Positions 1-64,000 of a stretch of DNA of 64,000 nt are shown here, piece by piece. Below the pieces are notes generated by a model. That model was not told the DNA's origin and made no database searches. It was given only the letters and a program-made list of their open reading frames with translations. The position numbers were made by a program, and so were the translations under genes. The DNA is taken from the NCBI RefSeq assembly GCF_000019665.1, contig NC_010794.1, forward strand, positions 992,001 through 1,056,000, given 5' to 3'. The DNA is from Methylacidiphilum infernorum V4 (lineage in GTDB: Bacteria; Verrucomicrobiota; Verrucomicrobiia; Methylacidiphilales; Methylacidiphilaceae). The stretch's first letter is position 1. Each line of letters starts with the position of its first letter.

Positions 1-403
1 TTTTTGCCAGAAGCGTCTTGCCCGATCCCGTGGGCCCGACAAGCAGGATATTGGTTTTTTCGATCTCGACATCTTTTAGCTGATTCAAAGAGGAAAGATC
101 GGTCAATTCACTGCTGAAAATTCTTTTGTAATGATTGTGAACGGCGACGGATAAGACCTTTTTAGCCTTGTTTTGCCCTATGACGTAATCTTCAAGTTGT
201 GCAAAAATTTCAGCGGGCTTGGGGATCTTGGGCTTTACTCGATTTTTGACCGGTTCTTCCCGCAGTTCTCTTTCAAGGATGCTATGGCAAACTTCGACGC
301 AAGCATCGCATATGTAAACCCCGGGGCCAGATATAAGTTTGCGTACCTCAGCTTGGCTCCTTCCGCAAAACGAGCACATGGTAATGTGGACAGACCTAGC
401 CAT
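1..403 (-). CDS. clpX: ATP-dependent Clp protease ATP-binding subunit ClpX, N-terminal part
   Basis: This is the first ~134 codons of ClpX, the AAA+ unfoldase that feeds substrates to ClpP in the cytoplasm; the rest lies outside the window. The start is the ATG at 403, giving [14 protein letters not shown]. An N-terminal zinc-binding domain is visible with paired cysteines (CSFC and CDAC), followed by a conserved PxPxEIxxxLxxYVIGQ-type region and a Walker A motif (GPTGSGKT) near residue 125. It lies 12 bp downstream of clpP and is read in the same direction, the classic tig-clpP-clpX order. Identification is secure; only completeness is lacking. Confidence 0.95.
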
Positions 404-415
404 AATTCATTGTCT

Positions 416-1066
416 TTAATTGCCGTTGCCCATAATAATCTGTGGTTGGGGTACGGGACGAAGCATAATTTTCGTTTTCACCACTTCATCAATGATTCCG
501 TAGGCCTTTGCATCTTCTGCGGACATAAAGAAGTCCCTATCGGTATCTTTTTCTATCCTCTCTAAGGGTTGCTTGGTGTGATAGGATAGAATTTCATTCA
601 AGAGTCTCTTTGTCCTTAAGATCTCTTGGGCCTGTATACTAATATCGGAAGCTTGACCTTGGGCACCACCAAGGGGCTGATGAATCATGATGCGAGCGTT
701 GGGTAAAGCAAACCGCTTGCCTTTTGTTCCTGCGGCAAGGAGAACTGCGGCCATGCTTGCAGCTTGTCCAATGCAGTAGGTGTTGACATCACAGCTTAAA
801 AACTGCATCGTGTCGTAAATCGCCATTCCTGCCGTGACATAACCTCCCGGAGAATGGATATAGAGGTTGATGTCTTTTTTGGGATCTTCCATTTGAAGAA
901 ATAGCAACTGGGCGATGACAAGGTTGGCCATGTTGTCGTCGATGGGAGTACCGATAAAAACGATCCTGTCCTTCAGCAGCCTTGAGAATATATCGTAACC
1001 TCTTTCCCCACGTCCTGTTTGTTCGACAACCATGGGGATAACCTGTGAAATAATCGGGCTATTCAT
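416..1066 (-). CDS. clpP: ATP-dependent Clp protease proteolytic subunit
   Basis: ClpP is the barrel-forming serine peptidase partner of ClpX. The catalytic Ser sits in the GQAASMAA motif, the His in RIMIHQP and the Asp in the TDRDFFMS segment, so the triad is intact. I chose the ATG at 1066 (216 aa); a TTG at 1075 would add three residues. Either start overlaps the end of tig, so translation is probably coupled. Length is ordinary for the family. Confidence 0.96.
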
Positions 1067-2390
1067 AATCTTCAATTTTCGCTTTTTCTAAAAGAAAATC
1101 CAAAATTTTCTGAAAAAAAACTTGATTCATGAGATTGTTGATATCTTCGGAAGAAAGTTTTTTTAATAACTTCCGAGGCTCCATTCTCTCTCTGAGTGCC
1201 ATTTTGTTGATTTCCACGGATAAATCTTCTTTTGTTACCGAAATGTTTTCTTTTTTAGCTATTTCTTCAAGAATAAAATGCAACTTGGTTTTTTTCCTCG
1301 CCTGGATCAGGGATTTTTCATAAATCTCTTCTTTTTTCTCTTCAAGTATGGCTATGGGAGTTCCTTTTTCTTGGCTTTCAACTACCGCTTTTCTGAAAAT
1401 CCATTCGGCTTCTTTTTCCACTTCGGATTCTGGAAGGGGAAAATCAACAGAGGCAAGTAAATAGTCTATGATTTTAAGTTTTTGGATATTACGGGCGTGG
1501 GCCTCTTTGTTTTCTTTCAGTGATTTTTCCACTGCTTCCATGAACTGCTGTTTATCGAGACCGGAAATTTCCTTCGTCAGCTCGTCGGTGATTACGGGCA
1601 GGATTTTAGATTTTATAGCTTGAAGGCTTACCGTGTAACTGACTTCTTTCCCTCTCAAGGGCTCTAAAAACCAGTTTTGTGGGAAAACAACAGTGAATGT
1701 TTTGCTTTGACCGGCTTCCATCCCTATGAGTTGGTCTATAAAACCGGGCAAGAAAACCCCCTCTTTGATGAGGATCCATTGGTTTTCTCCTTTAGCCATG
1801 ACCCCAGCCGTAGGAACCAGTTCTAAAAGAGGCTTGTTTTCGAGGCTGCCCGAATAGCTCACTACGACGAAATCCCCGTAAGCTACGGTTCTTCCTTTTA
1901 CATCCACAAAAGAAGCCTTCGATTCCAGGATCGATTCTATAGTTTGATTGATCTCTTCAGGCTTTATCGCCACATCTCCCTTGGGGACGGGGATTGCTGT
2001 GTAGGGAGGTAATGAAAATTGGGGCTTGGTATCGACAACCACCGACAATGAAAAAGGTTCACCATGGCTGTAATGCAGAGCTTCTACTTCTATTAAATTA
2101 ACGATCTCTAAAGCATTTTCCTTAATAGCCCTCTCGTAAACGTGTTTTAAAAGATGTCTTTCTGTTTCTTTTTCAATTTCCTTTTTATACATTTTCTCAA
2201 CGATTTCTCTTGGAGCTTTACCCACCCTAAATCCTGCAATTTTAGCTTTATTCACAAAATCCCGGACTATTTTTTCCCTTTCAGGGAGGGTTTCTTCAAA
2301 AGGCATTTCGATTTTGAGCCTTTTTCTGCATCCCTCGATATTTTCAACGGCACAGCTCAAAGAATTCAACCCTGGAAAATTTTCGGTCAT
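1059..2390 (-). CDS. tig: Trigger factor, ribosome-associated chaperone / peptidyl-prolyl isomerase
   Basis: Trigger factor binds the ribosome exit tunnel and assists folding of nascent chains. The 443-residue product has the usual plan: N-terminal ribosome-binding domain with the signature region [16 protein letters not shown] (about residues 53-68), an FKBP-type PPIase domain in the middle (the [10 protein letters not shown] strand and the [15 protein letters not shown] segment), and a long helical C-terminal substrate-binding domain. A strong Shine-Dalgarno GGAGGT lies about 8 bases before the ATG at 2390. It leads the tig-clpP-clpX operon. Confidence 0.95.
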
Positions 2391-3081
2391 TCTGTCATTA
2401 CCTCCATTTATCCTTTGATCATTATAGCAAGAAAAATTGAATGTTTTCTTGCACCCCTTTTTATTGTCCCTCTGATTGCGAAAATTGGGGAACCCATTTT
2501 TATGTTCATTTGATCATTGGAATGTTCTTTACCTACACCCCTCTAATCCTTTCTCAACTTCCCCTTCCCCTTATTAGAATTAGTCAACTTCAGCTTTAGC
2601 CGACCAATAAAGCTTTATATCTCCCCAAGGACCTCTTTCTTTAGAGCAATAGCTTCCTTGCGTCCTGCAAAAACACAAGGCAGAAATCCTTGTCGGCTTC
2701 GACGGCTTCGGGGCAATGAGTCTCATCGATGATTCTTCTGGGACAGGCTTTTATTTAAAATAATAGCTTTCTTTTCTCGCTGTCCAATGAATTTCAAGCT
2801 GTTCAAAAAATTTTTCCCTTGTTAAATAAAACGCCGTTTTTTATCCATGAGCTCAAGCTAAAATCCTTCTTCAAGACCAATGCAAAGCCAACCATTACCG
2901 GATCAGCAGCTCGCGGATTACCGGTTTCTTTCCGGAGGCCTTTTGCGCTCCCTTTTAAAGCCTATGCCAGGGAGTTCTTTTTCGCAGGCTAAAAGAGTGG
3001 GAATAAGGACAGAGTGGGCAAGATCCCCTATAAAATTCGTCAATTTCAAAGAGCTATTCATACTCCATTCGTATTGTAGAA
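2391..3081. other. Intergenic region upstream of tig
   Basis: About 690 bases with no gene I can support. It separates two minus-strand genes, trxB and tig, so it holds the trxB 3' end and the tig promoter. A 73-codon plus-strand reading frame (2880-3101) has no recognisable protein features and runs into trxB antisense. No tRNA or known riboswitch was recognised. Confidence 0.5.
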
Positions 3082-4014
3082 TTAAGCCTCTATCCCTCTG
3101 AGATACCTTTCCGCATCAAGGGCGGCCATGCAACCCATTCCGGCAGCGGTAACAGCTTGCCTATAAAGGCCATCTACACAATCTCCGCAAGCGAATACAC
3201 CGGGAACAGTCGTTTTTGTGCCTTGGAAAACTTTAATCAGCTTTCTTTCGTCCATTTCTAATTTCCCTTCGAATATTTGCGTGTTAGGGACATGACCTAT
3301 GGCGACAAAGACTCCCCGGCATTCCAAGAAATTTTTGCTTCCATCTTTTAGGTTTCTTAGCCAAACACCGGTAACCTTATTTTGTTTGTGATCTAAAATT
3401 TCCTCCACGGCACTGTTCCAAATGGGTTTTATTCTTGGCTCATTAAACACTCTTTCAGCCATGATAGGAGAAGCCCTAAGGGTATCCCGACGGTGAACGA
3501 GATAAACGCTAGAGGCAAATCGAGTCAAATAAAGGGCTTCTTCGCATGCCGAATCTCCCCCGCCCACAACGACGAGAGGTTGATTCCTAAATACAGGTAA
3601 TGCCCCATCACAGGTAGCACAATAGCTTACCCCTTTGGTTTCAAGCTCTGCTTCGCCGGGAACAGAAAGCTTCCTTGGGCGGGCTCCCACGGCGATAACA
3701 ACGCTCTTTGTTTCAATCCATTCCTCGTCGATCTTCACCCTTTTTATCTTTTGAGTAAACTCCACTTCGGTAACCACCGACAAATACCGGACGCGTGTCC
3801 CAAACCGTTCGGCTTGTTTGCGCATCGCCTCCATGAGCTCCGGTCCTTGGATCCCCATGGGAAAACCGGGGTAATTTTCTACAATCGTCGTGGTCGTTAA
3901 TAAACCCCCAGGTTCGGTGCCGGTGACAAGTAGGGGAGAGAGCTTGGCACGGGCAAGATAAATTGCTGCCGTCCAACCTGCACATCCCGAACCAATGATA
4001 ATCGTTTCTTCCAT
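3082..4014 (-). CDS. trxB: Thioredoxin-disulfide reductase
   Basis: An FAD/NADPH enzyme that reduces thioredoxin. The N-terminal FAD-binding motif (IIIGSGCAGWTAAIYLAR), the redox-active CATC motif near residue 134, the NADPH-binding VVGGGDSACEEA motif and the C-terminal FAD motif (FACGDCVDG) are all in the expected order. The ATG at 4014 gives 310 aa; a TTG two codons upstream is also possible. It stands alone and is divergent from the ATP-grasp-like gene at 4164. The first FAD motif carries Cys in GSGCAG, where Pro is more usual. Confidence 0.95.
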   Translation of the reverse strand: MEETIIIGSGCAGWTAAIYLARAKLSPLLVTGTEPGGLLTTTTIVENYPGFPMGIQGPELMEAMRKQAERFGTRVRYLSVVTEVEFTQKIKRVKIDEEWIETKSVVIAVGARPRKLSVPGEAELETKGVSYCATCDGALPVFRNQPLVVVGGGDSACEEALYLTRFASSVYLVHRRDTLRASPIMAERVFNEPRIKPIWNSAVEEILDHKQNKVTGVWLRNLKDGSKNFLECRGVFVAIGHVPNTQIFEGKLEMDERKLIKVFQGTKTTVPGVFACGDCVDGLYRQAVTAAGMGCMAALDAERYLRGIEA

Positions 4015-4163
4015 AGACAAGCTTTTCTTTCTATTTATTATGAAAAAGAACTAAGAGGAGCTGTATTTTCATTACAGGAATAATTTTTTTAATAAAGCTT
4101 TTTTTAAGTTCTAATAAAATTGAAATTTTTGTTATGATTTTTAAAAAAATTTATTGACTTTGA

Positions 4164-5522
4164 TTGATCTTTCATTTGAATTTAAACTTCTCATTAAAAG
4201 ATAATGTTCCATTGAACTCCATTTTTCAAAAAGTACAGTTTATTCGGAATCATGTACCCCCTTCGGGGCTGTTTAAGGATAAAGAGTGGAGGGTAAGTCC
4301 GTTTAGTTTTGTTTTGGAAGAACGGTATGTAGAAATTCTTAACCGGCTCGGCATCTATCTGCAGAAATTCTATGAAGCGGCTGACCTTCTTTACAGGTTG
4401 AGTGTCCGAGGCAAACAACCTTCGTTTGTTTATGAGCTTTTAGATAGAGGAAAGCCTCGAGAGCTTATTGAAATCTCCCGAAGCGAAAAGCTGAAGAATG
4501 ATCTTCCACGCGTTATCCGTCCCGATCTCATTTTAACTGAGGAGGGGTTTGCTTTATGCGAGTTGGATAGCGTACCCGGAGGCATAGGATTAACTGCATG
4601 GTTACAAGAGACTTATGGGCAGTGGGGTGAATCCTTAATTGGGGGTAGGGAAGGGATGAAACAGGGCTTTAAGGCTATTTTTCCTGAAGGGGTGGTTGTC
4701 GTTTCCGAAGAGGCGATGACATACTGGCCGGAGTTTGAATACCTAGTTGGTTTAGAAAGAATGCGTCATGCTGAAAGTTATACTTTTGACTGCGAACCCG
4801 TTTACCGGTTTTTCGAATGTTTTGATTGGGAAAAATTAAGTACTCTGCGCAAGAGCTATTCGCCGGATAGATGTTCAATTACCCCTCCTTTAAAACCCTA
4901 CCTGGAAGAAAAGCTTCTTTTGGCCTTTTTTTGGTTAAAATCTTTAACAGACTTTTGGAAAAGGTATTTGAGCGAAAAGGGAATGCAGTTTTTGCGAAAG
5001 CTTATCCCTTACACATGGGTCGTCGATCCCACTCCCCTTCCTTATAATGCGGTGATTCCAGGCCTCGAAGTCCAAAGCTGGAAAGAGGTAGGGGCCTTTA
5101 GTCAATCCCAAAGAGAATTGGTGTTAAAAGTTTCCGGCTTTAGTCCTTTAGCTTGGGGTTCAAGAGGGGTTTATATCGGTTCGGATATGTCTTCTTCCGA
5201 GTGGCAGGAAAAGCTTGCCATGGCCCTAGCCGATTTTCCTCATCATCCTTGGATCATGCAAAGATTTGTCCGAGGCAAGCTCATTAAACATCCCTATGTC
5301 GAAGGACAAAAAATGGAAGAGATGATAGGCAGGACGCGTATTTCTCCTTATTACTTTGTCTATGATTCGCAGGTGCACCTCTGTGGCGTTCTTGTCACGA
5401 TCTGTCCTGCGGACAAAAAAATCATCCATGGAATGAAAGAAGCTATTCTTGTCCCCGGGGCGTTAGCTAAACCCGAGGAGAGGAAAAAAGAAGAGTGGAA
5501 TGAAGTTTTAGAAGTAAGATAA
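4164..5522 (+). CDS. ATP-grasp-like protein of unknown substrate
   Basis: A 452-residue protein with no signal peptide or membrane segment. Several stretches resemble ATP-grasp ligases: RPDLILTEEGFALCELDSVP (about residues 119-138), a strand with a likely ATP-contacting lysine (ELVLKVSGFSPLAWGSRGV), WIMQRFVRGK, and a C-terminal section ending CGVLVTICPADKKIIHG. I cannot name the substrate. The start appears to be a TTG at 4164, since no early in-frame ATG exists. It ends 10 bp before sucC, so it may be co-transcribed with sucCD. The gene is clearly protein-coding; the ATP-grasp assignment is an inference from pattern. Confidence 0.6.
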   Translation: MIFHLNLNFSLKDNVPLNSIFQKVQFIRNHVPPSGLFKDKEWRVSPFSFVLEERYVEILNRLGIYLQKFYEAADLLYRLSVRGKQPSFVYELLDRGKPRELIEISRSEKLKNDLPRVIRPDLILTEEGFALCELDSVPGGIGLTAWLQETYGQWGESLIGGREGMKQGFKAIFPEGVVVVSEEAMTYWPEFEYLVGLERMRHAESYTFDCEPVYRFFECFDWEKLSTLRKSYSPDRCSITPPLKPYLEEKLLLAFFWLKSLTDFWKRYLSEKGMQFLRKLIPYTWVVDPTPLPYNAVIPGLEVQSWKEVGAFSQSQRELVLKVSGFSPLAWGSRGVYIGSDMSSSEWQEKLAMALADFPHHPWIMQRFVRGKLIKHPYVEGQKMEEMIGRTRISPYYFVYDSQVHLCGVLVTICPADKKIIHGMKEAILVPGALAKPEERKKEEWNEVLEVR

Positions 5523-5532
5523 GGAAACCTTG

Positions 5533-6717
5533 ATGAACTTGTTAGAATACGTTGCCAAAGAGATATTAGCCAAGGAAGGAGTAGCGATACCCCGGTATGG
5601 AGTTGCGGAAACTCCCCAGGAAGCTTTTGATATCGCTATAAAGCTCAATACGACTCCACTGGTTGTCAAGGCCCAGATATCCGCTGGGGGAAGGGCAAAA
5701 GGGAAATTTGTCAACGGCTTTGAAGGTGGAGTAAAAATATGCAATAGTCCTGAAGAAGTTAAGCAAGTAGCTGAGAAAATGATTGGTGGGCTACTTGTCA
5801 CCGCCCAAACGGGTACGACCGGCCAGCCGGTGAGAAAAGTCATTGTTAGTGAATCTATAGATGTGGCCAAAGAGCTCTATCTTTCTCTGACTTATAGTTA
5901 TGCTGAAGCGGCTATACTGGCTATGGGGAGCCTTGCCGGTGGAGTTAACATTGAAAGGATCGCCCTGGAGAATCCGCAAGCTTTGGTAAAAAAATATTTT
6001 TATCCCGAAGAGCCCCTATGGGATTTTCAATTGAGGGAATTCGCCGCTCAGCTTGGTTTTAAGGGAAAGCCTCTTGTCGATTTCTCCAAGATCCTCAAAT
6101 CTCTTTTTTATGCTTTTATCAATCATGATGCTACCCTTTGCGAAATTAACCCGTTAGCCCTGGATAAAGAAAATCGTTTTTGGGCTTTGGATGCCAAGAT
6201 AACCATAGATGATAATAGCCTTTTTCGACGAAATGAGTTGCTCGGTTATCGGTTTGAGACGGTTTATGATCCTCAAGAACTGGAAGCACTGCGCTACGGG
6301 GTAAATTACGTGGGTCTGGAAGGACAGATCGGTTGCATGGTTAATGGAGCAGGGCTAGCCATGGCCACGATGGATATCCTCGAGCGTTTCGGGGGAAAAC
6401 CGGCAAATTTTCTGGATGTTGGGGGCGGGGCCGATCAAAGCCAGCTGCAAAATGCTTTTCGGGTTTTGTTATCCAATCCGAACTTAAAAGTTATTTTGAT
6501 CAATATTTTTGGCGGCATTATGCGTTGTGATCTCATTGCGGAAGCTATTGTAGAAGCGGCCAAAAATCACCCCCCTAAGGTTCCCATAATCATTAGGCTA
6601 GAAGGGACTAGGGTGGAGGAAGGAAAAAAGATACTAAAAGGGTCTGCTCTCCAATATGTTTTTGCAGGAGACCTGGAAGAAGCGGCTAAACAAGCGGTTT
6701 ATTTTCTTAAAAGGTAA
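5533..6717 (+). CDS. sucC: Succinate-CoA ligase (ADP-forming) subunit beta
   Basis: This is the ATP-grasp beta subunit of succinyl-CoA synthetase, which makes ATP or GTP from succinyl-CoA in the TCA cycle. The N-terminus (MNLLEYVAKEILAKEGV) and the nucleotide-binding VVKAQISAGGRAKGKFV are typical, as are CEINPLAL and the glycine-rich ANFLDVGGGAD and NIFGGIMRCD motifs of the CoA-ligase half. I use the ATG at 5533, preceded by AAGGAAA; an adjacent TTG at 5530 is less likely. sucD follows after 5 bp. Confidence 0.96.
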   Translation: MNLLEYVAKEILAKEGVAIPRYGVAETPQEAFDIAIKLNTTPLVVKAQISAGGRAKGKFVNGFEGGVKICNSPEEVKQVAEKMIGGLLVTAQTGTTGQPVRKVIVSESIDVAKELYLSLTYSYAEAAILAMGSLAGGVNIERIALENPQALVKKYFYPEEPLWDFQLREFAAQLGFKGKPLVDFSKILKSLFYAFINHDATLCEINPLALDKENRFWALDAKITIDDNSLFRRNELLGYRFETVYDPQELEALRYGVNYVGLEGQIGCMVNGAGLAMATMDILERFGGKPANFLDVGGGADQSQLQNAFRVLLSNPNLKVILINIFGGIMRCDLIAEAIVEAAKNHPPKVPIIIRLEGTRVEEGKKILKGSALQYVFAGDLEEAAKQAVYFLKR

Positions 6718-6722
6718 TTCCA

Positions 6723-7622
6723 ATGGCTATTTTACTTAAAAAAACAGATAGAGTGGCCGTTCAAGGCATAACAGGGAAATATGGCAGTTTTCATGCGAGG
6801 CTTTGCAGGGAATACGGAACAAAGATTACGGCGGGAGTCACTCCTGGCAAAGGAGGAGGAGTTTTTGATGAAACTATTCCCCTTTTTGATACTCTCAAGG
6901 AGGCGAAAGAAAAGACAGGTTGTAATGTTTCTCTCATTTTTGTACCCGCTCCTTTTGCGGTTGATGCAATTATGGAGGCGGTCAGCTGTCAAATGGATCT
7001 TGTTATTTGCATCACAGAAGGCATTCCCATTTTAGACATGGCTAAGATCAAAAGGAAGATTGTCCAGCAAGGAATTAAGCTTGTAGGTCCCAATTGTCCC
7101 GGGGTCATTACCCCTGGAGAATCGAAAGCGGGGATTATGCCGGGCTATATCCATAAACCGGGAAAAGTGGGAATAGTATCCCGTAGTGGCACCTTGACTT
7201 ATGAAGCGGTTTGGCAGATTACCCGCTTGGGATTAGGCCAGAGTAGCTGTGTAGGGATAGGTGGGGATCCCATTCATGGGTTATCTCTTAGAGAAGTGAT
7301 TGAAATGTTCTGGGAGGATCCCCAAACGGAAGCCGTTCTTATTATTGGGGAGATTGGAGGTGGGGAAGAACAGGAAGCGGCACAATGGATTAAGGAAAAT
7401 CCCAAGAAACCTGTAGCTGCCTTTGTTGCAGGCCTGACCGCGCCCTTGGGTAAAAGGATGGGACATGCCGGGGCGATTATTCTTGGACAATCCGGAACAG
7501 TTGCTGCTAAACTTGAAGCATTCAGGGAGGCGGGCATTAAAGTCATCCATTCTGTTTCTGAAATTGGTAAAGGAGTTGGCGAGGCGATAGACCAGTGGAA
7601 CAGAAAAAAAATGGTTTGGTAA
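6723..7622 (+). CDS. sucD: Succinate-CoA ligase subunit alpha
   Basis: The alpha subunit carries the CoA site and the phosphohistidine. The N-terminal CoA-binding region (VQGITGKYGSFHAR), GPNCPGVITP, SRSGTLTYEAV and the phosphohistidine loop GHAGAII are all visible. At 299 residues it is a normal length. It sits directly after sucC in the same operon. Confidence 0.96.
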   Translation: MAILLKKTDRVAVQGITGKYGSFHARLCREYGTKITAGVTPGKGGGVFDETIPLFDTLKEAKEKTGCNVSLIFVPAPFAVDAIMEAVSCQMDLVICITEGIPILDMAKIKRKIVQQGIKLVGPNCPGVITPGESKAGIMPGYIHKPGKVGIVSRSGTLTYEAVWQITRLGLGQSSCVGIGGDPIHGLSLREVIEMFWEDPQTEAVLIIGEIGGGEEQEAAQWIKENPKKPVAAFVAGLTAPLGKRMGHAGAIILGQSGTVAAKLEAFREAGIKVIHSVSEIGKGVGEAIDQWNRKKMVW

Positions 7623-7684
7623 CTTTACCCTTTATTGCCAACTCTCTCATAGAAGCATATGTATATAAAAAATAGAAATTAAAG

Positions 7685-9772
7685 ATGGCGCGTCCACATT
7701 CCTATCTGATTGTAGAACCCTGTCCCCTTATAAAAGGTGAAATATCGGTCCCTGGGGATAAAAGTATCAGCCATAGGGCCGTCATGCTTGCTTCTCTGGC
7801 TAGGGGAAGAAGCAAAATTCGCCATTTCCTTCCTTCGGCGGATTGCCTTTGTACGCTAAGGGCTTTTGAAGCCATGGGAGTCAGGGTGGAAAAGGAGGGT
7901 AAAACTACCCTCATTATAGAAGGGAAGGGAGGACAACTGGACCCGCCTTTTGAAGCCATTGATTGTGGAAATTCGGGAACAATGATGCGGTTGATGGCTG
8001 GAATTTTATCCGCTCAGCCTTTTTATTCCAAGCTCATAGGAGATCGATCCCTCTCCCGCAGGCCAATGAATAGAATCATTGAGCCGCTACGTTTAATGGG
8101 AGCAAAGATCCGGGCAGAGGGCAAGGAAAACACCCCTCCTCTTTTCATCGAACCCTCCACCCTTAAAGGTATAGATTATAGGCTACCCATTCCGAGCGCA
8201 CAGGTCAAATCCTGTATTCTTTTTGCCGGCCTTTTTGCCCCGGGGATCACCCGCATTATTGAACCTGTACCCAGTCGTGATCACACAGAAAGGCTTTTTG
8301 AGCAGTTTGGAGTACGCACTTTAAGAGAAGAAAATGGATGTATAGTTCTGCATGGAGGGATGAAATTGGAAGCTAGCGATGTAGATGTTCCCGGAGATTT
8401 TTCATCGGCCGCTTTTTGGATCGGAGCGGCGGCCGCTTTACCTAATTCGGAACTCCGGGTGCGCTCTGTAGGTCTAAATCCTACGCGTACAGGTCTACTT
8501 AAAATCCTGCTGAGAATGGGAGCCCACATCGAGGAATCCGTAGAATCCCATGCGAGAGGGGAGCCTATAGGGAGTCTTTGGATTCGTGGAAATAAATTAA
8601 AAGGAACGGTTATCCAAGGAGATGAGATAGTGGGAGTCATTGATGAGCTTCCTATTTTAGCCGTTATCGGAGCCTTAGCCGAAGGCATTACCGAGATAAG
8701 GAATGCCCAGGAGCTGAGGGTCAAGGAATCCGACAGGATCAAGGCCATCGTAACCAACTTGAGGGCCTTTGGAGTCGAGGTGGAAGAGCTTGTCGATGGG
8801 ATGAGAATTCAAGGAATGGAGAGCGTACAGCCCGCGCGAGTTGAAAGTTTTGGAGATCATCGTATCGCCATGGCTTTCTCTATACTGGCTCTCAAAGCCA
8901 ATAAAGCTTCAAGAATAGAGGATGTTGACTGCATTGCTACTTCCTATCCGGGATTCGAGCAAGACCTGTATGCATTAACCCAGTCTTTTTCCAAGGAGTG
9001 GATGGATGAGCCCAAGAAAATCAAGGGCTTTATCCAAGCTTTAACCAAAGCCGAGAGGGCGGAGGAGGTAAAGAAAAAAGAGATCCTCTATCCTGTCATT
9101 ACTATTGATGGCCCTACGGCCTCTGGAAAAAGTACCGTGGCCCAAAAAGTTGCCGAGGCGTTGGGATTTACCTACTTTAATACGGGAGCTCTTTACCGTT
9201 CGGTGACCTGGAGAATCTTATCCATGGGCTACGATATTCACGATGAAGAAAAGGTCGTTGAAGCCTGTAGAAAATTAAAACTCAGGTGCATTGTTCAGAA
9301 AACAGATCGTTTTTCCAGGGCCAAGATCCTCATCGATGAGAAGGAACCGGATGAAAAAACCGACCTGCGGTCAGCCGAAGTCAATGCAGCGGTTTCGATC
9401 ATCGCTTCTTATCCACGGGTTAGAGAGTGGTTGCTCCCTTTTCAAAGAGAGCTAGCCCATGAAGCTCCTTTGGTTGTCGAAGGCAGGGACATAGGCTCGG
9501 TCGTTTTTCCCGAAAGCCCCTATAAGTTTTTCCTGGATGCCCAGTTGGAGGAAAGGGAAAAAAGAAGGGAAAGACAGGGGGAAAGGGACAATGTAGAACA
9601 AAGAGATAAGTTGGATCAATCGAGGAGCTCGGCTCCACTTTGCTGTCCTGTTGATGCGGTGAAGCTAGATACCACGAAGCTGCCAATAGACAAAGTTGTG
9701 GAAAAAATTCTCGATATCCTTTGGAAAAAAGGTTTACCCGTTGCTGGATTAAAAACGGCTGCAAAAAGTTAA
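7685..9772 (+). CDS. aroA-cmk: Fused 3-phosphoshikimate 1-carboxyvinyltransferase / cytidylate kinase
   Basis: A 695-residue two-domain protein. Residues 1 to about 435 are EPSP synthase (AroA), the sixth step of the shikimate pathway: GDKSISHRAVMLASLA, DCGNSGTMMRL, the RVKESDRI motif and FGDHRIAMAFSI are all present. After a charged linker, residues from about 470 are cytidylate kinase, which phosphorylates CMP/dCMP: P-loop DGPTASGKST, GALYRSVTW, and VVEGRDIGSVVFP. There is no stop or shift between the halves, so the fusion is real in this sequence. The following plsC and the nearby rpsA match the common cmk-plsC-rpsA neighbourhood. Confidence 0.95.
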   Translation: MARPHSYLIVEPCPLIKGEISVPGDKSISHRAVMLASLARGRSKIRHFLPSADCLCTLRAFEAMGVRVEKEGKTTLIIEGKGGQLDPPFEAIDCGNSGTMMRLMAGILSAQPFYSKLIGDRSLSRRPMNRIIEPLRLMGAKIRAEGKENTPPLFIEPSTLKGIDYRLPIPSAQVKSCILFAGLFAPGITRIIEPVPSRDHTERLFEQFGVRTLREENGCIVLHGGMKLEASDVDVPGDFSSAAFWIGAAAALPNSELRVRSVGLNPTRTGLLKILLRMGAHIEESVESHARGEPIGSLWIRGNKLKGTVIQGDEIVGVIDELPILAVIGALAEGITEIRNAQELRVKESDRIKAIVTNLRAFGVEVEELVDGMRIQGMESVQPARVESFGDHRIAMAFSILALKANKASRIEDVDCIATSYPGFEQDLYALTQSFSKEWMDEPKKIKGFIQALTKAERAEEVKKKEILYPVITIDGPTASGKSTVAQKVAEALGFTYFNTGALYRSVTWRILSMGYDIHDEEKVVEACRKLKLRCIVQKTDRFSRAKILIDEKEPDEKTDLRSAEVNAAVSIIASYPRVREWLLPFQRELAHEAPLVVEGRDIGSVVFPESPYKFFLDAQLEEREKRRERQGERDNVEQRDKLDQSRSSAPLCCPVDAVKLDTTKLPIDKVVEKILDILWKKGLPVAGLKTAAKS

Positions 9773-9830
9773 TTTTTTCTGGATTTTTTTTCTTTAGCTT
9801 TCCCTATTTTTTGACAAGGGTTGTCATCTT

Positions 9831-10478
9831 GTGAAAAAAGGTTATGCCATTGCCAGGGCGCTGACGCTTGGGATCTTAAAACTTTTTTTTGATTTTAAAG
9901 TTTATGGACGGCAAAACATTCCTGCCGAACCCGTGCTGATCGTGGCCAATCATTGTAGCTATCTTGACCCTCCAATCGTAGGTTGTACATTTGAAAAAGA
10001 AATCTATTTTGTTGGCAGGAAAACCCTATTTGATAACCCTCTTTTTGGAACGCTGCTCCGTTATTTAAATACAATACCCTTAGACAGGGATAAACCCGAA
10101 GTTGGTTCTTTTAAGCTTATTCTAGATCTTTTTGAAAACGGCAAGTCTATTCTTGTTTTTCCCGAAGGGACAAGAAGTCCCTCGGGATCATTACAGAAAG
10201 CGGCTCCTGGGGTAGGCTATATCGCTGCTAAAGCTAAAGTCCCGATACTACCTTTAAGAATATTCGGTTCTTTTGAAGCATTCCCAAGAACCGCTAAGTT
10301 TCCTCGACCCTATCCCATTAGAGTCGTTGTGGGTAGGGCGTATAGGCCGACAGAAAATACGGCGGGGCTTTCAAAAAAAGCCTACTATCAGATTGTGGCT
10401 GATGAAATGATGAGCAAGATCGCCGCTCTGCAATTTGATCACAAATTGGGATGGGTCCAAAAGGATTTGCTTGTGTAA
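9831..10478 (+). CDS. plsC: 1-acylglycerol-3-phosphate O-acyltransferase (PlsC family)
   Basis: Lysophosphatidic acid acyltransferase family, making phosphatidic acid at the membrane. The catalytic HX4D motif appears as NHCSYLDPP and the glycerophosphate-binding motif as FPEGTRS. The start is a GTG at 9831. The gene follows aroA-cmk by 58 bp. Substrate specificity is inferred from the family. Confidence 0.9.
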   Translation: MKKGYAIARALTLGILKLFFDFKVYGRQNIPAEPVLIVANHCSYLDPPIVGCTFEKEIYFVGRKTLFDNPLFGTLLRYLNTIPLDRDKPEVGSFKLILDLFENGKSILVFPEGTRSPSGSLQKAAPGVGYIAAKAKVPILPLRIFGSFEAFPRTAKFPRPYPIRVVVGRAYRPTENTAGLSKKAYYQIVADEMMSKIAALQFDHKLGWVQKDLLV

Positions 10479-10510
10479 AAGAAAATTTGCTGTATTAGTA
10501 ACTATAATTC

Positions 10511-10786
10511 ATGACCGAGGAGAAAAAAGGAAGAGCCGAACGTAAAACAGCTATTTCATTAGCCGAAGCGGGTATCGGTTCCATCTTTTATGTCCATTCG
10601 ATAGAAGGAAGTGCTGTAGAATGCCACCGGTTGAGGGAGTTGGGCTTTTGTGAAAAGGCTGAAGTAGTAAAGCTAGCTCATGGGGCTATGACTGTATGCC
10701 TGGTTTGTGGTTCAAAATTGGGATTGAACAAAGGATTAGCGAAAAGGATCTTTGTGACTTCGGCAAAGAAGGATTCGGCACTTTAG
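10511..10786 (+). CDS. feoA: FeoA-like SH3-domain protein of ferrous iron transport
   Basis: A 91-residue protein whose second half has the FeoA pattern: RLRELGF (about residue 40), a VxxLAHG strand and a closing basic segment AKRIFV. FeoA is a cytoplasmic partner that modulates FeoB. It is followed 84 bp later by feoB and the small FeoB-associated gene, making a Feo operon for Fe(II) uptake, fitting an acidic habitat where ferrous iron is soluble. Confidence 0.88.
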   Translation: MTEEKKGRAERKTAISLAEAGIGSIFYVHSIEGSAVECHRLRELGFCEKAEVVKLAHGAMTVCLVCGSKLGLNKGLAKRIFVTSAKKDSAL

Positions 10787-10870
10787 TCGTTGGTAAAGCT
10801 CCGTGCCCAGTTTATACCGTAATAGGCAACCAGTGAAAAAATTTTATTTTTTAATTGGTGATTTCTCTTT

Positions 10871-12988
10871 ATGGCCTTGTTGAAAAAAGACGAGCGCGCT
10901 TTTAAAACTGAACCTGTAAGTAAGCTTTTCACCTTTGCTCTTGTCGGCAATCCCAATAGCGGCAAAACAACCCTTTTTAATGCCCTAACAGGGTTAAGAC
11001 AGAAGATTGCCAATTATCCCGGAGTCACCGTTGAAAAAAAAGTAGGGGTTTTTTACAACCTGCATGGAGAGAAGTGCCAAATTATCGACCTTCCGGGCAC
11101 CTATAGTCTTCTTCCCCACTCACCGGACGAAAAAATAACTACCGAAGTCCTTTTGGGACTGAGAGAAGACACCCCTAAACCCGATGCGGTCATCTGCATC
11201 GTCGATGCTTCGAATTTGGAGAGAAGTCTTTACCTGGTCAGCCAGATTCTTGAGCTTGAGCTTCCCGTTGTCGTTGCTTTGAACATGATCGATGAACTTG
11301 CAGCTAAAGGATGGGAAATTGATTTCAAGGCTCTTTCCCAGAAATTCAACTGTCCTGTAGTGCCCTGCCAGGCCAATAAAAAGAGTGGGATTGTTCCCTT
11401 AAAAGTCCTATTGACTAAAGAGCTCGTTTACTCCCGGTCCTTTATTTTGAATTATCCCGATTTCATCGAAAAAGAAATCGCAGCATTGGAAGAGCTTATT
11501 CGAGCCCATAACCGGCGACCGGTCGAAAGGATCGTGCTCTTGTTACTTTTGACTTCTCCTGATCCGGATGAAACGGCCAAGTTATTTCAGCTCGGTTTCA
11601 TGGCCCAAGCTGTAAAATCCTCTCAAGAAAAAATCGGCAAAATCAACCCGGCCTGGAGGGATGTTGTTGTAAGGAAAAGGTTTACCACTCTTCAAAACTT
11701 GCTCAAAGGGACGGTGAAGAAAGGAGTTCAACTCTCCAGGGGGTTAAGTGATAGGATTGACCGCTATGTTGCCCATCCATTCTGGGGATGGTTGATATTT
11801 TCTTTTGCCATGGGGCTGATGTTTTTGGCCGTCTTTGGCATGGGTTCTTATCCTAAAGATTGGATAGATGAGGGTATAAGAAAAATCTCTGAGAAAATCC
11901 AAGACTTTTTTCCCCCGGGAGAACTGAGGGATCTTATATGCCAAGGGGTGATTGGAGGAGCCGGTAATGTTGTTGTTTTTTTACCCCAGATACTCGTGTT
12001 GTTTTTCTTTATCGGTCTTTTAGAAGATACGGGATACATGGCAAGGGCTGCTTTTTTGATGGACAAGTTGATGAATGCCGTAGGTCTTCATGGAAAATCA
12101 TTTTTGCCCCTGCTCAGCAGTCATGCTTGTGCAATACCCGGAATTCTATCTACTCGAACTATTGATAGTCCCAAGGATAGGTTGCTGACCATACTTATAG
12201 CCCCTTTCGCCAGTTGTTCAGCCCGTTTGCCGGTTTACGTGCTCATGTGTGGAGTACTCTTTTCTCAGAGTTCGCATTCTGTACTCTGGAGCACTCTAAC
12301 CATTTTTTTCCTCTATTTTATGGGGATTGGAGGAGCCTTTTTCTTCGCATGGGTTTTTAAAAATACCCTTTTTAAAGGCAGGCAACCTTTTTTGCTTTTG
12401 GAACTTCCACCCTACCGCAGGCCTTCTATTAAGTCTATTGGCTTGCAGATGTATGAGAGATCTTTGGCTTTTCTTAAAAGGGCGGGAACGATTATCGTTG
12501 CTGTTTCTATCCTGTTGTGGTTTTTTAGTACCCATCCGAAGTTTCAGGGAGAATCTTCCTCCCAGACCCTTTCTCATAGTTTTGCAGCGAGCATAGGTCA
12601 TTTTATAGAACCAGCGATCAAGCCCTTGGGATTCAATTGGAAGATTGGAGTTGGATTATTAAGTGCCCAAGCGGCCAGAGAAATGTTTGTCAGCACTATG
12701 GGAATAATCTATACAGGAGAGGAAACCAACGAGGATATCCTTCCCTTAGCCCAAGCCATGAGCAATGACAAGTGGCCTGACGGCAGAAAGGTATTCAGCC
12801 CCTTGAGCTGTCTTTCTCTGATGATTTATTTCGCTTTTTCCTTGCAATGTTTAAGTACGGTTGCCGTCGTTAGAAGGGAGACCGGTTCTTGGAAATGGGC
12901 AGCATTTCAATTTGCCTACATGACTTCCTTTGCATATATTTGCTCTTTTCTATTTTACCAAATGGGTTTATTATTAGGTTTTAGATAG
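10871..12988 (+). CDS. feoB: Ferrous iron transport protein B
   Basis: A 705-residue inner-membrane Fe(II) transporter. An N-terminal G domain shows G1 (GNPNSGKTTLFN), G3 (DLPGTYSLL) and G4 (ALNMIDE). The membrane part contains the conserved GxGNxxxFxPQI segment (here GGAGNVVVFLPQILVLFF), the EDTGYMARAAFLMD segment, and the second core with SCSARLPVY and AQAAREMFVS. It is co-oriented with feoA and with the tiny downstream gene at 13016. Confidence 0.96.
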   Translation: MALLKKDERAFKTEPVSKLFTFALVGNPNSGKTTLFNALTGLRQKIANYPGVTVEKKVGVFYNLHGEKCQIIDLPGTYSLLPHSPDEKITTEVLLGLREDTPKPDAVICIVDASNLERSLYLVSQILELELPVVVALNMIDELAAKGWEIDFKALSQKFNCPVVPCQANKKSGIVPLKVLLTKELVYSRSFILNYPDFIEKEIAALEELIRAHNRRPVERIVLLLLLTSPDPDETAKLFQLGFMAQAVKSSQEKIGKINPAWRDVVVRKRFTTLQNLLKGTVKKGVQLSRGLSDRIDRYVAHPFWGWLIFSFAMGLMFLAVFGMGSYPKDWIDEGIRKISEKIQDFFPPGELRDLICQGVIGGAGNVVVFLPQILVLFFFIGLLEDTGYMARAAFLMDKLMNAVGLHGKSFLPLLSSHACAIPGILSTRTIDSPKDRLLTILIAPFASCSARLPVYVLMCGVLFSQSSHSVLWSTLTIFFLYFMGIGGAFFFAWVFKNTLFKGRQPFLLLELPPYRRPSIKSIGLQMYERSLAFLKRAGTIIVAVSILLWFFSTHPKFQGESSSQTLSHSFAASIGHFIEPAIKPLGFNWKIGVGLLSAQAAREMFVSTMGIIYTGEETNEDILPLAQAMSNDKWPDGRKVFSPLSCLSLMIYFAFSLQCLSTVAVVRRETGSWKWAAFQFAYMTSFAYICSFLFYQMGLLLGFR

Positions 12989-13015
12989 AAAGGACGGTTT
13001 GAGTAACAATTTTAA

Positions 13016-13156
13016 ATGAACTGGCAAAGCGTTGTAGCGGCTATCATCGTATTTATGTCTTTAGTGTATTTAATAAGGGTTTTTAAAAATAAGGGATCTG
13101 GAAGTTGCGGATGTGATAAATGCATGAGGGATAAAAAGGCGGATCCTTTCCCTTAA
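13016..13156 (+). CDS. FeoB-associated Cys-rich small membrane protein
   Basis: A 46-codon gene 27 bp after feoB. It begins MNWQSVVAAIIVFMSLVYLI, a single membrane segment, and continues to a short cytoplasmic tail with SCGCDKCM. This layout (one TM helix then a CGCxxC-type cluster, immediately after feoB) matches the FeoB-associated Cys-rich protein family, sometimes discussed as FeoC-like. The cysteines may bind metal or act in redox sensing; that is inference. Confidence 0.82.
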   Translation: MNWQSVVAAIIVFMSLVYLIRVFKNKGSGSCGCDKCMRDKKADPFP

Positions 13157-13271
13157 TTTTTACCTTGTTTTCGCGTTCGACGAAGGAACTCTGAGCGTTA
13201 TTTCTTTTTATTAAGTAACAACAATATCAAAACTAAAAGAAGATTTAAGAAAGTACAATTGGAGAGAAAAA

Positions 13272-14621
13272 ATGGCGGAAATGGCTTTAGTATCGATCCC
13301 CGATTTTGTCGAGGGGAACATCGTCAAGGGTATAGTGGTGGATAAAACACCCAAGGAAGTTGTTGTCGATATTGGATATAAATCGGAAGGGATTATTCCT
13401 TTGAGCGAGTTCGAAGAACCCGATTCCATCCAAATCGGGCAAGAAGTAGAAGTTTTAGTTGAGAGCTTGGAAAATGAAGAGGGGATGGTCGTTCTTTCTA
13501 GGCAAAAGGCAGCCCAGAAGCAGAATTGGGACAAAATTCTTAAGACTTTTGAAGAAGGGGGAACGATTACCGGCAAAGTGAAGCAAGTGGTCAAGGGAGG
13601 GTTAATGTTGAACATTGGAGTGGAAGCCTTCTTACCCGCTTCACAGATTGATATTGTTCCACCGAAAAATTTAAAGGAATACGAAGGGGCAACGCTTACC
13701 TGTAAGATTGTAAAAATCAGTGAAGAAAGGAAAAACGTTGTATTATCGAGAAGAGAGATTGTAGAAGCGGAAAGAAATCAAAAAAGACTTCAATTCCTCG
13801 AAAAGGTTCATGTTGGGGATCTCGTCAAGGGAGTGGTTAAAAATGTTACCGATTTTGGAGCTTTTATTGATCTGGATGGCATAGACGGTCTTATCCACAT
13901 TACCGACATGAGTTGGGGAAGAATAAATCATCCTTCTGAAATTCTGAAGGTGGGGCAAGAGATCGAAGTCGTTGTTATCGATGTTGATAGAGAAAAGGAA
14001 AGGGTATCTCTTGGGCTGAAACAAAAGACCCCCAATCCCTGGGAAAATATAGAAGAAAAATATCCTATAGGGACAAAGGTCAAGGGGAAAGTCGTCAATC
14101 TCGCTCCTTATGGGGCTTTTATAGAACTGGAGCCTGGCATTGAGGGATTGATTCATATCTCCGAGATATCCTGGACCCAAAAAATTACCAAGCCTAGCGA
14201 GGTTCTTTCCATGGGACAGGAAGTCGAAGCGATAGTTCTCGACTTAAACAAGGAAGAACAGAAACTGTCCTTGAGTTTGAAAGCCTTGGAAGTCAATCCC
14301 TGGGAAAAAGCTTCTGAAACTTATCCTCCAGGCTCCCTCATCAAAGGCAAGGTCAAGAACTTTTCCGCTTATGGGGCTTATGTCGAGTTGGAAAATGGAC
14401 TTGATGGATTTATACACGTTAACGACCTTTCCTGGACGAGAAAAATTAATCATCCTTCGGAGGTGTTGAAAAAGGGAGAACAGATAGAAGCAAAGGTATT
14501 AGAGATAGATAAAACCAACCAGAAGATTCTTCTTGGGATTAAGCAGTTAACCGAGGATCCCTGGAAAGAAATTGAAAAGAAATACAAGGTGGGAGAAGTG
14601 GGTGAGTGGAAAAGTAAGTAA
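13272..14621 (+). CDS. rpsA: 30S ribosomal protein S1, truncated by frameshift after five S1 domains
   Basis: Ribosomal protein S1 binds mRNA for translation initiation. Five S1 (OB-fold) repeats are readable, including VVKNVTDFGAFIDLDGIDG, KVVNLAPYGAFIELEPG and KVKNFSAYGAYVELENG. The frame stops at 14621 just as the sixth repeat begins. Shifting by one base at about 14602 restores a sixth S1 repeat (VSGKVSKIASFGAF onward); see the next entry. The product as written is 449 aa. Either the sequence carries errors or this strain makes a shortened S1. The ATG at 13272 follows GGAGAG. Confidence 0.9.
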   Translation: MAEMALVSIPDFVEGNIVKGIVVDKTPKEVVVDIGYKSEGIIPLSEFEEPDSIQIGQEVEVLVESLENEEGMVVLSRQKAAQKQNWDKILKTFEEGGTITGKVKQVVKGGLMLNIGVEAFLPASQIDIVPPKNLKEYEGATLTCKIVKISEERKNVVLSRREIVEAERNQKRLQFLEKVHVGDLVKGVVKNVTDFGAFIDLDGIDGLIHITDMSWGRINHPSEILKVGQEIEVVVIDVDREKERVSLGLKQKTPNPWENIEEKYPIGTKVKGKVVNLAPYGAFIELEPGIEGLIHISEISWTQKITKPSEVLSMGQEVEAIVLDLNKEEQKLSLSLKALEVNPWEKASETYPPGSLIKGKVKNFSAYGAYVELENGLDGFIHVNDLSWTRKINHPSEVLKKGEQIEAKVLEIDKTNQKILLGIKQLTEDPWKEIEKKYKVGEVGEWKSK

Positions 14622-14948
14622 AATAGCCAGTTTTGGTGCTTTTATACAGCTTGCCGACGAGATCGACGGCCTTGTTCATATCTCGCAGATAATACGGATC
14701 GAGTGCCAAGGTTAAAACGTTTTAAAGTGGGGCAGGAAGTAAGCGCAAGAATAATTAAAATTGACAAGGAGGAACGCCGCATCGGTCTTTCTATAAAAGC
14801 CCTGCACTACACTCCTGAACAGCTTGAAAAAGAAAGAGAAAGAATGGAGTTTAGCAGGCCTACTGAAGAGTTGGGTTCCCTGGAGGATGCTTTTAGCAAA
14901 GCCGAGGAAGACTATCGACCCGGTGAATCCAAAAAGAAAGCCAGCTAG
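14602..14948 (+). pseudogene. rpsA: Displaced sixth S1 domain and C-terminal tail of rpsA
   Basis: From 14602 in the +1 frame the sequence reads VSGKVSKIASFGAF... DGLVHISQI, a standard S1 repeat, until about 14691. It then needs a second, opposite shift to return to the original frame, which continues as DRVPRLKRFKVGQEV, RIGLSIKALHY and a charged tail ending at 14948. The two shifts compensate (one extra base near 14600, one missing near 14692), so the full six-domain S1 would be read if both were absent. A separate protein starting at the GTG at 14703 is unlikely. Confidence 0.8.
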
Positions 14949-15195
14949 TTTTTTTTCAATAATCCCTTTTCCCCTTGGGACCCTGGAGAAGAGGGCAATT
15001 GTTTGTGGGTTATTTTCCTAAAGAGGACGATCCGACCCTAGAGCTGTACTGCCCCCATGGGCAGGATAGTTAGGCCTCCAATGGAATATCCAATACGGGT
15101 ATAGGAGAAAACCCGTTGTTATTTTTAGGTTAACTTTACCATTGTCTTTTCCTTTTCCTATTTTATTATAAAACAAGGAGAGAAAAGGACATATC

Positions 15196-15444
15196 ATGAC
15201 AAGCCAGGATACTCTTCCTTCCTCGGAAAAGGGATGCCAACAAGGGTTAACGGCAACGGTCCTTTTTTATTTTTTATCCCTTACCCTTATCGCTTTTTTG
15301 GGATGGGGTTCATTGAATCTTTTTCTTGAAGGATTAGGAAGACCCGTAGATGGCTTGCTTTCCTTGCTCTGGCTAGGCGTTTTTTTTGTGGTTTCCCTGT
15401 TTTTTTCTCACCAGCTTCGTTGTTCTTTACGTGAAGAAAGTTAA
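15196..15444 (+). CDS. Small two-helix membrane protein at the head of the ba3 oxidase operon
   Basis: An 82-residue protein with two hydrophobic segments (about residues 20-45 and 53-70). I do not recognise a family. It is preceded by AAGGAC at 15186-15191 and lies 29 bp before the small oxidase subunit at 15474, in the same direction. Its position suggests an accessory subunit or assembly factor of the terminal oxidase; that is inference from context. Confidence 0.65.
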   Translation: MTSQDTLPSSEKGCQQGLTATVLFYFLSLTLIAFLGWGSLNLFLEGLGRPVDGLLSLLWLGVFFVVSLFFSHQLRCSLREES

Positions 15445-15473
15445 ATAAAAAGCGTGACACCCTGGAGGAAGTT

Positions 15474-15629
15474 ATGAGTGAAGCCCAACTCCGACCTCAA
15501 AAGGAGCAAGAGAAGACCGAAAAAAAACTTCCTCCCCCGGTGGGGACCCTTTTTCTCTTGATTCTTTACTTGGCTATACTCGCGGGCATGTGGCTGTTTA
15601 TGTATTTTGAGATGCTCCAAAGGAGGTAA
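15474..15629 (+). CDS. Cytochrome c oxidase subunit IIa-like single-helix protein (ba3 type)
   Basis: A 51-residue protein starting at ATG 15474 after a GGAGGAAG ribosome-binding site. A charged, proline-containing N-terminus (KKLPPPVGT) leads into one transmembrane helix (FLLILYLAILAGMWLFMYF). Subunit IIa of ba3 oxidases is a single helix of this size located with subunit II. It ends three bases before the next ATG. Confidence 0.78.
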   Translation: MSEAQLRPQKEQEKTEKKLPPPVGTLFLLILYLAILAGMWLFMYFEMLQRR

Positions 15630-15632
15630 CCG

Positions 15633-16115
15633 ATGGAAAAACTCGAAAAGATCTACGTTTGGCTGTCCATAAGTATTCTTTTAGCTTTTATAGTTGCTCT
15701 TGTTTATGCCTCGGTGGTCCTTGCCGTCAGGGTCCCTACCGACGCCGGACAGATCGTTCCCAATCCCGGGGAGTCCTTGGTGTCAGCCGTCATGCGCACT
15801 TCTCCCTTTAATCAACCCGGTGTCCAAGAAATAGCTCCCGGCAAGTACAAGGTTGTCGTCCTCGGCCAGGCCTGGATGTTCAACCCTCCTGCCATCGAGT
15901 TGCCTGTGGGAGCCGATGTCACCTTTTATGGGACAAGCCTGGATATAGATCATGGGTTTTATGTTGCCGGGACCGACATCAACATGATGCTCCTGCCCGG
16001 ACAGGTTTCCGTTCTCAGCCATAAGTTTGATAAGCCGGGACTCTACCGGATCATCTGCCATGAATATTGCGGTACTCTTCATCATCTCATGACGGGAACA
16101 ATAACGGTAAAATAA
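15633..16115 (+). CDS. Cytochrome c oxidase subunit II, ba3 type (CuA)
   Basis: A 160-residue protein: an N-terminal membrane anchor (about residues 8-32) and a periplasmic cupredoxin domain. CuA ligands are visible as His107 (DIDHGFYV), Cys142, Cys146, His150 and Met153 in the closing CHEYCGTLHHLM motif. It accepts electrons from cytochrome c for the terminal oxidase. The short length and position next to a ba3-type subunit I set it apart from aa3 subunit II. Confidence 0.92.
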   Translation: MEKLEKIYVWLSISILLAFIVALVYASVVLAVRVPTDAGQIVPNPGESLVSAVMRTSPFNQPGVQEIAPGKYKVVVLGQAWMFNPPAIELPVGADVTFYGTSLDIDHGFYVAGTDINMMLLPGQVSVLSHKFDKPGLYRIICHEYCGTLHHLMTGTITVK

Positions 16116-16130
16116 CAAAGGAAACAATCC

Positions 16131-17816
16131 ATGAGCGCTATCGTCCAAGCCCAAACCCAGGTTGTAACCGATCCCAAAGGATTTCAACTCTCTCCCGGCA
16201 ACCGCAGGTGGATACTCTGGTCCATTCTTTTGGGCTTTGCAGCCCTGGCCTTTGGTGTTTTCCAGGGATTTGTCCAGGGACTCAATTACGCGGGCATCAG
16301 CCTTTTTACCATGCTACCCGGGATGAAAACTTATTATGAAGGACTGACGGCCCATGGGGTCCTTAACGCTTTTATATTTACCTTTGCTGAAGCAAACGGG
16401 TGGCTTTCCTTGACGACGGCCAGGGGCTTGGGTCAGAACCTCAACTCCAAGCTCTTAGCTTTGTCTTTTATTTTTCTCCTGCTGGGCACCGTTTTTGCGG
16501 GTATTCCCATTTTTGCGGGTAAAGCCAGTGTGCTTTATACCTTTTATCCTCCTCTCCGTGCCCATTGGGCTTTTTATTTCGGCATTGCCTTGGCCGTTGT
16601 CAGTACCTGGATTATTTCTGCCGCCCAGCTTTTGGCCCTTTCGGCATGGAGAAAAGAGCATAAAGGGGAGAGGATCCCCCTTATGGCTTATGTTTCGATC
16701 ATGACCTATATCATGTGGGATATTTCTTCACTTGGAGCTGCAGCAGAGGATCTGTTTCTTTTGCTTCCCTGGTCTTTGAATCTCCTGCCCGGATCGGATC
16801 CCCTCTTGAGCAGGGTCCTGTTCTGGTACACGGGCCACCAGATCGTTTATTATTGGCTTCTTCCCGCTTATGTTTCTTGGTACATATGCATTCCACGGCT
16901 GGTTGGAGGAAAACTCTTTAGCGATTCTCTCGCACGGATCGCCTTTATTATGTTCGTTGTCCTGGTTCCCGTGGGTTTCCATCACCAATACACCGATCCG
17001 GGTGTAGGTAATTATTACAAGATAGCGGTGCTCTTCTTGACCTTTGGAATCGCTTTTCCCAGTCTTCTTACGGCATTTTCCATCATGTACGCCCTTGAAA
17101 TTGGAGGACGGGCCAATGGGGGGAAGGGAATCTTGGGGTGGTTTTGGAAACTGCCTTGGTCTAATCCTGCAGTAAGCGCCCAGGTGCTGGCGATGATCGC
17201 CTTTCTGCCCGGCGGAATCACCGGCATTATGAACGCTAGCTACAACATGAACCTTTTAATCCATAATACGACTTTTGTCCCGGGACACTTTCACCTGACA
17301 TTAGGTTCAGCCGTAACCCTTTCTTACTTTGGTATCGCCTACTGGCTTATCCCTTATTTAACAGGTAAGGAGCTGGTCCTGAAAGGACTAGCCAGATGGC
17401 AACCTTGGATCTATTTTCTTGGAATCTTGATATTTGCCCGCGGGGAGATCTCCGGTGGAATTCTTGGAATGCCCAGGAGGACGGCTATGGCGATCATCAA
17501 CTATGACCCCTTGCCGGGATGGAAATTGGCCGGGGCGCTGACGGGAATAGGGGGGACGATCATGTTTATAGCCTGCGTTCTTTTTTTCCTCGTCATTTTC
17601 TTTACCCTTATCTTGGGCAAACCAAGGGAAACCCAGGAAGACATCCCTTTTGGTGAAACTTATTTAGGTGCAGCTCCTTCAGGATGGCAACTTGTTCTCG
17701 ATAAGCTCTCCTATTGGGTTTTGCTTTCCTTTATCTTGATCGGCTTGGTTTACGGTCCTTTTTTGCTTACCCATCTTCCTCCGAAGCTTACTGCTCCTCC
17801 CTTCCAAGGGTTTTAA
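16131..17816 (+). CDS. Cytochrome c oxidase subunit I, ba3 type
   Basis: A 561-residue, many-helix haem-copper oxidase core subunit. Haem and CuB ligand histidines are seen in AHGVLNAFIFTF (low-spin haem), GHQIVYYWLLPAY (CuB His, with a Tyr nearby), HHQYTDPG (CuB His pair) and PGHFHLTLGS (haem ligands). Overall order and context with a short subunit II and a single-helix subunit IIa indicate a B-family (ba3) enzyme, usually of high oxygen affinity. It ends the operon. Confidence 0.93.
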   Translation: MSAIVQAQTQVVTDPKGFQLSPGNRRWILWSILLGFAALAFGVFQGFVQGLNYAGISLFTMLPGMKTYYEGLTAHGVLNAFIFTFAEANGWLSLTTARGLGQNLNSKLLALSFIFLLLGTVFAGIPIFAGKASVLYTFYPPLRAHWAFYFGIALAVVSTWIISAAQLLALSAWRKEHKGERIPLMAYVSIMTYIMWDISSLGAAAEDLFLLLPWSLNLLPGSDPLLSRVLFWYTGHQIVYYWLLPAYVSWYICIPRLVGGKLFSDSLARIAFIMFVVLVPVGFHHQYTDPGVGNYYKIAVLFLTFGIAFPSLLTAFSIMYALEIGGRANGGKGILGWFWKLPWSNPAVSAQVLAMIAFLPGGITGIMNASYNMNLLIHNTTFVPGHFHLTLGSAVTLSYFGIAYWLIPYLTGKELVLKGLARWQPWIYFLGILIFARGEISGGILGMPRRTAMAIINYDPLPGWKLAGALTGIGGTIMFIACVLFFLVIFFTLILGKPRETQEDIPFGETYLGAAPSGWQLVLDKLSYWVLLSFILIGLVYGPFLLTHLPPKLTAPPFQGF

Positions 17817-18187
17817 AAGCGGGGTCCACAATCATTTCTGTCCTGTCTTTGGAACCTAGAGAAAGGGCTATTTATTTTTTCCCTTGTCTTAAAAATATAA
17901 ACTTTGGATCTTTTTGTTTTGGGAAGATGTTTTAGTTGGAGGAAGATGCAAAGCAAAAGGTCGGCTTATTCCTTTGAGGATCGGAACTGCGAAAGAAAAA
18001 AATTGTAACAAAAATGTAACGTGCACCGATTTACAAAATCTGTTATGAGAAAAAACGAAAAACTGGATTTTATTGGAAAAAACCGGGAATAAGGAGGCCT
18101 GAATTTTGCTTTACTTTAATAAAGAGGAGAAAAAGATTTTGCTTGAAAGAGGTTCAAAAGAAAGTCAAACGCACACCAGAGGTTATT
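17817..18187. other. Intergenic region before the outer-membrane protein gene
   Basis: About 370 bases without a supported gene. It holds the 3' end of the oxidase operon and the promoter of the next gene. A 20-codon frame starting ATG at 17947 after GGAGGA is present but too short to call. Confidence 0.4.
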
Positions 18188-19276
18188 ATGAATTCTTTTT
18201 ATGCACAGCTCAGAGGGAAGTGCCTGTGGCAGACCCTTGTAAGATCTTTATTCATGAGTGTTGCTTCTTTTATTTGTTGTTTTTGCCTCAATGGGCAGGA
18301 AATACCCGTTATCGATTCCAATCCCCAGGCTTTAGCTCAATCTGAAGGAGATTCCACAGCGACGCAGGGGAGCTCTTCCTCGACGACCGATTCTTCTTCC
18401 AGTCCATCAACTGTCTCTTCGCCTAATGATTCTTCATCCTCCTCTTCTTCAGACACCCAGGCCCAGGCCCAGGCTCAAGGAGGGGTTGCCAATCCTTACG
18501 TAGCCCAACCCTCCCAAGCGGAGAGCACGCCGAATGTAGAGACCAAGGAACAACCGGGGAGTAAGAATCCTAAAGAAATCAGTAAAGAAGAAGTTTTAGG
18601 TCCTAAAACAGGTATTTACTTTGGGGTTTTTGGAGGAGCCGCTTTCCCCATGAGCAATGGGATCAGTGCCTTGAATTCACCCCCTCTTTTTTCTGCAGGA
18701 GGTCAGACCCATGGGGATACCGCCGGGGTTGGTGGGGTCCAGGTGGGATATAATTTTTCCGGTTACAAATTGGATTCCCAAGGGAAATATTGGCTGCAGC
18801 CTGCAGCTCAATTTGAAGCCTATTATATCGGGCAAGAAAATATTTCTTCAACCCTGGTTGGCGGGGTAGCGGGGACCCCGATGACCCATACGCCTTATGC
18901 CTTTAATACCGAGTTGAACATGGGGATATTCGTTGCCGATGGTTTGATTCGCTTTGTGAATCCTACCAAAATCGTTCCCTATCTGGGTGGAGGAATTGGA
19001 GGAGCTTACTTAGCCTCTTCGGGGACCAACATGATAGCACCCAATGGAGCCAATCTCTTATTCGGGCATAGTTATTCCCAGGGAGCCTTTGTAGGGCAAG
19101 GACTTGCAGGAGTTCAGTACAATTTTACCGATCATTGGAGTGCATTCATTGAATATAAGATCCTTTGGATCAAGGAAACCGAGTTTTCTTATCTCATGTT
19201 TAGCGGCAATTCTATGTTGATCAAGTATCCCCAGTCTTTTAACATGGCCCTTGGGGGAATCCGTTATAATTTCTAA
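18188..19276 (+). CDS. Outer-membrane beta-barrel protein with Ser-rich linker
   Basis: I take the ATG at 18188 (362 aa) because the next ~35 residues form a plausible signal peptide. A low-complexity segment of Ser/Thr and a QAQAQAQ run follows. From about residue 140 the sequence has alternating strands and ends GGIRYNF with a terminal Phe, typical of outer-membrane barrels. Conserved glycine-rich strands (YLGGGIGGAYL, GLAGVQYNF) support a small OmpA/OmpW-like barrel. The function is unknown. Confidence 0.75.
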   Translation: MNSFYAQLRGKCLWQTLVRSLFMSVASFICCFCLNGQEIPVIDSNPQALAQSEGDSTATQGSSSSTTDSSSSPSTVSSPNDSSSSSSSDTQAQAQAQGGVANPYVAQPSQAESTPNVETKEQPGSKNPKEISKEEVLGPKTGIYFGVFGGAAFPMSNGISALNSPPLFSAGGQTHGDTAGVGGVQVGYNFSGYKLDSQGKYWLQPAAQFEAYYIGQENISSTLVGGVAGTPMTHTPYAFNTELNMGIFVADGLIRFVNPTKIVPYLGGGIGGAYLASSGTNMIAPNGANLLFGHSYSQGAFVGQGLAGVQYNFTDHWSAFIEYKILWIKETEFSYLMFSGNSMLIKYPQSFNMALGGIRYNF

Positions 19277-19885
19277 CAAAAAAAATCGGTGTCCAGTCAA
19301 CGGGGAAGGTATTTTTAGGGGAAGAGAGAAGGCAGTGGTGTTGCCGACTCATAGAAAATTCGAAGGGCCTTTTCTTTTGTTGGACCAGGATCCTTCTGCT
19401 TTCAAAAACGTGCGCACATATACGCACCGTTTTCTTCCTGCCCTGATGGGTCTTACCGACCACATTCGTAGCTTGGGCGGGCTTGACTTTCCCGGCTAAG
19501 GCACAGGCTCTCTCTGTCGCACCGACGCCATTGCTGGACGGACTCGCTAGGGGTAGGGAAGTTAGGGTTGCCAGCCGTTCTGTGTTCATCGCCCTTTCCA
19601 TAATCACCGTTATATATTAATGGGGATGGTGTGCAATACTAGAGCCTATCTCCTTTGTAGAGCTCCTTGAGGGTGTGGATAGATAAATTGGAAGATCTAA
19701 GATGTTTTAATCTAGAGATCTCCAGGTTGGCGGGAGTTTGTTTGCGGTTTGTTATTTAAAAGAGCTTTGGCTTCCTTCCTTTGCCAAGAGTTTTTGTGTA
19801 ATGGAAAAGGGATCAAAGAGCTTTCTTTTTTGTTCATGGGGCGTAAGCCTTTTACTTTCTCTCAACTTTAAAGATCAAAGAAGAG
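19277..19885. other. Long gap between convergent genes, possible relic DNA
   Basis: About 610 bases between two convergent genes. A 122-codon minus-strand frame (19239-19607) contains a segment reading SLPLASPSSNGVG and then GKVKPAQATNVVGK, which reminds me of the degenerate tail seen after TnpB genes of IS605-type elements. No TnpB zinc finger or RuvC motif is nearby, so this is at best a relic. The rest shows nothing recognisable. Confidence 0.3.
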
Positions 19886-20722
19886 TTAATCTTCTTGCTT
19901 TTTGAGACCCAATTGATCTTGCAAAAATGCCAAGGTGATCATCCAGGAAAGCTGGGCTGCGTCTTTGTTGTAACTTTCCCTTTCCTCACAAAAGAAACCA
20001 TGCGTTGCTCTCGAGAATTCGACCTGGATAAAGGACTTGTTCTCTTTATTGAGCCGAGTTGCCGTTTTCAATCTTTCTTCAAGGGGGATATGAGGGTCTT
20101 GGCTGCCCCAGAAAAACAAAAGACCGCCTCTAATCTGTTGGGCTTGGTTTAAGAGCTCTCCAATACCTCCCCCGTAATAACAAACGGCTGCTGCAATAGG
20201 AAGAGATTCGGCGGCAAGAAATGCGACTTTCCCTCCAAGACAGAATCCAACGGCTCCAATACGGCTGGATGGAAAGTTCCCTTTTGTACTCAGCCACTCG
20301 TAGCAGCCGTAAATATCGGACTGAAGTCCGGATATCGTCAAAGTTTTTAAAAATTGGCGAGCCAGGGGAAACTCGTCGTATTTGCCTTCCCACCGGGGAC
20401 GAACCCTGTGGTAGAGATCCGGAGCAAGAACTAAGTAGCCTTGGGCCGCTAGTCTTCGGGCCACGCTCTGTATGTGGGCATTGACCCCAAAAGCTTCCAT
20501 GAACAACAAGATACCACCTTTAGGTTCCTGGGGTTGGCTTCGGTAAGCTTCAAAAAAGCTTCCATCCCTGCCTTTGATCTTTTCCCAAGAGGAATGAATA
20601 GCCGGCAAAACAGGTTGTTCTCCCATACTTTTACAGATTAAATAGAGGAAAAGACAAAGAGTTGACCATCCTTTTTTCATCGGCTCGAACTTTTTTAAGC
20701 GCCAAAGCTTTTTTTTTTGCAT
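19886..20722 (-). CDS. Dienelactone hydrolase family protein, probably exported
   Basis: An alpha/beta hydrolase of 278 aa. The active-site Cys lies in GFCLGG, the Asp in SQDPHIP and the His in THGFF; the conserved Glu is in FMEAFGVN. These match the Cys-Asp-His triad of dienelactone hydrolases, which open lactone rings or cleave related esters. A hydrophobic segment follows the internal Met at codon 15 (ATG at 20680), so the mature start may be there and the protein exported. The natural substrate cannot be told. Confidence 0.85.
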   Translation of the reverse strand: MQKKKLWRLKKFEPMKKGWSTLCLFLYLICKSMGEQPVLPAIHSSWEKIKGRDGSFFEAYRSQPQEPKGGILLFMEAFGVNAHIQSVARRLAAQGYLVLAPDLYHRVRPRWEGKYDEFPLARQFLKTLTISGLQSDIYGCYEWLSTKGNFPSSRIGAVGFCLGGKVAFLAAESLPIAAAVCYYGGGIGELLNQAQQIRGGLLFFWGSQDPHIPLEERLKTATRLNKENKSFIQVEFSRATHGFFCEERESYNKDAAQLSWMITLAFLQDQLGLKKQED

Positions 20723-20747
20723 AAAAACGAAAAAGAAAGTTATAAAC

Positions 20748-21743
20748 CTATGGTCTACTCACGATTTTTTTTCTTATAAATTTTTCTATTTCTCTTAAGC
20801 GTGAAAGCTTGCTTCTTAAAATGCTACTGCCAGAAAAACCTAAGATGTTGTAGGGGAATTTCTTTTCATTTTGCTTTACCCAGTGTGCAAGAGGAAGAAG
20901 GCCTTCCTTGTTTATTCTTTCGTAATGGCTTATTGCTTCAAAAGGCCGTTTTAGGGCGATGATTTTTAATACCTTGTAGTAGGCTTCGCAAGCCGCATTT
21001 TTTCTTTCTTCATTTAAGATCTTCTGTTGATGCAGCCAATTGGTCATGGTATCAAAAAGAGAAATTTCTGTTCTCATCACTTCCAGGGGATGACGCTTGG
21101 AAAACGTAGTAGATGACCAGTTCGCCCTATAATAAATTTTGGCTGAGGGAGTAGAACGGCAATTAAAGCCGTGTTGAAAAATCCGCATGTAGAGTTCGTT
21201 GTCTTCACTGCCGTAAAGGAGGTTTTCATTCCATCCCCCAAGCTCGATAAGAAAATCTTTCCTGAACAGGCAGCATCCTACGTTGGGATTTTTTCTCTTG
21301 TACCATCTTACAAAAACATCGGGAAAGGAAATATCTTTGGGGGCGATGTAGGCTATGTCTTGAGATTCATTCCATTGTTCCTCGATAATCGAACCAAAAT
21401 AAACATCAATTTTTTCGTGACATTGTTGATCTTCTTTAAAATGGTTGAAGATTTTTTCCTTATCGAGGAAGTCATCCGCATCAAGATATTGGATCCATTC
21501 TCCTTGGCTTTCATAAAGAATGGTGTTTCGCGCTTTAGATACGTTTCGCTGGTCAATAAAAAAAGCTTTGATATCTTGGCTGTAGGATTTGATGATCTGG
21601 GCTGTTTGGTCAATAGAACCGTTGTCGACCACGATAATTTCTTTTGAGGGATAAGTTTGACCCAGGGCACTTTCAATGGCTGCTTTTAAAAATCTTTCAC
21701 CGTTATAAACCGGAATGCCGATAGAAACTAGGGGAAAATGCAT
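20748..21743 (-). CDS. Family 2 glycosyltransferase
   Basis: A 331-residue GT-A fold enzyme. The start VSIGIPVYNGERFLKAAIES and the nucleotide-sugar/metal site WIQYLDADDFLDKEKI are the family hallmarks. It probably transfers a sugar to a polysaccharide or lipid at the cytoplasmic face of the membrane. No membrane segment is evident. An FkbM methyltransferase lies across a 770-bp gap in the other orientation, hinting at a small glycan-modification locus. Confidence 0.87.
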   Translation of the reverse strand: MHFPLVSIGIPVYNGERFLKAAIESALGQTYPSKEIIVVDNGSIDQTAQIIKSYSQDIKAFFIDQRNVSKARNTILYESQGEWIQYLDADDFLDKEKIFNHFKEDQQCHEKIDVYFGSIIEEQWNESQDIAYIAPKDISFPDVFVRWYKRKNPNVGCCLFRKDFLIELGGWNENLLYGSEDNELYMRIFQHGFNCRSTPSAKIYYRANWSSTTFSKRHPLEVMRTEISLFDTMTNWLHQQKILNEERKNAACEAYYKVLKIIALKRPFEAISHYERINKEGLLPLAHWVKQNEKKFPYNILGFSGSSILRSKLSRLREIEKFIRKKIVSRP

Positions 21744-22513
21744 AAAAGACTCATAGAAAACTTGTTTTTACCCGCATAAAAGAAAGGAATGACTTTGGGA
21801 AAATAGTGGGAAACCCCTAACTGAATAATACAAAATCAATGACCTTGCAATGTTTTTCGGTTGTTTCTTTCGCTGGATAAAATTCCTTGAGCGATAATTC
21901 CCTAGGTATTTCGCCCTAATCAAAGAGAAGGTCTCTTTGAACTCCCTTGCGGCCGTTTTATGAAAACAGTTGGGCTTTGCACCTATTCATCTTTGCAAAG
22001 AGATCTTCTTGCCGGATGTCGGGCTAGTCAAAGTCGCTTCATCGATTGGTTTAGAAAACAAGGCTGACTTTGTCATTCCTTTGAAACACGCTCATCTTCT
22101 GAGGCTTGCCTTCACAGCAATCCTCTCTGGAAACTGTTTTTTTAGCCAGCATAAAGCTCAAAGCCTGTTTCCTTTTCCAAGTCGTTATGTATAAGAAGTA
22201 AAAGGAGCGATAAAGAAAAAAAAGATTGGAACAATGTTTTGGATTCGCCCTAAATTTCCTGCTAAAGAAGATTATGTATTTATTCAAAATGATAACAAGG
22301 GGAGGAGATCGATAGAATGGAGAGAAGGCCCTAAGGGCCTCATCCCTGCTGGTCCGAGCTTTTCCAAGCGGCATTCTAGAAAAAAAGCAATTCCTGGTCC
22401 ACGCGAGCAAAAACCGGGGTAAACCGTTTGTGTTCTACAAGTATTACTCTAGGTAACCACAGGGCAGCGGCACGAAAAAGAAAGTCGATGGTCTTTGCTT
22501 TTTTAACTTTTAT
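21744..22513. other. Large intergenic region between divergent glycosyltransferase and FkbM genes
   Basis: About 770 bases with no convincing gene. Candidate frames at 21970-22194 (+) and 22051-22410 (-) have no recognisable features. A perfect 6-bp inverted repeat AGGCCC-TAA-GGGCCT sits at 22326-22340 without a T-run. The region may hold decayed sequence as well as both promoters. Confidence 0.4.
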
Positions 22514-23341
22514 ATGCCAAAAAGAAATTTCAACGAGATGAAGTTCTGGCAACGATTTTTAAGGTATCAGAGAATAATGCGATATTTTGAAAACTGGCCT
22601 CTTTATTTTAATTACCGCAGAAGTGTAAAAAAAGGCCAAGAAAGAGATTATTCTACCGTTCTTCATTTTAGAACCAGGAACCGTTTTATATTGGGGGTTC
22701 CGGTATATCGAATGCATCTTTTTGAAGAAATATTTGCCTGTCACATCTATTGGCCAAGCTTTTGGGGAAAGCCGTTGGACAATAAAAACCCCATTGTCAT
22801 CGATATTGGAGCAAATATAGGTCTTTTTTCATTCTTTGCTTTATGCCTTTTTCCCGGTGCCCGTATCATCGCTATAGAGCCGATAGAAGAAAATTTTTCA
22901 TGGCTTAAGGATACAATCGAAGCCAACAAGTTAAGTTCTCTTGTGAGCTTAAGACAGTGCGCCTTGAGTTCGCAGCGCGGCTTTGTAGATCTTTACCTAC
23001 ACGAAGAAGGACATTTTCCCATTTTTAGTTCCATCCTATCCGTTACCGATCGTAAAATTCCGGTTCCCACGAAAACCCTGGTCGACATTTTCGAAGAGGA
23101 AAAAATCGACCGTTGTGATTGGATTAAACTGGACTGTGAAGGCGCTGAGTATGAAATTCTTTATAACTGCCCCGGATCCCTGTTCAAAACGATACATCGA
23201 CTCAGCATAGAAGCCCATAGGGGGGAAAAACCCGGTCATACGGCTGAAACCCTGCAAATGTTTTTAACTAAGAAAGGCTACGTAGTGAAAAGAAAAGACA
23301 TAAGCGAACAATCCAGCATGATCTATGCCTTGCAAACTTGA
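22514..23341 (+). CDS. FkbM family methyltransferase
   Basis: A 275-residue SAM-dependent methyltransferase. Motif I is VIDIGANIGLFSFFAL (about residue 95) followed by the acidic IIAIEPIEENF, and the FkbM-typical DWIKLDCEGAEYEIL (about residue 200). This family commonly O-methylates sugars or other secondary hydroxyls. The short N-terminal region is basic and aromatic. The exact acceptor is unknown. Confidence 0.88.
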   Translation: MPKRNFNEMKFWQRFLRYQRIMRYFENWPLYFNYRRSVKKGQERDYSTVLHFRTRNRFILGVPVYRMHLFEEIFACHIYWPSFWGKPLDNKNPIVIDIGANIGLFSFFALCLFPGARIIAIEPIEENFSWLKDTIEANKLSSLVSLRQCALSSQRGFVDLYLHEEGHFPIFSSILSVTDRKIPVPTKTLVDIFEEEKIDRCDWIKLDCEGAEYEILYNCPGSLFKTIHRLSIEAHRGEKPGHTAETLQMFLTKKGYVVKRKDISEQSSMIYALQT

Positions 23342-23467
23342 GTTTTCCTTTTCAAGAAAACCAGGGAAAAAAAAGAGAGTAAAGGAGACGCTAAACCACG
23401 ACCCATTGCACCGAGTTGAAAGCGTTACGGGGATGAAATAACAAAAGGAAACTCGTCCAAGAAAGCT

Positions 23468-23647
23468 TCAAGGAGAATGGGTACTTTGAGCAGCTTGTTC
23501 TTTTTGGATCCTTTCTAATCCCTTTTCTATAGCTTTAGATTCTACAGCTTGACGTTGCGTCCTCTCGAAAAGATGGGTAAGATGGGGAGCAAAAAAAAGA
23601 AGGATAAAGGCCAACACTGCAAGGAGTATTTTCAATATTTTCTTCAT
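23468..23647 (-). CDS. Possible small membrane-anchored protein
   Basis: A 59-codon frame starting MKKILKILLAVLAFILLFFA, one strong hydrophobic helix after a lysine pair, followed by a charged helical tail (AIEKGLERIQKEQAA). The composition is protein-like, but no clear ribosome-binding site precedes the ATG at 23647, and no family is recognised. It may be a small inner-membrane or secreted protein. Confidence 0.4.
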   Translation of the reverse strand: MKKILKILLAVLAFILLFFAPHLTHLFERTQRQAVESKAIEKGLERIQKEQAAQSTHSP

Positions 23648-24046
23648 AAGAAAATAAGTAGGCAGAAAAAGGTCATGTCAATACATGACTTATCTTTTAT
23701 TTTCCCTTGTTAGTTTATCTGACGGTGCCAAGAGGAAGAGGTTATGATTTTTGTTTCTCATATTAAGATTTGACTGGAATGGAAGCCAAACAGGGCTAAT
23801 AGTTTCTAGGGGCTAGGTTAACGAGATTAAGAAGAGATCAAGAAAAAAGAAATGATAGATGTTTTATTCCCGTTTAAAACTTGACGGTTAAGAAACTAAA
23901 AAAGGTCTTTACCGGAAACTAAACAAAATTGACATAGCCTATAAGTCAAGGCTTGATGTTAATTCCGAGCCTGCCTTCCTCATGTTCTATTGAAGAGGGG
24001 TGTTTTCACTTTGGTTTGGGGAGCTTGAGAAGGGTAAGCCCTAGAA
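23648..24046. other. Intergenic region without recognised features
   Basis: About 400 AT-rich bases between the small putative gene and the sorbosone dehydrogenase-like gene. I see no gene, RNA or clear terminator here. Confidence 0.4.
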
Positions 24047-25312
24047 TTATCGACCCTCATAGCTGATCCTATAGATAACATTGTTGCCGTCGTCGGCGAG
24101 CAGAAGGCTGCCGTCGGGAAGAAAGATCAGCCCAGCAGGCCTTCCCCAAGTTTTTGAGGGATTGGGATTGAGCAGGAATCCTGTCATGAAGTCCTCGTAG
24201 TAACCCTTGGGCTTGTTATCTTCTCCAAAGGGGACGTAGACGATCTTGTAGCCTGTGGCTTGTTTCCTGTTCCAGGAACCATGAAGGGCTACAAAAGCCC
24301 CCTTCCTGTAATGCTCGGGTAATGGAGCATCCGGGGGAGCAAAGGCTAACCCTAGGGCTGCAGAGTGGCTTTCAAAAAAAACGTCGGGCTTTTTGGTCTT
24401 TTTGATCAGCTCTTCGGCTTTTGTCCCTCCGATTTTCTTTTTCCACCGCGGATCGATAAACTGCGGGCTGAAATAACAGTAGGGCCAGCCGAAGAAATCT
24501 CCTTTTTCGACCCGAGTCAAGTAATCGGGCACAAGATCGTCGCCGAGCCAATCCCTTTCGTTTACCGTGGTATACAAGGCGGCTGTTATCGGATGGAAAG
24601 CTAGACCCACGGGATTCCTGAGACCGGTAGCGTAGAGTTCATAGTTTTTCGATTTAAGCTTATAGTGAAGAATCGAAGCCCGGGGAGGAGGATCTTCATC
24701 CACGTTGGTTTTTGAACCTACCGTTATAAACAGGGATTGACCGTCTGGAGAAAAAGCTAAGCTGCGGCTCCAATGATTTCCTCCTCCGGGAAGAGAAAGA
24801 ATTTTTCTCCCTCGACCTTCGAGCTTTGTTTGCCCCTCTTTATAGGCAAATTCTAGAACTCCATCGGTATTAGCTACATAAAAACTATCTTTGCTAAAGG
24901 CCATGCCAAAAGGCAAATGCAACCCGTTGGAAACATCCCCAAAAAGGGTGATTTCATCGGCTTGTCCATCTTTGTCGGTATCTTTAAGCAGCTTGATTCG
25001 ACCTGAATAAGATTCGGCAACAAGAACATCTCCAGAAGGAGTCAAGGCAAACCACCGAGGGTTGTCTAATCCCTTGGCGAATAGGTTGACCGTGAAACCT
25101 TCGGGAAGATTGAGGACCGCCTTCGTAGGCGGTGGAAGAATTTGAGGCCAGTTGTCTGACCCTTTAACCTCGGCTTGGGGGAGTTTTTCTAACTCAATTT
25201 CGATCTTTTTGGGAAGCAACTTTTCCACGTAAACCTTGCAGAAGGAAGGGCTAGTCCACAAAAGAAGAAGAAGAAAGAAAACAGCCTGTATTTTTTCCCT
25301 GTTATCCTTCAT
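24047..25312 (-). CDS. Secreted PQQ-type glucose/sorbosone dehydrogenase-like beta-propeller
   Basis: A 421-residue protein from the ATG at 25312, with a signal peptide (KIQAVFFLLLLLWTSPSFC). A GTG at 25336 would add eight residues. Repeated blade motifs such as PEGFTVNLFAKGLDNPRW, GDVLVAESYSGRI, GLRNPVGLAFHP and the closing LIFLPDGSLLLADDGNN match the soluble glucose / L-sorbosone dehydrogenase propeller family. Such enzymes oxidise sugars in the periplasm using PQQ; whether PQQ is bound here cannot be shown. It follows the PEBP gene closely, so the two are likely co-transcribed. Confidence 0.85.
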   Translation of the reverse strand: MKDNREKIQAVFFLLLLLWTSPSFCKVYVEKLLPKKIEIELEKLPQAEVKGSDNWPQILPPPTKAVLNLPEGFTVNLFAKGLDNPRWFALTPSGDVLVAESYSGRIKLLKDTDKDGQADEITLFGDVSNGLHLPFGMAFSKDSFYVANTDGVLEFAYKEGQTKLEGRGRKILSLPGGGNHWSRSLAFSPDGQSLFITVGSKTNVDEDPPPRASILHYKLKSKNYELYATGLRNPVGLAFHPITAALYTTVNERDWLGDDLVPDYLTRVEKGDFFGWPYCYFSPQFIDPRWKKKIGGTKAEELIKKTKKPDVFFESHSAALGLAFAPPDAPLPEHYRKGAFVALHGSWNRKQATGYKIVYVPFGEDNKPKGYYEDFMTGFLLNPNPSKTWGRPAGLIFLPDGSLLLADDGNNVIYRISYEGR

Positions 25313-25338
25313 GACCTTGGAGATTATTTTGATCACAA

Positions 25339-25857
25339 TTACCGGGAAGCGGCAAATGTTCCCATTAATTCAGCCGAGGCTAATACATGGCCATGCATTT
25401 TCTTGAGCAACTCCGCCTTGGTCGATCCTTTTGGCAGAGCCAGGGAACTGTCTAGGGCATAGGCCCGAAAATAATACCGATGTATTCCGGAAGGGGGAGC
25501 GGGTCCATCGAACTGGGTGTTGCCAAAATCGTTCCTGCCTGCAACAGCGCCGGGAGGAGTTTCTCCTTTCTTGATTATTCGAGTCTCTGCAGGGATGTTC
25601 CATAGAACCCAGTGTACCCATGTTCCCCGTGGGGCATCGGGATCGTCCATGATCAAGGCCAAGGACTTTGTGTTCTGAGGGATGTCTTCAAATTTGAGTT
25701 CGGGGGAGCGGTTCGCTCCATGGTAAGCACAAAACTGAGGCAGGGGTTTGCCGTTTTCAAAATCTGGAGATGACAACTTCATAGATAGCCCTCTGTTTAT
25801 ATTGATAAAGAAAAAAAGAAGAGAAAAAAGAAATAACCACTTAAGGGTCATGGTCAT
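25339..25857 (-). CDS. YbhB/YbcL family (PEBP-like) secreted protein
   Basis: A 172-residue protein with a signal peptide (LKWLFLFSLLFFFININRGLS). The PEBP signature is clear: ALIMDDPDAPRGTWVHWVLW and the later GIHRYYFRAYAL. Bacterial members have no settled function; the fold binds small anionic ligands. It lies immediately upstream of the sorbosone dehydrogenase-like gene and is divergent from the rhodanese-like gene. Confidence 0.9.
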   Translation of the reverse strand: MTMTLKWLFLFSLLFFFININRGLSMKLSSPDFENGKPLPQFCAYHGANRSPELKFEDIPQNTKSLALIMDDPDAPRGTWVHWVLWNIPAETRIIKKGETPPGAVAGRNDFGNTQFDGPAPPSGIHRYYFRAYALDSSLALPKGSTKAELLKKMHGHVLASAELMGTFAASR

Positions 25858-25919
25858 TTATAACCTTTTACGGTTGGAAAATCAACAAGCTTATATAGAA
25901 TGGGGATGGAGAAAGAAAG

Positions 25920-26456
25920 TTGAAAAGAAGTATTTCTTTAAAGAATAAAATCCTTTTTATCTTTTTTTTCGTCCTTTTTTTTGTTCCATTGAACCCTTCT
26001 TTTTATGGAGAAAACGTAAAAAAGGATGTTTTCGGCACGGAGAGTGAAGAACCGGAGATCGCGCCAAGCGATCCTTGGAAAAAGGAGGATCTTTTGAGCA
26101 CTCAAGCTCTTGCAGAAGTTTTGAGACAAGAAGCAAAAAAAGATAAATTAATTCTGCTCCACGTAGGCTTTTCTTTCCTTTATAAGGCAGGTCATATTCC
26201 CGGGTCTATCTACGTTGGATCAGCTAAAGATCCTGAAGGAATACTGTCTTTAAAGGAAAAATCCCTACAATTTTCTAAAGAAAGTCTCATCGTTATCTAT
26301 TGCGGTTGTTGTCCGTGGCATCAGTGTCCCAATATTCGTCCAGCCTTTAATGCCCTTAAAGAGGAAGGATTTCAAAACCTTAAAATTTTATTTATTCCCC
26401 ATGATTTTGCCCAGGATTGGATCCGGAAAGGTTATCCCGTAGAAAAAGGAATGTGA
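25920..26456 (+). CDS. Exported rhodanese-like protein with a cysteine-rich active loop
   Basis: A 178-residue protein, TTG start at 25920 after GGAGAAAG, with a hydrophobic signal segment (ILFIFFFVLFFVPLNPSFYG). The rhodanese core is visible: LILLHVGFSFLYKAGHIPGS, then the catalytic strand LIVIYCGCCPWHQCPNIRPA. Instead of one catalytic Cys in a simple loop, there are four cysteines in nine residues (CGCCPWHQC). It may act in periplasmic sulfur or persulfide chemistry; inference only. Confidence 0.75.
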   Translation: MKRSISLKNKILFIFFFVLFFVPLNPSFYGENVKKDVFGTESEEPEIAPSDPWKKEDLLSTQALAEVLRQEAKKDKLILLHVGFSFLYKAGHIPGSIYVGSAKDPEGILSLKEKSLQFSKESLIVIYCGCCPWHQCPNIRPAFNALKEEGFQNLKILFIPHDFAQDWIRKGYPVEKGM

Positions 26457-26523
26457 ACGACCGAAGGATAGGTTGCCATTATTTCTTGTTGAAGAAGATT
26501 CTCTTTTGCATTACTTTCTATTC

Positions 26524-26820
26524 ATGAAAAAACGGGAAGTAACGTTTTCTTTGATCGTGGCTAGTGCCGTATTTTTTGGCTCTGCTTCCCTAAGGGCGGA
26601 TGTAATGCTTACGACTAAGGGCTATCGGCTGACGATTCTGCCTGTGCTTGGTGCAGAAAAGGTAGTCGTTCCCAATGGCAGGGTACACGTAAAGGAGGTA
26701 GCTTTATTGCCCTTGCCCGATATTCAAAAACAAAAGGTGGCAAGCTCGGTCTCAAAGAGCCATAAATATGCGGCTAAAGCCAAGGAAGAGCAGGTTTACA
26801 GGCTTTGTTGTGCCAATTAA
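26524..26820 (+). CDS. Small secreted protein of unknown function
   Basis: A 98-residue protein from the ATG at 26524. Residues 1-25 form a signal peptide (TFSLIVASAVFFGSASLRA). The mature part is short and basic with no family I recognise. It follows the rhodanese-like gene by 67 bp and may be co-transcribed. Confidence 0.6.
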   Translation: MKKREVTFSLIVASAVFFGSASLRADVMLTTKGYRLTILPVLGAEKVVVPNGRVHVKEVALLPLPDIQKQKVASSVSKSHKYAAKAKEEQVYRLCCAN

Positions 26821-26853
26821 TATTTACTTTGAACTTGCCTATCCCAGAAGGTC

Positions 26854-27129
26854 TTATTTTTTAGCCGTAAAAGGAGAGATGATATTTTTAATTTCCGCTA
26901 TCCGGTTAGCGGGAAATCCTCCTTTTTCGGCGTGTTCGCGGATCGCTTTTTCATCCGGAGCGATGTAAATGCAGTAGATTTTATCTCCGGTAACATAGCT
27001 TTCTATCCATTGAATTTGAGGGCCCATCTTATCAAGAATCGAGCAGGACTTTGCAGATATTTGGGCGAGTTGATCAACCGTTAAGTTTCCCGCTCCGGGA
27101 ATTTCTCTTTCGATTACATATCTAGGCAT
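26854..27129 (-). CDS. DUF4242-like small protein
   Basis: A 91-residue protein with the pattern of DUF4242 (PRYVIEREIPGAGNL at the start, then IQWIESYVTGDKIYCIYIAP and REHAEKGGFPANRI). Members are small alpha/beta ferredoxin-like proteins, some annotated as nickel-binding; function is not established. A good AGGAAA ribosome-binding site precedes the ATG. It converges on the gene at 26524. Confidence 0.82.
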   Translation of the reverse strand: MPRYVIEREIPGAGNLTVDQLAQISAKSCSILDKMGPQIQWIESYVTGDKIYCIYIAPDEKAIREHAEKGGFPANRIAEIKNIISPFTAKK

Positions 27130-27230
27130 AATGTTATTTCCTTTCTTAGGTTGTTAAATTTTAAAGGAGTATGGTGATACAGGTTAACCTCAGTGAAGGG
27201 AGGGGTTCAATATTTTTTTAAATACGAGAA

Positions 27231-27268
27231 AAAAAAAGCTTCAGAGAAATTCTGAAGCTTTTTTCTTT
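27231..27268 (-). terminator. Rho-independent terminator after amt
   Basis: A perfect 9-bp stem AGCTTCAGA / TCTGAAGCT with a five-base loop (27237-27259). It is flanked by an A-run on the left and a T-run on the right, so it could act in both directions. On the minus strand it lies about 30 bp after the amt stop and gives a long U-tract. Confidence 0.85.
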
Positions 27269-27288
27269 CAAACAGGAGGTAAACCAGA

Positions 27289-28830
27289 TCAGATCGAGTA
27301 GCCCTGTTCCCCATGTTCCACAATGTCCAAACCCTGTTGTTCAACTTCTTCCTCTACCCTTAGTCCCACCAGGGATTTCACGATAAAGCCAATAATCAAC
27401 GAAGCCAAGGTAGCGATAACGATGGTTATGAGTATAGCCTTAAGCTGGGCAAGCCATAGGGTGCCACCGGTTACCGCTGCGGCTAGGCCGTTTTTCTTGG
27501 CTACCGCCTCGCTGAGTAAATTGCCGTTGACCGTCGCCGTGGCAAAAACACCGGTTAAAAAAGCTCCAAGCATTCCTCCCACTCCATGAACTCCAAAGGC
27601 ATCGAGTGCATCATCGTACTTGAGAAGGGGTTTAAGCACAGAGCAAGCAAAATAGGGGATTATACCTGCAGCCAGGCCGATAACAACTGCTCCAGTGGTG
27701 TTGACAAAGCCGCAAGCAGGAGTAATAGCCACAAGGCCGGCTACAGCTCCTGTTGAAAAGCCTAGAACGGTCGGTGTACCTTTTATAGTGTATTCGAGCA
27801 TGGGCCAGGTGAGAGAAGCCACTGCCGTGGCCATCGTTGTAGTCAAAAAAGCATTAGCGGCAATCCCATCTGCGGCTACGGCACTGCCCGCGTTAAATCC
27901 ATACCATCCGATCCAGAGTATTGCAGCTCCCGTCATACAATAGGCCATGTTGTTGGGAATCATCGGTTCTGTCCCATAGCCTTTTCTCTTACCAAGGAGA
28001 AGAGCTAATATGAGGGCAGACCAGCCCGAAGTCATGTGCACTACGGTACCTCCGGCGAAATCGATTGCCGGAATTTTCGCTCCTGCATTAAAGACCCCGT
28101 TCATAAGGCCGCTTGCTCCCCAAACCATGTGCGCTTGGGGAAAATAGACAAAAAGCATCCAAAGGGTAATAAAAATTAAAACGGCTGAATATTTCATCCT
28201 TTCGGCTATTCCTCCCATGATCAATGCCGGGGTTATAACGGCGAACATCATCTGGAACATGCAAAAGACATTTTGGGAAACCCAAAAGGAATAGTTCGTA
28301 TTGGGCATCGAATCCACTCCCTTGAGGAAAAAGTATTCCGTTCCTCCTAGGAAGTAACCAAGGGGACTACCCGAAAGGTTTGTCCCAAAAACAAGACTAT
28401 AGCCTACAGCCCACCAAAGCACGGCTACAAGTCCCGTGATCCCGAAACATTGGGCAAGGACCGAAAGGATGTTTTTCGACCGAACGAGCCCCCCGTAGAA
28501 AAGGGCGAGACCGGGAAGGGTCATAAAAAGAACTAAGGCCGTGGAGGTCAAGAGCCAGGCATTATGCCCTGGACCAGGACTTCCCGCGATTTTGCTTCCC
28601 GAAGGATCGCTATTGGTGATATAAGCTTCGAGACCTGCAACCCGTTGCTCTAAGGACGGAGGAGGAGGGGAAGCAGAGGAGGATTGGGCTAAAGCTCCTG
28701 ACGGCTGCTTGTTTGAAAAAGATATTCCAAGAGCAATAAGCACGATGGCCGCAAGTATCGCTAAAAAAATAAAAGCTTCCAATTTTGGACGACTTCGATC
28801 GATAAGAACAGTAGAAGTTGGATTTTTCAT
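27289..28830 (-). CDS. amt: Ammonium transporter, Amt family
   Basis: A 513-residue inner-membrane channel for ammonium. Family motifs include the loop DFAGGTVVHMTSGWSALILA, GWYGFNAGSA and the late DAFGVHGVGGMLGAFLTG. Before the Amt core there is an extra N-terminal segment of roughly 75 residues with one hydrophobic helix and a Pro/Ser stretch. The ATG at 28830 is used; an adjacent TTG is possible. A PII protein, the usual Amt regulator, is not adjacent; a divergent one lies at 35142. Confidence 0.93.
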   Translation of the reverse strand: MKNPTSTVLIDRSRPKLEAFIFLAILAAIVLIALGISFSNKQPSGALAQSSSASPPPPSLEQRVAGLEAYITNSDPSGSKIAGSPGPGHNAWLLTSTALVLFMTLPGLALFYGGLVRSKNILSVLAQCFGITGLVAVLWWAVGYSLVFGTNLSGSPLGYFLGGTEYFFLKGVDSMPNTNYSFWVSQNVFCMFQMMFAVITPALIMGGIAERMKYSAVLIFITLWMLFVYFPQAHMVWGASGLMNGVFNAGAKIPAIDFAGGTVVHMTSGWSALILALLLGKRKGYGTEPMIPNNMAYCMTGAAILWIGWYGFNAGSAVAADGIAANAFLTTTMATAVASLTWPMLEYTIKGTPTVLGFSTGAVAGLVAITPACGFVNTTGAVVIGLAAGIIPYFACSVLKPLLKYDDALDAFGVHGVGGMLGAFLTGVFATATVNGNLLSEAVAKKNGLAAAVTGGTLWLAQLKAILITIVIATLASLIIGFIVKSLVGLRVEEEVEQQGLDIVEHGEQGYSI

Positions 28831-28984
28831 CAATAAGATATAAGCAAATATTATGCCAACAATGTGAATCTATCGTTGATTTTTCCGTTTCTTTAAGCGA
28901 TAAAAAAAAAAGCCTTTTTTGTGTTGCTTTCCCATTTTAAAATCTGTAGAACACTATTAGTAGTAATCAATATACTTATTATAT

Positions 28985-29017
28985 ACATTATGTTGTAGGT
29001 ATTATACATTATATTGT
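28985..29017. promoter_or_regulatory. Tandem NrdR-like boxes upstream of nrdA
   Basis: Two near-palindromes, ACATTATGTTGT (28985-28996) and ACATTATATTGT (29006-29017), are 21 bp apart, two helical turns. The second matches the core of the NrdR consensus ACWATATATWGT at 11 of 12 positions, the first at 10. A third partial copy (ATTATGTTGT) lies at 29025-29034. NrdR represses ribonucleotide reductase genes. This placement, 46-78 bp before the nrdA ATG, is suitable, but canonical box pairs are about three turns apart. Confidence 0.55.
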
Positions 29018-29062
29018 ACGTGTTATTATGTTGTAGGTATTTGGAGGAGGCTAAAGAAGAAT

Positions 29063-31891
29063 ATGAATCCTCGGCAACTCTATTTTTTGGAATTTGATGC
29101 TCATCTTTCTGCGCTGTCCATCGTTAAAAGGGATGGTCGCGTTGTTCCTTTCGATCCCCATAGGATAAGGGCGGCTGTTGAGAAGGCTTTTCGGGCTGAT
29201 AGAGGAAAAAACGTTGGAGAAGCTCTTTCTAGTGAAGATCGGGCGGCAATTGAAGAGATCACTTCGGCTGTCGTTTCCAAATCGGCAGCTTTGGCGGGTC
29301 GCGGCGAAAGACTTGAAGTAGAACGGATTCAAGACCTTGTTGAACTTACTCTCATGGAGCTTGGCTACCATACCGTAGCCAAGCGTTATATTCTTTACCG
29401 GGCGGATCGGGGCAGAGCCAGGACTATTAAGAACAGAGAAGGGGTATCTATCCACATGATCGATAAGCAGGGAAGGAAGGTTCCCCTGGATTTGGCTTGG
29501 ATTCACCGCACGCTCATGGAGGCTTGTCGCGGGCTTGAAGAAAGCTGCTCTTGGAGAGAACTGGCCGAGGAGACGGTGCGTGGACTTTATGACGAAATCA
29601 AGGAAGAGGACGTGGTCCAGGCAATGATCCTGACGGCAAGGAGCTGGGTAGAAAAGGAACCTGCTTATACCTACGTTGCCGCTCGGCTCATGTTGGGGAA
29701 GATTTATGAGGAAGCTCTTTCTCTTGTTCCGAGCATCCATGAAACGGCTGAATACCATAAAGCTTACTTTCCTTCCTACATAGATTTTGGAGTAAAGATT
29801 GGAAGGCTTAGTCCCCGTTTGCTTGAGTTTAACCTGGAAAAACTGGCCCAGGCTCTAAGACTAGAAAGAGACAGGCAATTTAGCTACCTTGGCCTGCAGA
29901 TTCTCTACGACAGGTATCTTCTCCATCATGAAGAAAGAAGAATTGAAACCCCGCAATACTTTTGGATGCGTGTAGCCATGGGCCTTGCGCTCAATGAAAA
30001 GGAGGACAGGGAGTTGTGGGCGATCCGTTTTTACGATACCCTTTCGCGGTTTCTTTTTATGGCTTCTACACCCACTCTTTTTAATTCGGCAACGATCCAT
30101 CCTCAGCTCAGTTCCTGCTATTTGCTTACCGTTGAAGACGACTTGGATGGCATCTTTAAAGTTATCTCCGATAATGCCCGGCTTTCCAAGTGGGCTGGAG
30201 GGCTAGGAAACGACTGGACTAACGTGAGGGCCACCGGTTCTTTGATTCGCGGGACGAATGGGAAAAGCCAGGGAGTGATTCCCTTTTTGAAAGTGGCTAA
30301 TGACACGGCCGTGGCGGTCAATCAAGGAGGAAAAAGGAAAGGTGCTTTGTGTGCTTACTTGGAGACGTGGCATTTAGACATCGAAGATTTTCTTGAGTTG
30401 CGGAAGAACACCGGGGATGAAAGGCGGCGAACGCATGACATGAATACCGCTAACTGGATCCCCGATCTGTTCATGAAAAGGGTCTTGCAAAACGGAAGCT
30501 GGACGCTGTTTAGCCCAAGTGATGTGCCTGATCTTCATCATCTCTACGGAAAGGATTTTGAAAAAAGATACGTAGAATATGAACAGATGGCGGATCGGGG
30601 AGAAATTAAGCTCTTTAAGAGGGTTTCCGCCGTAGATCTTTGGAGGAAAATGCTTACCCTGCTTTTTGAGACCGGTCATCCCTGGATTACTTTCAAAGAT
30701 CCCTCCAACATCCGATCCCCCCAGGATCATGTAGGGGTGATCAACAGTTCCAATCTTTGCACCGAGATCCTTCTCAACACGAGCCCTGAGGAAGTCGCCG
30801 TCTGTAACCTGGGTTCGATTAATCTGGCTGCTCATCTTGATGAATCTGGAGAAATAGACGAGAAAAAATTGCAAGAAACGATTCGTATCGCCGTGCGGAT
30901 GTTGGACAACGTCATTGATATCAATTTTTATCCTATACCCGAGGCCCGGAATGCCAATCTAAGGCATAGGCCGGTAGGCTTGGGTATTATGGGTTTCCAA
31001 GATGTGCTTTATATCAAGAAAATCCCTTACGGGAGCGAAAAAGCGGTGGAAGTTGCCGATCGTCTCATGGAAATGGTTTCCTACCACGCGATTCTTTCTT
31101 CTTGTGAGCTGGCAAAAGAAAGAGGGAGTTATTCTACTTTCAAGGGGTCGAAGTGGGACAGGGGACTCCTTCCCATAGATACCATAGATCTTTTGGAAGA
31201 ACAAAGAGAGGGGTTTGTAGAGGTGGATAGGAGTCAGACAAAAGATTGGGACTATGTAAGGAAGAAGATCAAGGAACAGGGTCTAAGAAATAGCTGTCTG
31301 TTGGCTATAGCGCCTACGGCGACAATTTCAAACATTACGGGTGTTTGTCAATCGATAGAACCGAGTTACAAAAACCTCTACGTGAAATCGAATCTTTCGG
31401 GAGATTTTATCAGCATTAATCCCTACTTGGTTGCGGATCTTAAAAAATTAAACCTTTGGGACCAGGAAATGATTGATGACTTAAAGTATTATGATGGATC
31501 GGTCAAACCCATTGAACGGATTCCCCAGGAACTGAAGGAGCTTTATGCCACCGCTTTTGAAATTGATCCCTACTTTATCATCGAATGTGCGAGTCGCAGA
31601 CAGAAATGGATCGATATGGGACAGTCCCTCAACCTTTATGTCGATGAACCCAGCGGTTGGAAGATATCCCAGATGTACATTTTATGTTGGAAAAAAGGAT
31701 TAAAGACCACTTATTACTTGAGGTCAAGGGCGGCAACAACTGTTGAAAAATCGACTTTGGACGTCAATGCGCGCGGTATTCAGCCTCGGTGGATGAAAAG
31801 CAAAAGTCCTTCGGCGAACATTAGGGTAGAGAGAAATGAAAAAGAAAAAAATGCCTGCTCGCTTGACCCTGAATGTGAAAGCTGCCAGTAA
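29063..31891 (+). CDS. nrdA: Ribonucleoside-diphosphate reductase, alpha subunit (class I)
   Basis: A 942-residue catalytic subunit that converts ribonucleotides to deoxyribonucleotides. Two N-terminal ATP-cone regulatory domains are recognisable ([20 protein letters not shown] and [20 protein letters not shown]). The barrel shows the conserved [24 protein letters not shown] with NLGSINL, and [12 protein letters not shown]. The C-terminal tail ends in cysteines ([11 protein letters not shown]) for re-reduction. Two cones plus the class Ic partner encoded next fit a Chlamydia-like enzyme. SD GGAGGAGG lies 14 bp before the start codon. Confidence 0.95.
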
Positions 31892-31926
31892 GAGTGAATT
31901 TTAAAAGAGAAAAGAGGAGAAACTTT

Positions 31927-32979
31927 ATGAGCTGTTGTTCTGGAGGGGGTAAACCCTACGATCTTAAAAAGAGAATCAATGTGGAGGAAAAGAGACTCAT
32001 CAACTGCAAGGCCGTTGACGTCAATCAACTGATGCCCTTGAAATACAAGTGGGCATGGGAACATTATCTCAACGGCTGTGCAAACAACTGGCTCCCCTCT
32101 GAAGTTCCCATGCAAAGAGATGTCGAGCTTTGGAAATCCAACCGGCTTTCGAATGACGAAAGGTTGGTGATCATGAGAAACTTAGGTTTTTTTGCCACGG
32201 GGGAGAGTCTTGTAGGCAACAACATTGTTCTAGCCATATTTAAATTCGTCACGAATGCCGAGGCCAGGCAATATCTTCTTAGACAAGCTTACGAAGAAGC
32301 CGTCCACACGCACGCTTTCCTTTACATTGTGGAATCCCTTGGGCTTGATGAAAGAGAGGTCTTCAACATGTATCACGAGGTTAACTCCATTTCAAACAAA
32401 GACCAGTTTGAGATGACTTTGACCGAGGATATCTTGCGCGAGGGTTTTAACACGGAAAGTGTGGAAAATATCCAGAAATTTGTAAAAAACTTGGTCGGCT
32501 TTTATGTCATCATGGAGGGCATTTTCTTCTACAGCGGTTTTGCCATGATTTTATCTTTCCACAGGCAAAACAAGATGACGGGCATTGGGGAGCAGTTCCA
32601 GTATATTTTAAGAGATGAAACCATCCACCTTAATTTTGGAATAGACTTGATTAATGGGATTAGGGAAGAAAACCCCGAGATATGGACTGCTGGGTTTCAA
32701 AAGGAAATCGAGGAAATGATTGATGAATCCGTCCGACTTGAATATGCCTATGCAAGGGATTGCTTGCCCAGGGGAATACTCGGGTTGAACAGTGCCCTTT
32801 TTAAAGATTATGTCGAGTATATAGCCGACCGTAGGCTGGAAAGAATCGGCTTTAAAGCCAAGTACGGTTCAAAAAATCCATTTCCCTGGATGAGCGAAGT
32901 CATGGACCTGGTCAAAGAGAAAAATTTCTTTGAAACTCGGGTAACCGAATACCAGTCCGGAGCGGTTTTGAATTGGTAA
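31927..32979 (+). CDS. nrdB: Ribonucleoside-diphosphate reductase, beta subunit, class Ic type
   Basis: The small R2 subunit, 350 aa from the ATG at 31927, which follows GAGGAGA; an upstream GTG at 31894 lacks a site. Metal ligands: Glu93 (GESLVGNN), Glu124 and His127 (EEAVHTHAF), Glu197, Glu231 and His234 (DETIHLNFG). Two features mark class Ic: the first ligand is Glu rather than Asp, and the position of the radical tyrosine is Phe131. Such proteins use a Mn/Fe cofactor without a tyrosyl radical, as in Chlamydia trachomatis. It follows nrdA. Confidence 0.93.
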
Positions 32980-33073
32980 ACTTACGTCTCTTCTTATTCC
33001 CTTTCTTTTTGTATCTTTCCTTTTTATTTTCATAAGAAGGGGCAAGTTTTGATAGCTTCAAAAAAAAAAATAT

Positions 33074-34360
33074 ATGCATCATTTCTATTACAAAGATTCT
33101 GAGCTTTACGTTGAAGATGTTCCGCTAAGAAATCTTGTCGAACGCTACGGGACTCCCCTCTATGTGTATTCGGCACAAACGATCATTGATCATTACAAGC
33201 GGTTTGACCGTTCACTTCGAGACATTGATCATTTCATCTGTTATGCGGTCAAAGCCAATTCCAACCAGAGGATTTTAAAACTCTTGGTTGACCTAGGGAG
33301 CGGTTTTGATCTGGTGAGTGGCGGAGAGCTCTACCGAGTTCTTCGGGCAGGAGCTGATCCTCAAAAATGCACTTTTGCCGGCGTGGGAAAAACCCAAAGC
33401 GAAATAGAAGAAGCGCTTCAAGCAGGTATTTATAGTTTTATTGTAGAAAGTGAAGAAGAGCTTTTGGAAATCGATAAAATAGCTGCGAAGCGGTCGACTA
33501 AAGCCCCCGTGGCTTTTCGGTTAAACCCGGATGTTTCAGCCTTGACCCATGCGAAGATTACAACAGGAACCGATCTCAACAAATTTGGCATCTCCTTGGA
33601 TTTAATCGATGATGTTTTTGAAAAGTGTTCAAGGCTTGAAAATATTCATTGTAGAGGCGTGCAGATGCACATAGGTTCCCAGATTCAATCGATAGATCCT
33701 TTTTTAGAAGCGATACAAAAAGTCATTCCTTGGGTTGAGAAAGCAAAGAAAAAATATGGAGCGGAATTTTTCGATATTGGAGGAGGCATTGGAATAGTCT
33801 ATGAAAAAGCGATGGAAAGTGGAACAGAAGCATGGTGGCAGGAAAGAAATGAGCTTCTGACCCTGAACCGCTATGCCGAACAGATCGTTCCATTGGTCAA
33901 GCCCTTGGGGATGAAAATACTGGTTGAACCCGGCAGGGTGCTCGTAGGCAATGCGGGTATCTTGGTGAGCAGGGTGATTTATGTCAAGAAGGGAATTGCC
34001 AAGAAGTTTGTGATTATTGATGCCGCTATGAATGATCTGGTTAGACCGGCCTTTTATGAAGCTTACCACCAGATCGTTCCTTTGAAAGAAACTGCTCATG
34101 GACCCCTTGAAGTGGTAGACGTTGTTGGACCCGTTTGCGAATCTTCGGATTGTTTTGCGATCGATAGACTTTTACCTGAAGTTAGGGCAGGCGATTACTT
34201 GGCCCTATTGAGCGCGGGGGCTTATGGCTTTTCTATGGCTTCCAATTATAACTCCCGGCTCAAACCCGCAGAGGTGCTTGTTTGGGGAAATCAAGTACAA
34301 TTAGTTCGAAAAAGAGAAAGCTATCAAGATTTGGTTGCCCTGGAAGAACAGTTGTCATAA
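33074..34360 (+). CDS. lysA: Diaminopimelate decarboxylase
   Basis: The final step of lysine synthesis: PLP-dependent decarboxylation of meso-diaminopimelate. The Schiff-base lysine is in CYAVKANSNQ, the PLP-phosphate region in GGGIGIVY, HIGSQI is intact and the second-chain active-site motif CESSDCFA is present. At 428 residues the length is usual. It begins about 95 bp after nrdB. Confidence 0.95.
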   Translation: MHHFYYKDSELYVEDVPLRNLVERYGTPLYVYSAQTIIDHYKRFDRSLRDIDHFICYAVKANSNQRILKLLVDLGSGFDLVSGGELYRVLRAGADPQKCTFAGVGKTQSEIEEALQAGIYSFIVESEEELLEIDKIAAKRSTKAPVAFRLNPDVSALTHAKITTGTDLNKFGISLDLIDDVFEKCSRLENIHCRGVQMHIGSQIQSIDPFLEAIQKVIPWVEKAKKKYGAEFFDIGGGIGIVYEKAMESGTEAWWQERNELLTLNRYAEQIVPLVKPLGMKILVEPGRVLVGNAGILVSRVIYVKKGIAKKFVIIDAAMNDLVRPAFYEAYHQIVPLKETAHGPLEVVDVVGPVCESSDCFAIDRLLPEVRAGDYLALLSAGAYGFSMASNYNSRLKPAEVLVWGNQVQLVRKRESYQDLVALEEQLS

Positions 34361-34400
34361 AAAGGTTATTAAAGGAGGATTTGAACGATTAAAGAATAAG

Positions 34401-34619
34401 TTGTGCCTTTTCGCCCATTGCTGTATAAAATGCCCTGCTGCGGTACTAAAAAATAAAAGAGAGATAATTTTGACAATACATTGAAGTCAGTAGGCCCTAA
34501 GTTCTGGGCTTGCATCCTATGCAGAGGCAAAGAATCTTTGATAAATCATCAAGCTTGCTTTGTAGCTAAGGGGACAGCACCGGCTAATTCTGGCAGAGCG
34601 GCTAAGGATAAGATAAACA
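34401..34619 (+). promoter_or_regulatory. Possible promoter and structured leader before the isochorismatase-like gene
   Basis: TTGTGC (34401-34406) and TATAAA (34424-34429) are 17 bp apart, a plausible promoter. The roughly 185-nt leader that would follow contains three small hairpins: AGGCCC/GGGCTT (34492-34511), GCAT/ATGC (34512-34522) and TTGAT/ATCAA (34538-34552). I cannot match it to a known riboswitch. Confidence 0.3.
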
Positions 34620-35150
34620 ATGAATTGGCGCATTGATACCCAAAAAACGGCTGTTTTATTGATCGATCTCCAGGAAAAACTTCTCTCCGTTATCGAGGAT
34701 CGGGATAGAGTGGTCCAGAAAGCCGTGCAACTGGTAAAACTGGCCAAGCTCTTTTCTTTGCCTTTATATATTACGGAGCAGGTCCCGGAAAAATTAGGGC
34801 TGACCTGCAAGGAAGTTCTTGAAGAGGTGGGAGATACGCCTAGAATCTGGAAAAACACCTTCTCAGCGGCTTCCGTCTTGCCTTCAGATCTTCCCAAAAC
34901 CATTCTCATTGGCGGAATAGAAACCCATGTTTGCGTTCGGCAAACGGTTTATGATTTAAGGATGAGGGAAAAAGTCCTGTATGTTCTAGGGGATGCGGTC
35001 AGTTCAAGGAATAGGCTGGATCACCAATTGGGGATTGAAGAGATGAGACAAGATAGGGTATTGATTAGTTCGGTGGAAGCGGTCGGTTGGGAAATGATTG
35101 TAAAGGCTGAAGGAGAGATTTTTAAAAAGTTTCTTTCCATTTTAAAATAA
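34620..35150 (+). CDS. Isochorismatase-family cysteine hydrolase
   Basis: A 176-residue cysteine hydrolase. The triad is visible as Asp in VLLIDLQEKL, Lys in IWKNTFSA and Cys in GGIETHVCVRQTVYDL. Family members hydrolyse isochorismate, nicotinamide, ureidoacrylate and similar amides or ethers; this one is closest in outline to the YcaC/hydrolase group and its substrate is unknown. Its 3' end overlaps the convergent PII gene by nine bases. Confidence 0.87.
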   Translation: MNWRIDTQKTAVLLIDLQEKLLSVIEDRDRVVQKAVQLVKLAKLFSLPLYITEQVPEKLGLTCKEVLEEVGDTPRIWKNTFSAASVLPSDLPKTILIGGIETHVCVRQTVYDLRMREKVLYVLGDAVSSRNRLDHQLGIEEMRQDRVLISSVEAVGWEMIVKAEGEIFKKFLSILK

Positions 35151-35522
35151 AAGAAAAGCAGGAGTTAGCCGGGGTTTGCTGTAGGATGTAGGATAGTCAT
35201 ACGAAGAGAGCTGTTGGACGGAGGCGACAGCGATGATGGATACCTGGCTTGAGGAGTGTTTATCGTTAGTCATGGACCGTCTCAGGGCGGAAAGGGTCTT
35301 AGAGAGGTTTATTTTTTGAACAAAAATTTCTATTTTATAATGGGTTTTCAAAACGGGGAAATATTCATCTCCTCTGTATTTTTCGATTCTATTTTCTTCT
35401 TCATCCAATCCTTTTACCCTGTATATGGACATGGCAAGGATATCTTCTGTACATAAATTTTTTCTTATTTCACCGAGTTTAAAAGGCTTGACGATCGCTT
35501 CAATTTTGAAGAAGGAATCCAT
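35142..35522 (-). CDS. Divergent PII-like nitrogen regulatory protein
   Basis: A 126-residue protein. The first half is PII-like: KIEAIVKPFKLGEI, RVKGLDEE and the T-loop tip YRGDEY with the uridylylation-site tyrosine retained. The second half is not canonical: the usual GDGKIFV segment is replaced by SSSQVSIIAVASV and an unrelated tail rich in Ser/Tyr. PII proteins sense 2-oxoglutarate and ATP/ADP and act on Amt, GlnE and others; both amt and glnE are in this window. ATP-site residues of the second half may be missing. Confidence 0.7.
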   Translation of the reverse strand: MDSFFKIEAIVKPFKLGEIRKNLCTEDILAMSIYRVKGLDEEENRIEKYRGDEYFPVLKTHYKIEIFVQKINLSKTLSALRRSMTNDKHSSSQVSIIAVASVQQLSSYDYPTSYSKPRLTPAFLLF

Positions 35523-35614
35523 ATAAAAAGAGAAAGCTCAAAAGGGTTGTGACTTGTTTAAAGCAAAAGTTATGCCAAAAGTATGCTAGAGAAAGCGGAG
35601 GATAAAGAAAGAAG

Positions 35615-36040
35615 ATGGAATCCCAAACATCGAAATTTTTCACTGAAATTGAAATAAGAACCACCAAGCATTCTCAACTCCTGGGCGTAAGTGATCTCAT
35701 AGAGAAAGAAATTCAAAGGAAGGGATGGAGCGATGGCCTCTTGCATGTTTTTGTTCCCCATACCACGGCGGCGGTGACCATCCAAGAGGATGCCGATCCA
35801 GATGTCCAAAAGGACATTCTTTATGTTTTAGACAAAATAATACCTTGGGAGGATTACAGTTATGCGCACACCGAAGGGAATTCGGCAGCCCATGTCAAAT
35901 CGGCACTTCTAGGAAATTCCTTGCATTGCAACATCGTTGGGGGAAGACTGAAACTGGGAACGTGGCAAGGGGTTTTTCTCTGTGAATTTGATGGTCCAAG
36001 GACAAGAAAAATCCAGCTTTCTTTTATTCCCTTTAGCTAA
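35615..36040 (+). CDS. YjbQ family protein (secondary thiamine-phosphate synthase-like)
   Basis: A 141-residue member of UPF0047/YjbQ. The signature VPHTTAAVTIQEDADPDV is complete, and the metal-binding histidines in YAHTEGNSAAHVKS and the closing GTWQGVFLCEFDGPR are present. Some members can complement thiamine-phosphate synthase mutants, but the physiological role is unsettled. It is followed by the ribokinase-like gene 12 bp later. Confidence 0.9.
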   Translation: MESQTSKFFTEIEIRTTKHSQLLGVSDLIEKEIQRKGWSDGLLHVFVPHTTAAVTIQEDADPDVQKDILYVLDKIIPWEDYSYAHTEGNSAAHVKSALLGNSLHCNIVGGRLKLGTWQGVFLCEFDGPRTRKIQLSFIPFS

Positions 36041-36052
36041 AAAACCTGGTTT

Positions 36053-36970
36053 ATGCTTTGGATTGTGGGAAGCTGCAATGTGGATCTGACGGTAAATGTA
36101 GAGAGTTTCCCCGCTGCCGGAGAAACGGTCCTGGCTAGGGAATCTTCCTTATCCATTGGAGGGAAAGGCGCAAACCAAGCTGTGGCCGCTGCTCTTTGGA
36201 ACGTAAAGCCTAGATTTATCGGTTGTGTCGGTAACGATCCTTGGGGTAAAAGGGTTTGTCAAGAACTCAGCCGTTATGGTCTAGATGTTTCGCTTATCAC
36301 TGTTTCAGAAAGCCATCCTACGGGAATAGCTTGGATAGAAATTGACGAAAAGGGAAATAACCGGATCACCGTCGCTGCCGGGGCAAATTTTGATCTTTCG
36401 GCTGATCAAGTCCTTGGGAACCTAGCGGGATTGACATCTAGAGATTACCTTTTGAGCCAACTCGAGGTTCCCCTTCAAACGGTTGAATCTGCTTTTGAAT
36501 ATGCCAAGGATAAAGGAGCTAAAACCCTTTTAAATCCTTCTCCCTGCGTGGGGAGATTAAACAGGCTTTTTTCTCTGACCGATTACCTTGTTCTCAACGA
36601 GAGGGAATGTTGCAAGTTGGCGGCAGTCTCTTCTTTTTTCGATGAAAAGGAAAAAGCAAAGTCCTTTTTTTTTCAATGGGGAATTTCTGTCTTGGTGGTT
36701 ACGACGGGAGCGTCGGGAGCCTTTGTCTTTGAACAGGGGGGGAGCATTAACCATATTTTGCCCCCGGTTGTACAGGTAGTGGACAGCTCTGGAGCAGGTG
36801 ATGCCTTTTTAGGAACCTTTGCTGCCTGGATAGAATCGGGTAAGACTCTGGAAGAAGCCCTCAGGGCGGCTACGGTTTCCGGTTCATTGGCTTGCACGCG
36901 CAGGGGAACCATGAGTTCATTTCCTCAAGCTCAGGATGTGTTGTTGCAACTTTCAAAAACTCCGTTATGA
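36053..36970 (+). CDS. rbsK: Ribokinase / PfkB-family sugar kinase
   Basis: A 305-residue PfkB-fold kinase. The N-terminal substrate motif GSCNVDLTVNVESFPAAGET, the GGKGANQAVAAA motif and the anion-hole/catalytic motif DSSGAGDAFLGTFA match ribokinases. It would phosphorylate D-ribose at C5, although other sugars or nucleosides are possible in this family. It follows YjbQ by 12 bp, suggesting co-transcription. Confidence 0.85.
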   Translation: MLWIVGSCNVDLTVNVESFPAAGETVLARESSLSIGGKGANQAVAAALWNVKPRFIGCVGNDPWGKRVCQELSRYGLDVSLITVSESHPTGIAWIEIDEKGNNRITVAAGANFDLSADQVLGNLAGLTSRDYLLSQLEVPLQTVESAFEYAKDKGAKTLLNPSPCVGRLNRLFSLTDYLVLNERECCKLAAVSSFFDEKEKAKSFFFQWGISVLVVTTGASGAFVFEQGGSINHILPPVVQVVDSSGAGDAFLGTFAAWIESGKTLEEALRAATVSGSLACTRRGTMSSFPQAQDVLLQLSKTPL

Positions 36971-37026
36971 TAATGAACAGAACGAGGCATAAGGAAGTTT
37001 AATAACACAAAGGAAGGAAAGAGAGT

Positions 37027-37272
37027 ATGATTACCTATGTCTATGAAACCATACCTTCTAAAGAAGGAGAAGAAATCAAGCGTTATGAAATTGAGCAGAG
37101 TATCCATGACGCTCCCTTGACCCACCATCCCCAGACTGGAGAACCCATCCAGAGAGTCATTGCTGGAGGGATAGGAATACTGACTTCAAGTAAAGATCAA
37201 GCCAAGACTTTACCCTCGAGAACTTCTGCAGGGTGTGGTTGCGGAGGCGGCTGTGGTTGTTCCCATGGATAA
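37027..37272 (+). CDS. FmdB-like small protein with Cys/Gly-rich tail
   Basis: An 81-residue protein. The N-terminal half resembles FmdB-type regulators (ITYVYETIPSKEGEE at the start, then PQTGEPIQRVI), but the usual pair of CxxC zinc-ribbon motifs is missing. Instead the C-terminus is a cluster, CGCGGGCGCSHG, likely able to bind metal. SD AAGGAAGG is present. Confidence 0.65.
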   Translation: MITYVYETIPSKEGEEIKRYEIEQSIHDAPLTHHPQTGEPIQRVIAGGIGILTSSKDQAKTLPSRTSAGCGCGGGCGCSHG

Positions 37273-37351
37273 CTCTCTGTAGGAGTATGTTTTTAATCTC
37301 CAGGGAATGGGTTGGGAAAGATTTCGTAAAAATAAAATTTAAAACTAGCTT

Positions 37352-37792
37352 TTATTCTTCAATGATTTCCGATTCCAGGAAGACTGATCCTTTTAAGGAT
37401 TGAGTAATCAAGCAGTTTTCTTCGGCCTTGTGCAAAAGTTTTTGAGCTTTTTGTATGTCGGTTCCCTGGGGAACGAAAAGTTTGACTTTGAGTGAAAAAG
37501 AGACGAAGTATCTTATCCCTTCTTTCCTATCTAAAGTTCCATCGGCTTCGCATTCTATTTTGTGCCAGCGAAATCGACTGGCCTCCGCAACGGAATCAAA
37601 AGTGAGGATTAAGCAACTGGATAAGGCTGCCGGCAGCAGCGTCTCCGGTGACCATGTATTTTTAGGCCCACCGTATTGAACCGGAGCGTTCAGTTCGATG
37701 GGAGGAAACTCTTCGTCAATCCCCTTAACGATGAGATTGCCGAAAGGACCTCCCGAACTAACCACTTTGTAATGATGGGGCAGCGGATGCAT
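37352..37792 (-). CDS. OsmC family peroxiredoxin-like protein
   Basis: A 146-residue OsmC-fold protein with two conserved cysteines, in LSSCLILTFDSVAE and ENCLITQSL. OsmC/Ohr proteins reduce hydroperoxides through these thiols. Length and motif order fit the OsmC branch. It stands alone on the minus strand. Confidence 0.88.
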   Translation of the reverse strand: MHPLPHHYKVVSSGGPFGNLIVKGIDEEFPPIELNAPVQYGGPKNTWSPETLLPAALSSCLILTFDSVAEASRFRWHKIECEADGTLDRKEGIRYFVSFSLKVKLFVPQGTDIQKAQKLLHKAEENCLITQSLKGSVFLESEIIEE

Positions 37793-38131
37793 GTCATTAC
37801 AATACCAGAATTCACAATTTCATCAAATCGTTTTTGACGACCGAAAAAAAGAAATCCTCGTGAAGCTTTCCTTGCCTCGGATTCTTATAAAAATCGATCA
37901 GGAGGAAAAATGCTTGATTATCTCCTTGGTGATTAAAGAGATATAGATATTCAACATTTTTTATAAAAAAAGGGAAAGAAAATAAATTAAAAATTATTAA
38001 GTAAATTTAATATTTTTAATTGTATAAATAAAAGTAATAACATGATGATGTTTCCTATTTTTCAGAAAAAGTATTGACTATCCTTTTCTTTTATGTTAGG
38101 AGGAAAAACTTCATTTAGAGAAGAATTAACC
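37793..38131. other. AT-rich intergenic region
   Basis: About 340 bases. It includes an imperfect inverted repeat of A/T tracts around 37990-38024 and a seven-codon frame (37910-37936) behind a strong GGAGG, too short to call a gene. Promoters for the two divergent neighbours are expected here. Confidence 0.4.
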
Positions 38132-38500
38132 ATGTTTTTTTTCTACTTACTTTTTGCCCTTTTTCCTTTTTCTTATCCCAAAAAAGGGGGAACTTTGAGT
38201 CCAATCGGGATGAAGCAAAGGGGGTTTGCTTCTTGGTATGCTGAAACGGGGCATTTGGGTAAGAGATTTGTAAAGGAACATCGTTTTACGGCTGCGCACC
38301 GGACCCTCCCTTTTGGGACTTACGTGGAAGTCCAAAATTTAAAAAACCAAAAAAAAGTGCTCGTTTGCATCGATGATCGAGGTCCTTTTGTGCGGGGTAG
38401 GATTATTGACTTGTCGAAACCCGCAGCCGAAAAACTCCAGATGGTGGATGCGGGTATCGTCCCGGTGGAATTAAAGGTAGTGAAGTATTCTTCCTATTAG
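38132..38500 (+). CDS. RlpA-like double-psi beta-barrel protein, secreted
   Basis: A protein of about 122 residues from the ATG at 38132; an upstream ATG at 38093 would add 13 residues. The hydrophobic start (MFFFYLLFALFPF) is a signal. The domain matches RlpA: GFASWYAETGHLGKRF, FTAAHRTLPFGTYVEV and DDRGPFVRGRIIDLS. RlpA proteins cleave denuded septal glycan. The SPOR domain found in many family members is absent. Confidence 0.85.
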   Translation: MFFFYLLFALFPFSYPKKGGTLSPIGMKQRGFASWYAETGHLGKRFVKEHRFTAAHRTLPFGTYVEVQNLKNQKKVLVCIDDRGPFVRGRIIDLSKPAAEKLQMVDAGIVPVELKVVKYSSY

Positions 38501-38528
38501 AAGGAAAGGCTCGATGCCTAGTTGGTCC

Positions 38529-39188
38529 TTACTTTTCGATAACTCCATAAATCATGAGATGTCGATCTGAAACCTGCTCGACCCTCAAAGGAAGTTTTTC
38601 GACTTGGATTTCTTCCGTAATTTCTTCAACGGTAAAAGAGGCAAGAAGGGAATTGTAAAAGTCTCTTTTTAAAAGGGGATGGCCGTTCTGGGTATATGTT
38701 TCCGTAAGGAGGCGCGCTTTTTCCAGGGAATCGGGCCTGACCAAGTCGACAACGAGGACCAATGATCCATTCTTGGAGAGATTTCTTAAAGAGGTCCATA
38801 ATTCTTTTGCCGAGGGGAGATGATGGAGCAAGCTGTTGGAAATGAGAACGTCAAATGAACGGGGATAGTTCCAGTAAGGCAATCTTCCTTTTATGAGTTC
38901 TATGGAAGCTAAGAGATGGTTTTCTTCTATCCTTTGTTGAGCCAAGGCGAGCATGGCCGGGGAGCCGTCCACCCCGATAATTTTTGCCCGAGGATATTTC
39001 CGGGCAAACCGGATGGCGATGTCTGCCGTTCCACAACCCATATCCAAAACTAATCCCTCCTTAAAATGAGGGAAAAGGCGTTCAAACCGATCGACTAGGG
39101 CTTGATGAGGGATGGAAAAGTCGGCTTGGGCATAAGCAAAAGCTTGGTTGGGATCAACCATGAGTTCTTCTTCGCGGATCCTTTCCAT
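38529..39188 (-). CDS. Class I SAM-dependent methyltransferase
   Basis: A 219-residue methyltransferase: motif I LVLDMGCGTADIAIRFA, motif II KIIGVDGSPAML, and the later ISNSLLHHLPS. No acceptor can be named. It follows the globin-Roadblock gene by 14 bp in the same direction, so the two are probably one transcript; the methyltransferase may act in the same signalling or haem-related process, which is speculation. Confidence 0.85.
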   Translation of the reverse strand: MERIREEELMVDPNQAFAYAQADFSIPHQALVDRFERLFPHFKEGLVLDMGCGTADIAIRFARKYPRAKIIGVDGSPAMLALAQQRIEENHLLASIELIKGRLPYWNYPRSFDVLISNSLLHHLPSAKELWTSLRNLSKNGSLVLVVDLVRPDSLEKARLLTETYTQNGHPLLKRDFYNSLLASFTVEEITEEIQVEKLPLRVEQVSDRHLMIYGVIEK

Positions 39189-39202
39189 ACGGTAGTGATG
39201 GT

Positions 39203-40027
39203 TTACCCAGGGTTCACTTCTTTTAGACGGAAGCTGGATAAAAGAGATTGGATTTTTAGGGCGGCACTTCGGATTAAAAGAGAAATAATCCCTTCGGCGG
39301 TTTGAGAGGGATACAATACCCCTATGGCTGCATCGGAACCGGCCTGACGAATGTAAAGGTGGAGCATGCTCCCCGTAATTTTTATCTCTTCAAGACGGCC
39401 TGCTGCTGCCGCTTCGCATAACCGCTGGGCATGCCCGAGTGTTGAACTGACAACCGAACCGATGATGTTTGAATAACTCTCAGAAGAGCATCGGCTTACC
39501 GTTGCACCCTGGGTTGTAGAGATGGCGATACCCACAATTTCAGGGAATGCAGCAATCACGGAGTTTATCACCTCGGAAAGTTCCTGTTCAAGGTAGCGAA
39601 TGAGATACTCAAAGGATTGGATTTTTTTGTGCTCTTCGATCATCACCTGGGCCAAGGCTTCATAGGCTTGGGTCCAGAGTTGCTCTAGTTGCTTTGTCCA
39701 TTCCGAGCCGATCATCTTGCGCAGCGTCCAGATAAGAGTGTGACCGACTACAGGGTAATGCTCGGCTTTAACCCCGTATTTGACATGCCGCCTTGCCAAT
39801 TCCCTCGCTGCGTCCAAGGCCGCATCGATATCTTGAAGATTCAAAACGATCCAGTTAAGGACGTCCATCAATTTTCTTCCCTGCTTTTCAATATCGATCT
39901 TAAAGAGAGGCCGCACCTTGGGTTCCACATCAAAAAGTCTTCTATAAAAGAGTAGACCCGCTTCATCCATTTTATCGATAACTCGCAGCCAACTTTTCTG
40001 AATCATCTTGATTTCTTCGCGAGTCAT
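39203..40027 (-). CDS. Globin fused to a Roadblock/LC7-like domain
   Basis: A 274-residue two-domain protein. Residues 1 to about 135 are a single-domain globin closely like HGbI (49100): B10 Tyr28 (LLFYRRLF), E7 Gln49 (IEKQGRKLM) and proximal F8 His81 (LARRHVKYGV). Residues about 140-265 resemble a Roadblock/LC7 fold: a helix, the strand pattern FPEIVGIAISTTQGATVSR, a small-residue helix, then TGSMLHLYIRQAGSDAAIGV and a closing helix. Roadblock proteins such as MglB act on Ras-like GTPases. A haem-controlled GTPase regulator is a reasonable inference. No signal peptide. Confidence 0.82.
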   Translation of the reverse strand: MTREEIKMIQKSWLRVIDKMDEAGLLFYRRLFDVEPKVRPLFKIDIEKQGRKLMDVLNWIVLNLQDIDAALDAARELARRHVKYGVKAEHYPVVGHTLIWTLRKMIGSEWTKQLEQLWTQAYEALAQVMIEEHKKIQSFEYLIRYLEQELSEVINSVIAAFPEIVGIAISTTQGATVSRCSSESYSNIIGSVVSSTLGHAQRLCEAAAAGRLEEIKITGSMLHLYIRQAGSDAAIGVLYPSQTAEGIISLLIRSAALKIQSLLSSFRLKEVNPG

Positions 40028-40182
40028 ATAAAGAGGATCTCTACGTTTAAAATCGGTTTATAATTTTTGCAGATAAGATATATAAGATCGCTTAATTTTC
40101 TTCAAGGCAGTTCTTAATATTTATTTTTCTATTTTATAATATTATTTGTGAGGATTTTTAAGTCGTTGGTTTAAAGAAGGCC

Positions 40183-42615
40183 TTAGAAAAAATAGCTTAA
40201 GGTAGCCTGGATCCAAAAGGGCATTCCAGGAACGATGTTCGCGTAGTCAAATATTCTTGCCGACTGTATACCTACACCGAAAGGGAGCCAATATTTTTCG
40301 CCGGTGAGATTATAGAAATAGAGAGCAAGTTGGCAGTGAGGAAGGCTATAAGTGATGCGGCCGCGGATCACGAACTCGGGAGGAATAGAAGTAGAATAGT
40401 TATACCCGAGAAATTGTGAGCTGAACCAGCTCAATCCTAGGGTAAATCCCAAACCCTGGGAAGGGCTATAGTTGATCATGCCATCGATCACCTCCTTGGG
40501 CCAGCCGATAAAGGGATAGAGGCCCGGGGGGAAAAAACCGTTGTTGTCGAGAGGCAAAGAAAAGATTTGGGCGTAATCGGTCGAGTAAGTTTGGGTCTCG
40601 AACGGCCCGTGGCTAACGGCTGACCAGTTTTCTGTCCCGTATTGATAGGCATAGCCGATCCTAAGGAGCAAGGTTTTAAAAGGAGAATAGGACATGTTAA
40701 GTTCAAAACCGTTGACCGTCGTTTTCGTGGGCTTTAGGCCAACGTTGTCAAGCCAGAGAATCTGAGAAAAGCCGTCCCCCTCAATAAAAAGCTTGTTTTT
40801 AATAAGGTTGCATTTAAACCCCGCTTCGTACAGTTCGTCTTCCTGGTGGAAGGACTGGGAATTAAACAAAGGGGAGTATCCCCCAAGAACTGCCGCATCC
40901 GTGGTATATTCCAGAACATAGGTTAAATAGATACTTAGCCACTCTAAAGGCTTGTAGCTTGGACTGATGGAAAAAAGAGGATCGGATTGCGTGGTTTTGA
41001 ATGCTTTGAAAAGCATCGGCGGAGTTCCGGGAGGAGTTTCTGCTTGAACAAAGTAGTTGGTGTCTCTTAGTCCTAGGCCCAGGGCTAAATGATCGTTAAA
41101 GGAAAACGTCTGCTGGATAAATGGAGCGATCGAGTAAAAAAAACTATCGGTTGAGCCGGCAGAACCGTTTAATGGATTGAAGAAAAAGCCAGGGGGAGCT
41201 CCGGGAATCGGCCAAAGCCCGCCGTATTTGGCATGAGGATTGGCTAAGTTTTGCCGGAAAAAAGAAGAAAAGTTCATGTTCCAACTCGTGGGTTGGCTGA
41301 AGACCATATCCCAACTGTTCGCTCCCAAAAAAGAACTGGCTACGTAATCCAAGTTTCTCTGGATTCGCCATTCGATTCCACCGTCCAGGAGACCCTTGAG
41401 GGAAAAAGGAAAAGTATTCCGATCGAAGTGGAAATGGAGAAGACATTCCGTCCGGTGGTCGATTTCATAATCGCCGGCACTGTTAAGGCTGTAATAAACG
41501 GGAGGTTGTAAAAGACTTTCCCTGTTGTACCATACCAGGGTATTGTCCAGGATAGCGAGATTTTCGCTGGGTTGGAATTTTTGTACATATTGCAGTAACC
41601 CAAGGATCGCCCGGCCTTCCCCTTCAGGGTTTTGAAGGAGGATTCTTCGGCTGATCGGTTCAAGGGGGCCGGCATAGAGAGAGAAAGCCGGATTGTTAAC
41701 TGTCCCTACATTGATTGAAGAAGAAGGAACCGATCCGCCCAGATAAAGGTTGTTTGTGATCAAGGCTTCGGTTGGTCTATTCATCCACATGAAAAGGGGG
41801 GTATAATCGTAAGTTCCCAGGTCGGCGATGAGATCTGCTTGGTAAGTATCCGAGGGATGAAAGCCAAGAGTAAAATAGATGTTTTGTTGATCGTTATGCA
41901 CGTATTGGTAGTAGTTTCCGTTTTCCATCCCTTGGTAGCTGACCCTGTAGGCTAGATCAGGACGTATGGGCCCTCCCATGTCGACCATCCACATGTATTT
42001 TTCGTACATTCCAGTTGTAAACTGGGCTGAAGAGCGAAAAGAATCGAAATAAGGCTGCTTGGTTAGGTAATTGCACACCCCGGAACTGGTTTGCGTAGCT
42101 CCAAAGACCGCTTGGGCCGGACCCTCTATGAAATCAAAAGAATCGATCATGTTCCAGTTCATGGGAATGCCTTGGAAAGCTCCATTCTGGATGTTCATCT
42201 CGATGCCGTTTATATAGGGGGTGGCGGGATATCCCCTTGAAAAGGGAGCTATGCCTAGCCCGTAGTTGACCGAAGAATAAGCTGAAGGGACAAGGAAAGA
42301 CATACTGAGAGGGTCCAAAAAAGGTTGTAGCCCCATACCCGTAGCTTGAATCAGAGGCTTGTCGATGATAAAAACGGTTCTTGGAGTATCTAAAACGTCC
42401 ATGGGTCCGAACTCTTTGGTTGGAGAAAGCAAAAAAGAGGAGTTTTCTTCTATTTCGGTAGGGAGCTTTCCTTTGACCTTCAGGGAAGAGGGGGGAAGGG
42501 AATTTTCAAAACCCTCTTGAGCCTCTTGGGCCGTGGCAAAAGAAAGCTTGTCAACAAAAAGCAAAAGGGTTAAACCGAGTTGGGTCCAGTAGAGAAAGCT
42601 TTTAGTCCCTTTCAT
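40183..42615 (-). CDS. TonB-dependent outer-membrane receptor
   Basis: An 810-residue protein with a signal peptide (LTLLLFVDKLSFATA), a plug domain (TPRTVFIIDKPLIQATGM onward, with MNIQNGAFQGIP and the DSFDFIEGPAQAVFG motif), and a 22-strand-type barrel ending in a terminal Phe (ATLSYFF). It moves a ligand across the outer membrane using TonB energy; its ligand is unknown. It is the last gene of the nitrate operon, its ATG overlapping the narK stop by 4 bp, so it is likely made together with nitrate uptake and reduction. Confidence 0.9.
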   Translation of the reverse strand: MKGTKSFLYWTQLGLTLLLFVDKLSFATAQEAQEGFENSLPPSSLKVKGKLPTEIEENSSFLLSPTKEFGPMDVLDTPRTVFIIDKPLIQATGMGLQPFLDPLSMSFLVPSAYSSVNYGLGIAPFSRGYPATPYINGIEMNIQNGAFQGIPMNWNMIDSFDFIEGPAQAVFGATQTSSGVCNYLTKQPYFDSFRSSAQFTTGMYEKYMWMVDMGGPIRPDLAYRVSYQGMENGNYYQYVHNDQQNIYFTLGFHPSDTYQADLIADLGTYDYTPLFMWMNRPTEALITNNLYLGGSVPSSSINVGTVNNPAFSLYAGPLEPISRRILLQNPEGEGRAILGLLQYVQKFQPSENLAILDNTLVWYNRESLLQPPVYYSLNSAGDYEIDHRTECLLHFHFDRNTFPFSLKGLLDGGIEWRIQRNLDYVASSFLGANSWDMVFSQPTSWNMNFSSFFRQNLANPHAKYGGLWPIPGAPPGFFFNPLNGSAGSTDSFFYSIAPFIQQTFSFNDHLALGLGLRDTNYFVQAETPPGTPPMLFKAFKTTQSDPLFSISPSYKPLEWLSIYLTYVLEYTTDAAVLGGYSPLFNSQSFHQEDELYEAGFKCNLIKNKLFIEGDGFSQILWLDNVGLKPTKTTVNGFELNMSYSPFKTLLLRIGYAYQYGTENWSAVSHGPFETQTYSTDYAQIFSLPLDNNGFFPPGLYPFIGWPKEVIDGMINYSPSQGLGFTLGLSWFSSQFLGYNYSTSIPPEFVIRGRITYSLPHCQLALYFYNLTGEKYWLPFGVGIQSARIFDYANIVPGMPFWIQATLSYFF

Positions 42616-43886
42616 TTTTCAGAGCCTTCTTTTCGTGCAAGGGGAGAAAAGGGAATCAAACTTGCGGATGCTGTCGCCCTGGTCGGATTTTCAACACGAA
42701 GGCTTTTGTTTAATCTCTCCGAAAAAACGAGGGCGAAAGCCAGGCAGCTTCCCACGAAAAGAAAAAAGGAAAAAAAGAGGAATCCCAGGGCACAGGATCC
42801 GAAATGCTCTTTGACCTTCCCAAGCAAGATCGGCAAGAAAAATCCCCCTATACCCCCGGCAGCTCCAACAACGCCCGTAATGATACCCACGCAAGAAGAC
42901 ATTGAACTTCCCACCAGTTGAAAAACCGCTCCATTGGCTAATCCCAGGCATCCCATCAAACAAAAAAGAAGGATGATTTCGGCGAGGAAAGGGAAGTAAA
43001 AAGAGGGCAAGAAGGCAAGCAGGGAAGAAGTAGCGAGCAACGCCAAAAGGAGCTTTGCTCCTCCTACTTTATCGGCCAAGGCTCCACCCAGTGGTCTTAA
43101 AAGGCTTCCTGCGGCGATGATAAGAGTTTGGGTTTTACCCGCTTCGACTTTATCTATTCGGTAATCATCGACGAGAAAAAATCCCAGGTAGCTGGCAAGA
43201 CCCACAAATCCACCAAAGGAAAGGCTATACAAAAAGGCTAATAACCAGGGAAGAAGCTGTCGAAGGTTAAGAGAAAGGGCATAAAGATCTAATTTTTCTC
43301 TTTGGGTTTGGGGAGCGTCTTCGGCTAGCAATAAGAAGACGAGGAAAACGATGCCTAAAAGAAGGAGAAAAAAAATAAATACCGAGTGCCACCCGTAAGC
43401 ATGGGCGATCATAGGCCCAAACAGGGTACAAAGAAGGGTTCCGCTATTTCCACTGCCGGTTAAACCCAAGACAAGCCCTTGGTTTTGAGAAGAAAACCAG
43501 CGGCTGGCCATCGGGAGGGCTACGGCAAAACTGGCCCCGGAGATACCCAAAAGAAGCCCAATACCGTAAATTTCTTTGAGACTGTGGGCCGATAAGCCGC
43601 CCCACAACAAGCAAGCGGCGGTTATTCCCATGCCGATAAGAGCCGTTTTTTTCCCTCCAAAAACAGATTCGGCTAGACCAAATAAAATTCTCAAAAGGCT
43701 ACCGGAAAGGATGGGTAGGGCAACCATGATCCCCTTTTGGACCGGGGTCAGTTTTAATTCTCCGGCAATAAAAGTCCCTATTGCTCCCAGGATGACCCAG
43801 ACAGCAAAGCTGATATCAAAATAAAGAAAGGCACAACAAAGGGTTAAAACCGCTTTTTTACAAGGATAATAAAAGAATTTTTTCAT
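42612..43886 (-). CDS. narK: Nitrate/nitrite MFS transporter, NarK/NasA type
   Basis: A 424-residue major facilitator with about twelve membrane segments. The nitrate-porter region FAVALPMASRWFSSQNQGLVLGLTGSGNSG and a second signature near the end of the protein (GLANGAVFQLVG, with VVGAAGGIGGFF) support nitrate or nitrite transport. Its start overlaps the nirD stop in ATGA, and its stop overlaps the receptor start, giving tight coupling. Confidence 0.92.
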   Translation of the reverse strand: MKKFFYYPCKKAVLTLCCAFLYFDISFAVWVILGAIGTFIAGELKLTPVQKGIMVALPILSGSLLRILFGLAESVFGGKKTALIGMGITAACLLWGGLSAHSLKEIYGIGLLLGISGASFAVALPMASRWFSSQNQGLVLGLTGSGNSGTLLCTLFGPMIAHAYGWHSVFIFFLLLLGIVFLVFLLLAEDAPQTQREKLDLYALSLNLRQLLPWLLAFLYSLSFGGFVGLASYLGFFLVDDYRIDKVEAGKTQTLIIAAGSLLRPLGGALADKVGGAKLLLALLATSSLLAFLPSFYFPFLAEIILLFCLMGCLGLANGAVFQLVGSSMSSCVGIITGVVGAAGGIGGFFLPILLGKVKEHFGSCALGFLFFSFFLFVGSCLAFALVFSERLNKSLRVENPTRATASASLIPFSPLARKEGSEK

Positions 43887-44251
43887 GGGACTTCCTGGGA
43901 TAAGCTACGGCTAGAGGTTGGGGACAGCTCGATGGAAATCCAACCGCCGGTTATAAAAGTTGGGTAGGTTGTTGCTTGGTATTTATCTGAAATCAAGCAT
44001 TGACCCGTTTCCAGGCTAAAGACATACCCGTGAAGAGGACAGATCAAGACCTGATCATCGCAAAGAGCCTCTCCCAGGGGTCCCCCGCGATGGGGACACC
44101 GAGCATCCAGCGCCCAAATTTTACCCGACCTGGTTTTGAATAACGCAATATTGAGCTTTCCGATTTTAAAAGTTCTGCCGACACAAGCAACAAGTTCGTC
44201 GATTGGGCAAAGTAAGTAAGAGCCTGTTCTTTTATTTTCCTGAGGTTCCAT
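43883..44251 (-). CDS. nirD: Nitrite reductase small subunit, Rieske type
   Basis: A 122-residue Rieske 2Fe-2S protein. The cluster motifs are CPHRGGPL and CPLHGYVF. NirD partners NirB. I use the ATG at 44251 rather than an upstream start at 44347, since the extra residues lie in nirB coding sequence and look non-homologous. It follows nirB by 14 bp and overlaps narK by 4 bp. Confidence 0.9.
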   Translation of the reverse strand: MEPQENKRTGSYLLCPIDELVACVGRTFKIGKLNIALFKTRSGKIWALDARCPHRGGPLGEALCDDQVLICPLHGYVFSLETGQCLISDKYQATTYPTFITGGWISIELSPTSSRSLSQEVP

Positions 44252-44265
44252 GTTCGATTCCTCCG

Positions 44266-46713
44266 TTATTGGTTTGCAAAAGATCCGGGAATAGGGGATG
44301 AAGATTCGAATTGATGGGGATACTGTTCTTGCTGGGCGGCTTGCCAAGGATCGATGTAAGCTTCTATGGCTTGTTCTACTTCCCGGTCCAGCCGTCTTGC
44401 CTCTTCCTCTGAGAGAGAAACTACGGCTTTTCTTACATGTTCTATTCCTAACCGCTCTACAAAACTGTAGCTTCTTTCCGCGTATTTAGCGTTTTCGCGG
44501 TAATATTGAATAAATCGGCCTATTAACCGGAGAACCTCGGGTTGATCCTTGGCTACGGCCAAGAGATCGCCGGCCCTTACCTTGGAACCCGCCGCCCCGC
44601 CGACGTAGATTTCCCACCCTGTCCCTATGGCTACAACGCCTATGTCTTTGGTCGTGGCCTCCGCGCAGTTTCTCGAACAGCCGCTCACGGCAAGCTTCAT
44701 TTTTGCCGGTGATTCGATGCCCTGGAATTTCTTTTCGATAGCGATGGCCAGCGTGGTGGAATCCCCAACTCCAAACCGGCAAAAATCTGTGCCCACACAA
44801 CTTTTACACGTTCTAAAGGCTTTCGTGTAAGCATGCCCGCAACTCATTCCTAGCTCTTTCCAAATGGCCGGCAACTGCTCCTTTTTGATCCCGAGGAGAT
44901 CGATCCGTTGACCGCCGGTAAGCTTGATCATACCTACTTGGTATTTTTCAGCTACATCGGCGATCTTCCTCAACTGCTCCGCCGTGGTGATTCCTCCATA
45001 CATGCGGGGAACAACCGAATAAGTCCCATCTTTTTGGATATTGGCATGGACGCGGTCGTTAACGAACCTCGAATCGGGTTCCTCTTTATAGTCTTTGCCC
45101 CAAACCATCTTAAGAAGGCTGGCCAAGGCGGGCTTAGACTGTGCATCTTCCTTGCCTGCGGCAAGAGCGGCGAAGACGGCGGAAACCCCCCGGAGATCTC
45201 TTTTTTTAATTTCTTCGATCAGTTCCCTTTTGGTCAGGGGAATACAGGGGACATAGTAGTGGACGGTGGGATCCTCCGCAGCCGGCTCCTTTGCGGTTTT
45301 TTCCCACAACCTTTGAACGAGGGGTTTACAACTTCCGCAACCTGTCGCTGCCCGGCTTATCGCCATGACTTCTTTGAGGGTAGAACAACCTTTTTTAATC
45401 GACTCGAGGATTTCTCTTTTAGTCACCCCGTTGCAGTTGCACACTTGGAAGTCATCGGGCTTATCTTCGATTGCTTCTTCCCTAGTTTTCGTTGGGGCTT
45501 CAAAAAGAAACTCTTGAGGCTCGCAGTTTAGGGGAAGGTTTTTTTCGTAGAAGTGGAGGGCTTCTAACGATCTATGAGAGGGTCCAAGAAAAATGCCTCC
45601 GGTAAGCTTTTTGTCCTTGATGAACAGTTTCCTATAGACGGCCTGTTGGGAATGGGTATAAAGGACGACATCTTCATTTCCTGCAGGTTCTATCTGGCCA
45701 AAGGAAAGGAGATCGATGCCCGCAACCTTTAGCCGTGCAATGGGAAGTGTACCCGTATAGGAAGAACGCCAGGAAGGGTCGAGCAGTGATCTTGCGGCTA
45801 TTGAGGCCTGTTGCCATGCCGCATTCACAAGTCCATAGGTTTGTCCTTCAAATTCAATGCATTCTCCTGCGGCAAAAATTCCCGGATGGGAAACCGATTC
45901 CATTTGAGAGTTAACGATGATGCCCTTGTTGACGGCGATACCCGATTTTTTAGCCAGGGAACTGTTAGGGACTATGCCCGTCGCTATGACCACGATATCG
46001 GCCGCAATTTCATTGCCGTTTTCAAATTCTATCCTGATCCTTCGACCGATCTTTTGAAGCCGGGTCGTTTTCGTGCGGAGAAGGATCCGGATACCGAGTT
46101 TTTCAAGTTCTCTTTTCAATAGGGTTGCGGCAAGAGTATCGAGCTGTTTTTCCATCAAATGGCCCATGAGATGGACAAGGACCGTCTGCATCCCCTTTTT
46201 GTATAGCCCGTAGGCCGCTTCTATGCCTAAAAGTCCTCCACCGATCACCACCGCTTGCTCCGCCCCGGGAATTTGCTTGAGGATGGACTGGCAATCCTCG
46301 ATTTCCCTAAAGCTGAAAACGCCATCCAATCTGTTGTTATGAGAATCGTAAAGCCCGGAAAGGGGGGGTATAAAAGGGGTGCTGCCCGTGGCTATAAAAA
46401 GCTTGTCGTAGGGTATTTTTTCTTTATCCGTCCACACCTTTCGATTCGCCGTATCGATCAGCAAAGCTTCGCAGCCGGCTCTTACCGATATTCCTTGTTT
46501 AGAAAACCACTCTGGACTCTTGAGCTCTAAACCGGAAAAATCGATTTCGCCGGCAAGAAGAGACGAAAGCAAGATCCGGTTATAGCCGACCCTTGTTTCC
46601 TTGCCGATCAGGGTGATATCGTATTTTTGGCTACCTCCCCGTTCGACGAGTTCATCAAGAAATCGAACGGCGGCCATGCCTGCACCGATAACTACGAGTT
46701 TTTCCTTTTTCAT
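44266..46713 (-). CDS. nirB: Assimilatory nitrite reductase [NAD(P)H] large subunit
   Basis: An 815-residue enzyme that reduces nitrite to ammonium with NAD(P)H. Order of domains: FAD/NAD(P)H-binding part (VVIGAGMAAVRFLDEL, then VVIGGGLLGIEAAYGL and the GIFAAGECIEF site); BFD-like 2Fe-2S domain (CNCNGVTKREIL with CGSCKPLV); and the sirohaem/4Fe-4S part with CKSCVGTDFCRFG and SGCSRNCAEA. It overlaps nasA by 4 bp. Confidence 0.95.
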   Translation of the reverse strand: MKKEKLVVIGAGMAAVRFLDELVERGGSQKYDITLIGKETRVGYNRILLSSLLAGEIDFSGLELKSPEWFSKQGISVRAGCEALLIDTANRKVWTDKEKIPYDKLFIATGSTPFIPPLSGLYDSHNNRLDGVFSFREIEDCQSILKQIPGAEQAVVIGGGLLGIEAAYGLYKKGMQTVLVHLMGHLMEKQLDTLAATLLKRELEKLGIRILLRTKTTRLQKIGRRIRIEFENGNEIAADIVVIATGIVPNSSLAKKSGIAVNKGIIVNSQMESVSHPGIFAAGECIEFEGQTYGLVNAAWQQASIAARSLLDPSWRSSYTGTLPIARLKVAGIDLLSFGQIEPAGNEDVVLYTHSQQAVYRKLFIKDKKLTGGIFLGPSHRSLEALHFYEKNLPLNCEPQEFLFEAPTKTREEAIEDKPDDFQVCNCNGVTKREILESIKKGCSTLKEVMAISRAATGCGSCKPLVQRLWEKTAKEPAAEDPTVHYYVPCIPLTKRELIEEIKKRDLRGVSAVFAALAAGKEDAQSKPALASLLKMVWGKDYKEEPDSRFVNDRVHANIQKDGTYSVVPRMYGGITTAEQLRKIADVAEKYQVGMIKLTGGQRIDLLGIKKEQLPAIWKELGMSCGHAYTKAFRTCKSCVGTDFCRFGVGDSTTLAIAIEKKFQGIESPAKMKLAVSGCSRNCAEATTKDIGVVAIGTGWEIYVGGAAGSKVRAGDLLAVAKDQPEVLRLIGRFIQYYRENAKYAERSYSFVERLGIEHVRKAVVSLSEEEARRLDREVEQAIEAYIDPWQAAQQEQYPHQFESSSPIPGSFANQ

Positions 46714-48866
46714 CCTATCTTTTCCTTTCCGTTGATCGATTGGTTCTGTTGAAGATCATCAGCGGCTTGAATTCGGGCCGCGCAAAGCTTAAAGGACGGC
46801 ATGTGGGACCGGGGGTCATGAGCCGAAAGGGTGAGCGCGTTGGCCGCTGCATTTTCCGAGGGGTAAAAAGGGATAAAGAGGGTGTCGATCCGCCCCTGCT
46901 CGGTCAGTTTTGCTTTGAAGTAGCCGCTTCCCCTCCTTGTTTCAACCTTGACATATTGCCCAGTCTTGATTCCCAGCCTCTGTCCCACAGCTGTAGGGAT
47001 CTCCACGATGGGAGTAGGTTCTTTTTCTTTGAGTTTTTCGATCCGCCTTGTTTGAACGGCGGTTTGGTAGTGGTAAAAGGTTCTTCCCGTGGTAAGGAAA
47101 AAGGGATACTCTTCATCCGGTTCTTCCGCAAGAGGGATGAAGAAGATGGGGTGAAACCGGGCTTTCCCCTTTTCGGTGGGAAATCGTTTGGACAGGAAGA
47201 GCTCTTTTTGGCCATTGCTTTCGAGGGAAGGACAGGGCCAGAAGAGTTCTTCTCCCCGGGCAAGCCTTTGGTAAGTGATTCCGTAATAATCTGCAAAAGC
47301 TCCCGCCGTGGCCCTGCGTATTTCTTCGAAGACCGCTTGGGGATCCGAAGGAAAACCCTCTGTAAAACCAAACTGCTTGGCAAGCAACCGAATAATTTCA
47401 AGATCGGTCTTGACCTGGGGAGGGGGAGAAAGTATTTGTGGCCTTAGCAAAACGCGGCCTTCAAGGTTTGTCACCGTTGCCGTTTCTTCAACCCACAGGG
47501 CCGAAGGTAAAACCACGTCGGCGACCGCAGCCGTTTCAGAAAGAAAAGGATCGCAAACGGCCAGAAATTCCAATGAAGAAAAAAGAGCTTTTAGCTTTGA
47601 ATGGTTAGGGGAGGAGATGAGGGGATTGGCTCCAAAAACGATCATCGCCTTGACAGCGTCTTGTTTGCCGAGATTTCCGAGGGCTTCGGTTACGGTTATC
47701 CCCGGCCGAGGAAGTTCTTTTTCATCTCTTTGCCATAGAGCTGCGATGAATTTCCTGTCATTGGGATCGGCATTGTTTCGACAACCGGGAAGTTGGTTGG
47801 ACTTGAGTCCCATTTCTCTTGCACCCTGCCCATTGCCTTGCCCCGTCAGGGTGCCGAACCCACAGTTTGGTTTTCCGACAAGGCCTAAAGCTAGAGAAAG
47901 GTTTATGAACGAAAGGACGTTATCTACCCCGTGGGCTTGCTGTTCACAACCTCGACCGGTTAAAATAATGGCGTGGGGATGGGTTTCGAAAAGGTCGGCG
48001 GTTTTGTGCAGTCTATCTTGGGATATTCCCGTAAGGGCTTCGACCCGAGAGGGCCAAAAGGAAGAAATACTGTTCAATACTTCTTCGAATCCGGTGGTGT
48101 AATTTTCAATAAAAGACCAATCGATTTTATTCTTACGGAAGAGCAGCCAGAGCAATCCGGCTGCCAAGATGTAATCGCTTCCTGGCTTGACTTGGAGATG
48201 CTCATCGGCATATTGGGCCGTAGGGGTAGTTCTGGGATCGACAACGATAATTTTTTTCCTCTTTTTTTTCAGTTCGTCAAGATGGGTTTTTAGGGGAGGC
48301 ATCGTTTCAAGGGGATTGGCTCCCACAAGCAAAAGCAGGTCGGTTTTCGCTATAGAGTCGATAGGGAAGGGCAGGCCTCGATCTATGCCCAAAGCCATTT
48401 CTAAGGCTTTAGAAGCCGAAGACATGCAGTATCTTCCGTTGTAATCGATTGAAGAAGTCCCTAGAACAACGCGGGAAAATTTTCCCAGAAGATAGGCTTT
48501 TTCGTTGGACAAACTGCCGCTGCCGTAAACGAATAGGGAATCGTTTCCCCACCGGGAACGGATTTTAGACAATGATTTAGCGGTAAATCCCAAGGCTTCT
48601 TCCCAAGAAGATTTTCTCAAAGCTTTATCTTTCCGGGGCCGGATAAGAGGAGTTTTGAGCCGTTCCGGATGGTTGATCAGTCTGCCGGCATTCAAGCCCT
48701 TGATGCATATTTGCCCCTTGTTGGTCGGAAAATCTCTAGGCTCTATTTCAACCCCTTCTTTTGAGTGCATAAGGCTGATCGCACATTGCAACCCGCAAAA
48801 GGGGCAATGGGTTTTATTATATGCTGATAAAGCATATAATGTATTTATATTATAATAATAATGCAT
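46710..48866 (-). CDS. nasA: Assimilatory nitrate reductase, catalytic molybdopterin subunit
   Basis: A 718-residue molybdoenzyme reducing nitrate to nitrite. The N-terminal 4Fe-4S site has Cys21, Cys24, Cys28 (CPFCGLQC) and a fourth in QICIKG, followed by molybdopterin oxidoreductase and C-terminal dinucleotide-binding domains (FFLTTGRTFYHYQTAVQTRR). There is no C-terminal 2Fe-2S or flavin domain and no reductase subunit nearby, so the donor may be ferredoxin or flavodoxin. The ATG at 48866 is the only start before the cysteines. It leads the operon and is divergent from HGbI. Confidence 0.92.
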   Translation of the reverse strand: MHYYYNINTLYALSAYNKTHCPFCGLQCAISLMHSKEGVEIEPRDFPTNKGQICIKGLNAGRLINHPERLKTPLIRPRKDKALRKSSWEEALGFTAKSLSKIRSRWGNDSLFVYGSGSLSNEKAYLLGKFSRVVLGTSSIDYNGRYCMSSASKALEMALGIDRGLPFPIDSIAKTDLLLLVGANPLETMPPLKTHLDELKKKRKKIIVVDPRTTPTAQYADEHLQVKPGSDYILAAGLLWLLFRKNKIDWSFIENYTTGFEEVLNSISSFWPSRVEALTGISQDRLHKTADLFETHPHAIILTGRGCEQQAHGVDNVLSFINLSLALGLVGKPNCGFGTLTGQGNGQGAREMGLKSNQLPGCRNNADPNDRKFIAALWQRDEKELPRPGITVTEALGNLGKQDAVKAMIVFGANPLISSPNHSKLKALFSSLEFLAVCDPFLSETAAVADVVLPSALWVEETATVTNLEGRVLLRPQILSPPPQVKTDLEIIRLLAKQFGFTEGFPSDPQAVFEEIRRATAGAFADYYGITYQRLARGEELFWPCPSLESNGQKELFLSKRFPTEKGKARFHPIFFIPLAEEPDEEYPFFLTTGRTFYHYQTAVQTRRIEKLKEKEPTPIVEIPTAVGQRLGIKTGQYVKVETRRGSGYFKAKLTEQGRIDTLFIPFYPSENAAANALTLSAHDPRSHMPSFKLCAARIQAADDLQQNQSINGKEKIG
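48821..48835. promoter_or_regulatory. LysR-type site ATGC-N7-GCAT inside the start of nasA
   Basis: ATGC TGATAAA GCAT is a perfect dyad with T-N11-A geometry, as bound by LysR regulators. It lies 31-45 bp inside nasA. The same consensus occurs again at 48951. Confidence 0.5.
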
Positions 48867-48948
48867 ATATCACTTTATTTTGATAAAGCAGGAATTGTGC
48901 TAGTCGCTAAATCAGATTCAAATAGATTGAAAATCTAAAGCATAAGAG

Positions 48949-48967
48949 CTATGCTTAATATGCATAG
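48949..48967. promoter_or_regulatory. LysR-type site CTATGC-N7-GCATAG in the nasA/HGbI promoter region
   Basis: A 6-bp dyad with the same ATGC-N7-GCAT core as 48821-48835. It lies 83-101 bp upstream of nasA and about 135 bp upstream of HGbI. A further inverted repeat, TAGATT-GAA-AATCTA, is at 48923-48937. The LysR regulator encoded at 50715 is the obvious candidate; this is inference. Confidence 0.55.
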
Positions 48968-49099
48968 ATAAATATTATCCATTGTTTTGATATTATATAA
49001 GTTTAAATATTCTTGAACTTAAAAATCCTAATCGATATATCGGTAAATCATCGGTGGACATTTCAAGAAATTGAAAAAAATCAAAACTGGAGGAAATAA

Positions 49100-49501
49100 A
49101 TGATCGATCAGAAAGAAAAAGAACTGATTAAGGAAAGTTGGAAAAGGATTGAACCCAATAAAAACGAAATCGGCTTATTATTTTATGCCAACCTGTTCAA
49201 AGAAGAACCTACAGTTTCTGTCCTCTTTCAAAATCCCATCAGTAGCCAATCCCGAAAACTAATGCAGGTTCTTGGAATTCTTGTCCAGGGCATTGACAAT
49301 CTGGAGGGGCTGATCCCTACATTACAAGACTTAGGACGGCGCCATAAGCAATACGGTGTTGTCGATTCCCATTATCCGCTTGTGGGCGACTGCCTACTTA
49401 AATCCATTCAAGAGTACTTGGGCCAAGGTTTTACCGAAGAAGCTAAGGCGGCTTGGACTAAGGTCTATGGGATTGCCGCCCAGGTGATGACGGCGGAATA
49501 A
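49100..49501 (+). CDS. Single-domain haemoglobin, Hell's Gate globin I
   Basis: A 133-residue globin. By memory the sequence corresponds to HGbI of Methylacidiphilum infernorum, a very acid- and heat-stable globin with tight oxygen binding. Key residues are Tyr29 (B10), Gln50 (E7) and proximal His82 (GRRHKQYGV). Strong SD GGAGGAA. It is divergent from the nitrate assimilation operon, so a role in scavenging NO formed from nitrite is plausible, though no companion reductase is encoded beside it. Confidence 0.95.
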
Positions 49502-49526
49502 AGGCCGGCATGCTTATCCTGGCTTT

Positions 49527-50579
49527 TTATAAAATCAAGGAGACCGTGGCCAACCGCTTTTCGTTCTTCGAGCTCAGGAGTTTTTCTGCTTGGAGATAGA
49601 CGGTCTTGTCAAGAAAGCTTGACTGTCTTGGAGAGGCTTTGGGAAGCAAGTGGGCTTCTTCCATTTCATGAATGATCCATTCTTCTTTTTCTTGGCTGGC
49701 CTTATTGGCCTTTTCCGGGTTAAAAACATGAAAAGCTCGGCCGGGAATGAACGTGTTTTTTCCCAATCGAAAAGGGCCCACAAGGCTGTGACGAATGACA
49801 TCCAGGGGCTGACGGATCCAGTTGCCGTAATGGAGCATTTCCGAAAGCTCGGCCCTATGCTCCGGGTTATCCGCCCACTGGCAAGCTTCGATAAGACAGC
49901 CGACAAGACGAACATGTTCTTCTTTTTTCTTTTCCGAGTGTTTTGCGCCAGCTAAAAGCACTTTTTCTGGATGGCCCGGAGCAAGATCGAGGCTTGTGGC
50001 TACACAACTGCCCGTTTCTTCAAAAAGGGCTAAAGAATTCCAAGGCTCCCCGACACAGTAACCATCGATTAACCCTTGCTTCAAATGGAGGGGCATCTGG
50101 GGAGGAGGCAAGGCAACGATCCGAACTTCTTTATGAGGATTTAATCCTATGCTTTTGAGCCACCTGAGTAGAAGAAAATAGTGGCTTGAAAAAAAAGAAG
50201 CAACTCCGAAAAGCAAGGGAAAAGATTTCTTGGCTTTCAGTTTCTTAAGGATTTCTTCAGGTTCATCGTCTTTACTGGCACCCCATTTTTTGGATAGCGT
50301 AATCGCATTGCCATTCAGGTTGAGAATCATCGCACAAGCACATTTACAGGGTATGGAACGCAGTCCGAAGTTGAGGACAAGGGGAAGTCCGCAGACGGCT
50401 TGGGCAAAATCAACTTCCCCGTAAACAATCTTGTCCCGTATTGTTGCCCATCCTGGTTCATGGCTCAAATAGACGTCAAAGCCCCACTTTTGAAACATTT
50501 CCCGTTCATAGGCGACGACGAACGGAGCACAGTCGATAAGAGGAAGATACCCAATGGATAATTTCGTTCTCGTTCTCAA
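49527..50579 (-). CDS. NrtA/NasS-like nitrate-binding protein without signal peptide
   Basis: A 350-residue protein of the NrtA/CmpA/SsuA substrate-binding fold: IGYLPLIDCAPFVVAYERE at the start, DFAQAVCGLPLVLNFG, and GLIDGYCVGEPWNSLAL. It begins almost at the domain (TTG at 50579 after AAGGAAGAG) and has no export signal or lipobox, and no ABC permease or ATPase is nearby. That is the pattern of NasS, a cytoplasmic nitrate/nitrite sensor, although its usual partner NasT is not in the window. Confidence 0.78.
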   Translation of the reverse strand: MRTRTKLSIGYLPLIDCAPFVVAYEREMFQKWGFDVYLSHEPGWATIRDKIVYGEVDFAQAVCGLPLVLNFGLRSIPCKCACAMILNLNGNAITLSKKWGASKDDEPEEILKKLKAKKSFPLLFGVASFFSSHYFLLLRWLKSIGLNPHKEVRIVALPPPQMPLHLKQGLIDGYCVGEPWNSLALFEETGSCVATSLDLAPGHPEKVLLAGAKHSEKKKEEHVRLVGCLIEACQWADNPEHRAELSEMLHYGNWIRQPLDVIRHSLVGPFRLGKNTFIPGRAFHVFNPEKANKASQEKEEWIIHEMEEAHLLPKASPRQSSFLDKTVYLQAEKLLSSKNEKRLATVSLIL

Positions 50580-50714
50580 TTTTTCTCTTCCTTATGCTTA
50601 AGCTCCAAGTTCTGGAATATCTTTTCCTTTATACAAGCAGCTTTGATGCCATCATTTTTTCAGATTTAGATTGCATAATATGTATTAGATGAATAATAAG
50701 TATAAATAAAACGT

Positions 50715-51626
50715 ATGGCTTATCCGCTAGACAGTCGGGCTCTTTATATTTTTGTGACCGCTGCCCAATCCGAGAGTTTTTCCAAGGCGGCGAAGTCCTT
50801 GCACATGAGCCAGCCGGCTATAAGTCGGACGATCCAGTCGCTGGAGGAAGAACTGGGTTGCAGGCTTTTTGACAGGGAAGGAAAGAATCCTTTGTTAACG
50901 CCTATAGGCAGGGAATTTTTGGCGGATGCAAAGGAGATACTCGCGGGAATGGAAAAAGCGAGGATTGACATTGAAAACCTGAAGCGAGAAGGACCAAAAA
51001 AAATAGTCTTTGCCACAAGTTCCTTAAGTTGCCAATATTTTATACCGCAGCTCTACAGGGAATTCCAGGAAAGTTTCCCCGATTGCCTTTTTGCCATTGA
51101 GCCGGCAGACTCTCCACTTGCCCTTGAACTCGTTGAAGAAAAAAAGGTCGACTTTGCCATTACCCTAAAACCCCTCTCTTACAAAGAAGGACTTGTCATG
51201 GTCGAACTTTTTCAAGACGATCTCCTTTTCTTGGTCAGTTCTCTCCATCCCTGGACGAGAAAAAAAGAGATACCTAAAAAAGAGATCGAGCAGGCCCACT
51301 ATTTTATAAAAAGCAAGAATAACACCACCTTTCACATTCTACAAAAGTCCCTTGCTCAAGCTTCCCTGTATCCCAAGAGTTTCATAGAGCTGGCCGAAAC
51401 GGCGGCGATTAAAGAAATGTCCAAGATGGGGCTGGGTATCGGTGTCTTGGCCAGTTGGGTTGTCAAGGATGAGCTTAAGAAGGGAAAATTGGTCAGCCTG
51501 CCTTTAGTTCCCGAGCGAATCACCAGGAAATGGGTTTTTGCCTACAAGATGGGCAGAAAACTTAGCCTTTTAGAAAGTACTTTTTTAGAGCTCTGCAAGA
51601 CGATTCTTCCCAAAAAGATGGGTTAG
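50715..51626 (+). CDS. LysR-type transcriptional regulator
   Basis: A 303-residue LTTR: winged helix-turn-helix in residues 1-60 (FVTAAQSESFSKAAKSLHMS, QPAISRTIQSLEEELGCRLF) and an effector-binding domain. It is divergent from the NasS-like gene and near the nitrate cluster, suggesting it controls nitrate assimilation, like cyanobacterial NtcB or Nac-type LTTRs. It may instead control the comA-like gene, which begins 77 bp downstream. Confidence 0.9.
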   Translation: MAYPLDSRALYIFVTAAQSESFSKAAKSLHMSQPAISRTIQSLEEELGCRLFDREGKNPLLTPIGREFLADAKEILAGMEKARIDIENLKREGPKKIVFATSSLSCQYFIPQLYREFQESFPDCLFAIEPADSPLALELVEEKKVDFAITLKPLSYKEGLVMVELFQDDLLFLVSSLHPWTRKKEIPKKEIEQAHYFIKSKNNTTFHILQKSLAQASLYPKSFIELAETAAIKEMSKMGLGIGVLASWVVKDELKKGKLVSLPLVPERITRKWVFAYKMGRKLSLLESTFLELCKTILPKKMG

Positions 51627-51703
51627 AGGCTTCTTTTTTTTTGAATGACCTGTCAAAAAGGTATTCTTTGTGTAAGAAACTCCAAAACAATAAAGGCAAT
51701 GCC

Positions 51704-52543
51704 ATGAATGATCCACAAAACAAAGAACGGGCTTTTGATTTTCTTCCTCTTAATGAAAGGGAATGCAAACCAAGAAAAGTAGGGATTACCGAAATACGCG
51801 GCCCCTATTACACCGCCATGGGCATTCGTTACCTTGAAGATCTTCTTGGAACCATGGGAGCCTATGTTGACATCCTGAAGTTTGCAGGGGGCTCTTTTGC
51901 CTTGATGCCTAAAAAGGTCCTTAGGGAGATGATTAACCTTTGCCATGGCAGTAACGTCGAGGTTTCAACGGGCGGTTTTATAGAAAGGGTGCTGGCGTGG
52001 GGAGCGGCGATAGTTGACAGGTATATTGAAGAATGTAAGGCGGTGGGATTTGACATAGTCGAGGTATCGGCCGGTTTTATTACGCTACCTTTCGATGATA
52101 TCTTGCGGCTTGTTGAAAAAGTCCAAAGGGCGGGCTTAAAGGCAAAACCAGAAATTGGCATTCAATTTGGAGCTGGAGGAGCGACGAAAGCCGAGGAGTT
52201 GGCAGCAGAAGGAACAAGAAGTCCGCAGTGGGCAATCAAGCAGGCTAAAAGGCTTTTGGAAGCCGGCGCTTATCTTATCATGATCGAATCCGAGGGCATA
52301 ACAGAAAACGTCAGTCCATGGAGAAGAGAGGTGGTTGCAGAATTTATCGATAAGCTTGGACTAGAAAACCTGATGTTTGAAGCGGCCGATCCGGAAGTCT
52401 TTTCCTGGTATATCAAGGATTATGGTCCAGAGGTTAATCTTTTTGTTGATCATAGCCAGATCGTGCAATTGGAATGCCTAAGATCCGGGCTTTGGGGAAC
52501 GAAAAGCAGCTGGGGCAGGGTATTAACCTATAAAAAGTCTTAG
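51704..52543 (+). CDS. ComA-like phosphosulfolactate synthase family protein
   Basis: A 279-residue protein from ATG 51704. Motifs of the ComA/HSA32 family are seen: GITEIRGPYYTAMG, DILKFAGGSFALMP, VEVSTGGFIERVL, FDIVEVSAGFITLP, KPEIGIQFGAGG and IMIESEGITENV. ComA joins sulfite to phosphoenolpyruvate in coenzyme M synthesis in methanogens; bacterial homologues often have unknown roles. No other coenzyme M genes are in the window, so the reaction here is unclear. It follows the LysR gene. Confidence 0.82.
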   Translation: MNDPQNKERAFDFLPLNERECKPRKVGITEIRGPYYTAMGIRYLEDLLGTMGAYVDILKFAGGSFALMPKKVLREMINLCHGSNVEVSTGGFIERVLAWGAAIVDRYIEECKAVGFDIVEVSAGFITLPFDDILRLVEKVQRAGLKAKPEIGIQFGAGGATKAEELAAEGTRSPQWAIKQAKRLLEAGAYLIMIESEGITENVSPWRREVVAEFIDKLGLENLMFEAADPEVFSWYIKDYGPEVNLFVDHSQIVQLECLRSGLWGTKSSWGRVLTYKKS

Positions 52544-52712
52544 CGCCTTTTTGGAGCTTTGCAAAGGAAGAAACATTTTCAGCTGAAAACTTACTTTGGA
52601 AAAAAGATGGAGCATTTATTGCTCTCCAAGGCCTTCTCACCCAAGGGGATCTCTTCTTCCGTTATCGGGACAAAGGACATGGTATTTTTTTCCCTTTGCC
52701 CTATTTTGAACC

Positions 52713-53210
52713 TTAAGGAATACGGGGGGGTTCTATTGTAACTAGGGTAATAATAAAGCTTTTTTCTGAAGTCCGGGTAAGGGCGGCGACTTTTGCGGGA
52801 GTTTTAAAGGGAATAGTAAAACTCTTTGGGGCTTTTTTGATGAGATGGCTGAGCGATTTTTTGGGACTGACGACTAAAACAATGGTTTTGATAGTTTGAA
52901 AACTTTTCGGCGATTGCTCTTTAGGATTGTTTCCCAACTCCGTTAAACTCGAATGGGTAGGGAACGCTTCGATAACTTCTGGAGCAATAATCGACTTAAA
53001 GGAAAGTTCTCCATAGGTCCAGAGATTTTCACGAAGTTCTCCCTGGACGTCGGCAAGCTTGGAGATTTCTTCAATGGGGACCAAATGGGCCTTTTCTTTG
53101 CTAAAACCCAGTTTCTGGTATTCTTTGAGCGTTCCCTGGGATTCAGAGGCGATTGAAGAAAACAGAGAGAGAAAAAAAAGACCAGAGAAAACAACGAGGA
53201 TTTTTTTCAT
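52713..53210 (-). CDS. Secreted protein, paralogue of the upstream gene product
   Basis: A 165-residue protein with a signal peptide (MKKILVVFSGLFFLSLFSSI). The middle contains NLWTYGELSF and the end SPKKSL...TPAKVAALTRTSEKSFIITLVTIEPP. The same blocks, NLWVYGKFEA and SPAKVLVNMKTDAG...LELVSPP, occur in the product of the gene immediately upstream, so I read the two as diverged duplicates. Family unknown. Start ATG at 53210, three bases after the upstream stop. Confidence 0.6.
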   Translation of the reverse strand: MKKILVVFSGLFFLSLFSSIASESQGTLKEYQKLGFSKEKAHLVPIEEISKLADVQGELRENLWTYGELSFKSIIAPEVIEAFPTHSSLTELGNNPKEQSPKSFQTIKTIVLVVSPKKSLSHLIKKAPKSFTIPFKTPAKVAALTRTSEKSFIITLVTIEPPRIP

Positions 53211-53213
53211 GGC

Positions 53214-53804
53214 TTAATCAGAGGGCATAACCGCAGGAGGTGAAACGAGTTCAAGTTCCATAAGGTGGTAGCCAGCATCCGTTTTCATGTTAACGAGGAC
53301 TTTTGCAGGAGAGGAAGGAGAGACATAAAGGAGGTCATTTTTTTTGATCGGAGGAAACCGGGTATGGTTGACGAAAATGACGTGATCGAGGTGTTGACTG
53401 GAAAAGAAAGCGGGAGCGGCAATAAGAGGCCAAAATAGGATGCCGGCACCCAGGGCCATTGCCGAAGAACCGGCAATCCTCTTGGTCCGGTCCCCGGCTA
53501 TTAAACAGATAATAAGCCCATCTTTGGGACTGTCTTGGGCTTCGAACTTGCCATAAACCCAAAGGTTGGGAGGACAAATCCCTCTTTTCTGAATCGCTGA
53601 CGATCGTAATTTTTGGACCTTGATAAGTTCTTTTATATTGTCGGCGGCATATTCTCTGTCATCCCTCTGCCGGGGACCGCCTTTTGATTGAGGAGAGCCT
53701 GCAGCCAATAGCTTGGGGCAAAACAGGGAAAAATAAAGCAACAAGAGAGCCGATATTAAAGTATGGGAAAGCTTACGCACTGCCAAGTAAAAACGAGGAC
53801 CCAT
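53214..53804 (-). CDS. Secreted or membrane-anchored protein of unknown function
   Basis: A 196-residue protein with an N-terminal hydrophobic segment (LSHTLISALLLLYFSLFCPK) and a second one near the middle (AMALGAGILFWPLIAAPAFF). It shares NLW-YG and SPAKV blocks with its neighbour at 52713. It may be envelope-localised. With the neighbour and the TonB-like gene upstream it forms a three-gene minus-strand set. Confidence 0.6.
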   Translation of the reverse strand: MGPRFYLAVRKLSHTLISALLLLYFSLFCPKLLAAGSPQSKGGPRQRDDREYAADNIKELIKVQKLRSSAIQKRGICPPNLWVYGKFEAQDSPKDGLIICLIAGDRTKRIAGSSAMALGAGILFWPLIAAPAFFSSQHLDHVIFVNHTRFPPIKKNDLLYVSPSSPAKVLVNMKTDAGYHLMELELVSPPAVMPSD

Positions 53805-53898
53805 GGAGAGATGAAATGAATGACCAATGATAGAAAAAGAAAGGTTTTTATCAAGAAGAAAATGATAGCACCGTTAAAAGAAAGAAAAGAAGAAGAGT

Positions 53899-54600
53899 TT
53901 AGCTGGGAATATAACTTGCTTGGTAATATTTGTCAGGAGTTGACGGAGGAGGTGAAGCATTTTCAAGTTCAAAAGTAATGGCTTCGGTAAGGGTGCGGCT
54001 CACATGCGGGGGAAATTTCCAGTGGGAGTCAATCCAATTTTTGGCGGTCACGTCCAAAAGGAGATGACCGGAAGAACGGACTACACGGGATGCAACGATT
54101 TTTCCCTGGCGAATCTCAAGCAGGATGACAACCGTCCCTTCCATGTGACGGAGCCGGGCTTCATAGGGGTAAGGGGGAGGGGAAAGAAAACTTGTTGACA
54201 AGGCATATTCTTTATACTCCTTGCGGGCCAAACAAGGGGCATTTCCCTTACGGGAATAGCTCATTGCTTGATTTTTCCGGATAGCTTGAGCGCCCTTCTG
54301 GCTCAAGGATATTGGCTTGGTCGAGGGCAAAGGAGGAGTAGGAAGAGCAATCTTGGTTTCTTCGTTCTTAAAAGAAGGTTGGGTCAAGGAAGGCGATTGT
54401 TGGGTATTGACTAAATCAACAAAGCAAGAGGAATCTGTTTGGGCATAATAAAAACCTACATTTTTCCCTGGTTTGTCCTTGTTGGAAAGGGAAACTAAGG
54501 CGAGCATGCCATGAATGCTTGCAGCAAGAATAAGGCACAAGCTGAAAACAAGCTTGTCCTTGGATAATGAACCAACAATTTTATAAAGCAGTTTGTCCAT
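53899..54600 (-). CDS. TonB-family energy transducer
   Basis: A 233-residue protein: one N-terminal membrane helix (LVFSLCLILAASIHGMLALV), a proline-containing spacer, and a C-terminal TonB-like domain (PYPYEARLRHMEGTVVILLE, VVRSSGHLLLDVTAKNWI, HWKFPP). TonB spans the periplasm and powers outer-membrane receptors such as the one at 40183. No ExbB or ExbD is nearby. Confidence 0.78.
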   Translation of the reverse strand: MDKLLYKIVGSLSKDKLVFSLCLILAASIHGMLALVSLSNKDKPGKNVGFYYAQTDSSCFVDLVNTQQSPSLTQPSFKNEETKIALPTPPLPSTKPISLSQKGAQAIRKNQAMSYSRKGNAPCLARKEYKEYALSTSFLSPPPYPYEARLRHMEGTVVILLEIRQGKIVASRVVRSSGHLLLDVTAKNWIDSHWKFPPHVSRTLTEAITFELENASPPPSTPDKYYQASYIPS

Positions 54601-54868
54601 TTTTGAAAGTAGGAAAGCAGAAAGTATGCCATATTGTAATCATTTGATAGCTAAAGAGTTGTAAAACTCCATCCCTGGTTCTTTTGTTCCGGGTGCAGGA
54701 AGGATGTAAATAAAGAATCGCTCTTTTGAAACGATCTTTACAGGGAGAGGATCAAGGAAAACAGAGAAGTGGAGTTGCCAACAAAGAAAATTTCCTTAGC
54801 TTTGAAAGATGAGGATTTGTTAATCTAAAAAGCTTAGCAGCTACTCAAACTTCAAAGAAAGGAACTTC

Positions 54869-56317
54869 ATGGACCCATTGCTTGTGGATAGCCCTCCCCA
54901 TTTTTGTGGAAGAGAAGGGGAGCTTAAAGAAGCCATTCAAAAAAGAGAACCGATCTCTTGGGAAACTGCCGGTATAGATTTTGAAAGAATACAAGCGGGG
55001 GCATCGATTGCCCTCCATATGCACCAGCCTTTGATTCCAGCGGGAGGAACCGAGCTGAGAACGGCCCGCATCATCAGCAATCTACAATATATGCTCGAAC
55101 ACCTGGGAGAAGGAGATAATCATAATGCTCCTGTCTTTCAGTGGTGTTATCGTCGTATGGGGCAATTTATCCCTGAACTTTTATCCGAGGGTAAAAAACC
55201 TCGGGTCATGCTCGACTATTCAGGGTGCCTGCTTTACGGGTTTGAGCAGATGGGAAGCAGAGACATCCTGGATAGCCTCAATAAGCTTGTTAACGATCCT
55301 TGGTGTAGGCAGGGCGTGGAATTCCTTGGAACGGCCTGGGGGCATCCCGTCGCTCCTTCAACGCCCATCCAGGATTTTCGGTTGCATGTCCAAGCCTGGC
55401 AAGAGCATTTTGCTTCTCTTTTTGGTTTTGAAGCGCTCTCTAGGATAAGGGGCTTTTCTCCGCCCGAAATGGCTCTTCCCAATCATTTAGATGTGGCCTA
55501 CCATTTTGTTCAGACGTTGCGGGATTGTGGATATGAATGGGTCTTGGTTCAAGAACATACCGTGGAACAACCCGACGGCAAGCCTTTAGCTTGCAAGCAT
55601 ATTCCCCACCGGCTCGTTTGCATCAACTCCCAAGGACAAAAAGCCGAAATCATAGCGATCATTAAAACCCAGGGCTCCGATACGAAACTCGTTGGCCAGA
55701 TGCAACCCTGGTATGAAGCCAAGGGCCTTAATCGATTAGATCTCGGTGGTCGATCTATCCCTCCCCTTGTTACCCAGATAGCCGACGGGGAAAATGGAGG
55801 GGTCATGATGAATGAATTTCCTCCCAAATATTTCGAGGTTGTAAGAGAAGCTTCGGGAAGTCTCACTCCCCTTCTCAACGTTTCAGAGTACCTTGCTTAC
55901 CTGAGGAGGGTAGGAATCAAAGAAGAAGATTTGCCTCCCATTCAACCCATCCACCAGCACCTGCTTTTTCGAACCTTTGAACCGGCATCGGGGCCGCAAA
56001 GGCTTAACGAGGCGATTGAAAAAGTCCGCAAAGAAAATCCAAGGTTTTCTATGGAAGGTGGGAGCTGGACGAATAACATATCGTGGGTAAGGGGATATGG
56101 CGATTTACTTGGTCCTATTGCTCATCTCAGCCATCTTTTTTACGAAAAGATTTTACAAAAAGGGGTTTCTCCCTTGGATTCAAACTACAGGCAGGCTTTG
56201 TTTTATCTTCTTACCAGTCAAACAAGCTGTTTTCGGTATTGGGGATCGGGGATGTGGACGGAGTTTGGAAAAGAAATTTGCAGGCGCGGTATCGAATTTA
56301 TCAAAAAAAACTTTTAA
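54869..56317 (+). CDS. Glycoside hydrolase family 57-like protein
   Basis: A 482-residue protein with GH57-like motifs: HMHQPLIP near residue 51, GFSPPEMALP (putative catalytic Glu) near 200, and IADGENGGVMMNEFP (putative acid Asp) near 310. GH57 enzymes act on alpha-glucans such as glycogen. It has no signal peptide and so would act in the cytoplasm. Motif spelling departs from well-studied amylases, so substrate is open. Confidence 0.72.
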   Translation: MDPLLVDSPPHFCGREGELKEAIQKREPISWETAGIDFERIQAGASIALHMHQPLIPAGGTELRTARIISNLQYMLEHLGEGDNHNAPVFQWCYRRMGQFIPELLSEGKKPRVMLDYSGCLLYGFEQMGSRDILDSLNKLVNDPWCRQGVEFLGTAWGHPVAPSTPIQDFRLHVQAWQEHFASLFGFEALSRIRGFSPPEMALPNHLDVAYHFVQTLRDCGYEWVLVQEHTVEQPDGKPLACKHIPHRLVCINSQGQKAEIIAIIKTQGSDTKLVGQMQPWYEAKGLNRLDLGGRSIPPLVTQIADGENGGVMMNEFPPKYFEVVREASGSLTPLLNVSEYLAYLRRVGIKEEDLPPIQPIHQHLLFRTFEPASGPQRLNEAIEKVRKENPRFSMEGGSWTNNISWVRGYGDLLGPIAHLSHLFYEKILQKGVSPLDSNYRQALFYLLTSQTSCFRYWGSGMWTEFGKEICRRGIEFIKKNF

Positions 56318-56654
56318 ATTAAAAAACCGGAAGAATGTCCATACTCCTTAAGCCAACGGTTGAATAAATCCATTCTTTTCTGAATACTGAGAATGGTTTT
56401 CCATCTCAATTTAAAAAGAAGGAATTCTTTTTCTCTATTTTCTTGATTTGTCTGCCGGGGTTTCCCCGTTCATTAAAGCCTTGAAGCTCTTTTAGGGTCA
56501 AGGAGAAGAATGCAGCCGCAATCCACGCCGGGGGAGAAATTCTTTTTTCCTCTAAAAATCAATTCTTCTCTTTTCCATAAAAAAGTCCGTAGGGAATTTT
56601 TCTTCCCGAAAATTCCCTTATCTCGATCACCGGATCATCCCACCGGCTTTCTTT
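56318..56654. other. Intergenic region
   Basis: About 335 bases. A 7-bp stem CCATTCT/AGAATGG near 56370-56398 and a CGGGG/CCCCG hairpin near 56456-56470 are the only structure I see; neither is followed by a clear T-run. Confidence 0.4.
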
Positions 56655-57533
56655 ATGGAAGAGAAAACGGTTTATTCTGCCGGGCTTATCCCTAGAACTG
56701 CAATGGTTTTGTTCGAAGAGCTGCTCCTTAAAGAATCCTTTGCCGGTTTTTTTTCTCGGCTCAATAAATTGGACATCCCCCTTCCTTTTAATCCCATAAC
56801 AGGTCTCTATTATAAGGGCTGGAATCGGCTGATCCTAGGGTTAGATGGCCTTGTCAAGGGTTTTTCCGATCCCCGGTGGATGGGGAAAAAACAAGCCTTA
56901 TCCAAGGGATGGAAACTCAAGAAGAATCAACAATCTTCCTACATTTATATCCCTTTAGCCAAGAAGAGCAGCTCAAAAGGCTATCCTCGGTATGCTTCCA
57001 GGGCGGTATATAACGGAGAGCAGTTTGAAGATATTGACCGATCTTCTTTTCCTTTCGCTTTCAAAGAAAAGGGGGAAGATCGCTTGTTCAAACTTGGAGA
57101 TGCTCTCAAGCTAAAAGTGATTGAAGCTTGCATTGATAAATCCTGTTATCTCCCTGCTCAAGACCTTATTGTCCTGCCTCCGCTTTCCCATTTCAAATCA
57201 AAGTTCTGTTTTCAACTTAGCCTTCTTCATGAACTTGCCCATGCTACGGGTCATGAAAGCCGGCTTCATAGAAGGCTTGGGGATAACTACAGGAGCTATT
57301 TTTATATCGTCGAGGAAATTCTCGCTGAGTTCTCCACCCTTTTAATCTTTGCCAAGATCCACCCCGGGCTTCAAGGCAGGTCCTTGCAAGAAGCCTTGGA
57401 AGAAGATTGGGGTTATCTTCGCCACTGGATCTTTTTATTGGGTGCGGACAACCGTTCGCTGCGCTATGCGATCTTTCAAGGACTGCGGGCTTTTCTTTAC
57501 CTGGAAGAAAAGCTCCTTGCTATCCCTTTATAG
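56655..57533 (+). CDS. ArdC-like antirestriction protein with zincin domain
   Basis: A 292-residue protein. The first part resembles the ArdC ssDNA-binding domain (PLPFNPITGLYYKGWNRLIL); the second is a metalloprotease-like domain with HELAHATGHESRLHR, an HExxH zinc site, and a downstream EEILAEFSTLL. ArdC proteins are usually plasmid-borne and protect incoming DNA; here no plasmid or phage genes are nearby. An internal Met at 56703 is an alternative start. Confidence 0.78.
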   Translation: MEEKTVYSAGLIPRTAMVLFEELLLKESFAGFFSRLNKLDIPLPFNPITGLYYKGWNRLILGLDGLVKGFSDPRWMGKKQALSKGWKLKKNQQSSYIYIPLAKKSSSKGYPRYASRAVYNGEQFEDIDRSSFPFAFKEKGEDRLFKLGDALKLKVIEACIDKSCYLPAQDLIVLPPLSHFKSKFCFQLSLLHELAHATGHESRLHRRLGDNYRSYFYIVEEILAEFSTLLIFAKIHPGLQGRSLQEALEEDWGYLRHWIFLLGADNRSLRYAIFQGLRAFLYLEEKLLAIPL

Positions 57534-57668
57534 TTCTATCTTACTTGGCTTCCTTGGGGCCCTAGAAATGTTCCCCCTGGAAGAAGCCCTTAGTTTTTCA
57601 GGCTAAAAAAAAACGGGGAATAAAGCCGTCTCTTTTTTCACTCTTACTTAACAGATGGAAAGGAGAGC

Positions 57669-59087
57669 ATGAAAAAAACTAAGGCTTTTTTTCTTTTAGG
57701 TTATTTTTGTTTCTTTACCGTCCCATTTTCATTCTTTACAGAGAGAGGCTCTGCAGGAGATAAAGGGGAAATAGAACTTTGCGACGCAGACCTCGATCCC
57801 GATTTAGAGAGCCATTCTTCATCCTCTTTAATGGGCGAGTTGTCGAAGAAGAACGATCCGGCTGAAAATGTTCCCACCTCGCAGGCCCAGGAAACCGTTG
57901 TCCTGGGAAGGGAACCCTCTTTTCTCTTGCCCTGGGAAAACAGCAAGGTTGACCTGGACTCCTCTGAAATATGGTCCGATAAGATAGCCGCTTCCGATGC
58001 GCCCGCCGGCCTCATGGGAACGGCCCACATGCATAGAAAGTACCAACCCATGATCGGCTTTTGGTGGATGTACATGAACATGGGGCCCAATTATTACCAG
58101 GGGGATACGGCCATGAATCTTAACGGGCTAGAAGCCGTCAGGTTTGCCGGAAAACCTATCGCCATGGGAGATGTCACCATGTTTATGGAGCAGTTCATGC
58201 CGATGTTGATGTGGGGACTCACCGACAACCTGACCTTCATGGCGATGTTCCCCATATGGAACAAGCAAATGGATATGGTCGGGCTGCCCATGGGGGGGTT
58301 TATGCCCGGAGGAATGCATGGTATGCACGGAATGGGAGGAATGACCGGAGCTGGAGGACTCCCCTTGCAGCCCATGGCCCCAGGAAGCAGAATGTCTATG
58401 CAGGCCGTAGGTTTGGGGGATGTCAGTTTTCAATTTATTTACAAGCTCTTGGACTTTCACAGGCATAGGTTGCAGATGAACCTCGGCTTTTCAGTCCCCA
58501 CGGGTTCTATTGATGAAACCATGCCCGACATGGCAGGCCACCAAGTTTATCCCTACGACATGCAACTCGGATTGGGAGTCCCTACCTTCATCGGAGCATT
58601 GACTTACCTTGGACAGAGTGAAGATAGGCATTGGGGCTGGGGTGTGCAGGGATATACGACGGTACCCGTAGGAAGAAATTCCCAGGGCTATGCTTGGGGC
58701 AATTCCTTTTTCGGCAACGGGTGGGTTTCCTACAACTTTGCAGAGTGGATTTCTCTTAATTTTAGTGGAGTCGGTTCGTACCAAGGCGGAATCCATGGGG
58801 CCAATCCTACCGATGAGCTATCGATTCGCACGGCTCCTTTTGTTGCCATGCCCGACATCGTGGCTGCCTGGACGGGAGGAGAGTGGGCAGGGGCAGCCCT
58901 AGGGGTAAACATGAGAATGCCCGGGTTTGCCCGGGAAGGATTCCAAAAGGTTGGCGTTTCGCCTGAAAGTGCCTTTCAAGGGAATTTTCTCACCGCCCAG
59001 ATTGTCAAACCCGTTTATCAATCTTGGAATGGTATCCAGTACGGAATGAACTGGATGGCGACCGTATCCTGGCAATGGTGGTATTAA
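57669..59087 (+). CDS. Methionine-rich outer-membrane transporter-like protein
   Basis: A 472-residue protein with a signal peptide (KTKAFFLLGYFCFFTVPFSF), then a spacer, and a barrel-like C-terminal half ending in aromatics (MATVSWQWWY). The central part is strikingly rich in Met and His: WWMYMNMG, MFMEQFMPMLMWG and MPGGMHGMHGMGGM. Such clusters often bind Cu(I). In a methanotroph, whose particulate methane monooxygenase needs copper, a role in copper handling at the outer membrane is attractive but unproven. Confidence 0.68.
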   Translation: MKKTKAFFLLGYFCFFTVPFSFFTERGSAGDKGEIELCDADLDPDLESHSSSSLMGELSKKNDPAENVPTSQAQETVVLGREPSFLLPWENSKVDLDSSEIWSDKIAASDAPAGLMGTAHMHRKYQPMIGFWWMYMNMGPNYYQGDTAMNLNGLEAVRFAGKPIAMGDVTMFMEQFMPMLMWGLTDNLTFMAMFPIWNKQMDMVGLPMGGFMPGGMHGMHGMGGMTGAGGLPLQPMAPGSRMSMQAVGLGDVSFQFIYKLLDFHRHRLQMNLGFSVPTGSIDETMPDMAGHQVYPYDMQLGLGVPTFIGALTYLGQSEDRHWGWGVQGYTTVPVGRNSQGYAWGNSFFGNGWVSYNFAEWISLNFSGVGSYQGGIHGANPTDELSIRTAPFVAMPDIVAAWTGGEWAGAALGVNMRMPGFAREGFQKVGVSPESAFQGNFLTAQIVKPVYQSWNGIQYGMNWMATVSWQWWY

Positions 59088-59134
59088 AGGCTGCTCTTCG
59101 GGTTTGATTGAATCGAGCGGGAAAAAAAAGCTTT

Positions 59135-60151
59135 TTAATTTTTCCAGGCTAAGAGAAGGGGAGAGTGGGAACCTATGTCATGGTAGCTGAATTTTGAAAA
59201 ACCCACTTCTTTGAGCCACTGTTCGTATTCTTCGGCGGAATAGATACCTCCTTCCGTAGTGTTGACAAGCATCCGCAGGCCAAAAAGAACCGCTTCCACC
59301 GGTTCGGTTCTCTGCCGATTTGGCAGAAATTCAACGATAGCGATGCGTCCAGCCGGGGCGGTCAATCCTGAAAATTTCCGGAGGAGCAGCCGAGACTTTT
59401 TTTCTCCCTCGGAATGCAGGATGTTGGCCAAGAAAACCAGGTCGTAGTGCCCTGAGGGATAATCGATCTGCTCGATATTCCCGGCTAAATAACGGTAGCG
59501 ATCGGCCACTCCATACCTTTGAACATAGCGGTAGGTATGTTCAAGGACTTTAGGAAAATCCACGGCCGTAACCTGGGCTTGGGGATCGGCCAAGGCGACC
59601 GCAAGACTCCAGACCGCAGAACCACAGCCGACATCTAAAACGCGCAATCCCTTTGAAAACTTTCCTGCACCTATTGCCTCCGCGGCTTTTATCGCGGGAT
59701 TTCGGTGGATGATATGAAGAAATTTAATCAGTAGAGGGAAAAATTCTTCGGCTTTAGCCTGGGATTCTACACCTTCCAAGGGCCCCCCTCTACGGATAGC
59801 ACCTGGCAATTTTTCCCAATCCTCGTTAAGGAAATCACCCCCGAGCAAGTCTCCAATATAATCTGGGCTATCCTTGAGAAGGAGCTGCATGGAAAGGGGA
59901 GATAAAGAATACCTTTCTTTGTCTTTTTGAAGAAATCCCAAGGCCGTCAAGGCATCCAAAAAAAACGTCATTCCCCTAAGGCTTGTTTGTGTTTTTTCAG
60001 CGATTTGCGGGGCTGTTAGCCAGCTATCTTTGATCGTGCTGAAAAGCTCAAAATGCAGGGCGGACTTTAAAATATGGTAGATGCGAATATCATTGAATGC
60101 TCCCAATACGGGCTGAAGATCGAAATTCAGGGCAAAAGTCTCTTTATCCAT
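59135..60151 (-). CDS. O-methyltransferase with N-terminal dimerisation domain
   Basis: A 338-residue enzyme of the plant-type O-methyltransferase / hydroxyneurosporene-methyltransferase pattern: helical winged domain (TAPQIAEKTQTSLRGMTFFL), then the SAM domain (RVLDVGCGSAVWSLAVAL, VTAVDFPKVLEHTY, VFLANILHSEGEK). Acceptor unknown; carotenoid or other hydroxyls are possible. Confidence 0.85.
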   Translation of the reverse strand: MDKETFALNFDLQPVLGAFNDIRIYHILKSALHFELFSTIKDSWLTAPQIAEKTQTSLRGMTFFLDALTALGFLQKDKERYSLSPLSMQLLLKDSPDYIGDLLGGDFLNEDWEKLPGAIRRGGPLEGVESQAKAEEFFPLLIKFLHIIHRNPAIKAAEAIGAGKFSKGLRVLDVGCGSAVWSLAVALADPQAQVTAVDFPKVLEHTYRYVQRYGVADRYRYLAGNIEQIDYPSGHYDLVFLANILHSEGEKKSRLLLRKFSGLTAPAGRIAIVEFLPNRQRTEPVEAVLFGLRMLVNTTEGGIYSAEEYEQWLKEVGFSKFSYHDIGSHSPLLLAWKN

Positions 60152-60308
60152 GTCTTATTTATAACCCAGAAAAACAGCAAGGTGGTGCAAAAAGTAGAGA
60201 AAAAATTCAATTATAAAATCGACCTGGGAAAAATTGCCGGCATGAACAAAAGCAGGGCATAAAAAAGGTTATGTCAAAGAAAAAAAGAGAATAAAGGTTG
60301 GCTTGAGG

Positions 60309-60926
60309 TTAACCATAGAGTCTATCCCCGGCATCTCCCAAACCGGGGAGGATGAAACCGCGGGAATCGACCTCCCTATCCACGCAGCCCGTAAAGATCT
60401 CGATTTCTTCGTGGGCATGATGGACTGCTTTTATTCCTTCCGGACTTGCAATGCAACAGACGATACGGATGGATAGGGCCCCGTTTTCTTTTAAAAATTC
60501 AACGGCTCTTTTGGCCGTACTGCCCGTGGCGAGCATGGGATCCAGAAGAAAGACCCGGTGATGGGGGCTGATTTTAGGGATCTGTCCATGGTAAAGGGTA
60601 GCCTGGAAAGTTTTTTCATTTCTTGTAGCTCCCAAAAAAAGAACCTGAGCTTCAGGAATAAGGGATTGAAAACTTTTGAGCATTCCAAGACCCGCTCTTA
60701 AAATAGGAACAAGTATGACTTGATCACGCAGGATAAAACAGGAAGTCGTTTCCAGGGGAGTTTCCACTTTGCAAGGCTGCAGGGCAAGGTTTTTTGTTGA
60801 AAAGGCAGCCAATATCGTGGAAGCTTGATCAAGATAAGCTGCAAAATTGGTTTTAGAGGTATTTTTATCTCGCAGCTTACTAATTCGATCGCTAAGGAGG
60901 GGATGTTCTATGATATGGAGGGACAT
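60309..60926 (-). CDS. upp: Uracil phosphoribosyltransferase
   Basis: A 205-residue enzyme converting uracil and PRPP to UMP. Motifs: ILRAGLGML, the PRPP loop LLDPMLATGSTAKRAVEFL, and the uracil-binding end DREVDSRGFILPGLGDAGDR. It is divergent from hemB. Confidence 0.94.
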   Translation of the reverse strand: MSLHIIEHPLLSDRISKLRDKNTSKTNFAAYLDQASTILAAFSTKNLALQPCKVETPLETTSCFILRDQVILVPILRAGLGMLKSFQSLIPEAQVLFLGATRNEKTFQATLYHGQIPKISPHHRVFLLDPMLATGSTAKRAVEFLKENGALSIRIVCCIASPEGIKAVHHAHEEIEIFTGCVDREVDSRGFILPGLGDAGDRLYG

Positions 60927-61014
60927 TAGCTTTAATTTTTAAAATGAAAATAGAGCAAGTTTCATACCCTTTTTGACTCTTCCTTCTAGAAATTATAGGT
61001 AATATCTTGTTGCT

Positions 61015-62025
61015 ATGAAAGAAAAACAACTTGAACTTCTCAGGCGCCCAAGAAGGCTGAGAGCAACTAGACAAGTACGAAGCCTGGTAGCGGAAACCCG
61101 ATTGGATATTGCAGACCTTATTTGTCCTCTCTTTGTTCATGAAAAAGAGGCTAAAGAAGAAATCCCTTCTATGCCGGGGATATGTCGCTACTCCCTGGAA
61201 AGCCTTTTGGAAGAATGTGCATTGCTCAAGGAGAAGGGAATTAATGCGGTAGCCCTGTTTCCTTGTATACCGAGGGAAAAAAAAGATAACTTAGGCTCTT
61301 ATGCCTTGAATCCCGAGGGGATTATCCCTAGAGCGGTAGAAGCAATAAAAAAGACAGTTGCCGATCTGTTGGTCATTACAGATGTAGCCTTGGACCCTTA
61401 TACCCTCCATGGGCATGACGGGTTGTGGAATGAAAAAATCAAGGATGTGGATAATGACGCTACTGTTGAGATATTGGTTCAAATGGCGGTCATGCTTGCT
61501 CAAAAAGGGGCGGATTTTGTCGCTCCATCGGACATGATGGACGGCCGGGTCGGCGCCATAAGAAAGGCACTTGATTCAGAAGGACTTTCAAAAACTTCAA
61601 TCCTTGCCTATTCCGCTAAATTTGCATCGGCTTTTTATGGCCCCTTTCGGGATGCCGTGGGTTCAGGAAAACAAAAAGGGATGTACCTGGATAAAAAGAC
61701 CTACCAGCTTAATCCTTCTAATAGCCGAGAAGCTTGTTTGGAGGCGGTACTGGATGAAAAGGAAGGGGCGGATATATTGATGGTGAAGCCCGCCGGTCCT
61801 TACCTGGATATCATTCACCGGATCCGGCAAAAGACCTTGCTCCCCCTTGCTGCCTACCAAGTTTCAGGAGAGTATGCCTCGATTATAGCGGCCGGGCTCA
61901 AAGGTTGGATTGACCCTAAGCAAGCTGCCTTGGAATCTTTACTGGCTATAAAGAGGGCCGGGGCGGATATCATAATAACCTATTTTGCCGGATCTTTGGC
62001 CAGGGATCCTTTTTTTAATTTTTAG
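61015..62025 (+). CDS. hemB: Delta-aminolevulinic acid dehydratase (porphobilinogen synthase)
   Basis: A 336-residue haem-pathway enzyme condensing two ALA molecules. The Schiff-base lysines are in LAYSAKFASAFYGPFRDA and DILMVKPAGPYLDI. The metal segment reads DVALDPYTLHGHDG: the zinc-binding cysteines of the E. coli type are replaced by Asp/Ala, which marks the magnesium-dependent class. Haem supply is relevant to the globins and oxidase in this window. glnE starts 8 bp later. Confidence 0.95.
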   Translation: MKEKQLELLRRPRRLRATRQVRSLVAETRLDIADLICPLFVHEKEAKEEIPSMPGICRYSLESLLEECALLKEKGINAVALFPCIPREKKDNLGSYALNPEGIIPRAVEAIKKTVADLLVITDVALDPYTLHGHDGLWNEKIKDVDNDATVEILVQMAVMLAQKGADFVAPSDMMDGRVGAIRKALDSEGLSKTSILAYSAKFASAFYGPFRDAVGSGKQKGMYLDKKTYQLNPSNSREACLEAVLDEKEGADILMVKPAGPYLDIIHRIRQKTLLPLAAYQVSGEYASIIAAGLKGWIDPKQAALESLLAIKRAGADIIITYFAGSLARDPFFNF

Positions 62026-62032
62026 TATTGTT

Positions 62033-64000
62033 ATGGAATCTTTCGGGCGATTCAGAGCCGTAGAAGAGGCCTTAGAGGCTTTCCAGCAGTTTTCTGAATT
62101 TGCAAGAACAAAATTTAAAGCTCATCCTGATTGGTTAGAGTGGATCAAAAGCATGGAAATTTCTGATCCCGGCCATTTCCGTGGACCGGGAAGGCTCAAC
62201 ATTGATTGGATGGAAAGTCTATCCCGTTATCCTTCAACTTTGCAGGGGCGCATTGAAGCCCTGAAGCAATTAAAACAAAGAGAAATTCTCAGGATAGGTT
62301 TTTTCGATTTTTCCTTGGTATGGAACTTGGAGAAAGTTTTGAAAAACCTTTCTCTGGTGGCGGATTTTTGCTTGGAAATCCTTTTAAAACTGGCTAAAGA
62401 AGGCCATCCTCCCTTTTGTTCCTTTCCCTTCGCCATTATATCGATGGGAAAATTAGGGGGAAACGAACTCAATTACAGTTCTGATATTGACCTGGTTTTC
62501 ATCCATAACGGCTCCGATGACCATCACGACAATGCTAACCGTTTGGGTAAAAAAATAGTACAGCTTTTTTCTTTCGCCCATGGCGGCTTTTACCGAATCG
62601 ATCTCCGGCTAAGGCCAGAAGGCCATAGCGGAATTCTCGTTCCTTCTCTCAAGTATTGTGAAAACTATTATTTTTCCTTGGGAGAAAGCTGGGAGAGGAT
62701 GGCTTTAATTAAAGCTCGAAGATCGGCTGGAGATAGCTCTCTAGCCTACGAATTTGAAATTTTGCGTTCTCTTTTTTCTTTCCCAAAGCATTTAACCGAA
62801 GAAATGTTCGAAGAGGTCATAGAAATCAAGTCCAGGATTGAAAAGGAGATCCTGGCCGAAGATTCCAGGAAGAGAAATATTAAACTTGGAGAAGGAGGCA
62901 TACGGGAAATCGAATTTATAGTGCAGGCTTTTCAGGTTGTTTATGGGGCCCGTTTCCCTATTCTCCAAGGCCGGTCGACTCTGGAAACCCTCGATTGTCT
63001 CTATGAGTGCGGACTCATTCCTGGAAAAGAGGTTGAAGAGCTCAAAAGAGCCTACGTTTTTTTCAGGCAACTAGAAAATAGGCTGCAGATGGTAGCCGAT
63101 CTTCAAACGCACCTGATACCCGATAATGAAAAAGCAAAGGAGGCAATCGCTTCTTCTTTGGGTTTGGAACTTGAACAGTTTGAAACCCTAATCGAGAATT
63201 ACAGGGCCACCGTCCGTAGGCTCTTTTCTTCTCTCTTTCCCCTTTCCAATGAAAAAAAAGAGTTTATTTTTAACCTTGAGATCTTTTCTGATCCTCAAAA
63301 AGCAAAGCGGGATTTACAATCTCTTGAAGGTGGACATTCCTTTAGAACGATAAAATCCTTGAGGCGGCTTTTTCCTTTATTGGAGGAAAAACTAAAAAAC
63401 ATGGTTGATCCCAACCTCTGTTTGAGCAGGTTTGTCCAGTTTACCGACAAATATGGTCTAAAATCCATGCTTTTTGAATCTTTAGCTTCGAGTCCAAAGG
63501 CTCTTGAACTGCTATTGCGGCTTTTTGATTCTAGTTCTTTTTTTACCGAAATTCTCTTGTTTCAACCCGAGCTATTCGAGGATGTATGCAGGAGTGACGG
63601 TCTTTACACCAAGAAAACGGTCGATGCTTTTTATAGCGAATTGGCCTTGATTGACAAAGATCATAAGACCCGGTTTCGGATCTATAGAAAAGGGGAACTA
63701 TTTAGAATATTTTTAAGGGATATTTTAGGTCTTGCCAACCTTCTAGAGATAGAAGAAGAATACACAGCCCTTGCCGAGGCGATACTCAAACGAGCCCTCC
63801 AACTTTGCCATGCCAGGTCCAATGCGATCATCGGTATGGGCAGACTAGGGGGAAAAGAGCTTGGATACGGGTCAGATTTGGACTGCCTCTTTATCGGGAA
63901 TAACTTGAGTGGAGCCTTGGAACTGAACCGGTTTCTTTCTGAAATGTCTCCAGTTGGAATACTCTATAATTTTGATTTTCGGCTAAGACCCCATGGGGAA
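62033..64000 (+). CDS. glnE: Glutamine synthetase adenylyltransferase/deadenylase, N-terminal part
   Basis: The gene runs off the window after about 656 codons. GlnE reversibly adenylylates glutamine synthetase under PII control. The first nucleotidyltransferase site is SMGKLGGNELNYSSDIDLVF with RLRPEGHSG; the second begins near residue 600 as GMGRLGGKELGYGSDLDCLF and FRLRPHG at the window end. The start is ATG 62033, directly behind hemB. Confidence 0.93.
   Translation, partial: MESFGRFRAVEEALEAFQQFSEFARTKFKAHPDWLEWIKSMEISDPGHFRGPGRLNIDWMESLSRYPSTLQGRIEALKQLKQREILRIGFFDFSLVWNLEKVLKNLSLVADFCLEILLKLAKEGHPPFCSFPFAIISMGKLGGNELNYSSDIDLVFIHNGSDDHHDNANRLGKKIVQLFSFAHGGFYRIDLRLRPEGHSGILVPSLKYCENYYFSLGESWERMALIKARRSAGDSSLAYEFEILRSLFSFPKHLTEEMFEEVIEIKSRIEKEILAEDSRKRNIKLGEGGIREIEFIVQAFQVVYGARFPILQGRSTLETLDCLYECGLIPGKEVEELKRAYVFFRQLENRLQMVADLQTHLIPDNEKAKEAIASSLGLELEQFETLIENYRATVRRLFSSLFPLSNEKKEFIFNLEIFSDPQKAKRDLQSLEGGHSFRTIKSLRRLFPLLEEKLKNMVDPNLCLSRFVQFTDKYGLKSMLFESLASSPKALELLLRLFDSSSFFTEILLFQPELFEDVCRSDGLYTKKTVDAFYSELALIDKDHKTRFRIYRKGELFRIFLRDILGLANLLEIEEEYTALAEAILKRALQLCHARSNAIIGMGRLGGKELGYGSDLDCLFIGNNLSGALELNRFLSEMSPVGILYNFDFRLRPHGE

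Follow-up and report, generated by a model that had tools for sequence, protein, structure and literature searches.

HGbRL, the globin–Roadblock/LC7 fusion protein of Methylacidiphilum infernorum: family distribution, constraint on both halves and candidate partners

Introduction

The closest described system is HGbRL of M. infernorum (ACD83144; Teh et al., 2015, Sci Rep 5:11407; PMC4476040), which that paper presents as a putative globin-coupled sensor of 274 residues whose C-terminal part is a Roadblock/LC7 domain. A 2024 paper gives the same description again (PMC11203436). The published range of the fusion is the genus Methylacidiphilum, with absence from other phyla stated in PMC11203436 and in PMC4476040. 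According to the latter, the isolated globin half binds haem and forms a site-swapped dimer in crystals; in the closed form Lys52(E10) lies on the haem, giving Lys52–His hexacoordination, helix E shifts strongly with ligand and oxygenation of the ferrous form is slow. The same paper names MglB–MglA as the bacterial model for the Roadblock domain, describes a further Roadblock gene that is preceded, at a distance of 183 bp, by a gene for an MglA-like GTPase, and offers a methyltransferase in the HGbRL operon as an alternative output. In the literature we found no report of contact between HGbRL and the GTPase or of GAP activity, and no experiment on full-length HGbRL or its ligand.

HemAT and RsbR resemble HGbRL in carrying the globin N-terminally and a signalling module C-terminally (PMC4476040). 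In sensors of the HemAT/RsbR type the output is a chemotaxis or STAS domain, whereas that of HGbRL is Roadblock/LC7, and HGbRL further differs from them in having a globin of the flavohaemoglobin/HGbI type. HGbI (PDB entry 3S1I) shares 38% identity with the HGbRL globin half, and the two have Tyr(B10), Gln(E7), Lys(E10) and the proximal histidine in common; HGbI is nevertheless a single domain with an ordinary globin fold and Gln(E7) in its pocket, while HGbRL is site-swapped and Lys-ligated. MglB of Thermus and Myxococcus, a GTPase-activating protein of MglA, has a Roadblock/LC7 domain like that of HGbRL, but HGbRL lacks the adjoining MglA gene of an MglB-type neighbourhood.

Identity and architecture of the gene

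The window analysed here is a 64,000-nucleotide stretch of the M. infernorum V4 chromosome (NC_010794.1, positions 992,001 to 1,056,000). It contains an open reading frame at 39203-40027 on the minus strand which begins with ATG, ends with TAA and encodes 274 amino acids, in agreement with the published length of HGbRL. The features of the gene are as follows.

39203-40027, minus strand: HGbRL gene, fusion of globin and Roadblock/LC7 (open reading frame, Pfam, PDB identity)
39626-40027, minus strand: globin domain, residues 1-134, with Tyr28(B10), Gln49(E7), Lys52(E10) and His81(F8) (Pfam, PDB identity)
39206-39625, minus strand: Roadblock/LC7 domain and linker, residues 135-274 (Pfam, orthologue matches, hhalign)

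In a search of solved structures, residues 1-134 were found to be those of PDB entries 3WFW and 3WFX letter for letter; the depositors named the molecule 'Hemoglobin-like flavoprotein fused to Roadblock/LC7 domain'. The published protein has the same methyltransferase downstream and the same chromosomal GTPase/Roadblock pair with its 183-bp gap, and no difference was seen in the sequence compared. By these matches the reading frame is almost certainly that of HGbRL, with its globin–Roadblock architecture. An earlier note on this DNA had placed the two domains in one reading frame, and Pfam bears this out: Globin (PF00042) matches residues 27-129 with E = 2.8e-14 (54.1 bits against a cutoff of 22) and Robl_LC7 (PF03259) matches residues 162-238 of the full-length protein with E = 9.5e-05 (22.5 bits, just below the 23-bit cutoff). 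The same note knew of no described globin–Roadblock architecture. On this point it was mistaken, as the same protein has been published as HGbRL (PMC4476040; PDB entries 3WFW and 3WFX) and the architecture is thus already catalogued as that of a putative sensor.

Since both the literature and the PDB already contain the fusion, it is not a discovery; protein, architecture and GTPase hypothesis have all been published. Our additions, namely a second genus, constraint on both halves, co-occurrence with partners and the nitrate context, are modest and do not amount to a new kind of system. The accessible part of PMC4476040 contains no discussion of the nitrate-cluster setting.

Distribution

A search of 388 genomes from the phylum, and of 40 relatives, found the complete fusion in five Methylacidiphilum genomes and in G005, a genome from another genus of the family. 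The G005 fusion is intact, with 263 amino acids, a GTG start and 50% identity, and this occurrence widens the published range to a second genus of the family. We note that one Methylacidiphilum genome (G003) also carries a second copy (L040:4100-4940) in which the globin frame is intact and the Roadblock part contains many stops; it belongs to a repeated block that also contains AmtB and ribonucleotide reductase fragments.

The globin half

The globin half also matches the NCBIfam flavohaemoprotein family. The proximal histidine is present as His81(F8) in all six HGbRL orthologues, and Tyr28(B10), Gln49(E7) and Lys52(E10) are likewise unchanged in each. The same is true of Trp59, regarded as a switch residue in PMC4476040. 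Arg3, Asp68, Ala69 and Ala70, which that paper links to the fused helix or its motion and which are only some of the helix-linked residues, differ among the orthologues, most of all in G005. The earlier proposal of the same HGbI-type pocket therefore stands for the sequence, in which Tyr28, Gln49 and His81 are invariant, but fails for the structure, in which Lys52(E10) ligates the haem of a site-swapped dimer.

The Roadblock/LC7 half

Although the full-length protein scores just under the Pfam cutoff, its C-terminal half alone (residues 135-274) scores above it (E = 2.4e-05, 24.4 bits, cutoff 23). All six orthologous C-terminal halves match Robl_LC7, the best with E = 8.5e-08. Alignment of the C-terminal profile with a profile of standalone Roadblock proteins (12 proteins from the same order as Methylacidiphilum) using hhalign gave a probability of 99.5% and E = 3.2e-23 over 123 columns. 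Against solved structures, the same C-terminal profile ranked Roadblock chains first: the archaeal protein 9jue (6.5e-08), then 7f8m (5.4e-05), followed by MglB (3t1s; 0.0044), a distant relative with a poorer score than the other two. An AlphaFold model of this half, built from two sequences (the window and L001), has a mean pLDDT of 50. In this low-confidence model the elements run helix, two strands, two helices, three strands, helix, and the top Foldseek matches are Roadblock chains with TM scores of about 0.4; this predicted order and the best fold matches fit Roadblock proteins and lend weak support. The single-sequence Pfam score at the cutoff and the low pLDDT could be read to mean that the C-terminal half is an unrelated α/β domain falsely matched to Roadblock, but the agreement of all six orthologues, the hhalign result and the precedence of solved Roadblock chains make this extremely improbable. 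By profile comparison, the C-terminal half is a real Roadblock domain.

At increasing distance the globin and Roadblock halves have identities of 87 versus 76%, 80 versus 62% and 62 versus 36%. The measurable dN/dS values were 0.04-0.10 (globin half) and 0.06-0.21 (Roadblock half). The Roadblock half thus evolves faster than the globin half and is still under purifying selection; with dN/dS low in both, the reading frame did not arise by chance but is a true gene of two domains. In alignments of Roadblock proteins, HGbRL lacks the ATTDGLPVAHS-type and GLIHLEAR motifs that are conserved in GTPase-linked members. Judged from these alignments, its GTPase-binding surface may have changed, and binding to the same GTPase is therefore not to be assumed.

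Genomic context

The neighbouring features of the window are listed below.

38529-39188, minus strand: SAM-dependent methyltransferase (ACD83143 in PMC4476040; Pfam Methyltransf_25, 9.8e-18)
40028-40182, minus strand: intergenic spacer ahead of HGbRL, part of it conserved across five species (alignment)
40183-42615, minus strand: TonB-dependent-receptor-like outer-membrane protein (weak Plug match, E = 0.014)
42612-48866, minus strand: nitrate-assimilation genes, comprising the four that follow
42612-43886, minus strand: NarK-type transporter
43883-44347, minus strand: NirD-like protein
44266-46713, minus strand: NirB
46710-48866, minus strand: NasC/NasA
49100-49501, plus strand: HGbI, a single-domain globin at the far end of the nitrate cluster (open reading frame, globin search of the genome itself)

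HGbRL ends a same-strand run of NasC, NirB, NirD, NarK and receptor genes. Its reported position next to the nitrate operon is correct in that the nitrate genes lie upstream on the same strand, with the receptor-like gene in between. The order of nas genes, receptor, HGbRL and methyltransferase is kept within the compared stretches of all five Methylacidiphilum genomes, the receptor-like gene holding its place in each. The receptor-like protein is barely matched by Pfam, yet has 14-21 paralogue matches per Methylacidiphilum genome.

The intergenic region 40028-40182 is probably a promoter or control region of HGbRL's own, as suggested by the conservation of the upstream block in all five Methylacidiphilum genomes; no clean sigma-70 match was found inside it. 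In the conserved block (approximately 40040-40100) three genomes (G001, G003 and G004) have the palindrome TTTACA-N5-TGTAAA. It is absent from the window, and we have dropped it as evidence of a regulator of HGbRL.

HGbI is intact in M. infernorum, while a frameshift and stops disrupt the G002 counterpart. In G004 no HGbI was present between NasA and the nitrate-binding-protein gene, and HGbI was not found in G001 or G003 (loci compared with the window: L038:1777-2042 and L065). From this loss or absence in G001-G004 it follows that HGbRL is the sole globin of the HGbI/HGbRL type in the nitrate cluster of most of the sampled Methylacidiphilum species. In two sister-genus genomes (G006 and G009) the nitrate operon itself includes a different single-domain globin, placed between nirD and the gene for the NarK-type transporter (L069:6525-6974 and L071:10768-11217). 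The nas genes of M. fumariolicum rise 9- to 45-fold on nitrate (PMC5623727); the accessible main text of the M. fumariolicum transcriptome papers, PMC5623727 included, gives no value for HGbRL. The G005 fusion lies away from both the nitrate genes and any methyltransferase partner, and its separation from the nitrate genes weakens the nitrate link.

Candidate partners

The methyltransferase frame at 38529-39188 was correctly placed by the earlier note: it is on the same strand as HGbRL and separated from it by 14 bp. It adjoins HGbRL in all five Methylacidiphilum genomes, with 61-75% identity, and no orthologue was found in the other eight Methylacidiphilaceae genomes. In G005 the top match, a general methyltransferase, reaches E = 3.4e-7 and 31% identity.

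A GTPase gene (ACD84469) and a Roadblock gene (ACD84470) with a 183-bp gap between them are found elsewhere on the M. infernorum chromosome (G000:C1:2233672-2234754). The search used an approximate Thermus-like MglA as query, and the match was confirmed by its position and by the published 183-bp gap. This GTPase is more than 1 Mb from HGbRL, beside another Roadblock gene. It occurs in all 13 Methylacidiphilaceae genomes, including G005, where it likewise adjoins a Roadblock gene. The GTPase is therefore a candidate partner always available to the fusion and the methyltransferase one that can be absent, a statement of co-occurrence rather than interaction which draws on one independent genus. 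The field of candidate partners is narrowed to this extent, and in Methylacidiphilum the setting is that of nitrate assimilation. A third Robl_LC7 match in the same genome (C1:617260) has E = 0.02, below the cutoff, and one internal stop; because a transporter-like reading frame occupies the region, we set it aside as probably due to chance.

Proposed mechanism and alternative outputs

In our view, the distribution and context speak for a haem sensor that is linked to nitrogen-oxide metabolism and has its output through the Roadblock half. NO or O2, the presumed ligands, would displace Lys52 from the haem; the fused E/F helix would then bend and the two H helices shift, so that the two Roadblock domains may become differently spaced or paired. 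These domains could in turn make the chromosomal MglA-like GTPase more or less active or available, either by acting on it themselves or by pairing with the Roadblock protein that partners it. Nitrate assimilation and nitrogen-oxide handling would probably be the physiological setting. That HGbRL acts as a ligand sensor is likely, and that its output is the MglA-like GTPase is a tentative reading with somewhat less than an even chance. The explanation taken whole, a haem sensor in a nitrogen-oxide setting with Roadblock output through the GTPase, falls just short of even. The specific picture of a haem-gated MglA-like GTPase switch, in which NO or O2 re-pairs the Roadblock domains and so conveys nitrate/NO status to the GTPase in non-motile methanotrophs, is rather unlikely to hold in every part. 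If the GTPase link is true, this would to our knowledge be the first case of a bacterial Ras-like switch that receives a gas-sensing input.

HGbRL might instead signal to the methyltransferase, the globin ligand altering methylation of a target molecule, as put forward in PMC4476040. The short same-strand gap and the adjoining gene pair of every Methylacidiphilum genome are what would be expected of such a pair; the intact G005 fusion without a methyltransferase orthologue speaks against it, because it means that the methyltransferase is not required wherever the fusion exists, and we consider this output improbable. A somewhat better, though still unlikely, alternative is that the globin half is an NO or O2 enzyme, for example one that shields nitrate assimilation by NO dioxygenation, while the Roadblock half mainly dimerises or docks and has no GTPase output. 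Across the family globins recur in or beside nitrate-assimilation genes, the globin half of HGbRL is the more conserved, and the second copy in G003 retains an intact frame for the globin part only. The fusion has no reductase domain, however, the Lys–His hexacoordination and large conformational change described in PMC4476040 are more sensor-like, and the Roadblock half is itself under purifying selection.

We note finally the arrangement at one GTPase locus (L043:4883-6755), where a DUF4388-like reading frame, the GTPase and a Roadblock gene stand in a row directly before the ATP synthase genes. The GTPase at this locus has THQD in place of the usual NKxD.
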